31,208 nt of DNA, from the IMG/VR virus record IMGVR_UViG_3300027486_000018, positions 1-31,208 of that record. One strand, given 5' to 3'. Within the stretch, counting starts at the first letter, position 1. The number at the start of each line of letters is the position of its first letter. This DNA comes from a virus. Shown here one piece after another: positions 1-31,208 of this stretch. The translations under genes were made by a program, and so were the position numbers. Under the pieces are notes generated by a model. The model did no database searches, was not told the origin of the DNA, and saw only the letters and a program-made list of their open reading frames with translations.

Positions 1-56
1 CTTAAACCATTGCGGCGCAAGGGATCTCGCTAATCTCACCCCAATCCCAGTTTGAG

Positions 57-83
57 AGTTCAATAGTTCCATAGTATTGAACT
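57..83. promoter_or_regulatory. Inverted repeat and possible promoter ahead of the packaging operon
   Basis: A perfect 9-bp inverted repeat (AGTTCAATA at 57-65, TATTGAACT at 75-83, 9 bases between) lies 20 bases before the first gene, in AT-rich sequence unlike the surrounding GC-rich DNA. TTGAGA at 52-57 and TATTGA at 75-80 are 17 bases apart and could be -35 and -10 elements, in which case the right arm covers the -10. An operator controlling late transcription is the simplest reading. A packaging recognition site is the alternative. No U-tract follows, so a terminator is unlikely. Confidence 0.4.
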
Positions 84-103
84 GAACTAGAGGGGATTAA
101 CGC

Positions 104-640
104 TTGCTAGTCACGTTTAGTGAGTTTGCAGCGATCAAGGGATGCGCAAAGGGCACCGTAACGGCAGCGAGCAAGGCGCGGATTGCTGCCGCTGTGGTGG
201 AGAAGGATGGCAAGCGCTGGTTGGATCGTGATCTTGCGATCGAGCTATGGGATAAGAACACCAAGGCGACGCACAACAGCAAAGTGCGGCGAGCTGATCC
301 GGTGGAGCCACCACCACCGCGTGATGCAGATGAGCTGAAGCGGCGTGTTGAGGGGCTGCCGGATGATGCGATCCCTGATCTGAATGAAAGCCGGGCGAGG
401 CGTGAGCATTACCAGGCGGAGCTTGCGAAGCTGCAGGTGACGCAGCAGAGGGGTGAGCTGGTGCCTGCTGATGAGGTGAAGAAGGAAGCGTTCAAGATGG
501 GGCGCAGTGTGCGTGAGGCGCTGGCGAATTTGGCGGACCGGTTAAGCCACCAACTGGCTGGTGAGATTGACCCGACGGTGATCCATCAGGTGCTGACGCA
601 GGAGCACCGTGCTGCGCTGGTGGAGCTGTGCGATGAGTAA
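104..640 (+). CDS. terS: Terminase small subunit
   Basis: 178-residue protein placed directly before the large terminase, where the DNA-recognition subunit of the packaging motor is expected. The N-terminal ~45 residues resemble a Nu1-type helix-turn-helix ('FSEFAAIKGCAKGTV'). A Pro-rich linker follows (about 68-75), then a charged helical segment (about 95-165, 'RARREHYQAELAKLQ') typical of the oligomerisation region of lambda-like small terminases. The start is the TTG at 104, preceded by AGGGG at 91-95. The last eight bases overlap the ATG of the large subunit, so the two are probably translated together. The role is inferred from composition and position, because small terminases diverge strongly. 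Confidence 0.8.
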   Translation: MLVTFSEFAAIKGCAKGTVTAASKARIAAAVVEKDGKRWLDRDLAIELWDKNTKATHNSKVRRADPVEPPPPRDADELKRRVEGLPDDAIPDLNESRARREHYQAELAKLQVTQQRGELVPADEVKKEAFKMGRSVREALANLADRLSHQLAGEIDPTVIHQVLTQEHRAALVELCDE

Positions 641-2486
641 CGCATGGCGTGATGGGTTTCTCGAGGGGCTGCGGCCTGAGCAACCGCTGACGGTGAGTGA
701 GTGGGCGGATAAGCACCGGCGGCTGAGCAGCAAGGCAAGCGCGGAGCCTGGGCCGTGGCGCACAGATCGGACGCCTTACTTGCGCGAGCCGATGGATTGC
801 CTGAGCTCTGAGAGCCCAGTGCAGCGGGTGGTGATGATGTTCGCGGCGCAGACGGGCAAGACGGAGGCGGGCAGCAACTGGCTGGGGTACGTGATCGACC
901 ATGCACCGGGTCCAATGCTGTGCGTGCAGCCAACGATCGAGATGGCGAAACGGCTGAGCAAGCAACGGCTCGAGAGCATGATCACGGAAACGCCAGTGCT
1001 GGCGGCCAAGATCGCGCCGGCCAGGAGCCGGGACTCTGGCAACACGATGTTCAGTAAGGAATTCAGCGGCGGGATCATGCTCATGGCTGGGGCGAACAGC
1101 GCAACTGGCCTGCGATCAGCGCCGTGTAGGTATTTGTTCTGTGATGAGGTGGATGCGTTTCCTGCTGATGTGGATGGCGAGGGCGATCCGGTGAGCTTGG
1201 CGGAGCGGCGGACGACGACGTTTGCGCGGCGGAAGATCCTGCTGACCAGCACGCCGACCGTGAAGGACTTCAGCCGGATCGAGGCGGAATATCAACGCAG
1301 TGATCAGAGACGGTTCTATGTGCCATGCCCGGCGTGCGGCGCGATGGAGTGGTTGAAGTGGGGCCAGCTGAAGTGGGCCGATGGCCAGCCGGAGAGTGCG
1401 CGATATCAGTGCGAGCACTGCAGCGAGCGATTTGAGGAGATGCACAAGCCAGCGATGCTGCGCGGTGGTGAGTGGCGGGCGACCGCACCGAGCAATGGGC
1501 GCACGGCTGGATTCCATCTGAGTGGGTTGTATTCGCCGCTCGGGTGGTGCAGTTGGGAGCAGCTGGTGGATGACTTCCTGCGGGCCAAGGGCGATGCACC
1601 GGCATTGAAGTCATTTGTCAACACCCGGCTGGCGGAGACATGGGAAGAGGACTATGCGGCGAAGGTGAGTGCTGATGGGCTGCTGGCCAAACGGCTGGAC
1701 TACAAACCCGGCGTGTGCCCTGCTGGCGTGGTGCTGCTGACCGCTGGCGTTGACGTGCAGGACAACCGACTAGCGGTGAGTGTGTGGGGATGGGGTGAAG
1801 GCGAGACGGGCTGGCTGGTATGGCATCAGGAGCTGATGGGTGACCCGACATTGACGGAGGTCTGGGGCCAGCTGGATCAGGTGCTGGCGACGGAGTGGAG
1901 CACGGAATGCGGCAAGCACTTGAAGCTGGCGCAGGTGGCGGTTGACTCTGGCGGCCACTGCACCCATGAGGTTTACCGGTACGTGCGTGATCGAGGAGCG
2001 CAGGGCGTGGTGGCGATCAAGGGCAGCAGCAGGCGCAACAGCCCGGCGGTTGGCAAGGGGAATAAGGTCGACGTGAACTGGCGCGGCAAGGTGATCAAGC
2101 GCGGCGTCACGCTGTATTCATTGGGCACCGACACGATCAAGACGACGTTGTTCGGTCGTTTGCGCCATAACGAGACCACCGGCGGCTTGAATTTCGGGCT
2201 TGCTGCAGACGATGAGTATTTCCGGCAGCTGACCAGCGAACGGCAGGCGCTGCGATATCACCGGGGCTTTCCGATCAGGGAGTGGGTAAAGAAAGCGGGT
2301 GATCGAAATGAAGCGTTGGATTGTGCGGTGTATGGCTATGCGGCGATGTTGATCTATGGGCGTCGACTCAACAAAGCCACCATGTGGAGCCAACTTGCAG
2401 AGCAGCTTGAGAACGGCAAGCCCGCAGCACGAACCCGCCGCAGCACGACAGAAACCTCGCCAGCTGGCTACGTCAAGAACTGGTAG
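633..2486 (+). CDS. terL: Terminase large subunit, GpA family
   Basis: 617-residue packaging ATPase/nuclease of the lambda GpA type. It pumps DNA into the prohead and cuts it. Walker A-like AAQTGKT is at about 71-77, Walker B 'LFCDEVD' near 168-174, and coupling motif 'TSTP' at 205-208. Two CxxC pairs (232/235 and 260/263) form the zinc knuckle common in this family. The C-terminal nuclease has candidate acidic metal ligands at D374 ('GVDVQDNR'), D438 ('VDSGG') and D563 ('RNEALDC'). I chose the ATG at 633, overlapping the end of the small subunit, over an upstream in-frame TTG at 609 that would only add an unlikely Trp-rich tail. Length is normal for the family. Confidence 0.96.
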   Translation: MSNAWRDGFLEGLRPEQPLTVSEWADKHRRLSSKASAEPGPWRTDRTPYLREPMDCLSSESPVQRVVMMFAAQTGKTEAGSNWLGYVIDHAPGPMLCVQPTIEMAKRLSKQRLESMITETPVLAAKIAPARSRDSGNTMFSKEFSGGIMLMAGANSATGLRSAPCRYLFCDEVDAFPADVDGEGDPVSLAERRTTTFARRKILLTSTPTVKDFSRIEAEYQRSDQRRFYVPCPACGAMEWLKWGQLKWADGQPESARYQCEHCSERFEEMHKPAMLRGGEWRATAPSNGRTAGFHLSGLYSPLGWCSWEQLVDDFLRAKGDAPALKSFVNTRLAETWEEDYAAKVSADGLLAKRLDYKPGVCPAGVVLLTAGVDVQDNRLAVSVWGWGEGETGWLVWHQELMGDPTLTEVWGQLDQVLATEWSTECGKHLKLAQVAVDSGGHCTHEVYRYVRDRGAQGVVAIKGSSRRNSPAVGKGNKVDVNWRGKVIKRGVTLYSLGTDTIKTTLFGRLRHNETTGGLNFGLAADDEYFRQLTSERQALRYHRGFPIREWVKKAGDRNEALDCAVYGYAAMLIYGRRLNKATMWSQLAEQLENGKPAARTRRSTTETSPAGYVKNW

Positions 2487-2616
2487 ATCTCAGAGCAGCC
2501 TCGATCATGAATGCCGCGAGGTTTGAAACAGTGCGGTTTTCAAGCCATGCGCGCTGCTTCAGCTGCAGCGCAACCCATGGTGGGAGAACGACCTGAACCC
2601 TTGTGCCTTGTGCCAT
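2473..2616 (-). CDS. Small ribbon-helix-helix DNA-binding protein
   Basis: 47-residue protein on the opposite strand to its neighbours. It has the layout of an Arc/CopG ribbon-helix-helix domain: a beta-strand 'TRVQVVLPPWVA', then two helices ending 'TVSNLAAFMIEAALR'. Such proteins bind DNA as dimers and usually repress their own or neighbouring promoters. The ATG at 2616 is preferred because the longer reading adds a non-conserved Cys/Trp-rich tail. Its stop lies 14 bases inside the end of the large terminase gene. A promoter-like pair sits just upstream and direct repeats lie between it and the next rightward gene, so autoregulation or control of the head genes is plausible but inferred. 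Confidence 0.75.
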   Translation of the reverse strand: MAQGTRVQVVLPPWVALQLKQRAWLENRTVSNLAAFMIEAALRSTSS

Positions 2617-2627
2617 GCCTTGATGGT

Positions 2628-2656
2628 AGTATGATCTGACAGTAGGCGATGGCCAA
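2628..2656 (-). promoter_or_regulatory. Candidate promoter for the ribbon-helix-helix gene
   Basis: On the minus strand TTGGCC (2656-2651) and CATACT (2633-2628) are separated by 17 bases. The -10 ends 11 bases before the ATG at 2616, so the message would be leaderless or nearly so. This fits the absence of a well-spaced Shine-Dalgarno site. The match is moderate. Confidence 0.35.
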
Positions 2657-2658
2657 GT

Positions 2659-2686
2659 GGCACAGAGGGCTTCGGCTCTCTCTGCC
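2659..2686. other. Strong stem-loop with TTCG tetraloop
   Basis: Two 12-base arms (2659-2670 and 2675-2686) pair with one mismatch and one G-U pair around a TTCG loop, an unusually stable hairpin. There is no T-run on either side, so it is not a standard rho-independent terminator. It lies downstream of the large terminase and just upstream of the leftward promoter candidate. It may end or process the terminase message or protect an RNA end. Confidence 0.5.
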
Positions 2687-2731
2687 ATCCTCACAAGGAT
2701 GGTTGCGGCGTTACTTGGCGTGGTCGATTAG

Positions 2732-2768
2732 GGCTAGGCTAGGCGTGGCAGGGTGTGGCTAGGCATGG
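2732..2768. repeat. Direct repeats of GGCTAGGC between terminase and connector genes
   Basis: GGCTAGGC occurs at 2732, 2737 and 2757. The last two copies extend to GGCTAGGC(G/A)TGG and are exactly 20 bp apart, about two helical turns. They lie in the non-coding stretch between the leftward ribbon-helix-helix gene and the rightward gene at 2813. They could be binding sites for that protein. Short hairpins (ACCCA/TGGGT at 2769-2783, AACAC/GTGTT at 2789-2802) follow. Confidence 0.4.
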
Positions 2769-2812
2769 ACCCATCCCTTGGGTAGACTCAACACGAAGGT
2801 GTTAGTCGAGCC

Positions 2813-3379
2813 GTGAACGTTCCAAGTTCTATCCGAGCTGGTGACACGGTGCGTTGGCGTGATGTTGCTGGTATTGACAACCTAGGAAACATTGTCGGCA
2901 GCGCCGACTATGAACTGACGTACTGGCTGAGATATAACGCGGCTAGCGAGGGCGCATCAGTTGTCGGCACTGCCTATGGCACCGGATGGGAGTTCACCAT
3001 CGCGGCCAACGTGAGCAGTGGTTTTGACGCTGGCACGTGGTACTGGCAGGCGATTGCCAGCAAGGCCGGATCCGTCATCACGCTTGGCGCTGGTCAGCTG
3101 ATCGTGCAATCGGTGCTGTCCTATGCGGGCACACCAGGTGCATTTGACGGGCGCACGCAAGCGCAGATTGATCTTGATGCAGTACAGGCCGCAATCCGCG
3201 CGATTGTTAGCGCCGGCGCTAAGCAGTACAGCATCGGCAGCCGTAGCTTCACCAAGCTGGATTTAGGTGAGCTGATGGAGCGTGAAAGTAGGCTGAAGGC
3301 TGAGGTGAAGCGTGAACAGATGGCAAGCCTGATCGCTAACGGTCAAGGTAACCCACACAATCTGTTCGTGAGGTTCTGA
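2813..3379 (+). CDS. Head-tail connector-like protein upstream of portal
   Basis: 188-residue protein between the terminase and portal genes, the place of gpW-type connectors in lambda-like phages. The first ~110 residues are beta-rich ('AGDTVRWRD', 'ELTYWLRYN', 'TWYWQAIAS'). The last ~70 contain 'QYSIGSRSFTKLDLGELM' followed by a charged helix and the ending 'NPHNLFVRF', a pattern I associate with gpW/DUF6148-type C-terminal regions. It therefore looks like a connector domain joined to an extra N-terminal beta domain. The start is GTG at 2813 with a weak AAGG upstream. Its TGA overlaps the portal ATG by one base. Function is inferred mainly from position and the C-terminal motif. Confidence 0.65.
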   Translation: MNVPSSIRAGDTVRWRDVAGIDNLGNIVGSADYELTYWLRYNAASEGASVVGTAYGTGWEFTIAANVSSGFDAGTWYWQAIASKAGSVITLGAGQLIVQSVLSYAGTPGAFDGRTQAQIDLDAVQAAIRAIVSAGAKQYSIGSRSFTKLDLGELMERESRLKAEVKREQMASLIANGQGNPHNLFVRF

Positions 3380-4959
3380 TGGGATTGCGCACGCGGCTGT
3401 TCAAGGCAATGGGGTTTGAGCCGACACGGCCACGTGCGCGGGCGTATCAGGGTGCACGTGTTAGCAGGTTGACGGCTGACTGGGTCACCAGCGGCACCAG
3501 TGCTGACAGCGAGATCAAGTCAAGCTTCAAGGCATTGCGCAATCGTGCGCGGCAGCTGTGCCGTGACAACGACTATGCGCGGCAGGCGCTCCGCAGCATT
3601 CAGAACAATGTGATTGGGCACGGCATCAAGCACCAGTCACAGGTGCGGATGCTGCGTGGCGGCCGGCTTGATGAGGCCATCAACGGCCAGATCCATGAGG
3701 CATGGGAGCGGTGGATGCACAAGAGCCGCTGTGATGTGAGCGGCCTGCTGGGCTTCCACGATATGGAGCGCCTGCTATGCCGCAGCTTGGCGGAGAGCGG
3801 TGAGGTGTTCGTGCGGATGATCCGGCAGCCATTCGGTGGGTCGCGCGTGCCGTTCGCGTTGCAGGTGCTCGAGGCTGATTACCTCATCGACGATGACATC
3901 CCGCAGGCCGCGGCCGGTAACACGGTGCGGATGGGCATCGAGGTGGATGGCTACCTGCGGCCGCAGGCTTATCACTTCTACGCAAACCATCCGGGCGACA
4001 CATATGCGGGCAACCCGCGCACCAACGGGCGGCGTGTGCGCGTGCCTGCTGATGAGGTGATCCATCTTTTTCTCCCTGAGCGCCCCCAGCAGACACGAGG
4101 AGTCACGTGGTTCGCCTCGGCGCTGATGCGGCTGCACATGCTGCAGGGCTACGAGGAGGCCGAGGTGGTGCGGGCGCGGGCCTCGAGCGCACTGATGGGC
4201 TTCATCAGCAGCCCTGAAGGTGAGCTGATCGGTGATGAGATTTACGAAGGCGACCGGGTGAGTGAGTTCACGCCCGGTGTGTTCAAATATCTGGCGCCGG
4301 GCGAAAGCGTGACGGTGCCGGATCTGAACGCACCGGATGGCCAGTTGGAGCCGTTCACGCGTTCGATGCTGCGTGCTGTTGCTGCTGGTGTTGGTGTCAG
4401 CTTCGAGAGCATCAGCAAGAACTTCTCAGAGAGCAACTACAGCAGCAGCCGGCTGAGCCTGCTGGAGGAGCGCGACACGTACAAGGTGCTGCAGCGGTTC
4501 TTCATTGAGAACTTCCATCAGACCGTTTACGAGAACTGGCTCGAGATGGCGGTGTTGAGCGGTGAGCTCAAGCTGCCGGCGTATGAGACCAACCCAGATC
4601 GTTACCGCGCTAGCCGCTGGATTCCGCGCAGCTGGGAATGGGTGGATCCCCAGAAGGAAGTGAACGCCTACAAAGATGCGGTGCGCTGCGGTTTTAAGAC
4701 GCTGGGCCAGGTGATCAGCGAGCAGGGTGGTGATCTGGATGATGTGCTGGTGGCGCGTCAGGCTGAACTGGCGATGCTGGATGAAATGGACATCGTGCTC
4801 GATACTGATCCGAGCGAAGTGAACGCTGGCGGTGGCTCACAGCCCGCTGTGACGATGGGCGGCCAGCCGGCATTTGAAGATACGGATCCGCCAATGGGAG
4901 AAGAAGAGTACGAAGAGGAATCAGTCCTAGAAGATCCCACTGAGGGGACTGAAGACTGA
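3379..4959 (+). CDS. Portal protein, lambda family
   Basis: 526-residue portal of the lambda gpB family. Twelve copies are expected to form the ring through which DNA enters and to which the tail connector attaches. Typical landmarks are an Arg-rich start, 'RARQLCRDNDYARQALRSI' (about 53-71), 'NNVIGHGIK' (about 73-81), the wing region around 'LAESGEVFVRMI', and the 'SKNFSESNYSSSRLSLLEE' block (about 346-364). The C-terminal ~40 residues are very acidic (DDVL..., then EEEYEEE), as in other portals. It is joined to both neighbours by one-base TGATG overlaps. Length is normal. Confidence 0.95.
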   Translation: MGLRTRLFKAMGFEPTRPRARAYQGARVSRLTADWVTSGTSADSEIKSSFKALRNRARQLCRDNDYARQALRSIQNNVIGHGIKHQSQVRMLRGGRLDEAINGQIHEAWERWMHKSRCDVSGLLGFHDMERLLCRSLAESGEVFVRMIRQPFGGSRVPFALQVLEADYLIDDDIPQAAAGNTVRMGIEVDGYLRPQAYHFYANHPGDTYAGNPRTNGRRVRVPADEVIHLFLPERPQQTRGVTWFASALMRLHMLQGYEEAEVVRARASSALMGFISSPEGELIGDEIYEGDRVSEFTPGVFKYLAPGESVTVPDLNAPDGQLEPFTRSMLRAVAAGVGVSFESISKNFSESNYSSSRLSLLEERDTYKVLQRFFIENFHQTVYENWLEMAVLSGELKLPAYETNPDRYRASRWIPRSWEWVDPQKEVNAYKDAVRCGFKTLGQVISEQGGDLDDVLVARQAELAMLDEMDIVLDTDPSEVNAGGGSQPAVTMGGQPAFEDTDPPMGEEEYEEESVLEDPTEGTED

Positions 4960-7589
4960 TGGCAAACATCGCCGGCACTGAGATCAACCTGATGCCGACT
5001 GAAGGCATGAGGGAAGAAGCGCAGCGCTATCGAGATTGGAAGGCCGATGGTGAAGCGGGTGGCACTGAGGTCGCAGCGCGGCGTGCTGGTCAAATCCTGA
5101 GCGGTGATGAGCTGTCACCTGACACCGTGATCACGATGGCGGCATGGTTCGCCCGCCATGAGGTAGACAAGCAAGGTCAAGGATTCAGCCCTGGGGAGGA
5201 TGGCTATCCATCAGCAGGCCGCGTGGCATGGGCGGCATGGGGCGGTGATCCCGGCCAGACTTGGGCGAATGAGAAGGCGGATAGAATCAAGGCATTGCAG
5301 GATAGACAAATGGAAGAGGCGCGTCCTTATCCAAACGAACATGCTGCGCGAATGACTGATCCCGATCAGTACGATGAACTGCGCCGTGAGAATGATGCCG
5401 GCGGTGATGGCATTGATTTCATATATGGCATCAAAGAAGGCGAGAGCGAGATCCAGGCCGTGCGGTTCGATGCACAGCAGTTCACGCCAGCAGAAGCGCG
5501 CGCATGGTTGAGCGATCACGACATGGATCCGATCATGTTTGAGGAAGCAACAGGCGAGGAGCGCGTCCTGCGTGCTGAACCTGATGAGCTTTCCGAAGGT
5601 GATTTCGTGCAGTGGGATTCGAGCGGCGGCACTGCTCGCGGACGTATTGAGCACGTAATGCGCGAGGGCACGCTGGGCGTTCCCGGTACTGAGTTCAGCA
5701 TTGATGCAAGCGCTGAGGATCCTGCTGCATTGATTCGGATCTATCGCGAGGGTGAGGATGGATGGGAGGCCACCGAGACATTGGTGGGTCATAAGTTCTC
5801 AACGCTGCGCAAGATCGCTGAGTTGCGTGCAATGCCTGGCATCGGCCGCCATCAACGCGCTGAAATCACAACCTTTGATGAGGTTGAGGATCGTACTTAT
5901 GAGTTCCCATTCAGTTCCGAGTATCCCGTTGCCCGATACTTCGGCAATGAGATTCTGAGCCACGATCTCAAGGCAGCAGACCTGAGCCGTCTGAATGATG
6001 GCGCACCGTTGCTGTTCAATCACAACCCTGACAAGGTTATCGGCGTTGTGGAGCGTGCATATATCGATGGCAAGAAACGACGTGGTTATGCGCGTGTGCG
6101 GTTCAGCCGCAACCCATTCGCTCAGGAAGTCCTGAGTGATGTGAAGGATGGCGTTCTCCGAAATGTCTCCTTTGGCTACTCCATCGACAAAATGGAAGAG
6201 CGCGGCAGTGGTGACTTTGTTGCTACTGCCTGGTCTCCTTATGAAGTTTCCGTTGTATCCGTGCCGGCTGATCCCGGCGTCGGGATCGGCAGATCTTTGG
6301 AGGCCGAACAGGCTGCCTCGGCAGCACCTACACCTGATCCCATTCCTGCAATGGAAACCACCACCCCTGATCTGGCAGTGGTGCGGGCCGAAGCCGCTGA
6401 GGCTGAGCGCTCCCGCATCGCTGGCATCTCTGCACTGTGCGACAAGCACAACATGGCCGACCTCGGCCGCCAGCTGATCGAGTCTGGTCGTTCTATCGAC
6501 GATGCTCGCGCTGCTGTGCTCGATAACCTCGACATCAAACAGGAGCCTGTAAACATGAGCGCCGCTGAAATCGGCCTGACCGCGCAGGAGAGCCGCAGCT
6601 TCTCCTTCATGCGTGCCATCAACTATCTGGCAAACCCGACCGATCGCTCGGCCCGTGAGGCTGCTGCGTTCGAGATCGAAGCATCTGAAGCTGCTGCTGC
6701 AAAGCTCGGCCGTCAGTCCCGTGGCATCACCATCCCTCAGGATGTGCTGCGCCGTGATCTGAACGTTGGTGCTGCAACCGCTGGCGGCAACTTGGTTGCT
6801 ACTGAGCTGGATGCTGGCAGCTTCATCGATCTGCTGCGCAATGCCTCGGCTCTGGATCAGGCTGGCGCCACTGTGTTGACCGGCCTCACCGGCAACGTGG
6901 CTATCCCTCGCCAGTCGGGAGCGGGGACCGCTTACTGGGTTGCTGAGTCTGGCGCTCCTAACGAGTCGCAGCAGACCGTGGATCAGGTGAGCCTGACTCC
7001 CAAGACCGTGGCTGCCTTCACCGACTACAGCCGCCGTCTGATGATCCAGTCCTCCATTGACGTGGAGAACATGGTGCGCACTGACCTCGCCCGTGTGCTG
7101 GCACTGAAGATCGACCTGGCTGGTCTGTACGGCACCGGTTCCAACGGTGAGCCCCTGGGCCTGAAGCTGACCACCGGCATCGGCACTGAAGACTTTGCCG
7201 CTGACACCCCTACCTTCTCCGAGGTGGTGGCACTGGAGAGCGACGTGGCAACCGCTAACGCTCTGCTGGGTTCGCCCGTATATCTGATGAACGCCGCAAT
7301 GCGCGGTGGTCTGAAGACCAAGGCCAAGGATGCAGGTTCCGGCCTGTTCGTGATGGAAGGCAACGAGGTGAACGGCTACCGCGGTGTTCTGTCTAACCAA
7401 GTCGCTTCTGGTGATCTGTGGTTCGGCAACTTCGCTGACCTGATCATCGGCTACTTCTCCGGCCTGGATCTGATGGTTGACCCCTACACCAACAGCACCT
7501 CCGGCACCGTGCGCGTGGTGGCTATGCAGGATGTGGACATTGCAGTCCGTCACCCTGAATCCTTCAGCCGCGGCAACAACACCCTCTGA
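4959..7589 (+). CDS. Prohead protease fused to major capsid protein, with extra N-terminal domains
   Basis: 876-residue multi-domain structural protein. Visible layers: (1) about 15-110, a small helical domain with 'FARHEVDKQGQGF' and 'YPSAGRVAWAAWGGD'; (2) about 150-200, a segment with 'VRFDAQQFTPAEARAWL'; (3) about 210-286, an SH3/Tudor-like domain ('GDFVQWDSSGGTARGRIEHV'); (4) about 298-445, an HK97-type S78 protease with likely catalytic His355 ('LLFNHNPDKV') and Ser404 ('NVSFGYSI') and the closing 'SVVSVPADPG'; (5) about 465-535, a helical scaffold/delta-like segment; (6) about 545-876, an HK97-fold capsid ('AGGNLVATEL', 'AYWVAESGAPN', 'YGTGSNGEPLGLKL'). Protease and capsid are usually separate genes. 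Here one frame is open throughout, with a good internal ribosome site before Met533. Confidence 0.93.
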   Translation: MANIAGTEINLMPTEGMREEAQRYRDWKADGEAGGTEVAARRAGQILSGDELSPDTVITMAAWFARHEVDKQGQGFSPGEDGYPSAGRVAWAAWGGDPGQTWANEKADRIKALQDRQMEEARPYPNEHAARMTDPDQYDELRRENDAGGDGIDFIYGIKEGESEIQAVRFDAQQFTPAEARAWLSDHDMDPIMFEEATGEERVLRAEPDELSEGDFVQWDSSGGTARGRIEHVMREGTLGVPGTEFSIDASAEDPAALIRIYREGEDGWEATETLVGHKFSTLRKIAELRAMPGIGRHQRAEITTFDEVEDRTYEFPFSSEYPVARYFGNEILSHDLKAADLSRLNDGAPLLFNHNPDKVIGVVERAYIDGKKRRGYARVRFSRNPFAQEVLSDVKDGVLRNVSFGYSIDKMEERGSGDFVATAWSPYEVSVVSVPADPGVGIGRSLEAEQAASAAPTPDPIPAMETTTPDLAVVRAEAAEAERSRIAGISALCDKHNMADLGRQLIESGRSIDDARAAVLDNLDIKQEPVNMSAAEIGLTAQESRSFSFMRAINYLANPTDRSAREAAAFEIEASEAAAAKLGRQSRGITIPQDVLRRDLNVGAATAGGNLVATELDAGSFIDLLRNASALDQAGATVLTGLTGNVAIPRQSGAGTAYWVAESGAPNESQQTVDQVSLTPKTVAAFTDYSRRLMIQSSIDVENMVRTDLARVLALKIDLAGLYGTGSNGEPLGLKLTTGIGTEDFAADTPTFSEVVALESDVATANALLGSPVYLMNAAMRGGLKTKAKDAGSGLFVMEGNEVNGYRGVLSNQVASGDLWFGNFADLIIGYFSGLDLMVDPYTNSTSGTVRVVAMQDVDIAVRHPESFSRGNNTL
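6541..6557 (+). promoter_or_regulatory. Internal ribosome binding site and start before the capsid domain
   Basis: AGGAG at 6541-6545 is followed, nine bases later, by an in-frame ATG at 6555-6557 (Met533 of the fusion). Initiation here would give a 344-residue capsid-only protein. This is one of the best Shine-Dalgarno sites in a window where most genes have poor ones. It lies near the expected junction between scaffold and mature capsid. Confidence 0.55.
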
Positions 7590-7591
7590 TC

Positions 7592-7798
7592 ATGTTGATC
7601 AAGGTCCTACGGCAAACGATGCTGGCGGGCCGTGTCGTCAAAACTGGGGAAGTCCTAGAGGCTTCCTCTTCTGACGCCAAGCTCTTGATCGGTATTGGCA
7701 AAGCCGTTGAAGCTGTCGCCTTAGTGGCAGATGTGGTTGAGACCATCGCTCAACCTGCACCCAAACCAACTACCGCCCGACGGAGGGCAAGACAATGA
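7592..7798 (+). CDS. Small head protein after capsid
   Basis: 68-residue protein that begins three bases after the capsid stop. It has a short beta-rich region ('MLIKVLRQTMLAGRVVKTG', 'LIGIGKAVEAV') and a basic Pro/Ala/Arg-rich tail ('TTARRRARQ'). Small proteins of this kind often follow the capsid gene in siphophages, in the gpFI position, and are thought to assist head assembly. Its stop overlaps the next ATG in an ATGA junction. The exact role is not known. Confidence 0.7.
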   Translation: MLIKVLRQTMLAGRVVKTGEVLEASSSDAKLLIGIGKAVEAVALVADVVETIAQPAPKPTTARRRARQ

Positions 7799-8175
7799 CC
7801 ATCCACAATCTTGGTTCTAAGACCACGGTTCTCGGTCTGCTGCGCAACGACGTAGTGACTGCAACCGGCACCGGATCCGCCGTTGATCTGCTGGGCTATG
7901 AAGGCGATATGGCCATCCTTCTGGATGCCGAGGCCGGTGGCGCTGGCGTTACCTATGCAGTCAAGCTGACTGAATCGGACACTTCCGGTGGCTCCTACAC
8001 CGATGTGACCGGTGGCGCCTTCACCACCACCACCGCCAACACTGCATCGCTGCAGAAGATCTACGTGAACGTGACCAACCTCAAGCGTTTCGTGAAGGTC
8101 TCCATCACGGTTGCTGGTGGCACTGGCGCTGGCGCTGTTGCTGTGCTCGGTCTTGCTTCTGCTAAGTACGGCTGA
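7795..8175 (+). CDS. Structural protein, possible head decoration protein
   Basis: 126-residue Gly/Thr/Ala-rich protein with predicted beta structure, no membrane segment and no cysteine. Motifs such as 'VKLTESDTSGGSYTDVTGG' and the ending 'VAVLGLASAKYG' resemble small virion proteins coded between capsid and head-tail joining genes. It may decorate or stabilise the head. This is inferred from position and composition. Codon use resembles that of the capsid gene, consistent with high expression. Confidence 0.65.
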   Translation: MTIHNLGSKTTVLGLLRNDVVTATGTGSAVDLLGYEGDMAILLDAEAGGAGVTYAVKLTESDTSGGSYTDVTGGAFTTTTANTASLQKIYVNVTNLKRFVKVSITVAGGTGAGAVAVLGLASAKYG

Positions 8176-8177
8176 TT

Positions 8178-8456
8178 ATGGCGTTCACTGAGGATCTGGA
8201 TGTATTCCTTGCAGACTTTGGCGTTAGCTGCACAGCTGGCGCCGTTACTGCAAAGGGAATCCTGGACATGCCAAGCCAGGTGATCAGCGATGGGATGGTG
8301 CTCAGCACTGACTACACGCTGACAACCAGAACCTCAAGCTTCGGCAGTCTCATTCGCGGCGACTCGATCACCGTGGATGGGACTGCTTACACCGTCAGAG
8401 AGACCATGCTGATGGATGACGGCAAGTTCGTGCAACTCGGATTGCAAAAGACATGA
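8178..8456 (+). CDS. Head-tail joining protein, gpFII-like
   Basis: 92-residue beta-rich protein resembling the lambda FII attachment family in length and layout: an N-terminal 'FLADFGVSCTAGAVTAKGIL', a central 'SSFGSLIRGDSITVDG' and a C-terminal strand 'DGKFVQLGLQKT'. Such proteins form the last head-completion ring, to which the tail binds. It lies between head and tail genes as expected. It starts two bases after the previous stop and ends in an ATGA overlap with the next gene. Confidence 0.75.
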   Translation: MAFTEDLDVFLADFGVSCTAGAVTAKGILDMPSQVISDGMVLSTDYTLTTRTSSFGSLIRGDSITVDGTAYTVRETMLMDDGKFVQLGLQKT

Positions 8457-8782
8457 GCACCATCTACGGCGGCAATGCGGATCGTCCGCAGAATATCCAT
8501 GCCTTTACCACGATCTCAGATGCCATCGGTTCATCTGCAGCAATCGAGGTTGATGGCACGGTCTTCACCACATTTGAGAAGATCACTGGCGGCCAAGTCA
8601 CCTATCACGTGCAAGGTTCGATGAACGGCACTGATTGGGCGAACATCGGCGAGGCCAAAACCAAGGATGCCGGCAACCATATCCATACCTACTGCGACTA
8701 TGCGGTGCGCTATCTCCGGCTCGATGTGACATCGATCAGCGCTGGCCGTAGCATCACGATGACTGTGTGCTGTGACTCATGA
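8453..8782 (+). CDS. Structural protein of unknown role at the head-tail boundary
   Basis: 109-residue protein with a beta-sandwich look ('VTYHVQGSMNGTDWANIGE', 'YAVRYLRLDVTSISAGRSI'), resembling small carbohydrate-binding-like or decoration modules. No catalytic motif is visible. Overlaps at both ends (ATGA with both neighbours) place it in the virion assembly operon, between the gpFII-like protein and the tail terminator candidate. It could be a virion surface or connector accessory protein. Confidence 0.65.
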   Translation: MSTIYGGNADRPQNIHAFTTISDAIGSSAAIEVDGTVFTTFEKITGGQVTYHVQGSMNGTDWANIGEAKTKDAGNHIHTYCDYAVRYLRLDVTSISAGRSITMTVCCDS

Positions 8783-9210
8783 CAACGCGCCGTGAGTCGA
8801 TCCTGGCCAGGATCCGCAGCAATCTGACAGGCACTACCGGCGTCAGCACGCGGATTTACCGCAGCAGGGTTGAACCACTTGCGCGTGGTGAGTTGCCGGC
8901 CATCGTGGTTGAACCGATCAGTGACACATGCCAGCAACTGACAAGCGCGCCTACTCTGGATTGGACATTGACCGTTCGCGTTGCTGTGATCGTGCGCGGC
9001 AATATCCCCGATCAGGTTGCTGATCCGATTATCGAAGATCTGCACGCAAGGATCATGGCTGATCTGACGTGCAATGGCTTTGCCTATGACGTGCAGCCAT
9101 CGACGGTGAACTTCGATCTGCAGGAAGCTGATCAACCATCTGGTGTGATCACCTGCGACTACGTGGTGAAATATCGAACGCGGGTCGCTAATTTGGCACA
9201 GAGTCCGTAG
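8779..9210 (+). CDS. Tail terminator/completion protein, gpU-like
   Basis: 143-residue protein with an alpha/beta pattern: helix 'RRESILARIRSNLTG', strand 'GELPAIVVEPISD', strand 'LDWTLTVRVAVIVRG', helix 'VADPIIEDLHARIMADL', and a final strand 'VITCDYVVKYRT'. This fits the lambda gpU/gpZ class that caps the tail tube and joins it to the head. It is placed directly before the tail tube gene region. The role rests on position and fold-like pattern rather than a signature motif. Confidence 0.7.
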   Translation: MTTRRESILARIRSNLTGTTGVSTRIYRSRVEPLARGELPAIVVEPISDTCQQLTSAPTLDWTLTVRVAVIVRGNIPDQVADPIIEDLHARIMADLTCNGFAYDVQPSTVNFDLQEADQPSGVITCDYVVKYRTRVANLAQSP

Positions 9211-9218
9211 CGGCTACG

Positions 9219-9383
9219 ATGGAAGACGAATACAAAGGCCAGGGCGGCAGCTATCTGGTCGACACCAAAACCGGCAAGCGAAAGCTCGTCGAGCGGACAC
9301 AGCCGGCCCCTCATCCCACAATCGAGGTAGCCACCGATGGCATCAGTTCTGACGCGCCGACGCCTGATCCTGGCGAAGATTGA
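9219..9383 (+). CDS. Small conserved-looking protein overlapping the tail tube gene
   Basis: A 54-codon frame from ATG 9219 to TGA 9381-9383 gives a charged, soluble peptide beginning 'MEDEYKGQGGSYLVDTKTGK' and continuing 'RKLVERTQPAPHP'. The frame fills the gap between the tail terminator and tail tube genes and overlaps the first 47 bases of the latter. The first half looks like genuine protein and resembles short proteins found before tail tube genes in other siphophages. The last ~15 residues lie in the overlap and may be unconstrained. No good ribosome site is seen. Function unknown. Confidence 0.6.
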   Translation: MEDEYKGQGGSYLVDTKTGKRKLVERTQPAPHPTIEVATDGISSDAPTPDPGED

Positions 9384-10275
9384 ATCCACCTACGGCACGG
9401 ATTCAACGCCAACCGGTGGGAGCAATGCCATCTTGGTGCGCAACCTTGAGATCCAGCCATTGCTGGCTGAGACTGTTAACCGCGAACTGGTGCGGCCTTA
9501 CCTCGGGCAATCCGATCAACTGCTGAGCCAGACCCGCGTCGAGGTGACGTTCGAGGTTGAGCTAGCAGGTTCTGGCACCGCTGGCACGGCACCCGCCTAT
9601 GGGCCTGTGCTGCGCAGTTGCGGTCTTAGCGAAACGCTGGTCACCAGCACCAGCGCGACGTATGCGCCTGAAAGCAGCGGCTTTGAGAGCTGCACCATCT
9701 ACTACCACCAAGATGGCATCCGTCACAAGGTCACCGGATGCCGCGGCACCTTTGAGATGAACTGTGAAGTGGGGCAGATCCCCTTCATCAGCTTCACGAT
9801 GACGGGCATCTATAACGCTCCGACCGATGAGACGCTGCCCACTCCGACCTATGCGAATCAAGCATCGCCTCTGATCTTCAAGGAGGGCAACACCGTCAGC
9901 TTCAGTGCATTCAGCTATGCCGGATGCCTGATGAGCTACAGCTTCAACATCGCTAATGATGTGATCTACCGCGAGCTGGTGGGTTGCACCAAGGAGATCC
10001 TGATCACCAACCGCGCCCCTAATGGCACCGTGGTGATTGAAGCTCCGACCATTGCTGATAAGGATTTCTTCGCTGTCGCTACCGGTAGCAGTACTGGCAG
10101 CATCACCTTCCAGCACGGCACTACGGCTGGCAACCGGGTGACCATGACCACTGCGCAGTCAGATCTCGGCAACCTGACCTACAGCGATCAAGACGGCATC
10201 CAGATGCTGAACATGCCCTTCATTGCGGTTCCGACCTCCGCAGGCAACAATGAGATGAGTCTCGTCTACACCTGA
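9337..10275 (+). CDS. Major tail tube protein
   Basis: 312-residue protein of the siphophage tail tube family. The N-terminal 'VLTRRRLILAKIESTYGTD' is characteristic. It is followed by a beta-rich core ('TRVEVTFEVELAGSG', 'GCRGTFEMNCEVGQIPFISF') and a C-terminal segment ending 'AGNNEMSLVYT'. Hexameric rings of this protein stack to form the tail tube around the tape measure. The ATG at 9337 has GAGG nine bases upstream. It lies directly before the chaperone pair, the usual order. Length fits the family. Confidence 0.88.
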   Translation: MASVLTRRRLILAKIESTYGTDSTPTGGSNAILVRNLEIQPLLAETVNRELVRPYLGQSDQLLSQTRVEVTFEVELAGSGTAGTAPAYGPVLRSCGLSETLVTSTSATYAPESSGFESCTIYYHQDGIRHKVTGCRGTFEMNCEVGQIPFISFTMTGIYNAPTDETLPTPTYANQASPLIFKEGNTVSFSAFSYAGCLMSYSFNIANDVIYRELVGCTKEILITNRAPNGTVVIEAPTIADKDFFAVATGSSTGSITFQHGTTAGNRVTMTTAQSDLGNLTYSDQDGIQMLNMPFIAVPTSAGNNEMSLVYT

Positions 10276-10279
10276 TCGC

Positions 10280-10660
10280 GTGGCGTTTGTCCTAAACCAA
10301 TCGCAGAGCTACAGCTGGCCGGTCAGCATTCAACTGCCGGCCGATGGCGGCAAGCGTGAGAAGTCGAGCTTTGATGCTCTCTTCAAGCGCTTGCCCCAAA
10401 GCCGGATCAACGAGATCCAGCAGTTGGTGCAACAGCGCATCAAAGCAGCTGAGCGCGGTGAAGAGCTGGACAATGGCGTAACGGATCAGACCATTGCAGC
10501 CGAGATCCTTGTGGGATGGTCCGGCATCTTGGACGCAGACGGCGATGACGTGCCCTACAGCGAGGCGGTCAAGGCGCAGCTATTGGATGTGCCGATGATG
10601 GCCGGCGCTTTGATTGAGGCTTACTTCACCTCGCTTGTGGAGCTCAAACGAAAAAACTGA
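10280..10660 (+). CDS. Tail assembly chaperone, gpG-like
   Basis: 126-residue soluble, mostly helical protein starting at GTG 10280 after the tail tube gene. Features are 'KREKSSFDALFKRLPQS', a Gln-rich helix and 'TDQTIAAEILVGWSGI', a pattern common in G-type chaperones that coat the tape measure during tail assembly. It ends with 'LKRKN' just after an A AAA AAC heptamer. Slippage there extends it into the T frame. The order tail tube, G, GT, tape measure is the standard one in long-tailed phages. Confidence 0.88.
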   Translation: MAFVLNQSQSYSWPVSIQLPADGGKREKSSFDALFKRLPQSRINEIQQLVQQRIKAAERGEELDNGVTDQTIAAEILVGWSGILDADGDDVPYSEAVKAQLLDVPMMAGALIEAYFTSLVELKRKN

Positions 10661-10692
10661 TCGGCGCCGCTGACTACTGGACAGGCGGCGCT
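10651..10692 (+). promoter_or_regulatory. Programmed -1 ribosomal frameshift signal
   Basis: The heptamer A AAA AAC at 10651-10657 lies in the correct frame (CGA AAA AAC TGA) immediately before the G stop codon. Five bases downstream, 10663-10670 pairs with 10685-10692 in an 8-bp GC-rich stem (one G-U pair) around a 14-base loop. A slippery heptamer plus a stem at this distance is the standard architecture of -1 frameshift sites. Confidence 0.85.
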
Positions 10693-10983
10693 GTCATTGA
10701 CGAATCTGGTGATGATGCCGCAGCATTCGGATTTGAGCTGCCAGATCTAGATGCCAAGCCTGATCACTATGAAGTGTGGCCGGAGGCATGGCCTGCCGTT
10801 GATCTGTTCTTAAAGGTGCAGACGCAATGGCGTGGTGGTGCGTCCGGCATCATCGGCCTGGACTACACGGCAGTGCGGTGGCTGATGGAGTTGTATGCCT
10901 TGGATGATCACCGCACCATGCTCGAAGATCTGCAGGTGATCGAAGCTAGAGTGATCGAAACGGTCAACAGCAGAAAGGGCTAG
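10657..10983 (+). CDS. T extension of the tail assembly chaperone (expressed as GT by -1 frameshift)
   Basis: Open frame in the -1 register relative to G. After slippage it continues 'LIGAADYWTGGAVIDESGDD' and ends 'VIEARVIETVNSRKG', adding 108 residues for a GT product of 234. An internal GTG at 10774 exists but would cut off the conserved-looking start, so fusion is preferred. T domains bind tail tube subunits while the G part coats the tape measure. The frame stops three bases before the tape measure ATG at 10986. Confidence 0.85.
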   Translation: MIGAADYWTGGAVIDESGDDAAAFGFELPDLDAKPDHYEVWPEAWPAVDLFLKVQTQWRGGASGIIGLDYTAVRWLMELYALDDHRTMLEDLQVIEARVIETVNSRKG

Positions 10984-10985
10984 GC

Positions 10986-12752
10986 ATGGCACTGGATATG
11001 ACCACTGCCCTGACCATCCGCGCCAAGGTTGATGGTCAGCAGCAGATCGACAGGCTTGGCCAATCGCTTGGTACGACTGAAAAGCAGGCAAATGGCCTGA
11101 CTGGCGCATTTGGAAGGCTGAGCAGTGTCGGCAAAACCTTAGGCGGCACGCTTGCATCTATTGGTATTGGCGCCTTGGCCAGCACTTTTGCAAAGGCTGG
11201 CATTGAAGCTGACAGGACTGAAAAAAGAATCGCCAATCTGGCTAAGCCATTTGGGGAAACTGCTGCAGTGATGGAGTTTGCCGCAAAAGCGGCAAGCACA
11301 TATGGACTATCGCAGACACAAGCATCAAACGCGGTAGCCGATCTCTACGCGCGTTTGCGCCCAACAGGCACATCATTGGAGCAAATCAAGACAACATTCC
11401 TTGGTGTCAACAATGCTGCAGCAGCCATGGGGCTCACTGCGGATCAGACTGACGGCGTTCTGCTGCAGCTGAGTCAGGCTCTGGGTTCTGGCAAGTTGCA
11501 AGGTGATGAGTTTCGCAGCGTGATGGAACAGTTGCCGTCGATTGGACAGGCGATTGCCAAAACAATGGGCGTCAACATTGCCGATTTGAAGAACCTTGGA
11601 TCAGAAGGCAAGATCACGTCAGACATCGTGATTCAGGCATTGGGTGAACTTGCCAAGCAAACACCACCACCACCAGATGCCTACAAGGAGTTTCAAGCTG
11701 CACTGGCTGATCTGCAGACTGAGATCGGCACCAAGTTGCTGCCTGCTCTGACTCCATTTGTACAGCTAGCAGCTCAGCTGTTGGATGTTTTTTCAAAACT
11801 TCCAGAACCAGTTCAAACATTAGTTGTTGGATTAGGCGGCATTGCCGCGGCGCTTGTGATTATTGCTCCTGTTTTAACGCCGATTGTTGCGGGTTTTAAG
11901 GTTTTGGCTGGGCTGCAGATTGTCGCCACTATCGCCGGATGGGCTGGTGCCATCGGCCCGCTTGTGGCTAGCCTTGGCACGCTTGGCAAGGTATTGATCG
12001 CCGTCTTTAGCGGCCCTGTCGGCTGGATTGCTTTGCTCGTTGCTGCCGGCATTGCCATCTACGCCTTCCGCGACAAGATTGCTGAAGTTCTCAAGGCTAT
12101 TGCTGCAGGATGGCAGATGGCGGGCAAGGCTTTTTATAGCCTTTATGTGGAGCCATTAATTAAGTTCGGCGGTGTGCTTGTCAAGAGCCTGACAGGTAGC
12201 TTCGCTCAGCTAGGCAAAGCACTGCAGGCACCTTTTACAGAAGCAGTCAATGCAATCAAGTCGATCTTCAGAGGATTGCTGCAGTTCATCGCCAATGGCA
12301 TCAATAACAGCACGCGCAGCATCAACGCCTTGATCACCGGCTACAACCGCCTACCTACTCCTGATATTCCGTTGATCCCGCAGGTAAGCGTGCCAGCATT
12401 CGCGGCTGGTGGTGTAGTCAGTGGGCCGACCTTAGCCATGGTTGGCGAAGGTGGCGAGCGCGAATACATCGTGCCTGAATCCAAGATGGCAACGGCTGCA
12501 GCCAACTATCTTGGCGGGATGCGTGGCCGGTCAGTCATTCCCGCCTTCGCTGATGGTGGTGTTGTTGGCCCAATGGGTGGCGGTGGCGCAGCGAACACCA
12601 CTGTGCAGATCACCACTGGCCCGGTGCTGCAACAAGATGGCCAGCGCTACGTCACGATCGGCGACCTTGAACGTGCGCTGTCTGACTTTGGCACGCAGAT
12701 CTTCAAGAACAGCCGATCCTATGGCGGCCGTCGCTATCAGGGTGCTTACTGA
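10986..12752 (+). CDS. Tail tape measure protein
   Basis: 588-residue protein that sets tail length and is ejected with DNA. The N-terminal half carries the tape measure domain ('FAKAGIEADRTEKRIANLAK', 'LSQALGSGKLQGDEFRSVM', 'SIGQAIAKTMGVN'). Several hydrophobic stretches lie at about 275-370 ('TLVVGLGGIAAALVIIAPV', 'VGWIALLVAAGIAIYAF') and could insert in the host membrane. The C-terminus has the common 'FAAGGVVSGPTLAMVGEGG' block and a second 'FADGGVVGP' copy. It is short for the family; at roughly 0.15 nm per residue it would predict a tail near 90 nm. Its TGA overlaps the next ATG by one base. Confidence 0.92.
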   Translation: MALDMTTALTIRAKVDGQQQIDRLGQSLGTTEKQANGLTGAFGRLSSVGKTLGGTLASIGIGALASTFAKAGIEADRTEKRIANLAKPFGETAAVMEFAAKAASTYGLSQTQASNAVADLYARLRPTGTSLEQIKTTFLGVNNAAAAMGLTADQTDGVLLQLSQALGSGKLQGDEFRSVMEQLPSIGQAIAKTMGVNIADLKNLGSEGKITSDIVIQALGELAKQTPPPPDAYKEFQAALADLQTEIGTKLLPALTPFVQLAAQLLDVFSKLPEPVQTLVVGLGGIAAALVIIAPVLTPIVAGFKVLAGLQIVATIAGWAGAIGPLVASLGTLGKVLIAVFSGPVGWIALLVAAGIAIYAFRDKIAEVLKAIAAGWQMAGKAFYSLYVEPLIKFGGVLVKSLTGSFAQLGKALQAPFTEAVNAIKSIFRGLLQFIANGINNSTRSINALITGYNRLPTPDIPLIPQVSVPAFAAGGVVSGPTLAMVGEGGEREYIVPESKMATAAANYLGGMRGRSVIPAFADGGVVGPMGGGGAANTTVQITTGPVLQQDGQRYVTIGDLERALSDFGTQIFKNSRSYGGRRYQGAY

Positions 12753-13213
12753 TGGGAAGAGCTCAAAGCCAATATCTGCGCATCTTTGATGCCACCACCA
12801 CTTACGCCAGATGGCAGACCTACTACGTCAACCAGACCATCACATTGGATAGTGCCAGCTGGTCCTACATGCCATTTAATGCCAATGGCATCGTGGAATC
12901 AGGCGCCAGTGGGGGCAAGTCTGTCACCATCACAGTGCCTGCCACCAATAGCGTGGTGGAAGCATTCAACCTTGCGCTGAGCTACGGCCGATTCTGTGAG
13001 CTCAAGATCTATGAGTTTGACAGCCGCCTTGATCAGCTCGCACCACAAGCCAGTCAGCAGTTGATCGCCAGCTATACCGCAGAAGTAGTTGGCATTTCTG
13101 GCACGTTCACTAGGCTTGAGATTGAGCTGGGCAGTAGCCTGTCACCAGTTGGCGCGCAGGTGCCGCCGCGTAAGTTCACCAGTTACCTGATCGGTGTGCC
13201 GCTTCGGATATGA
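12752..13213 (+). CDS. Minor tail protein (tail tip)
   Basis: 153-residue beta-rich protein directly after the tape measure, the place of distal tail or tip-complex proteins (lambda M/L region). Motifs are 'YLRIFDATTTYARWQTYYV' near the start and 'GSSLSPVGAQVPPRKFTSYL' with 'VGVPLRI'-like ending near the C-terminus. It contains only one cysteine, so the Fe-S region of lambda gpL is absent. It is linked to neighbours by one-base and ATGA overlaps. A tail tip role follows from position; the precise homology is not certain. Confidence 0.7.
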   Translation: MGRAQSQYLRIFDATTTYARWQTYYVNQTITLDSASWSYMPFNANGIVESGASGGKSVTITVPATNSVVEAFNLALSYGRFCELKIYEFDSRLDQLAPQASQQLIASYTAEVVGISGTFTRLEIELGSSLSPVGAQVPPRKFTSYLIGVPLRI

Positions 13214-15450
13214 CGCTCAACATCTCTGACCCGCTGGCATTACTGGCTTATCAAAGCGGATTGTCTGATCCGGTTCTGACTGAAGCTGCAGCAGAAGCAG
13301 CAGATGATCTCACGTCACCGCAGGTTGCATACAAGATTGGCGATCCGGTGCCGATCGTATTCTGCCGTCGCGTCAGCAATGTTGGCGGTGTGCTGGTAAG
13401 CCCTGGCGCCACAGAAGCCAGATATGAAAACAATGCAACGACCAATGCGTTAACGGTCAGCTTGCACCTTGTGCTTAGTGAAGGGCAGCTACCAACAATT
13501 CCCATCAAAGACGTATTTGTTGGCCCATGCCGTCAAGGCACATGGAATCAAACCTATAACCGCCGCGCTGGTACGTGGTTCCCTGGCAACTTCATCACCA
13601 CAGTTGTAGATACAACGCCGTGGTCATGCCCTTACTACTGCGGCACGTCAGGGCGCTACGCCAACATGACGACGCTCAGTTACGTAAACACATTCCCGGA
13701 TGGCAGCGACAGATGGGAGCAGCAGGTGCATGTGTTTGTGCGTGAAGGAATGCAGGTCACGCGCATCATCGATAGCACGCTTGGCCCAAGCAATAACGTG
13801 ATCGATCTGGCCCTGTATCTGATGAATCAATCAGGCCGGATCCCTTCCACTCTGATCGATAACACCAAGATGCTGGCCGCGGCCAACTTCTGTCAGACCA
13901 ATGGATTCCTCTACAACGGAGTCTTCAAGGAAAGCAGCAACCTAGATGAGTGGCTGGAGCAAATCGGGAATGACTTCCTGCTGCGGCTGATCGAATCCAA
14001 CGGCAAATTCGCGTTCAAGCCACGGCTTCCTGTCAACGTCAATCACACCATCAAAACCACGACCATCGACTGGCAGTTCACATTCACAGAGGATCATCTG
14101 CTGCCAGATGGCTTTGAGATTCAATACATTTCATTGGCTGATCGTCAGCCGATCTGCCTGCAGATGATGTGGCGGCAGCAGCCAGACTCTGATATCGGGT
14201 TTCCGCGCACTACTGAAGTGCGCTACACCGGTGAGGCAACGGCTGGCCCGTTTGAGCAATATGACATGAGTCAGTTCTGCGCAAGCGAAACCCATGCGGT
14301 AAAGGTTGGCGCATTTCGTTTGGCGCGACGCAAATACATCACGCATACGCTGCGCTTGAACGTAAGGCCAAGCAGCTATAACAGCACACTCGAGTTGGGC
14401 GATATTGTTCGCGTACGCTTGCGCCGTGAAACTGCGACCACAGCACTGAGCTATCACGACTTTCTATATGAAGTCGAGCGGATTGAGAAGACCGCTAGCG
14501 GCGCCTGCATCTTTGATTTGACGCATTTTCCCATTGATAATCAGGGCCGCAGCTTGGTGGCGCTTGAGGTTGCGGCGGCCACAGCGCCTGGGTTCACGAT
14601 CTCACCTGGCCGCAGTGATTACAGCTGCGATGAAAACTCATCATCAGACAATACCGGGCTTGGCGGCGGCGGCATTGATTATCCAGCTAGCGGCGGCAAC
14701 TTCGATCCACCGACTGAAGCTGAGACGACGGTCAACCTGCCATCACCAACCGAATCAACATGGCCCACAGGCGGCTATCCGCCAACCGGTCCGAATGTAT
14801 CTCAGCCAGCTGGTGAGCCAACAGGCGGGCAGACGCCAGTCGGCGGATGGGACAATCCAGTGGATCCACTTGAAGATGATTCGCCATTGAATGCGATCAC
14901 AGGCGCCAGTGGCCCTGGCGACACACCGATTGTCGGCGATACGTTATCTGTATCGGCTTCTGTCGTTAGCTGCGTCGGCCGGGTGTGTTGGTCTAAGATC
15001 AACAAAGACACTGGCGAAGAGTTCGACATTTCATGCCAAGATGAAACGATAGAAGGATCATATAGTATTTCAGTTACATCTAGTGAGATTGATTATACCA
15101 TTGTTGCGGTTGCTTTCTGCAAGGATCCGGCCGCACCAGGTGGATTTGGATCGGCACGTGTCCTTGGGGAAACAAAACCCGTGCCAACTTATGCTCAATA
15201 CAACTGGCAACTGCTTGATCAAACCGGAGCTGGTCCCGTTGTCAGCAGCATTAGAAAACCATCGCTCACCGCTCCCTACGCTTGCTTCCTGAGCTCAGTT
15301 AATCCGCCAAGAACAACATGCTTGATCGATGTGCAGACTGAGAACTGTAACTTCGTGACCGTTGCCACGAGTTACTTCGCAACAGCCCCAACTGGTGATA
15401 CTCCAACATTTACTATCAATGCTCCTGTTAAGACTGCAGACTGCCCTTAA
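13210..15450 (+). CDS. Tail tip/central fibre protein, gpJ-like
   Basis: 746-residue protein that probably forms the tail tip hub. The first ~470 residues resemble the lambda J/TipJ hub: 'YKIGDPVPIVFCRRVSNVGG', 'SEGQLPTIPIKDVFVG', 'DEWLEQIGNDFLLRLIESNG' and 'LRLNVRPSSYNSTLELGD'. Residues about 480-570 are a low-complexity Gly/Pro/Ser/Thr linker ('GLGGGGIDYPASGGNFDPPT'). The last ~170 residues form a Cys-containing, Ig-like region that may contact the host. It is shorter than lambda J (about 1130 residues), and the C-terminal part appears modular. Confidence 0.8.
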   Translation: MTLNISDPLALLAYQSGLSDPVLTEAAAEAADDLTSPQVAYKIGDPVPIVFCRRVSNVGGVLVSPGATEARYENNATTNALTVSLHLVLSEGQLPTIPIKDVFVGPCRQGTWNQTYNRRAGTWFPGNFITTVVDTTPWSCPYYCGTSGRYANMTTLSYVNTFPDGSDRWEQQVHVFVREGMQVTRIIDSTLGPSNNVIDLALYLMNQSGRIPSTLIDNTKMLAAANFCQTNGFLYNGVFKESSNLDEWLEQIGNDFLLRLIESNGKFAFKPRLPVNVNHTIKTTTIDWQFTFTEDHLLPDGFEIQYISLADRQPICLQMMWRQQPDSDIGFPRTTEVRYTGEATAGPFEQYDMSQFCASETHAVKVGAFRLARRKYITHTLRLNVRPSSYNSTLELGDIVRVRLRRETATTALSYHDFLYEVERIEKTASGACIFDLTHFPIDNQGRSLVALEVAAATAPGFTISPGRSDYSCDENSSSDNTGLGGGGIDYPASGGNFDPPTEAETTVNLPSPTESTWPTGGYPPTGPNVSQPAGEPTGGQTPVGGWDNPVDPLEDDSPLNAITGASGPGDTPIVGDTLSVSASVVSCVGRVCWSKINKDTGEEFDISCQDETIEGSYSISVTSSEIDYTIVAVAFCKDPAAPGGFGSARVLGETKPVPTYAQYNWQLLDQTGAGPVVSSIRKPSLTAPYACFLSSVNPPRTTCLIDVQTENCNFVTVATSYFATAPTGDTPTFTINAPVKTADCP

Positions 15451-15452
15451 CC

Positions 15453-15821
15453 ATGGCCACTTTCCCCGCACTGCAGCCATCGACCAGAACATACACACCA
15501 GGTACCAGCGCTAGCACTGAGTTTGCGGTGCTCGATGGCTATGAGACCAGCGTGCGCCATAGCAATGCGTCGGTGGGTCATATCCTGCGCATGACTTTCA
15601 CGCGATTGTCATCAGCCGACAGATTCAGCCTTGTCAGCCACTACGCATTGCATGGCACGTTTGAGCCGTTTGATCTGAGTGCCACCACGCTGATCGCCAC
15701 GAATCTGACATTTCCCGCTAATTACCTATGGCGCTACCTATCGGCGCCAGTGATTGATCAATCCTGCGACATCATCGACGCTACGGTAGAGCTGCAGCTC
15801 CTGCCGCCGTATCTGATATGA
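15453..15821 (+). CDS. Tail-associated protein, tandem paralogue 1
   Basis: 122-residue beta-rich protein. Together with the next gene it forms a related pair: both have a 'P-x-L-x-PS' start, 'RHS' around residues 35-40, a hydrophobic-strand/helix stretch before an 'HY' pair, 'YRY' or 'WRY' near residue 95, and an ending with 'D-x-TVEL'. No catalytic motif is visible. Position between the tip protein and the fibre suggests a tip or fibre-attachment role. It begins two bases after the previous stop and ends in an ATGA overlap. Confidence 0.7.
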   Translation: MATFPALQPSTRTYTPGTSASTEFAVLDGYETSVRHSNASVGHILRMTFTRLSSADRFSLVSHYALHGTFEPFDLSATTLIATNLTFPANYLWRYLSAPVIDQSCDIIDATVELQLLPPYLI

Positions 15822-16342
15822 CCGCTTACCCTGAGCTGCTGCCATCTAGTTTTCAATACGACCTTGGCGGCTTAAACGTCAGTTCTGAAGAGACGCTGAT
15901 CGGTGCGCCGGTGTTGTTTCGGCATAGCCTCAGGCAAAGCAATTTCAGGCTCACGCTGACCTACACCAATCTGGTGGAGGCACAGGCGACATTGATCCGC
16001 AATCACTACGTGGATTCGGCTGGTAGCCATCGCACATTCACTCTGCCTACGGCGTTTTGGGGATCGGCGAATGTGGTTCCGGCAGATTCTTTATATCGAT
16101 ACGCCGCCAAACCGGATGAGATCCAGCGTGGCGTTTACACAGACATGACGGTTGAGCTGATCGCATTGATCGGCAACTTCCTTTTGTATGACCTCATCGG
16201 CGAACCGGCCGCCTTGGGCGCTGAGGCATCGTTCACGTCATACGCGATGACAGGCACCGCGCCATTCATCCTTGAAGCTGACGATGCTGTTCCGGCTGTC
16301 GCAGCCACTCTTATCATTCAAGCTGGTGGTGCTGAATCATGA
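15818..16342 (+). CDS. Tail-associated protein, tandem paralogue 2
   Basis: 174-residue protein whose first ~115 residues are a diverged copy of the preceding protein ('YPELLPSSFQYDLGG', 'FRHSLRQSNFRLTLTYTNL', 'NHYVDSAGSHRTFTL', 'SLYRYAAKP', 'DMTVELIAL'). It then carries about 55 extra residues rich in Ala and Thr ('TSYAMTGTAPFILEADDAV'), which may be an attachment segment for the fibre coded next. Overlaps by ATGA with both neighbours. Duplication followed by C-terminal extension is inferred from the alignment pattern. Confidence 0.7.
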   Translation: MTAYPELLPSSFQYDLGGLNVSSEETLIGAPVLFRHSLRQSNFRLTLTYTNLVEAQATLIRNHYVDSAGSHRTFTLPTAFWGSANVVPADSLYRYAAKPDEIQRGVYTDMTVELIALIGNFLLYDLIGEPAALGAEASFTSYAMTGTAPFILEADDAVPAVAATLIIQAGGAES

Positions 16343-18420
16343 CTGCTACAACGATCCGTGTACAGATGGCGCAGCGGAAGGATACCGCTGCAAACTGGAC
16401 AGCAGCCAATCCGATCCTGCTATCGGGTGAGATCGGCTATGAGACAGACACTAAGAAGTTCAAGATTGGCAACGGCAGCACCAACTGGAACAGCCTGGCA
16501 TATCTTCCCATACCCGATGGCAGCGGCAATCTGACGATCACTGGCAACCTTGAGATCGGCAGCACGGGCAGCCTGACCTTTGAAGGCAGCACCGCTGATG
16601 GGTTTGAAACAACTCTGGCTGTTACCAATCCAACTGCTGATCGCACCATCACGCTGCCCAATCAAAGCGGCACCGTGCTGGTGAGCGGCAACGCCAGCAT
16701 CATTGACGCAGACATCGCAGCCAATGCCGAGATCGCTGTCAGCAAACTGGCAGATGGAACCGCACGGCAACTACTGCAGACCGATGCCGCTGGTACCGGC
16801 GTGGAGTGGGCCAGCAACGTAGACATTCCTGGCACGCTTGATGTAACAGGTGCAGCAACGTTTGATGCTGCTGTGACGGTCGCAGGTGATCTAACCGTCA
16901 ACGGCACCACAACCACCATCAGCACTCAGAACCTGCTGGTGGAAGACAAGAACATCATCATTGGTGATGTTGCTACTCCTACTGATGTAACCGCTGATGG
17001 CGGCGGCATCACGCTGAAAGGCGCCACAGATAAGACGATCAACTGGGTTGATGCCACCGATGCGTGGACTAGCAGCGAACGATTCAGTGTGCCATTGGGT
17101 ACTGCAGCATTGCCATCGCTGATGTTTACTGGCGATACCAATACCGGCATTTATTCTCCCGGCGCAGACCAAGTAGCCATCAGCACTGGTGGGTCTGGCA
17201 GGTTGTTTGTTGATGCAAGTGGGAATGTTGGGGTGGGCACCGCGAGCCCGGCTTCAACGCTTCACGTCAACGGAACCACCTCTGCTTACGGAAACGGTGC
17301 AGCCTCTTTATTCTGGGGCAATACGTTTGCACTTGGTTCGCTTACATATTCCGGCACAGACGTAATCATTCAGGCGACAGGAAGTAGCTCAGGAAATCTT
17401 CTATTCCTATATGGCGGCAACGAACGTCTCAGAATCGACAGCTCAGGGCGTGTAGGCATAGGGACCAGTGAGCCTGGTGCAGTCCTACATTCCGTTGGGA
17501 CAAATAGTGGTTTACCTGTTACAAGTGGAACTACACAGACCTATTGCTCCCTCAGGCTTGGTGGGTCTAATAGCACAGGCATTGTTGACTTTGGTATACT
17601 TGGTTCCGCTAACTGGATTCAGTCAACAGATCGCACAGATCTAAGCCAAAAATACTCGCTCCTTCTTAATCCCAACGGAGGCAACGTAGGGATTGGCACT
17701 ACGAGCCCTGGCCAAGCATTGAGTGTAGCAGGTAATATATCCTCCTCTGCTGTAGGAACAAACTATGTGGCGTCTTCATCGCAAGGCGTCACCACTAGTT
17801 ACTTAATAACAGATACGAGCGGTGGCAATATTCAAGTAGATGGTGCTTGGCCAATCCGCTTTACAACTAACAGCAACGAACGCGCTCGCATCGACAGCTC
17901 CGGCAGGCTCCTAGTGGGCACGTCTACAACAGATGACACTGCAACTGGCGCTCGTATAACAGGCACTGAAATACGCGCAACAAACACTGATCAGGTCTGT
18001 TATTTCAATCGCCAGGGTAGTGATGGTACCATTGTTAACTTCAACAGAAGCAATGTTTCCGTTGGAACAATTTCGGTAACCACCTCAGCCACTGCTTACA
18101 ACACCTCCTCCGATTACCGCCTTAAAGAAAATGTTGCTCCAGTTACTGACGGTATTATCCGCCTGCAGCAACTGAAGCCAAGCCGATTTAATTTCATCGC
18201 GGATCCCAAGACCGTTGTTGACGGTTTTATTGCCCACGAAGTGCAAACCATTGTTCCTGAAGCCATCACTGGCGAAAAGGATGCAGTCGATGCTGACGGC
18301 AACCCCGTCTACCAAGGCATCGACCAATCCAAGCTGGTGCCCCTGCTTACGGCTGCGCTGCAGGAAGCCGTTGCCAAGATCGAAAGTCTTGAGACTCGCT
18401 TAACTGCGTCAGGCATCTAA
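16339..18420 (+). CDS. Tail fibre protein with S74 self-cleaving chaperone domain
   Basis: 693-residue receptor-binding fibre. The N-terminus ('IRVQMAQRKDTAANWTAANP' to 'GNGSTNWNSLAYLP') is the virion-attachment module common to many phage fibres. A region of 'TVNGTTTTISTQNLLVEDKN' type follows. Then come beta-helix-like repeats with 'GNVGVGTASP', 'GRVGIGTSEP', 'GNVGIGTTSP' and 'GRLLVGTSTT', two of them preceded by an 'NER-x-RIDSSG' block. Residues about 590-693 are a peptidase S74 chaperone starting 'SSDYRLKENV', with the Ser and Lys residues expected for self-cleavage after trimer folding. The central part is locally AT-richer than its neighbours, a sign of exchange. Confidence 0.9.
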   Translation: MTATTIRVQMAQRKDTAANWTAANPILLSGEIGYETDTKKFKIGNGSTNWNSLAYLPIPDGSGNLTITGNLEIGSTGSLTFEGSTADGFETTLAVTNPTADRTITLPNQSGTVLVSGNASIIDADIAANAEIAVSKLADGTARQLLQTDAAGTGVEWASNVDIPGTLDVTGAATFDAAVTVAGDLTVNGTTTTISTQNLLVEDKNIIIGDVATPTDVTADGGGITLKGATDKTINWVDATDAWTSSERFSVPLGTAALPSLMFTGDTNTGIYSPGADQVAISTGGSGRLFVDASGNVGVGTASPASTLHVNGTTSAYGNGAASLFWGNTFALGSLTYSGTDVIIQATGSSSGNLLFLYGGNERLRIDSSGRVGIGTSEPGAVLHSVGTNSGLPVTSGTTQTYCSLRLGGSNSTGIVDFGILGSANWIQSTDRTDLSQKYSLLLNPNGGNVGIGTTSPGQALSVAGNISSSAVGTNYVASSSQGVTTSYLITDTSGGNIQVDGAWPIRFTTNSNERARIDSSGRLLVGTSTTDDTATGARITGTEIRATNTDQVCYFNRQGSDGTIVNFNRSNVSVGTISVTTSATAYNTSSDYRLKENVAPVTDGIIRLQQLKPSRFNFIADPKTVVDGFIAHEVQTIVPEAITGEKDAVDADGNPVYQGIDQSKLVPLLTAALQEAVAKIESLETRLTASGI

Positions 18421-18452
18421 GTCCCCTTCGATACTGGTTTTGCGCAGCATGA

Positions 18453-18491
18453 GTCTGGCAGGCACATTCTTTGACAGCCAGACACGTTTTT
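18453..18491 (+). terminator. Candidate rho-independent terminator after the fibre gene
   Basis: GTCTGGC (18453-18459) pairs with GCCAGAC (18477-18483), a perfect 7-bp stem with a 17-base loop, followed three bases later by TTTTT (18487-18491). It lies 33 bases after the fibre stop in a 133-base gap, so it could end or attenuate the morphogenesis transcript. The large loop makes it weaker than a standard terminator. Confidence 0.5.
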
Positions 18492-18553
18492 GAGCAAAGC
18501 CGATAGTCCACGTCACCAGTCACCCCTAAACTTCCCCCACCACATCCACCACC

Positions 18554-18868
18554 ATGGCTGAGACTGTTTTCACTTGGAATGTGGCGCAGATGGAGCGCCA
18601 CACCGCAGATGGGATTGTTTTCACGGTGCATTACACCGTTGACGCATTTAGCGATCCTTACCGTGCTGGCGCCTATGGCAGCGTGGGGCTGGAGCAACCT
18701 GAGGGTAACGTCATCCCTTACGCCGACCTCACGCCTCAAGTGGTGATCAGTTGGGTGAAGGAGAAGCTCGGCGGTGATGAAAAGGTTGCTGAAATCCAAG
18801 CTGCGCTTCAGGCACAACTGGATCAACAACGCACACCGACCACCGCACAAGGGCTGCCATGGCAGTAA
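18554..18868 (+). CDS. DUF7936-like protein
   Basis: 104-residue soluble protein with 'FTWNVAQMERHTADGIVFTV' at the start, a Gly/Tyr-rich middle ('GAYGSVGLEQPEGNVIPYAD'), and 'VISWVKEKLGGDEKVAEIQA' before a final 'GLPWQ'. I recognise this as a small family recurrent in cyanophages near tail fibre genes (recalled as DUF7936). Its function is unknown; a fibre-associated virion role is plausible from position. It follows the terminator-like hairpin, so it may have its own promoter. It overlaps the next small gene by 10 bases. Confidence 0.75.
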   Translation: MAETVFTWNVAQMERHTADGIVFTVHYTVDAFSDPYRAGAYGSVGLEQPEGNVIPYADLTPQVVISWVKEKLGGDEKVAEIQAALQAQLDQQRTPTTAQGLPWQ

Positions 18869-18996
18869 AAGCCAAAACCGGCACCGCGCGGCTCGATCAT
18901 CAGGCCGGGCCGCCCAAGACCACGCGCCAAGGGTTCGGCCAACGCAGCCGGCCCCGGCGCCGCGGCAAGAAACCCCTACGCGGGCAGGGTCGGTAA
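18859..18996 (+). CDS. 45-residue highly basic protein
   Basis: ATG 18859 to TAA 18994-18996 encodes a very basic peptide ('MAVKAKTGTARLDHQAGPP', 'RQGFGQRSRPRRRGKKP', ending 'LRGQGR') with about a third Arg/Lys and almost no hydrophobic core. Short basic proteins with this start and this GQGR ending recur in cyanophages, which supports both its reality and the host assignment. It could bind DNA or RNA; this is inferred from charge only. It overlaps the end of the preceding gene by 10 bases. Confidence 0.75.
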   Translation: MAVKAKTGTARLDHQAGPPKTTRQGFGQRSRPRRRGKKPLRGQGR

Positions 18997-19021
18997 GCTG
19001 AAGGGGTAGCCCCATGGCGCC

Positions 19022-19273
19022 ATGATCGAAGTCATCGCAGCCATTGCCGGCGCGTCTATTTCCGTCGCAGCCATGGGCGCTGCTGGTTTCAGCCGCAAAT
19101 CAGATGAAGCCCGCGAAGCCGTGATCAGACTCACCTCAGCTGTGGAGCACATCGCCTCACAGCTTGAGGTGCTTCACACTGATATGAAGGAAGATCGCAA
19201 GGAAACATTCGGACGCCTATCGACGGTGGAGCAGCGCGTCTCTAAGTTGGAAGCACGACCACCAGCCGGCTAG
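19022..19273 (+). CDS. Small membrane-anchored coiled-coil protein in the lysis cassette
   Basis: 83-residue protein with one N-terminal hydrophobic helix (about 2-23, 'IEVIAAIAGASISVAAMGAA') followed by a soluble, charged helix with heptad character ('AVEHIASQLEVLHTDMKEDR', 'TFGRLSTVEQRVSKLE'). It lies directly upstream of another small membrane protein and the endolysin, so a holin-related or lysis-timing role is likely but unproven. A short ATG...TGA minigene overlaps its start at 19015-19026 and may only be chance. Confidence 0.65.
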   Translation: MIEVIAAIAGASISVAAMGAAGFSRKSDEAREAVIRLTSAVEHIASQLEVLHTDMKEDRKETFGRLSTVEQRVSKLEARPPAG

Positions 19274-19275
19274 CC

Positions 19276-19422
19276 ATGGATCACGCCACCACCGTTGCGG
19301 TGATTGCCATCGTGGTTGCGGCAGGTTCTGAGATCATTGCCGTCTCGCCGCTGAAATCCAACAGCTGGCTGCAGTTGCTATTTCAAGTGCTGCGCCTGGC
19401 ATTTCCTAAGCAGCGCCGCTGA
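19276..19422 (+). CDS. 48-residue single-span membrane protein, holin candidate
   Basis: ATG 19276 to TGA 19420-19422 encodes a peptide with one transmembrane helix (about 5-23, 'TTVAVIAIVVAAGSEIIAV'), a short amphipathic stretch ('NSWLQLLFQVLRLAF') and a basic tail 'PKQRR'. Its start is three bases after the previous stop and its end is three bases before the endolysin ATG. A small membrane peptide directly before an endolysin without signal peptide is the usual place for a holin. The charge pattern also fits: short N-terminus, positive C-terminus. Confidence 0.65.
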   Translation: MDHATTVAVIAIVVAAGSEIIAVSPLKSNSWLQLLFQVLRLAFPKQRR

Positions 19423-19425
19423 GTC

Positions 19426-20508
19426 ATGGCAAACGATGCACCGATCACGCTGCAACAGCTGTTCAAGTACTACAAAGCACTGCCGCATCAGGCTGCTGCG
19501 ATTCAGCAGCTAGAGGCTGAGCTGGCTGCCAACACCTACGACGCAGTGATGCGGCGCGATCGGGACTGGTTCCAGACATGGAGCCAAGACGGCAAGCAAA
19601 CCGATCTAGCTGCCGCTATCGCGCTGATCAAAGAGTTCGAGGGCTGCCACCTCTCTGCATACCCTGACCCGCTATCAGGCGGCGACCCGTGGACGATCGG
19701 CTATGGCACCACGCGCTACAGCAATGGCACGTCAGTGAAGCGTGGCGACAAGATCAACGTCATCGAGGCCGATATGCTGCTGCGCCTCGAGGTGGATCGC
19801 ATCGCTGGCAAGCTGCGCAGTACCATCCCGCATTGGAATGTGATGGATGACAATCAGCGATCTGCGCTGGTGAGCTTCGCCTACAACCTCGGTTCTGGTT
19901 TCTACGGCACTGCCGGGTTTGAGACCATCAGCAAGTGCCTGCGTGATCGTGACTGGGCAGGAGTGCCCGCAGCGCTTGAGCTTTACCGCAACCCTGGCAC
20001 CAACGTCGAGGCTGGCCTGCTGCGCCGCCGCCGCGCTGAGGGCAAACTCTGGGGGCAGCATCAGGCCGCGGCTGAACCAGAAACCGCAAAGCTGCGCCCT
20101 GGCAGCCCGTTCACGGCACGCATCACCCCTCACATCAGGCTGGGAGAATTCGCGCTGAATCAGGAGGCTAGGCGGTTCACTGCGCAGCATCAGCTGGATA
20201 CAGCAGCAGAGTTGGCGGCATTCCTCGAGCGGGTGCGCGTGCAGTTTGGCGGCAAGCCAATCACCATCACGAGTGGATTTAGACCACCGGCAATCAATAA
20301 GTCAGTGGGTGGCGCCAGCGGGTCGGAGCACCTTTACAACGCGCCGGGTGTTGGTGCTGTTGACTTCGTGATTCAAGGCGCCGACATGATGGCCGTGCAG
20401 CGCTGGTGTGATCAAAACTGGCCGTTCAGCCTTGGCTATGCAGCGCCACAGTTTTTGCATCTAGGCATTCGGCAGGGCCGACCTAGAGTCCGCTGGGATT
20501 ACAACTGA
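19426..20508 (+). CDS. Bifunctional endolysin: GH24 lysozyme plus M15 peptidase
   Basis: 360-residue cell-wall hydrolase with two catalytic domains. Residues about 60-212 are a T4-type lysozyme (GH24), with Glu72 in 'IKEFEGC', Asp81 in 'YPDP' and Thr95/96 in 'TIGYGTT' as likely catalytic residues. Residues about 228-360 are a zinc D-Ala-D-Ala or L-Ala-D-Glu peptidase of the M15 type, with ligands His302 ('SEHLY'), Asp313 ('AVDFV') and His345 ('FLHLGI') and the 'TSGFRPPAIN' signature. No signal peptide is present, so release depends on a holin. Cutting both glycan and peptide suits Gram-negative cyanobacteria with thick peptidoglycan. The first ~50 residues are an unassigned helical segment. 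Confidence 0.93.
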   Translation: MANDAPITLQQLFKYYKALPHQAAAIQQLEAELAANTYDAVMRRDRDWFQTWSQDGKQTDLAAAIALIKEFEGCHLSAYPDPLSGGDPWTIGYGTTRYSNGTSVKRGDKINVIEADMLLRLEVDRIAGKLRSTIPHWNVMDDNQRSALVSFAYNLGSGFYGTAGFETISKCLRDRDWAGVPAALELYRNPGTNVEAGLLRRRRAEGKLWGQHQAAAEPETAKLRPGSPFTARITPHIRLGEFALNQEARRFTAQHQLDTAAELAAFLERVRVQFGGKPITITSGFRPPAINKSVGGASGSEHLYNAPGVGAVDFVIQGADMMAVQRWCDQNWPFSLGYAAPQFLHLGIRQGRPRVRWDYN

Positions 20509-20512
20509 CTCA

Positions 20513-21028
20513 GTGCTGGTACCTGACCACGAGATTCGCCGGCTGTGCAAGCAGCATTCAATGCTGCAGCCATACAACGAGGAACAGCTCAACCCAGCCA
20601 GTTATGACGTGACGCTCGGCAGCAGGATCATGATCGAGGTTGCCGATACGCCTGATCTGCAAGTGATAGAGATCCTCGGTCACACAGCAGACGATCCGTA
20701 CCTGATTCAGCCGGGTGAGTTCTTCTTGGCTGAAACGCAGGAAATCTTCAACCTGCCCTCATACATCGGGGCGCAGTTCGTGCTGAAATCAAGCCGCGCG
20801 CGCGAGGGTTTTGATCATGCAGAGGCCGGTTGGTGCGACCCGAGCTGGTATGGCAGCCGTCTAACAATGGAACTATGCAATCAACGTCGTTTGCATCCGC
20901 TAGGAATCTGGCCAGGTATGAAAATTGGACAGATGAAATTTTTGCTTGTGAGTGGTGAGCCCGAAGTTGGATACGATCAGAAAGGCCGCTACAACTGCGA
21001 TTTGGGCGTCACTAGCAGCAAAGGCTAA
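20513..21028 (+). CDS. dcd: dCTP deaminase
   Basis: 171-residue enzyme converting dCTP to dUTP, the first step to dTTP. Diagnostic motifs are 'LNPASYDVTLG' (26-36), 'LKSSRAREGFDHAEAGWCDP' (91-110) and 'RLTMELCN' (116-123), followed by 'WPGMKIGQMKFL'. By comparison with the E. coli enzyme, Ser93, Arg97 and Glu120 are the likely active-site residues. No separate dUTPase is visible, so the dUTP might be handled by a host enzyme. The start is a GTG four bases after the endolysin stop, meaning it is probably expressed with the lysis genes, an unusual place for a nucleotide enzyme. Confidence 0.88.
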   Translation: MLVPDHEIRRLCKQHSMLQPYNEEQLNPASYDVTLGSRIMIEVADTPDLQVIEILGHTADDPYLIQPGEFFLAETQEIFNLPSYIGAQFVLKSSRAREGFDHAEAGWCDPSWYGSRLTMELCNQRRLHPLGIWPGMKIGQMKFLLVSGEPEVGYDQKGRYNCDLGVTSSKG

Positions 21029-21207
21029 AATGTTGAGGCCAGCGGCGCCATTCGCATCCGGTGGATGATGCCCGGCGCCTCAGCAGGATCGTCTAGCGGC
21101 GCCATCGTGTAATCGTCGCAGCCGTGGCGTTCAGCCCAGTGCTGCGCGCCGCGGTGGGTATCGAACGGTCCGATATGCCACGGGCCGATGCGGAGGATGT
21201 ATTGCAT
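21025..21207 (-). CDS. Small unknown protein, antisense to the late operon
   Basis: 60-residue protein on the minus strand, convergent with the dCTP deaminase (the two stops share CTAA at 21025-21028). The sequence looks real: 'MQYILRIGPWHIGPFDTHRG' with Trp/His/aromatic content and an amphipathic helix 'GAQHWAERHGCDDYTM', then an acidic Pro-rich end. Short proteins with an 'IGPW-x-IGPF' start occur in cyanophages, as far as I recall. No Shine-Dalgarno is seen. Function unknown. Confidence 0.55.
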   Translation of the reverse strand: MQYILRIGPWHIGPFDTHRGAQHWAERHGCDDYTMAPLDDPAEAPGIIHRMRMAPLASTF

Positions 21208-21310
21208 CGCGGGACACTAGCGCGAATGTTGCGCTGCAATCCCAGAGCAATTCTGTAATCTCGTGAGACTCGGTTGCGACCGCTACCGTGCACCAAGCGG
21301 CGGTCAGCTC

Positions 21311-21496
21311 ATGCCCGGTTACTACCTAGAGGTTTCCGCCAAGATCTTCATCCGATCAAACACGCCAGCTGATGACATACCTGGTGATGTCTACAGTCAA
21401 ATCGCCGAGCATGTCCGATCCGATGAAGACATCATCGATATCGAAGTGAACTGCGTGCCGGTGCCTGAGGATCTCTGTGGATCGGCACCACATTGA
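21311..21496 (+). CDS. Small acidic unknown protein
   Basis: 61-residue acidic protein ('GYYLEVSAKIFIRSNTPADD', 'IAEHVRSDEDIIDIEVNCVP') with an alternating strand-helix-strand pattern. An in-frame GTG at 21263 would add 16 residues ('MRLGCDRYRAPSGGQL') that do not look like the same protein, so the ATG at 21311 is preferred. The end overlaps the HNH gene by 20 bases. A weak promoter-like pair (TTGCGC near 21229, TGTAAT near 21254) lies upstream, spaced 19 bases. Function unknown. Confidence 0.5.
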   Translation: MPGYYLEVSAKIFIRSNTPADDIPGDVYSQIAEHVRSDEDIIDIEVNCVPVPEDLCGSAPH

Positions 21497-21794
21497 TGGC
21501 ACCAGGCTGGTCACACGGCGATCAGCGCGTGATCAGATCCTGCTGGCGTGGAGCTACCGATGCGCATACTGCGGTGATGATCTAGGACGCAGCCCAACGC
21601 TTGATCACGTGGTGCCTAAGGTGCATGGCGGGCTTACGGTGCGCAGCAACATGGTTGCCTGTTGCCTTGGCTGCAACTCCAGCAAAGGGCATAAGGCATG
21701 GGTGGACTGGTACAGAGCGCAGCCGTTCTGGTCTGCACTGAACGAATGGGCGATCGTGCAATGGATCGCGGAAGGCGCTAATTTGGCTGCCTAG
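21477..21794 (+). CDS. HNH endonuclease
   Basis: 105-residue HNH nuclease. Zinc pair Cys29/Cys32 ('CAYCGDD'), catalytic 'LDHVVP' (Asp43-His44), Asn58 in 'SNMVACC', and a second pair around Cys63/Cys66 with 'CNSSKG' form the betabeta-alpha-metal site. HNH proteins in phages are either packaging partners of terminase or homing nucleases. This one is far from the terminase genes and is not inside another gene. It begins at a GTG overlapping the previous gene by 20 bases. The C-terminal helix is Trp-rich. Confidence 0.88.
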   Translation: MDRHHIDGTRLVTRRSARDQILLAWSYRCAYCGDDLGRSPTLDHVVPKVHGGLTVRSNMVACCLGCNSSKGHKAWVDWYRAQPFWSALNEWAIVQWIAEGANLAA

Positions 21795-21825
21795 AACTCT
21801 CTGAGGGTCTAGTCGTTCCCGTAGA

Positions 21826-21875
21826 GGCCGGCTGCGGGCAATAGGCTGACACCGCGTGAGGATCAGCCACCGGCC
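21826..21875 (+). other. Nested stem-loop downstream of the HNH gene
   Basis: An outer stem GGCCGG/CCGGCC (21826-21831 with 21870-21875) encloses an inner stem GGCTGA/TCAGCC (21844-21849 with 21863-21868). The arrangement covers most of the 180-base gap before the next gene. No U-tract follows, so it is not a simple terminator. It could be a structured leader or a processed RNA. Confidence 0.4.
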
Positions 21876-21935
21876 ACATTATTAAGATACGTTGCAGCGG
21901 TCGCAGGTGCCCCGCCCGTGGTGTGTAGTAAATGA

Positions 21936-21953
21936 GTCGGGAGCGATCCCGGC
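21936..21953 (+). other. Seven-pair hairpin with GCGA tetraloop
   Basis: Bases 21936-21942 pair with 21947-21953 (six Watson-Crick pairs and one G-U) around a GCGA loop of the stable GNRA class. It lies 19 bases before the ATG at 21973 and would be the leader of that small gene. Confidence 0.4.
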
Positions 21954-21972
21954 ATCCACCGCACCTAGAAAA

Positions 21973-22155
21973 ATGAAGAAATTGAGCGCCGGCCTTGAAG
22001 CCATCGCTGATTTGATTGTCTCTTGTGAGGCGGGCAAAAAAGCGCTGAAAGATCTGCGGGACTGCACCACCGACGACGAGTGGGATGAGATCATCTCCAA
22101 TCCGCTAGTCGACACACTGGTAAGCATCTGCATGGATCTCGAAGACCGGCTTTAG
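21973..22155 (+). CDS. Small unknown protein before the late terminator
   Basis: 60-residue acidic, helical protein ('KKLSAGLEAIADLIVSCEAG', 'CTTDDEWDEIISNPLVDTLV'). An in-frame TTG at 21892 would add 27 residues of non-protein-like Pro/Arg/Ser sequence that also runs through the hairpin, so the ATG at 21973 is chosen. It is the last gene of the rightward block: a strong terminator begins six bases after its stop. Function unknown. Confidence 0.65.
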   Translation: MKKLSAGLEAIADLIVSCEAGKKALKDLRDCTTDDEWDEIISNPLVDTLVSICMDLEDRL

Positions 22156-22160
22156 TAACC

Positions 22161-22185
22161 AAGGGGCTTCGGCCCCTTTTTTTTT
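22161..22185 (+). terminator. Strong rho-independent terminator ending the rightward block
   Basis: AAGGGGC (22161-22167) and GCCCCTT (22172-22178) form a perfect stem with a TTCG loop, followed by a T-run to 22185 on the + strand. On the minus strand the stem is followed by GGTTAC, so it acts mainly rightward. It marks the border between the rightward late genes and the leftward operon. Confidence 0.93.
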
Positions 22186-22280
22186 ATCGCTCAGCGGTCG
22201 GCGCTATCCGTGAGGACGCGCGCGGTGTTGCAGTCGCGGTGGCTGCAGCTGAAACCGTATCGGAGGCCGCTTCATTCAGC

Positions 22281-22353
22281 ACCCAGGCGGGATTCGAACC
22301 CGCATCGTCCTGCAGCGCAGTGACCGCCCTGTCCGATTGGTTCGCACTGGGTG
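22281..22353 (-). tRNA. tRNA-like element with non-canonical anticodon arm
   Basis: Read leftward from 22353, a 7-bp acceptor stem (CACCCAG with CTGGGTG) and a perfect T arm (GCGGG, loop TTCGAAT, CCCGC) are present at tRNA spacing. The D-loop motif AATCGGACA is also tRNA-like. Between them, the part that should be the anticodon arm does not form a 5-bp stem with a 7-base loop and U33. The best pairing needs a bulged A. There is no encoded CCA. It may be a degenerate tRNA, a tRNA mimic, or an attachment site derived from a host tRNA. No other gene overlaps it. Confidence 0.4.
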
Positions 22354-22390
22354 AGCCCGATGCACGAGGCAGAGCGGGAACACGATCACG

Positions 22391-22477
22391 CTACGGCAGG
22401 ATCCTGCTGCACACCCACAGAGCGATCAGGCACGTCGCCCAATACTCGAGCACCAGCAGCAGGACATCCTGAAGCAT
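22391..22477 (-). CDS. 28-residue single-span membrane peptide
   Basis: The ATG at 22477 overlaps the TGA of the preceding leftward gene by one base, and the frame runs to TAG at 22393-22391. The peptide is almost one hydrophobic helix ('MLQDVLLLVLEYWATCLIAL', then 'WVCSRILP'). Coupling to the upstream gene, the same pattern seen for its neighbours, and the membrane-like sequence argue that it is translated. Function unknown; it would sit in the cytoplasmic membrane. Confidence 0.5.
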   Translation of the reverse strand: MLQDVLLLVLEYWATCLIALWVCSRILP

Positions 22478-22647
22478 CAGCGACCTAGCAGGTGATCGAG
22501 ATAAAGCTCGGCTTGCCACAAATCACTGGAATAGCGGCAGGTGCCACCCACACAGCTGCGGTAGTACACCTCACCATGCACGGGCATGAGCGTTTCGATG
22601 TAGCCGCCGTCTCGATCAGTGCGGCTGATGACTTCCGGGCCGAACAT
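22477..22647 (-). CDS. Small unknown protein
   Basis: 56-residue protein with three cysteines and many aromatic residues ('PEVISRTDRDGGYIETLMPV', 'VYYRSCVGGTCRYSSDLWQA', ending 'LYLDHLLGR'). A start at the ATG at 22647 is preferred because AGG lies ten bases upstream. An ATG at 22668 adds seven residues without a ribosome site. The beginning overlaps the preceding gene by 32 bases in another frame. Function unknown. Confidence 0.55.
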   Translation of the reverse strand: MFGPEVISRTDRDGGYIETLMPVHGEVYYRSCVGGTCRYSSDLWQAELYLDHLLGR

Positions 22648-22957
22648 ACAGCTCACACCTGGCCGCATAACGGCCGCCGCTTCTCTTTGATTCTGGCAAC
22701 TCCAACCCGCAGCGCTGATGGCGCATCTGCCAATGCTGGCAATCCCAACACATCAGCGGATCACCAGCAGGGCGCAGCTTTGCGCGCGCAGCTTGGTAGA
22801 TGTGTTGCGCTTTGATCAATGCCGCCTGCAGTTGCACCGCGCCCGTATCGAGCTCAATCTGATGTTCAGGTTTTGGGCCGAGCACTACGCGCGCGTGCCA
22901 GGTGCGGTCAGTACGGCTGCACAGCAGCAACAATCGGCCGCCGTGCAGACTGATCAT
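22616..22957 (-). CDS. Four-cysteine, probably zinc-binding protein
   Basis: 113-residue protein. The N-terminal half is a beta/helix region ('RTWHARVVLGPKPEHQIELD', 'LIKAQHIYQAARAKL'). The C-terminal part has Cys70, Cys73, Cys83 and Cys101 in 'MCWDCQHWQMRHQRCGLELP' and 'RYAARCEL', a spacing compatible with one structural zinc. This Cys-Trp module looks like a small family I have seen in cyanophages. It is joined by ATGA overlap to the preceding gene. A nucleic-acid or protein contact role is a guess. Confidence 0.65.
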   Translation of the reverse strand: MISLHGGRLLLLCSRTDRTWHARVVLGPKPEHQIELDTGAVQLQAALIKAQHIYQAARAKLRPAGDPLMCWDCQHWQMRHQRCGLELPESKRSGGRYAARCELYVRPGSHQPH

Positions 22958-23184
22958 TCCGCCTCACCAGCAGCAGGCTGGTGATAGATGCGTTCGAGCA
23001 ACATGCTGGCTGGTTCATCCGGGCCATCAGTCACATAGGCAGCCACCGGGTCAGTGCCATCTGATGCCACATAGATGCAGCCATAGCCATAGGGCTTAAC
23101 GACCACCAAGCCGGTATTGCGACTGCGCGACAGGATGCGAAGCGCCAGCCGCTCGATCAGATTCAAGCCAGGCAGGCGAGTCAT
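22954..23184 (-). CDS. Small unknown protein
   Basis: 76-residue protein with a basic N-terminal helix ('LNLIERLALRILSRSRNTGL') and a beta-rich Gly/Asp part ('VVVKPYGYGCIYVASDGTDP', 'VTDGPDEPASMLLERIY'). Two adjacent ATGs (23187 and 23184) follow GGAGGG; the second has the better spacing. The upstream extension in the same frame overlaps the DUF3310 gene and is not protein-like. Coupled on both sides by short overlaps. Confidence 0.6.
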   Translation of the reverse strand: MTRLPGLNLIERLALRILSRSRNTGLVVVKPYGYGCIYVASDGTDPVAAYVTDGPDEPASMLLERIYHQPAAGEAE

Positions 23185-23405
23185 CATCCCTCCAGTTTGG
23201 CGATAAGACGGGCGAGATACCACTGGCACTTACGGGCATCCTCGAGCGCATTGCCCTTGCACCAGATGCGCAGCAGGTATTTCAGCGCTTGGCCCTGCAG
23301 GTATGCGGGCACCATGTGCGGCGCATCGGTGACTGCTGCCTCGATCACGTCGATTGCCTCGACTGGGCCGCGGCGGTAGTGCGATGGGTTGATTGGGTCT
23401 GGCAT
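23184..23405 (-). CDS. DUF3310 family protein
   Basis: 73-residue protein matching the short phage family DUF3310: 'INPSHYRRGPVEAIDVIEA' at the start, 'ALKYLLRIWCKGNALEDARK' in the middle and 'CQWYLARLIAKLEG' at the end. The family is widespread in phages and often linked to nucleotide metabolism genes; its biochemical role is not established. It overlaps the next gene by one to four bases. Confidence 0.85.
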   Translation of the reverse strand: MPDPINPSHYRRGPVEAIDVIEAAVTDAPHMVPAYLQGQALKYLLRIWCKGNALEDARKCQWYLARLIAKLEG

Positions 23406-23420
23406 GGGTAGTGGGTCTGA

Positions 23421-23681
23421 CTACTTGGCTTCAAGTTCGTTGGCAATAATGAGGATCTCGTAGAGAGCATCCATGTACCCTTCAACGTAGTTCTGATGCA
23501 CGTAGTTAATGTCTTCAATGGTTTTCTCTGGAGTCACTGCATTGACAGCAGCGCGAAGGGCGTCAGAGATCTGAGCTTCGTGGTCCTGAATCCATTCGCC
23601 ACTGTCGTTGTAGTAGCCATCACTGGCGACTTTGTAGGCATACATAACTGCTTGAGCAGCAGGTGAAAGTTGTTGAGTCAT
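23421..23681 (-). CDS. 'SPAAQAV' family protein, copy D
   Basis: 86-residue acidic helical protein. It shares with three genes further upstream in the operon the start 'LSPAAQAVMYAYKVA', a central 'ALRAAVNAVTP' and an end 'ILIIANELEAK'. The middle differs, being Tyr/Asn-rich ('NYVHQNYVEGYMDALYE'). It is separated from its neighbours by 12-15 bases instead of overlapping them. It is the most diverged full-length copy and is split from the others by one unrelated gene. Function unknown. Confidence 0.75.
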   Translation of the reverse strand: MTQQLSPAAQAVMYAYKVASDGYYNDSGEWIQDHEAQISDALRAAVNAVTPEKTIEDINYVHQNYVEGYMDALYEILIIANELEAK

Positions 23682-23693
23682 TAGTTGATCGGA

Positions 23694-23948
23694 CTAAGAG
23701 GGTTCGTAGGTGGCAGCAAAGATGTCAGGCTTGCAAGGGTAGAACTCCCCCTTGATGCCGCGAATAATCCAGTCGCCGGGACTAGCAGCATGCGTGCCTT
23801 CCAGGGTCTCAATCAACAGGTGGTAACCATCGCAGCATGCGTCGCCACCTTGCTCGAGAATCCAGTTGGTGACCTCCACTGTATTAACAGCGGTGCCGCT
23901 GTACTGGCGAGCTTCGATTTGAACAGGTTTTTTGGTGAAGTAGGGCAT
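23694..23948 (-). CDS. Small conserved phage protein with 'PGDWIIRGIKGEFYPCKPDI' motif
   Basis: 84-residue protein with an N-terminal strand-rich part ('YFTKKPVQIEARQYSG'), a helix 'VTNWILEQGGD' and a conserved-looking C-terminus beginning 'SPGDWIIRGIKGEFYPC' and ending 'FAATYEPS'. This motif occurs in short accessory proteins of many unrelated phages; no function is established that I know of. It sits inside the array of SPAAQAV paralogues, suggesting insertion into or co-mobilisation with the array. Confidence 0.78.
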   Translation of the reverse strand: MPYFTKKPVQIEARQYSGTAVNTVEVTNWILEQGGDACCDGYHLLIETLEGTHAASPGDWIIRGIKGEFYPCKPDIFAATYEPS

Positions 23949-23962
23949 GATAGTGAGGTGGA

Positions 23963-24217
23963 CTACTGGGCTTCAAGCTCGGCGGCGATGGCGAGGAGAC
24001 TCAGCCTGATTTCGACCTTCTTTTGCAACGGTAAGGCGTGATTGCGGTCGAAGAATTCTTCTTCAAGGGCGGGCGGCACCACCTGATCCGCAACAGCACG
24101 CAGGGCGGCGGCGAGGGCCTCACGCTCCGGGTCGTGAGTTAGGCAGGTCACGTCGGGACTGAGCTTTTCCTCCCAGGCATCCAGAACTGCTTGAGCAGCG
24201 GGTGAAAGTTCAGACAT
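23963..24217 (-). CDS. 'SPAAQAV' family protein, copy C
   Basis: 84-residue helical protein: 'MSELSPAAQAVLDAWEEKL', 'ALAAALRAVADQVVPP', end 'LLAIAAELEAQ'. Its start region is almost the same in DNA as those of the copies starting at 24462 and 24692. The first and last thirds are well conserved and the middle varies in length, as in a scaffold with a variable insert. Function unknown. Confidence 0.75.
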   Translation of the reverse strand: MSELSPAAQAVLDAWEEKLSPDVTCLTHDPEREALAAALRAVADQVVPPALEEEFFDRNHALPLQKKVEIRLSLLAIAAELEAQ

Positions 24218-24234
24218 AGAAGTGATGTTGACTA

Positions 24235-24462
24235 CTATTCTCCGAGTTCGTAAAGCGGTAACTCTTCCAGCTCGTTCACGATGTCGAGCACGTCTTGGCG
24301 AATCTCAGGAGCGTTCTTGATGCGGACCGCCAGGGATGTGAGGGCAGCAGCTAGGCACGCTTCCTGCCAGTAGTCGGGTGAAGGTCCAGGGCGCCAGCAT
24401 TCTGCGTAACGCTCGCGGAATGCTGCGACTATGGCGCTGGTAGCGGGGGAAAGTTCAGACAT
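24235..24462 (-). CDS. 'SPAAQAV' family protein, copy B
   Basis: 75-residue acidic protein beginning 'MSELSPATSAIVAAFRERYA', with 'LAAALTSLAVRIKN' where its relatives have ALRAAADQVVP, and ending 'VLDIVNELEELPLYELGE'. The end is longer than in the other copies. The leader before the ATG matches that of copy C over about 20 bases. Function unknown. Confidence 0.75.
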   Translation of the reverse strand: MSELSPATSAIVAAFRERYAECWRPGPSPDYWQEACLAAALTSLAVRIKNAPEIRQDVLDIVNELEELPLYELGE

Positions 24463-24476
24463 AGAAGTGGAAGCGA

Positions 24477-24692
24477 CTACAGGGTTTCAAGCTCAACGGC
24501 AATGGCCAGAAGTTCGGCGCGTATTGCTGATGCGTGTACATCACAGCAAGAGTCATACGGAAGACGTGGCGCTGGAACCACCTGATCCGCAGCAGCTCGC
24601 AAAGCGGCAGCAATGTGCAACTGCACGATTCGAGACCCAGCACAGTTGCTGGCAGTAATTACCTCCTGAGCGGCAGGTGAAAGTTCAGACAT
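24477..24692 (-). CDS. 'SPAAQAV' family protein, copy A
   Basis: 71-residue protein beginning 'MSELSPAAQEVITASNCAGS', with 'IAAALRAAADQVVPAPRL' and end 'ELLAIAVELETL'. It is the first copy of the array and lies downstream of a 194-base non-coding stretch with an inverted repeat and possible promoter, so it probably opens a transcription unit. The centre has two adjacent cysteines. Function unknown. Confidence 0.75.
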   Translation of the reverse strand: MSELSPAAQEVITASNCAGSRIVQLHIAAALRAAADQVVPAPRLPYDSCCDVHASAIRAELLAIAVELETL

Positions 24693-24733
24693 GGAAGTTG
24701 AGGCGGGTGGTAAAAGGCAAGTATTAGCTGATT

Positions 24734-24764
24734 CCTGTTTTCAGGTAATACATGCTGATACCTG
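24734..24764 (-). promoter_or_regulatory. Operator-like inverted repeats upstream of the paralogue array
   Basis: CAGGTA (24742-24747) and TACCTG (24759-24764) form a 6-bp inverted repeat with centres 17 bp apart. The left arm is also part of CCTG-TTTT-CAGG (24734-24745). On the minus strand TAATAC with an upstream TTACCT at 16 bases could be a promoter directed at the array. Three copies of a CAGG-type half-site suggest repressor binding. The regulator is not known. Confidence 0.35.
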
Positions 24765-24801
24765 CCGTGTGCTACAGTGTTGAGGCTGATCAGAAAGCAG
24801 C

Positions 24802-24859
24802 AAAGCGGCTGGAGTGAGATCCAGTTGCAAGGGCGGTGGGGGTGACATCCTGCCGCTTT
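24802..24859. other. Long-range stem with internal hairpin
   Basis: AAAGCGGC (24802-24809) pairs with GCCGCTTT (24852-24859) around 42 bases that contain a second short stem (TGGA at 24810-24813 with TCCA at 24820-24823). It lies in the non-coding stretch between the 60-residue gene starting at 25069 and copy A of the paralogue family. On the + strand the outer stem runs into TTTT. It may attenuate or process the leftward transcript, or be chance. Confidence 0.3.
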
Positions 24860-24886
24860 TTAATGCTTTTACCAATGAGTCAGAAG

Positions 24887-25069
24887 TCAGTCATCAAGCA
24901 GTCCTCCATCAACAAGACCGTCGCACCACTCCTTGAACGGTGCTTCGATCTGAGCCATGGCCTTGTTGTCGATAGTCTCAGGCTTGCGGATCATGCTGAT
25001 TGCCAAGCCCAAAGCGTCGCCAAGGCGATTCTCCAGCGTGTTCAGTGGCACAAACTTGTAGTCAGTCAT
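24887..25069 (-). CDS. Small unknown protein
   Basis: 60-residue protein ('YKFVPLNTLENRLGDALGLA', 'RKPETIDNKAMAQIEAPFKE', end 'LVDGGLLDD'), helical and acidic. GAGG lies seven bases before its ATG, one of the better ribosome sites in the operon. It is followed by the non-coding stretch before the paralogue array. Function unknown. Confidence 0.65.
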   Translation of the reverse strand: MTDYKFVPLNTLENRLGDALGLAISMIRKPETIDNKAMAQIEAPFKEWCDGLVDGGLLDD

Positions 25070-25093
25070 TGTTGAACCTCGTAGTGTGTAGAG

Positions 25094-25279
25094 CTAATCC
25101 AGCCAGCTCCATGCGATGCGTTGACAGATGCGCCATGCGTGTTTTTTGTCAATCTCGTAGCGATCAGCAAGTTTTGAATAGCTCAGCCCCTCAGCGCGAA
25201 GCTGGCGCAGCTCGCGCACTAGCTCCTCGCTCAGGATCACGGCAACATTCTCCTCGCCGCGTTTGAACGGCCGGCTCAT
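25094..25279 (-). CDS. Small helix-turn-helix protein
   Basis: 61-residue protein with a C-terminal helix-turn-helix: 'LVRELRQLRAEGLSYSKLAD' followed by 'RYEIDKKHAWRICQRIAW'. This matches the resolvase/HTH-type modules found as single-domain phage proteins, probably a transcriptional regulator. The ATG at 25279 overlaps the stop of the preceding gene (ATGA); a second in-frame ATG at 25285 is possible. Confidence 0.75.
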   Translation of the reverse strand: MSRPFKRGEENVAVILSEELVRELRQLRAEGLSYSKLADRYEIDKKHAWRICQRIAWSWLD

Positions 25280-25545
25280 CGCCACTTATCACCAAGCAAC
25301 TGCTGGCGGCAAACCTCGATCGCCTGCTGCGCCTGCTTCTGCGTCATCACCGACTCGGTGGCATCCATGGCGCGCACCACACGGGCGAGCAGCTCAGGGT
25401 ATGGAGTGTCGCGGAAGTTGGCTGCTAGGTCGAGCGCAAACTCCTCCCACAGTCCGGTGTAGGTGCTGCAGGTACGGCCGCTGCGTTCATAGAGCGCGTC
25501 CATCATGTCGGCGCGAATCTGGTCGAGTTTGACTGCTTCGTTCAT
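25276..25545 (-). CDS. Small unknown protein
   Basis: 89-residue helical protein ('LDQIRADMMDALYERSGRTC', 'LYTGLWEEF'-like aromatic segment 'TYTGLWEEFALDLAANFRDT', 'ELLARVVRAMDATESVMTQK'). Sequences with a 'TGLWEEFALDL' core recur, as far as I recall, in cyanophage accessory regions. Coupled to both neighbours by ATGA overlaps. Function unknown. Confidence 0.65.
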   Translation of the reverse strand: MNEAVKLDQIRADMMDALYERSGRTCSTYTGLWEEFALDLAANFRDTPYPELLARVVRAMDATESVMTQKQAQQAIEVCRQQLLGDKWR

Positions 25546-25739
25546 GGTTCGAGGTGTTGGCGGATGCGGAGCAGCTCAGCGCAGAGCTGCTGGCGGTTGC
25601 GGATTCCAACGGTGCCGCACAGCTGGTCGATTCTGATGTCGATCAGCTGGCGGATCCGCTGGCGCTCCTCAGTCTGACCAGCCGTGAAGGCACTGGTGTC
25701 GCTCAGCAGCTGCTCGATGCGGTGGCGGATGTCGCTCAT
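25542..25739 (-). CDS. Small unknown coiled-coil-like protein
   Basis: 65-residue protein ('MSDIRHRIEQLLSDTSAFTA', 'EERQRIRQLIDIRIDQLCG', 'QQLCAELLRIRQHLEP'), rich in Arg, Gln and Leu and probably all helical. The true start is the ATG at 25739, which overlaps the stop of the RlpA-like gene. The upstream extension of the frame is only the antisense-like shadow of that gene. Function unknown; oligomerisation is likely. Confidence 0.7.
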   Translation of the reverse strand: MSDIRHRIEQLLSDTSAFTAGQTEERQRIRQLIDIRIDQLCGTVGIRNRQQLCAELLRIRQHLEP

Positions 25740-26059
25740 GGATGCGAGATACGGACTGTTGCAATGCCATCGAGCGGCACACCAAGGCGGTGCGCAGCAC
25801 CGGCGCTGAGATCGATCGAGCCGCAGTCGCACCGATCGGTGACGCGCACCGTGAGCGTGCGGCCGCGGTGGCTGACGCGCACCGGTGTGCCGCATGGCAG
25901 CCATGGATGCGCGGCGCTAATGCCCCAGTGCTGATAGGTGCTGCCACACGCCGTCTGGCGGCCGTGAAACCAGCCGTCATAAACGGTGGCAGTCACCTGC
26001 CGGGCGTGCACCGGGCTGGCCAGCAGCAGCGCTGCAGCGGTCAAGGCAGCGCGGATCAT
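25736..26059 (-). CDS. Exported RlpA-like double-psi beta-barrel protein
   Basis: 107-residue protein with a clear signal peptide (1-19, 'MIRAALTAAALLLASPVHA') and one double-psi beta-barrel (about 22-104). The RlpA landmarks are 'AAHPWLPCGTPVRV' with His51 and 'VRVTDRCDCGSIDLSAGAAH' with Asp75, positions matching catalytic His and Asp of RlpA lytic transglycosylases. The usual 'SGE' glutamate is replaced in 'TACGSTY', so activity is uncertain. Four cysteines (38, 56, 77, 79) could form two disulfides in the periplasm. Phage cell-wall proteins normally sit with lysis genes; this one is among small accessory genes. Confidence 0.85.
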   Translation of the reverse strand: MIRAALTAAALLLASPVHARQVTATVYDGWFHGRQTACGSTYQHWGISAAHPWLPCGTPVRVSHRGRTLTVRVTDRCDCGSIDLSAGAAHRLGVPLDGIATVRISHP

Positions 26060-26292
26060 GCCACCTCCACTGCAGCGGCATCAGGCCAGCGATTGCGCGC
26101 ATACTTCTCAGCAGCGCGCTTCGATTCGGCGCGCGTGTACCACGTCACGGGGCGTGCATTCTTGGGATAGATGATCACCTTGAAATCACGCACGCGGGCG
26201 CGATGACGTGGCCGGCTGATGCCTTCGCCGTAGTTGCCAACTTCCTCAGGGTCTGTGCGCCACTGGAAGAGTGCGCCTTTCATTTCAGCCAT
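26056..26292 (-). CDS. Small basic unknown protein
   Basis: 78-residue basic protein ('MKGALFQWRTDPEEVGNYGE', 'RPRHRARVRDFKVIIYPKNA', 'RAESKRAAEKYARNRWPDA'). The ATG at 26292 overlaps the stop of the preceding gene by eight bases and is preferred to an upstream GTG/TTG extension. A start nine bases later (26283) is also possible. The pattern of strands and a basic helix would suit nucleic-acid binding; unproven. Confidence 0.65.
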   Translation of the reverse strand: MAEMKGALFQWRTDPEEVGNYGEGISRPRHRARVRDFKVIIYPKNARPVTWYTRAESKRAAEKYARNRWPDAAAVEVA

Positions 26293-26461
26293 AGTTAATG
26301 CTCTCAGTGACGGTTTCGACGTTGATCCATTCAAGTTCTGGCCACCACTCGAGCCATGTATCGGCGGCGATTAGCTTGGCCTCAGTGAGGCTGGTGGCGG
26401 TCACGCACTCAAAGACATTGGCGCTTGGAATGCGGAAGTAGTAGCGGCGTGGTTCAGTCAT
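26285..26461 (-). CDS. 58-residue Trp-rich protein
   Basis: ATG 26461 to TGA 26287-26285 encodes 'MTEPRRYYFRIPSANVFECV', then 'TEAKLIAADTWLEWWPELEW', ending 'INVETVTESINYG'. It fills a gap between larger genes and overlaps each neighbour by eight bases in the same way as others in this operon. The strand-helix-strand layout with a Trp cluster looks real and resembles a short family I associate with cyanophages. Function unknown. Confidence 0.7.
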   Translation of the reverse strand: MTEPRRYYFRIPSANVFECVTATSLTEAKLIAADTWLEWWPELEWINVETVTESINYG

Positions 26462-26585
26462 GCCGCACCACCTGCTGCGTGCCGGAGTGGGTGGGTGCGT
26501 GATGCGCGCCGGATTCGATGCCGATCATCGCGAACACACTCGCAGCGATCAGGCAGCAGATGGCGTTGTTGATGTGGTTGATCAT
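26454..26585 (-). CDS. 43-residue peptide with hydrophobic N-terminus
   Basis: ATG 26585 to TGA 26456-26454 encodes 'MINHINNAICCLIAASVFAM' followed by a polar His/Thr/Gln tail ('GAHHAPTHSGTQQVVRHD'). The hydrophobic part may be a membrane anchor or a lipoprotein-like or signal segment; the Cys pair at 10-11 sits too early for a classical lipobox. It is coupled by ATGA to the upstream gene and by eight bases to the next. Function unknown. Confidence 0.55.
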   Translation of the reverse strand: MINHINNAICCLIAASVFAMIGIESGAHHAPTHSGTQQVVRHD

Positions 26586-26776
26586 TGTGCAAGCGCTTTG
26601 CGGACGCGGTAGACGGAGAGATTGAGACGGGTGGCGATCTGTTGCTGAGTGAGACCAGTGCGCCGCAGGATGCGCACGCGGCGATCGTCGCTAGCGGTGA
26701 GCCAGTCGATCACTGCGATCACAAGCAGCAGCGGCAGGAGCAGCTTCCAGATCACCAAGAGAGTGGCGGTGAACAT
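26582..26776 (-). CDS. Membrane-anchored helix-turn-helix protein
   Basis: 64-residue protein with a transmembrane helix at about 3-26 ('TATLLVIWKLLLPLLLVIAV') followed immediately by a helix-turn-helix ('DDRRVRILRRTGLTQQQIAT', 'RLNLSVYRVRKALAQ'). The second part has a good LuxR/MarR-like 'TQQQIATRLNLSVYRVRKAL' recognition pattern. The ATG at 26776 is preferred; the upstream extension (to 26851) is polar and not conserved-looking. A DNA-binding domain held at the membrane could link transcription to membrane state or tether phage DNA. That role is inferred. Confidence 0.7.
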   Translation of the reverse strand: MFTATLLVIWKLLLPLLLVIAVIDWLTASDDRRVRILRRTGLTQQQIATRLNLSVYRVRKALAQ

Positions 26777-26897
26777 GGGGCGGTGTGAGTAGGTGTGCCC
26801 CTGCGATCGCAGCTCGCTGGGGCGGTAGTGGCTGGCTGTTCTCTTGTCCACAGCGGAGGATCCGGGGCGCGCTATCCGGCTTGTGGCCTAACTGAAG

Positions 26898-26913
26898 CGC
26901 CCCCGAAGGGGCG
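26898..26913 (-). terminator. Terminator-like GC hairpin
   Basis: On the minus strand CGCCCC-TTCG-GGGGCG forms a 6-bp GC stem with a TTCG loop, seven bases after the stop of the 65-residue gene. The following bases (CTTCAGTT) are only moderately T-rich, so termination would be partial. It separates the gene at 26920 from the membrane-anchored HTH gene. Confidence 0.4.
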
Positions 26914-26919
26914 GTGCCC

Positions 26920-27117
26920 TTAGAGCCACTCCTCAAGCACGGCTTGGGCGTTGCCCAGATCGTGCTCGATCGAGTCAGCCAGCGCGATAGCCTCTCGGGC
27001 TACCGCGAGCAGCTGCTCGGTAGAGCGGCTCCACGCCTCGAAGGCCGCGTCCACCTCAGCGATTAGCGCTGCGGTTTCGGCCTCGCGGGCGAGGGCGTTG
27101 CGGGTGATGTCGTCCAT
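26920..27117 (-). CDS. Small acidic helical protein
   Basis: 65-residue Ala/Glu-rich protein that is probably one long helix or helical hairpin ('NALAREAETAALIAEVDAAF', 'TEQLLAVAREAIALADSIEH'). GGAG lies five bases before the ATG, a good ribosome site. It stands alone between a 280-base leader-like stretch and a terminator-like hairpin, so it may be separately transcribed. Function unknown. Confidence 0.65.
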   Translation of the reverse strand: MDDITRNALAREAETAALIAEVDAAFEAWSRSTEQLLAVAREAIALADSIEHDLGNAQAVLEEWL

Positions 27118-27399
27118 GCGATCTCCGGTGTGTGGGTGAGCCCCCGGCGGGACTCATGGGTGCCGGGTGAAGGCCACCACCGGAGCGGGACGACTCCCGC
27201 AAGTATTCAGTTTTCAAGGATCAATGTTGTGCCGGGCCAACCGGCGATGCGGGCTTAGTCAGGCCCTGTTGAGCTCGATTGCGGGGTCGTGTGCTCTGTT
27301 CCCCCTGGCCGCGTTTTTAGCGAGGTGCCGGTCCCCTTCCCTCGTGACACCATCATACACCGTCGACGGTGCACGTGCCAGGGTGTGCGCAACATCTCT
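27118..27399 (-). other. Long structured non-coding stretch, probable leader
   Basis: No convincing coding frame is seen on either strand over 282 bases. It contains GCGGGA/TCCCGC with a 4-base loop (27185-27200), GCCGG/CCGGC pairs near 27231-27245, and several other GC-rich palindromes. Since the next leftward gene starts at 27117 and a -10-like TATGAT lies at 27357-27352, most of it could be a roughly 230-base 5' leader. A small RNA is an alternative. Confidence 0.35.
27352..27371 (-). promoter_or_regulatory. Perfect palindrome overlapping a -10-like element
   Basis: CACCGTCGACGGTG (27358-27371) is a perfect 14-bp palindrome. On the minus strand it directly precedes TATGAT (27357-27352), a five-of-six match to the -10 consensus. 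The -35 region is poor (TGGCAC at 17 bases). A palindrome in the spacer of a promoter suggests repressor or activator control of the leftward leader. Confidence 0.4.
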
Positions 27400-27633
27400 T
27401 CACACTGCGTCGGTGCCCACTGCCAGCTCCACCGGGACGCGCAGCATCGGCACGCTTTTGCCCGTGCCCTGCGTGCGCTCCCAGCCCACTACCGCCACGC
27501 TCACCGGCAGTTCCGCGGTGTACCAGACGTGGCGGCACTCGGTGCAACGTCGCTGCCTGATGACCCGATCGTCAAACCTGCCATTCGTATACGTTGCGCG
27601 GATCTCACCGCAACCGCACCGGGGGCAATTCAC
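27400..27633 (-). CDS. Zinc-ribbon protein, NrdR-like N-terminal domain
   Basis: 77-residue protein whose first ~40 residues form a zinc ribbon (Cys3, Cys6, Cys30, Cys33) with 'RQRRCTECRHVWYT', closely matching the DNA-binding ribbon of NrdR, the repressor of ribonucleotide reductase genes. The ATP-cone that senses nucleotides in NrdR is missing; the last ~30 residues are a short beta-rich tail. It may be a stand-alone regulator. The start is GTG at 27633, divergent from the gene at 27675 with 41 bases between. Confidence 0.78.
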   Translation of the reverse strand: MNCPRCGCGEIRATYTNGRFDDRVIRQRRCTECRHVWYTAELPVSVAVVGWERTQGTGKSVPMLRVPVELAVGTDAV

Positions 27634-27674
27634 TGTTCGGCTAGCCTGATCATGTACACCACCACTATGGCACC

Positions 27675-27881
27675 ATGAACTTCGGTGAGTGGATGGCAGT
27701 TCAGCTGACCGCCGAACAGCAGTTTGAAATAGAAAAGCAGGCCCGCAGCCTGCTCAACAGCCCAGACGCCGGCACCATGGCCGCAGCGCTTTTGAAGCAA
27801 GCCTGCTACCAGCAACAACTGCTGCAGCAGGCTGTTCATGAAATCGCCCGCCTCGAGTGCGAGCTGATGGGTCGGCCCTAG
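27675..27881 (+). CDS. Small helical protein, faintly NblA-like
   Basis: 68-residue protein on the + strand within a leftward region. 'VQLTAEQQFEIEKQARSLL' followed by a loop and a second helix 'AAALLKQACYQQQLLQQAVH' resembles the size and helix-loop-helix layout of NblA, the phycobilisome-degradation adaptor carried by some cyanophages. The similarity is limited to the first motif and may be coincidental. It shares a short divergent region with the zinc-ribbon gene and converges on the SSB-like gene, overlapping it by four bases (CTAG). The isolated, single-gene orientation is typical of a morphon-like insertion. Confidence 0.6.
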   Translation: MNFGEWMAVQLTAEQQFEIEKQARSLLNSPDAGTMAAALLKQACYQQQLLQQAVHEIARLECELMGRP

Positions 27882-28210
27882 AACAGATCCGGTTCGATAT
27901 CGAGCACCACGCCATCGGTGGCGGTAGCCAGCTTCTGTGCAGCCTGCGTCGCCGCGGCGGCAGCAGCAGGCGGCACCCAATCACGCGGCGGCTGCGCCAC
28001 TGCGCTCACATATGCCAGTCCCTTCTGGCTGGTCTTCTTCCATCCGCTGATCGGCACCTGTACTGAGCCGTACTGATCAGGCGTCTGGCTCATCACAAAC
28101 GCGCAGAACGCGTCGAGCTCCTCCACCTTCACGTTCATCATTCCGCTGAAATCCACCTTGCTCTCGGGTTTGGTGGACTTGAAGATCGATAGGTTCAGCT
28201 TGAAGGTCAT
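27878..28210 (-). CDS. Small protein with SSB-like acidic tail, beside RecT
   Basis: 110-residue protein. Residues 1-75 are a compact beta/helix domain ('FKLNLSIFKSTKPESKVDFS', 'GSVQVPISGWKKTSQKGLAY'). Residues 79-95 are a Pro/Ala-rich linker, and the protein ends 'VVLDIEPDLF', an acidic tip with terminal Phe like that of bacterial SSB. Position next to recombination genes supports a single-stranded DNA binding role, though no OB-fold signature can be assigned by eye. Coupled by ATGA to the preceding HTH gene. Confidence 0.6.
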   Translation of the reverse strand: MTFKLNLSIFKSTKPESKVDFSGMMNVKVEELDAFCAFVMSQTPDQYGSVQVPISGWKKTSQKGLAYVSAVAQPPRDWVPPAAAAAATQAAQKLATATDGVVLDIEPDLF

Positions 28211-28398
28211 TTGTTTTCGGGATTGATGGTGTTGGCCTGTTCGTAGAGCTCCACCTCGGCCAGGGGATAGAGCACGAAACCGGGAGTGCGGAAGTACGGC
28301 GGACCCTTGCCCGCATCACGCCATCGTTTCAGCGTGTCAGGGTGCAGTCCCCATCGCTGCGCCACCTGCGTGGCGGTGAGATAACTAGAAGAGTTCAT
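28207..28398 (-). CDS. Excisionase/MerR-type helix-turn-helix protein
   Basis: 63-residue winged-helix DNA-binding protein: 'YLTATQVAQRWGLHPDTLKR' (helix-turn-helix) followed by 'WRDAGKGPPYFRTPGFVLYP' (wing) and 'LAEVELYEQ'. This is the HTH_17/excisionase layout. It may act as a directionality factor or local regulator. With no integrase in the window, regulator is the safer call. It starts 14 bases inside the recT end and is coupled to the SSB-like gene. Confidence 0.85.
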   Translation of the reverse strand: MNSSSYLTATQVAQRWGLHPDTLKRWRDAGKGPPYFRTPGFVLYPLAEVELYEQANTINPENK

Positions 28399-29062
28399 CC
28401 TGATCAGTCTCTATGGGCTGTGCCGCCGGCTCGGGTGCAGGCTGAGCGATGGCAGCATTCAGATCCGCCACGCTGGTGGCTGGCGCTGCGGTCACCGTGA
28501 CTGGCTCCACGTCGAGCACCTCCTCCTGGCTCTGCATACCAAGCAGCATGTCGCTGGCATAAAGACGCCCCCAGAAGGCGGCGGCCCGGTAACGGATCAT
28601 CAGCTCCGGCATGGTCAGCCACTTGCTGCCGCTCTTAGTGGCCCAACCTTCTTTTTTCGCCATCGCCATCGTGATGGTGGGGCCTTTGAGCTCCTGGCCG
28701 CTGGCGAGATCCTTGGCGATGGCGTAGCAAGCGAGCGAGTCGCCCTCGCCGCTGAGCTCAAACCGCAGCGGGCTGAACCGGCCGCAGCCGTTCACCATCG
28801 CAATGATGAAGCTGCTGCTCCAGCTGGGGCGGCCGTGGATCACGTGCAGATGCTGCATGGCCAAGAACGGGCTGATGCCCATCCGGCCTGCAATCTCGAG
28901 CGCCACCAAGCAGTTGGCGAAACCCTGCTGCCCTTGAAACTGAGGCGGTATCAGCGTGCTGCTGGCTAGCGCCTTGGCAATCCGTTGAGCATCCTCGAAT
29001 GCTTGGATGCCAGAGAACACCGAGGCGCTCGGGCTGGTGGTGATGGCTGATTGTGCGTCCAT
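28385..29062 (-). CDS. recT: RecT-family single-strand annealing protein
   Basis: 225-residue recombinase that anneals complementary single strands. Family landmarks are 'FANCLVALEIAGRMGISPFL', 'MQHLHVIHGRPSWSSSFIIA', 'KGPTITMAMAKKEGWATKSG' and 'SKWLTMPELMIRYRAAAFWG'. The last ~45 residues are a Pro/Ala linker and an acidic end 'ETDQDELF', resembling an SSB-type tip. It follows the RecE-type exonuclease as in other Red/RecET modules. The pair would support double-strand break repair, concatemer formation and genome exchange. Confidence 0.93.
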   Translation of the reverse strand: MDAQSAITTSPSASVFSGIQAFEDAQRIAKALASSTLIPPQFQGQQGFANCLVALEIAGRMGISPFLAMQHLHVIHGRPSWSSSFIIAMVNGCGRFSPLRFELSGEGDSLACYAIAKDLASGQELKGPTITMAMAKKEGWATKSGSKWLTMPELMIRYRAAAFWGRLYASDMLLGMQSQEEVLDVEPVTVTAAPATSVADLNAAIAQPAPEPAAQPIETDQDELF

Positions 29063-29899
29063 TTAGTACATCTCGATTTCAGTGGTTGCCTGCTGCTGGC
29101 CCGGCTGCCCTGTCATCCAACCCGGCAGGCTGATGGTTTCGATCTGATCGCTGTAGCTCGGCCAGTGATCAGCGGCCTTGCAGACGGCCAGCTTGGCCAG
29201 ATCACGCATGGCCTGATCGTGACCGCGCTCGATCATCTCCGCATCGGCCGCATACACGGCGCACGCATACGGCGCGGTGGATTCCACGCATATGAAGATG
29301 AACTGATCCGGGCGCTTGCCGGTGGCCTGCTCAAGGCCGTGCAAGTACCAGGCCGCTTGCACGTGGTAGCGATAATCCGCCACGCTGCGCTTGAAGCCCT
29401 GAATGCTGGCGTTCTTGGTGGTCTTGAGATCCACCACGATGCTGCCGTCATCGGTCAGCCAATCTGGCCGGCACTTGCACTCAAGTCCGGTTGCGGCATC
29501 CGTCCACATATGTGTGGTCTCAGCCTTGCCCGGCAGGCCCAGCAGCATCGCAGCAGCAGGGTGACGCATCACTGCGCGACCCATCGCCATCACCTGCTCG
29601 GCATCGTCGGCGGTGATCACCGTCTTGCCGGCAGCATCAGCCTCGAATGCAGCCCATGATTCCTTGCCGGCCTTGGTGCGCCGATCCATTGGTGGCGCCA
29701 CGGCGATCTCCTGATCCCATCTGCTGAGCTCAAGCACGTGCGTGTGCAGCGCAGTGCCGAGTCGCATGGCTGCAGTTGGCTCTGGCGCTACACGATCAGG
29801 GTCCAGATACCGCGCCCAGTAGTGCAGCGGTGATCGCGCGATGAGATCCAGATGGGACTTTGAGACAGCAGGATGCGCGTGGTACGCGGCGTTGTCCAT
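29063..29899 (-). CDS. recE: RecE-type exonuclease (PD-(D/E)XK)
   Basis: 278-residue 5'-3' double-strand exonuclease. Nuclease core: 'RLGTALHTHVLE' (His52), 'LECKCRPDWL' (Asp146), 'VVDLKTTK' (Asp157, Lys159), and 'YRYHVQAAWY' (Gln181 motif). The N-terminal 'YHAHPAVSKSHLDLIARSPL' is typical of RecE C-terminal-domain-like phage exonucleases (DUF3799/PDDEXK_12). I chose the ATG at 29899; a TTG at 29941 in the same frame adds 14 residues and crosses the operator-like region. Immediately upstream of recT, as expected. Confidence 0.92.
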   Translation of the reverse strand: MDNAAYHAHPAVSKSHLDLIARSPLHYWARYLDPDRVAPEPTAAMRLGTALHTHVLELSRWDQEIAVAPPMDRRTKAGKESWAAFEADAAGKTVITADDAEQVMAMGRAVMRHPAAAMLLGLPGKAETTHMWTDAATGLECKCRPDWLTDDGSIVVDLKTTKNASIQGFKRSVADYRYHVQAAWYLHGLEQATGKRPDQFIFICVESTAPYACAVYAADAEMIERGHDQAMRDLAKLAVCKAADHWPSYSDQIETISLPGWMTGQPGQQQATTEIEMY

Positions 29900-29912
29900 G
29901 AGATGCGGCGGG

Positions 29913-29963
29913 TTGCCGGCAAATACTAGCGGATGCGGCAAGATGCGCTACGGTTTGCCGCAG
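29913..29963. promoter_or_regulatory. Triple palindromic operator between recE and helicase
   Basis: The divergent gap contains TTGCCGGCAA (29913-29922, perfect palindrome) and a 9-bp inverted repeat TGCGGCAAA (29934-29942) / TTTGCCGCA (29955-29963). The three elements share the half-site TTGCCG and their centres lie about 20.5 and 21 bp apart, two helical turns each, so a protein would bind on one face of the helix. It is positioned to control both transcripts. The direct repeat GATGCGGC (29902 and 29932) is partly the same sequence. Confidence 0.55.
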
Positions 29964-29991
29964 CGGGCCGCTCAGCCCGACCCACCGCCTA

Positions 29992-31208
29992 TGAACTACT
30001 CAGCCTTCCTCGCTTCCAAATCCACCGCCTGCCCGCCAGTCGGATTCGATCCCTCAGACTTCACCGCGCCGCTGTTCCCCTTTCAGCGCGACATCGTCAC
30101 CATGGCCTGCCGCGTTGGCAGGTTCTGCATATGGGCGGACTGCGGCATGGGCAAAACCGCCATGCAACTCGAGTGGGCCGCTCAGGTCTGCCGGCATACC
30201 GGCGGCAATGTGCTGATCCTGGCGCCGCTTGCCGTATCGCACCAAACCGTGCGCGAGGGTCAGAAGTTCGGCATCGCCTGCCAGTTCGCCAGCGCGCAGG
30301 CTGATGTGCAGCCCGGCATCACCGTCACCAACTACGAGAAGCTGGCGCACTTCGATGCCACAGCCTTCTCTGGCGTGGTGCTCGATGAATCCAGCATCCT
30401 CAAGGCATACACCGGCAAGATCCGCAACCAGATCATCGAGTCATTCGCGCAGACGCCATTCCGTCTCGCCTGTTCAGCTACGCCAGCGCCAAATGATCAC
30501 ATGGAGCTCGGCAATCACGCTGAGTTCATCGGTGTCATGACCCGCACCGAGATGCTGGCCATGTTCTTCGTGCATGACGGCGGCGACACCAGTAAGTGGC
30601 GTCTCAAGGGTCATGCCGTCAGCAAATTCTGGGAGTGGGTCTGCAGCTGGGCGGTCACCATCCGCAAGCCATCAGACCTTGGCTATGAGGACGGCAACTT
30701 CGTTCTGCCAGCGCTGCAGATCCAAGACTGCACCGTTGAGACACCACGTGATGCCAAGACGGACGATGCAGGCCAGATGGCACTGTTCGCCATGGAAGCC
30801 CGCACCCTCACCGATCAGCGACACGTGCGCAAGGCAAGCTTGCAGCTCCGCGTTGATGCTGCCGCCAGCCTCGCCAACAGCAACACCGAGCAATGGCTGA
30901 TCTGGTGTGATCTCAACGATGAATCCAAAGCGCTCACCGCAGCCATCGATGGTGCTGTTGAGGTGTCAGGCAGCGATAGCGACGATCACAAGCGCCAATC
31001 CGCCATCGACTTTCAAGATGGCAAGATCCGCGTCCTGGTCAGCAAGCCCAGCATCTTTGGCTTTGGCCTCAACTTCCAGCGGTGCCACAACGTCGCCTTC
31101 GTCGGACTGTCGCACAGTTACGAGGCGTTCTATCAAGCCATCCGCCGTTGCTGGCGATTTGGCCAGCAACACCCCGTCAACGCTCACATCATCTACGACG
31201 TGGCAGAG
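29992..31208 (+). CDS. SF2 DEAD/SNF2-like helicase, cut by window end
   Basis: At least 405 residues from ATG 29992, open to the end of the window. Superfamily 2 motifs are in order: 'FPFQRDIVTM' (Q-like, ~29), Walker A 'CGMGKT' (51-56), motif Ia 'LILAPLAVSHQ', motif II 'VLDESSIL' (DESS, 130-137), motif III 'CSATPAPND' (161-169), and C-terminal 'VSKPSIFGFGLNFQRCHNVA' and 'QAIRRCWRFGQQ' (V and VI). This matches phage SNF2-like helicases used in replication or recombination. It is divergent from recE and probably shares its operator. The first leaf of the following region is missing. Confidence 0.92.

Follow-up and report, generated by a model that had tools for sequence, protein, structure and literature searches.

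A module-protease-capsid frame in a phage late operon, probably a nested gene with a conserved internal start codon

How a phage whose prohead protease is fused to its capsid protein could avoid building hundreds of protease copies into each shell is the question raised by one gene of the IMG/VR virus record IMGVR_UViG_3300027486_000018, of which all 31,208 bases were analyzed here (the window). The late operon was siphovirus-like, with the order terminase, head-tail joining, portal, fusion, head-tail attachment, tail terminator, tail tube, and tape measure. The fusion started on the last base of the portal gene, which was also the first base of its ATG at 4959, and ran as a single intact open frame of 876 codons to a stop at 7589. 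In our reading, to which we give a probability of roughly 0.78, this frame is a nested gene that yields mostly a short form and, as the minor product, a long one, the two co-assembling via the capsid domain. The features concerned are as follows.

3379..4959, + strand: portal gene (Phage_portal_2, E 1.1e-107)
4959..7589, + strand: long ORF of 876 aa and 94.6 kDa, M1-M2-Tudor-S78 protease-scaffold-capsid (open frame, Pfam, PHROG)
4983..5324, + strand: module M1, all-helical, residues 9-122, phrog_2859 family (profile, AlphaFold2 model)
5328..5558, + strand: module M2, alpha/beta, residues 124-200 (profile, model)
5565..5822, + strand: module T, Hva1_TUDOR/SH3-like barrel, residues 203-288 (Pfam, model)
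5871..6260, + strand: S78 prohead protease domain, residues 305-434, with H355, S404, and E429 (Pfam, alignment, model)
6261..6371, + strand: disordered linker, residues 435-471 (pLDDT 26-32 over residues 441-470)
6300..6389, + strand: lowest synonymous diversity of the gene, codons 448-477 (15-codon windows)
6351..6353, + strand: conserved internal start codon ATG, residue 465 (cluster comparison)
6351..7589, + strand: putative nested gene, scaffold and capsid, 412 aa, 43.4 kDa (start conservation, constraint, model)
6372..6758, + strand: scaffold (delta-like) helices, residues 472-600 (full-length model; residues 526-544 at low confidence)
6555..6557, + strand: another candidate start, ATG at residue 533, preceded by AGGAG (limited to the window clade and its near relatives)
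6783..7586, + strand: putative mature HK97-fold capsid protein, residues 609-876 (alignment to PDB 8gta, E 8.9e-50)

Domains of the fused gene and its relatives

An earlier note on this DNA had recognized five or more layers in the frame, and Pfam, PHROG, and AlphaFold2 bore this out. The Pfam matches all lay above their cut-offs: Hva1_TUDOR (PF11160) at residues 214-260 (26.0 bits, cut-off 24.1), Peptidase_S78 (PF04586) at 319-441 (42.1 bits, cut-off 21), and Phage_capsid (PF05065) at 609-871 (145 bits, cut-off 24.2). In PHROG, residues 12-109 matched phrog_2859, labeled as function unknown (E 4.1e-25), and residues 304-875 matched phrog_617, "major head protein" (E 2.5e-167). In the N-terminal and protease parts, for which the note had proposed profile searches, the matches were phrog_2859, Hva1_TUDOR, and Peptidase_S78. 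Its protease residues His355 and Ser404 were correct, with E429 as the third; all three, corresponding to the His/Ser/Glu catalytic triad of HK97 gp4, were conserved without exception in an alignment of 309 protease domains, one from the window and 308 from other ORFs.

Structure prediction of the full protein, likewise proposed in the note, modeled protease, linker, and scaffold. The N-terminal 306 residues were predicted as three separate domains (AlphaFold2; pLDDT 84.9, pTM 0.45), and the full-length model (pLDDT 70.1, pTM 0.33) had protease strands at residues 308-433, a structureless linker at 435-471, and scaffold helices from 472. The Tudor barrel was superimposed on 4p5n with a Z of 6.3 and an rmsd of 2.8 over 63 residues, which may mean a common arrangement only; the structure comparison covered mainly residues 202-295 and barely M1 and M2, and gave Z 6-7 to Tudor/SH3 folds, a common level. 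The PDB yielded no sequence match at E ≤ 0.001: the best for the N-terminal part was MmeI (E 0.0057), and searching with M1 alone reached E 0.88 at best. Foldseek likewise found none in the PDB at this threshold. Against viral models, Foldseek gave 65 matches at E ≤ 0.001, several of them named prohead protease, XkdF, or portal protein, with the aligned part not given. The MmeI match (5hr4, E 0.0057, profile positions 99-170) was a weak one of the M2 region (about 5310-5600 of the window) to the C-terminal part of that restriction enzyme. Two further observations concern the surroundings: a small late gene at 8453-8782, between head-tail attachment and tail terminator, had a weak sub-cut-off match to F5/F8 type C (discoidin-like), and a 584-aa frame on the minus strand (5799-7553), antisense to protease and capsid, is probably a codon-usage artefact of GC-rich DNA.

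Relatives were collected by tblastn against named phages (231 records, 15 of them with at least 80% query coverage) and by scanning IMG/VR with four queries. The best 80 of 490-600 related stretches were taken for each query, and hence close relatives are favored among the resulting 317 distinct loci. From these best-80 lists, profile searches and a tally gave 263 complete capsid ORFs (242 distinct by DNA). Protease and capsid shared the frame in 262 of the 263, the exception being a fragment in L187, and at least one module was present in 246, again in a sample leaning to close relatives. The architecture, which the note had called unusual, is therefore not so in this sample, and it already stands in GenBank under "major capsid protein" or "major head protein" as single annotated CDSs in S-CBS1 and S-CBS3 (836 aa each), CRP-811 (816 aa), CRP-821 (974 aa), and CRP-406 (794 aa). 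The note had named a frameshift or sequencing error between 6260 and 6560, or close relatives always having separate genes, as grounds for dropping the fusion; near-identical contigs kept the frame, and with 262 of 263 complete relatives fused, both were rejected. Split frames were seen in L018, L085, L140, L187, and the isolate CRP-823. In the last (L004, 3980-6908), a run within M2 differs from that of CRP-821 by one base in length, either through an error or through a real mutation, and the annotation therefore splits the gene into two CDSs, both named "major capsid protein".

The part upstream of the protease varied in composition. Among the 263 ORFs, the arrangements were M1-T (74), M1-M2-T (57), M1-M2 (36), M1-X (18), M1 (17), none (17, including the L187 fragment), M2-T (16), X (13), M1-T-M2 (8), and, most rarely, T (4), M1-X-M2 (2), and M1-M2-X (1). 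Module X resembled DUF5824, with 27.8 bits in L394 and, below the cut-off of 25, 19.4 bits in CRP-821. Module borders in the alignment looked clean. The modules form a deck whose members are lost, swapped, and reordered independently of each other. In nine contigs (L052-L056, L058-L060, and L086), T was 54-60% identical to that of the window, M2 67-82%, and M1, protease, and capsid 82-93%, a divergence of T that would be expected from swapping or replacement of this module.

The annotated relatives resembled the window gene to different degrees. In the Synechococcus phages S-CBS3 and S-CBS1, the CDS that immediately follows the portal likewise encodes M1-M2-protease-capsid, but no Tudor module was found in it and the annotation names the capsid only. 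The Roseobacter phages CRP-811, CRP-821, and CRP-406 also have modules, protease, and capsid in one CDS, with decks different from that of the window (M1-T, M1-X-M2, and M1 without M2 or T). Fusion of protease and capsid as such is already known, from NCBIfam NF045541 and from Rhodobacter phages, where it is annotated as "major capsid and protease fusion protein". NF045541, the prohead protease/major capsid fusion, has the same layout in one frame; the window protein scored 183.9 bits over residues 309-548, below the curated cut-off of 525, and is thus not a member. PMC11409702 describes two prophage-like segments with a longer capsid gene containing a prohead protease domain, and the word "protease" was absent from the main text of PMC12629253. 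Neither a module-protease-capsid fusion nor an internal start in such a gene was described in the titles and abstract openings of the PMC matches listed, a collection with subscription papers mostly outside it.

The internal start codon and the constraint around it

The codons between protease and scaffold were read in 308 ORFs with both protease and capsid (287 distinct), which fell into 54 non-redundant clusters. An ATG was found 10-53 codons past the end of the protease profile. By a strict rule, it preceded the scaffold helix in 50 of the 54 clusters, and GTG stood at the homologous position in the other four; a start codon was thus kept in all 54 although the linker is otherwise variable. 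In the window this is ATG465, which in the full-length model sits between the disordered linker and the first scaffold helix.

The sequence context of these codons differed from that of other in-frame ATGs. A Shine-Dalgarno of -6 kcal/mol or lower preceded 25 of 51 sites (by a looser site rule), whereas among the remaining in-frame ATGs it preceded 63 of 1058 (Fisher p 5e-16); it occurred in several codon registers. The second residue was S, T, E, or D at 49 of 50 internal sites versus 368 of 1059 other ATGs. In the roseophage type, to which the clear Shine-Dalgarno at the internal ATG of CRP-811, CRP-821, and CRP-406 conforms, an AAGGAG-like stretch lay before the ATG and the next residue was Ser or Thr in 28 of 29 sites at or below -5 kcal/mol. 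The cyanophage type, which includes the window, was without a Shine-Dalgarno and had Glu or Asp next in 20 of 21 sites above -5 kcal/mol; S-CBS3 and S-CBS1, with the internal Met at 409 and 408, likewise lacked it. At ATG465 the duplex energy was +0.6 kcal/mol. Since only 5 of the 17 likely gene starts picked in the window reached -6 kcal/mol, a missing Shine-Dalgarno is commonplace here and does not exclude use of this start.

In both types, the RNA around the site was fairly open, with median percentiles of 0.83 (21 clusters) and 0.81 (23 clusters; together 44 of the 54) and a value of 0.83 for the window. Permutation of synonymous codons site by site gave p ≤ 0.05 at 4 of 26 sites in the Shine-Dalgarno group and 0 of 25 in the other, where a crude sorting had also placed four sites that do have a Shine-Dalgarno; most sites were non-significant because Lys-Glu codons readily give AAGGAG. 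An ATG was also present in the protease-scaffold linker of all eight other fusion phages inspected (Persinger, Mano, FoX2, Alexa, PPpW-3, ep3, VP882, and phiHAP-1; apparently module-free, judged by length), with duplex energies of -3.5 to -7.1. In the first six of these, it occupied a different alignment column from that of the modular family and was followed by a longer segment. An ATG in the linker may be a general feature of protease-capsid fusions.

Because the window type has no Shine-Dalgarno, its synonymous diversity was tested, normalized per amino acid and with residuals permuted within amino-acid classes. For the window clade, two window sizes and three thinnings were used, with p values family-wise within a run and not across runs. 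All 12 of the lowest 15-codon windows of the 876-codon gene lay within codons 448-477; at 73, 37, and 24 rows, p of the lowest was 0.029, 0.008, and 0.003, respectively. When windows of 9 codons were used, the minimum was at codons 448-456 (p 0.001-0.005), upstream of ATG465. In the S-CBS-type clade, also without a Shine-Dalgarno (25 rows), the six lowest 15-codon windows started at codons 412-419, just past Met409, and none of 1500 permutations was as low. The strongest synonymous constraint of the gene thus lies at or beside the internal start in both clades. In the CRP-811 clade, the minimum was away from the internal start, at codons 343-357, and the linker was too variable to score; in L003 that minimum falls inside the protease domain, just past the catalytic Ser, where few codons were usable. 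An overlapping gene in another frame was rejected as the cause of the constraint, as, across the 120 codons that surround the start, the most-open other frame stayed open in 26% of sequences in the window clade, 50% in the S-CBS clade (antisense), and 14% in the rest, and no other reading frame was open in more than half of any of the three groups.

A synonymous scan does not separate a start region from other nucleotide elements, and the 9-codon minimum lies upstream of the ATG. The constraint at 448-477 could accordingly mark an internal promoter or an RNA processing site, the conservation of the start codon being coincidental; we regard this as very unlikely, given ATG or GTG in 54 of 54 clusters, the bias in the second residue, and the correctly spaced Shine-Dalgarno in other lineages. 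Alternatively, the internal start is real but the window clade uses ATG 6555 (residue 533), in which case the capsid form would be 344 aa long and its propeptide 76 aa. Met533 was present in all 81 rows of the window clade, and, in the listed variants, at least 69 of them had CAGGAG upstream, with a duplex energy of -6.6, better than at ATG465. However, such a site at or below -4 occurred in only 6 of the 54 clusters, the constraint peaks around 465 and not 533, and the first scaffold helices would be dropped, all of which make this start improbable as the one used. A nested gene beginning at ATG 6351 remains our preferred reading.

Two probable products and the putative mature shell

In HK97, protease (gp4) and capsid (gp5) are encoded by two genes, and the elements are protease, delta-like scaffold, and capsid. 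Translation from 4959 would give the long form, with modules, S78 protease, scaffold, and capsid, and translation from ATG 6351 the short form, 412 aa of scaffold and capsid with a layout like that of gp5; where HK97 has two genes, the window would have one frame with an internal start. Nested in-frame genes with a protease form, a scaffold form, and a common C-terminus are known from lambda (C/Nu3) and herpesviruses (UL26/UL26.5). The part in common is the scaffold there, whereas in the window gene it would include the shell protein too.

A solved shell indicates what may remain of the precursor. The gene of Dinoroseobacter phage R4C encodes a homologous protease-capsid precursor with an ATG and a Shine-Dalgarno (-9.5) before the scaffold; unlike the window protein, it is 629 aa long and its S78 part lies near the N-terminus, which leaves no room for modules. 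The first residue of its shell chain (PDB 8gta) aligned with residue 609 of the window protein (E 8.9e-50). The chain is the last 268 of the 629 residues, beginning either at a cut or merely at the first modeled residue. According to PMC10276861, this shell is T=7 with 415 copies; a word search found neither "protease" nor "cleav" in the main text of that paper. By analogy, about 608 residues would leave the window precursor. The earlier statement that the modules must fit in or leave the prohead stands, as the R4C shell chain covers only the last 268 of 629 residues.

The earlier note had further supposed that every capsid subunit could bring along a protease of its own, together with three extra modules. 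Put fully, every shell subunit would be the 876-residue precursor, with protease at 1:1, all N-terminal parts removed in the prohead, and the internal Met incidental. Such a course is consistent with the single frame and its fusion in all but one of 263 complete relatives, with an R4C shell built from a fused gene, and with the lack of a Shine-Dalgarno at ATG465. It does not account for an internal ATG replaced only by GTG, for the enrichment of the Shine-Dalgarno, or for the focal synonymous constraint. Furthermore, residues 1-608 of 415 long copies amount to 27.6 MDa, or about 33,450 nm3 dry, versus 6.4 MDa for short copies, and would fill 0.75 of the lumen versus 0.17, where T=7 and the lumen radius of 22 nm are both assumed for the window phage; the volume comparison is thus suggestive only in speaking against an all-long shell. 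We consider it unlikely that all subunits are full precursors, and the note's supposition is probably wrong in view of the conserved internal start and the constraint in two clades.

The same conserved codon and constraint suggest that the shorter scaffold-capsid product is also made, and long-form subunits would therefore probably be the minority. The two forms would co-assemble through their common C-terminus, with most of the shell built from short subunits and the rarer long ones taking protease and N-terminal modules into the lumen. As the protease would be carried by these rarer subunits, its dose would be set by the ratio of the two starts, and protease and modules would enter by their tether to the shell, not through recruitment by contact. 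At maturation, a protease cut near residue 600 would release the scaffold, protease, and modules into the interior, and shell subunits of about 268 residues would remain. In the PMC literature searched, no gene of this kind with proteomics, N-terminal sequencing, or ribosome profiling was found.

Modules on other proteins

The modules were also found outside this gene. M1 preceded an S78 protease in phiPsal1, an XkdF-type protease in DC31, and, in Vibrio phage 1.214.O, a protein that matched DUF2213 weakly and below the cut-off; it also lay in or after the portal of two haloviruses; the portal gene of the window (3379..4959) contained a portal domain only, with no module found. Four free-standing and four fused M1 proteins from other phages matched the phrog_2859 profile, and an alignment of 15 viral M1 sequences, some free and some fused, showed an invariant RH pair and WGG motif. 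In RcCronus, the alignment ran upstream into the portal gene, which had suggested a portal-borne module; this was rejected, the portal C-terminus showing no module by eye.

A wider scan for M1 gave 44 cellular-genome loci, of which 31 had a complete free-standing M1 protein (≤ 170 aa), and, among the best 80 of 595 viral loci, one such protein. The free-standing proteins, of about 104-170 aa (L349-L389), came from Mesorhizobium, Patescibacteria, Woesearchaeota, Novosphingobium, and others; no common theme was apparent among the neighbors of the cellular ones (10 genes at 6 loci). Selection of ORFs with M1 behind a long N-terminal part yielded 38, of which 36 were viral and 2 genomic (L391-L465, L346, L370). 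Portal families were matched 38 times among them (Phage_portal 30, Portal_Mu 4, Phage_portal_2 4); on these profile matches all 38 are likely to bear a portal, though one member could match two families. Module X, as DUF5824, was matched in 16 of the 38 and often follows M1 there. Among 22 other M1 ORFs, S78 was matched in 4, DUF2213 in 3, and Mu-like_Pro in 1.

The prohead lumen is the side faced both by the C-termini of portals and by the N-termini of HK97-type capsid proteins. A role in the lumen would therefore be the simplest common factor for the modules, which may act as lumen scaffold, packaging aid, or cargo. As cargo, for example anti-defence proteins, they would be removable N-terminal tags ejected with the DNA, and being small, independently folded, swappable, and gained or lost singly would suit them to this. 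T4 internal proteins are a precedent for head cargo ejected with the DNA. P1 DarA and Hdf, inside the head (PMC12810830), are another. However, M1, alone or with X, also stands behind a portal domain, a position from which only cleavage would let it leave the virion, and M1 is a free cellular protein as well, so cargo seems a rather unlikely role.

Beyond the window, we propose only tentatively, at somewhat less than even odds, that a large group of marine phages builds its shell from such a nested gene, the long form carrying a swappable deck of lumen modules, and that the same modules on portals and other proteases are general, undescribed parts of the prohead lumen by which the recruitment of protease, the packing of DNA, or the loading of cargo is set. 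If the nested gene is real, genes annotated as "major capsid protein" in many phages would encode two products, the second start would set the protease dose, and the question posed at the outset, how a capsid-fused protease stays clear of such copy numbers, would be answered. The small domains recurring on head proteins may face the prohead lumen, and their role would be testable in the cultured phages CRP-406, CRP-822, S-CBS3, and R4C.

Follow-up and report, generated by a model that had tools for sequence, protein, structure and literature searches.

The minus strand between positions 23421 and 24692 of the window, by which we mean the whole 31.2-kb virus record analyzed here, carries five genes, of which four are homologous and one is unrelated to the others. 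Each homolog is read as alternating constant blocks (N, M, and C) and variable cassettes (V1 and V2). Copy A (71 aa; 24477..24692, minus strand, start at 24692) has its N, M, and C blocks at 24651-24683, 24573-24611, and 24486-24512 (limits taken from the translation), with V1 (SNCAGSRIVQLHI) at 24612-24650 and V2 (APRLPYDSCCDVHASAIRAE) at 24513-24572. Copy B (75 aa; 24235..24462, minus strand) is the most diverged of the four, having a V1 of FRERYAECWRPGPSPDYWQEACL and a V2 that is nearly absent; its short ending type also occurs in the Synechococcus phage S-EIVl and in locus L012. Copy C (84 aa; 23963..24217, minus strand, start at 24217) has N, M, and C blocks at 24176-24208, 24074-24112, and 23972-23998, V1 (WEEKLSPDVTCLTHDPEREAL) at 24113-24175, and V2 (PALEEEFFDRNHALPLQKKVEIRLS) at 23999-24073. 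Copy D (86 aa; 23421..23681, minus strand, start at 23681) has its blocks at 23637-23669, 23529-23567, and 23430-23456, V1 (YKVASDGYYNDSGEWIQDHEAQI) at 23568-23636, and V2 (EKTIEDINYVHQNYVEGYMDALYE) at 23457-23528. The unrelated gene, which encodes a phrog_419-like protein of 84 aa (23694-23948, minus strand), lies between copies C and D. The family phrog_419 is widespread among phages, and this gene has DNA matches in phages of Gordonia, Microbacterium, and Stenotrophomonas. Open reading frames and alignment thus confirm the array of four related genes and one foreign gene that was reported in the first-pass annotation.

The relatedness of the four copies extends well beyond their first ten residues, since an iterated profile recovers all four of them along with family members in related phage loci; their whole-length alignment has 13 invariant columns. 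When scored for the blocks of the LSPAAQAV / AALRAAADQVVP family (N, M, and C, in order), copies A, C, and D pass, the last of these via an identical twin in L004, and copy B fails. Members of the family, whose proteins are about 80 aa long, are ordered N block (LSPAAQAVLDA), V1 (9 to 37 aa), M block (AAALRAAADQVVP), V2 (4 to 43 aa), and C block (LLAIAAELE). The earlier description of conserved ends around a variable middle therefore holds for the ends and for the variability of the centers, but the layout is really one of three constant blocks and two separately exchanged cassettes. Three of the copies had also been said to share their leader almost base for base: the three are indeed alike (TCCACTTCT, ATCACTTCT, and TCAACTTCC), but only over the last ~8 to 10 nt before the ATG, a shorter stretch than was claimed. 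Of 188 unique leaders in the family, 16 have the ACTTCT ending, which is thus a minority class, and scans for promoters and terminators returned nothing above chance.

Genes for the terminase, portal, head, tail, and endolysin can be recognized in the window, whose gene layout resembles that of the Synechococcus phage S-CBS3, with the structural genes and the small early genes on opposite strands. The endolysin DNA of S-CBS3 is 75% identical to that of the window, the tail-fiber region matches S-RIP1 in DNA comparison, and a 107-nt stretch of the lake phage DSL-LC07 matches at 93.5%. We infer from these likenesses that the window derives from a cyanosiphovirus of picocyanobacteria, and lake picocyanobacteria appear to be the hosts of the family's carriers. 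Near the array lie a dCTP deaminase gene (20513-21028, plus strand), a DUF3310 gene (23184-23405, minus strand), and a small RlpA-like gene (25736-26059, minus strand); these three are also found next to family members across two to five dozen loci. Farther along, genes for a RecT-like annealing protein (28385-29062, minus strand) and an exonuclease VIII-like protein (29063-29941, minus strand) adjoin each other. Such genes occur in the window and in few of the other carriers searched, and RecE/RecT was rejected as a general driver of exchange (of 48 carrier records, often fragments, 7 have phrog_412 and 3 have phrog_561).

Scans of IMG/VR with single members yielded 240, 88, 4, and 204 confirmed stretches (in overlapping sets). 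The iterated profile matched 364 times in the first 243 loci and 509 times once more loci were added, and 324 of the 509 matches are distinct copies with all three blocks. Among 49 large viral records searched over their whole length (38 to 201 kb), 48 hold one to seven copies. Cellular genomes contributed 4 matches in 84,980, all of them on MAG contigs, two of which also bear phage genes (topoisomerase II and a methyltransferase in L085; endolysin, exonuclease VIII, and integrase in L087). The cultured Synechococcus phages KBS-S-2A (CPKG_00014), S-CBS2 (gp066), and S-EIVl (AHV82184) each have one member in the stretches searched, annotated only as a hypothetical protein; these have the same blocks, and their cassette types recur in metagenome phages, where they are paired differently. 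The family is absent from S-CBS3 and DSL-LC07.

That this is a phage accessory family without a known function, as first proposed, agrees with the profile searches: the four window copies have no significant match in Pfam, PHROGs, or NCBIfam, nor do 92 members in PHROGs. The PDB holds no significant match to the family (best sequence E of 0.78), and structure searches, with a best Foldseek E of 1.2 and a best Z of 7.0 (not telling for a helical bundle), returned no relative with a known function. Literature searches retrieved no description of the family and, in the papers covered, no printed instance of its motifs. A diverse alignment of members left no stretch that was sufficiently conserved to serve as a search pattern. 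With one member at a time as the query, tblastn against cultured phages and plasmids gave no hit even at an E of 10, whereas a DNA query made from the constant blocks found the cyanophage members that tblastn had missed. Such protein searches are blind to the family because the low-complexity filter probably masks its alanine-rich blocks, and its absence from BLAST results is therefore not to be trusted.

Because the queries of the first scan themselves carry V1 and V2 types, which biases counts, the independence of the two cassettes was assessed on loci drawn by a 17-nt M-block pattern alone. Of the 122 matches to this pattern, 102 fall within complete family genes and about six within partial copies, whereas the others are chance-like. 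The 95 unique copies in this sample comprise 61 V1 types and 52 V2 types in 92 combinations. Three pairs of copies share both types, versus 1.7 expected (P = 0.24), and similarity in V1 is all but unrelated to similarity in V2 (Mantel r = 0.027, P = 0.086). At a stricter type threshold of 0.8, the same three joint pairs stand against 0.8 expected (P = 0.05), such that a trace of V1-V2 linkage between close relatives is likely. As a control, the first and last thirds of collinear neighbor genes of the same phages correlate at r values of 0.55 to 0.90. Judged from these sequence counts, V1 and V2 are near linkage equilibrium across the population. Copy C of the window illustrates the pattern: elsewhere, its V1 and its V2 each occur with unrelated partner cassettes.

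The boundaries of exchange are sharp. In pairs of copies that share only V1, DNA identity is ~0.85 over V1 and codons 0 to 9 of the M block and 0.25 to 0.30 from codon 13; in pairs that share only V2, it climbs from ~0.3 ahead of the M block to 0.84 at the first codon of that block. Beyond the gene, identity is lost within ~10 bases upstream of the N block, and on the downstream side it is at background after ~25 bases. Four cases show such joins. Loci L252 and L333 match at 96% over 5.1 kb, yet between their conserved N, M, and C blocks both cassettes have been replaced; in the collinear pair L223 and L272 (82%), one V1 has been exchanged for another in place; and L345 matches L005 at 91.8% for 1.4 kb rightward from the M-block edge, with no collinear match leftward. 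The weakest case is the junction between the window and L004, which share 99.97% identity across 3 kb starting inside the M block of copy C (24074-24112) and are unrelated directly to its left; it lies just 340 nt short of the L004 contig end. Demonstrably, as far as aligned genomes record it, diversity in the family arises by reassortment between phages.

Within cassette types, pN/pS is 0.14 for V1 and 0.20 for V2 (other reading frames give 1.5 to 2.2), and pS is 0.4 to 0.5; each cassette is therefore a maintained protein module of some age. An arms race could be read only from the reassortment, since the pN/pS values denote conservation within types and not rapid point evolution. Against a rough background, tryptophan is about twice as frequent in the cassettes, and tyrosine is raised in V1; the cassettes are aromatic and acidic in composition. 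Among the blocks, pS between random copies is lowest in M (0.41, versus 0.59 in N and 0.55 in C), and the M block has a strong position-by-position codon bias. Such a pattern would be expected if exchange needs matching DNA, a separate constraint at the DNA level being another possibility.

A second, unrelated family shows the same design. It is the commonest neighbor family, with relatives in 148 loci (e.g., L032:4518-4838, plus strand), and has four blocks around three cassettes (HPITPPPELVQQW ... AAQWGADQELEACCEWL ... RAARRPKPPSLKEQAL ... IRRALEQLPD, with the blocks also reading HPITPPPELVQQW ... ADQELEACCEWL ... RPKPPSLKEQAL ... IRRALEQLPD); it has no match in Pfam. Over 200 unique copies, the pairwise r values between its cassettes are 0.016 to 0.025. 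Joint repeats exceed chance (11 versus 2.1 for the first two cassettes), as expected if close relatives were sampled.

Shuffling could be neutral, the alanine-rich blocks being frequent recombination sites during co-infection and the cassettes being tolerated linkers that bring no advantage; that breakpoints fall on DNA-conserved blocks, that the M block has the lowest pS of the three, and that no locus-specific recombinase was seen would all fit such an account. We nevertheless judge it unlikely: the strong conservation within types (pN/pS of 0.14 to 0.20) implies that cassette sequence matters, and a selected plan is favored, although not decisively, by the recurrence of the pattern in the second family, whose block sequences are different.

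AlphaFold models of two window copies, C and D, are confident (pLDDT of 86.8 and 86.1) and place the N block in helix 1, the M block in helix 2, and the end of V2 plus the C block in helix 3. The two models differ in V1, which is a loop in one and includes a short beta hairpin in the other, and in V2 as well. The scaffold is thus confidently predicted to be three helices, with V1 as the connector of helices 1 and 2 and V2 as the connector of helices 2 and 3. From topology, the bundle is expected to have one cassette at each end, and each protein may therefore have two independent binding ends.

Taken together, we consider it somewhat better than an even bet that the array encodes three-helix scaffold proteins with reassorted cassettes that serve in host-facing binding. 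Different phages recombine at joins that fall within the short, DNA-conserved blocks, and one or both cassettes are thereby replaced while the frame, and presumably the fold, is kept. The cassettes would act as recognition surfaces for host molecules, with the constant helices merely their carrier, and each phage would deploy one to several different members in a putative role in host takeover or counter-defense. Recognition by the cassettes and a host target are suggested by the layout, the composition of the cassettes, the position of the genes, and the analogy to exchangeable recognition segments. Recombination or single-strand-binding genes lie nearby in isolates and in the window, and expression is therefore probably early. 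Host-interaction proteins that diversify, as already put forward in the first-pass annotation, are the best functional guess.

The partners of the cassettes might instead be phage proteins, with the family supplying adaptors in replication or packaging machinery that are matched to mosaic partners. In KBS-S-2A and S-CBS2, the member does have genes for SSB, exonuclease VIII, and a sigma factor close by. But carriers that range from 38 to 201 kb hold one to seven different copies, and neighbor genes do not track cassette types, making adaptors to phage machinery an improbable explanation.

Copies within a locus are often closely spaced, and in all 57 multi-copy loci they share one strand. The first-pass annotation had read the shared leaders as a sign of recent duplication of whole units. 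On this tandem-duplication account the centers would then have diverged quickly, and the head-to-tail order of the copies and the 8 to 10 nt of leader common to three of them would fit it. However, none of 46 pairs of adjacent copies has a V1 type or a V2 type in common, nor is the DNA of their blocks more similar than that of random pairs (identity of 0.73, versus 0.76 at random). As about one or two shared types are expected by chance, the absence of any speaks against duplication without proving avoidance. The unrelated partners with which both cassettes of copy C occur elsewhere, together with the slow protein-level change within types, also run counter to this origin, which is very hard to sustain. 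We give next to no credence to misassembly of metagenomes at short repeats as the source of the reassortment: although most of the sequences come from metagenome contigs and each sample contains repeats of the blocks, no exact run that spans the M-V2 junction reaches 31 nt in 77% of copies, isolate genomes are also recombinant, the swaps sit within long collinear contigs, and the same gene is recovered from several metagenomes (e.g., L056, L058, L059, and L063).

Reassortment of the cassettes has partial parallels. HsdS, the large DNA-binding subunit of type I restriction enzymes, has two variable recognition segments with conserved regions between them, and the segments are exchanged separately by recombination. 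The present family likewise has two separately exchanged segments but consists of ~80-aa helical proteins with no such partner seen. Targets of diversity-generating retroelements also bear variable residues on a fixed scaffold; there, single adenine positions change, whereas here whole cassettes of differing length are swapped, and PHROGs matches of the window proteins scanned include no reverse transcriptase. Ongoing domain shuffling has been described among otherwise unrelated phage proteins that have homologous fragments in common, was tied to host interaction, and was defined from sequence with a minimum shared length of 50 aa (Smug et al. 2023, PMC10684548). Its hot spots were receptor-binding proteins, endolysins, and replication proteins, and more shuffling was expected in accessory proteins and those of unknown function (PMC10684548). 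Our case is alike in that fragments are shuffled but differs in that the units (9 to 37 aa in V1 and 4 to 43 aa in V2) fall under that size limit, reside in accessory proteins of ~80 aa, and are near linkage equilibrium.

Phage mosaicism, described for large domains, here reaches segments of ~10 to 30 residues that have no clear linkage within one small gene. Part of the "dark" accessory genes thereby becomes readable as combinations from a limited cassette set, and phages that are near-identical except for the cassettes of one gene offer a natural experiment. If the cassettes are recognition surfaces, their catalog would point to the host molecules with which the phages contend, and the scaffold would be a small natural carrier of variable binding segments. 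More tentatively, and at somewhat less than even odds in our view, phages of lake picocyanobacteria may hold a population-wide combinatorial library of small binding proteins, in which a three-helix carrier presents two separately inherited recognition cassettes that unrelated phages reassort freely, and several unrelated families work alike; if so, this would be an evolved analog of antibody-like combinatorial diversity at the level of the phage community.

Two additional neighbor families look to be on the same plan as the main family. The third (FRALCAELV ... RARAALAQPEPQGPTDEEL ... ARWGRPAIEPVPVSERLPGPEDCDAEGRCWW ... WLPHHALPVP; e.g., L036:3440-3814 and L357:2548-2856, both plus strand) seems to be built of optional modules with variable inserts. 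The fourth (YKATPEQWA ... ACILELRARVEALEAAAHKHIVETSANILAL ... SLVERVALAI ... EARAAIREVAAWL; L122:3042-3530, plus strand) has constant blocks and variable inserts. In L070, a tail of the third-family type is joined to an N block from the main family.
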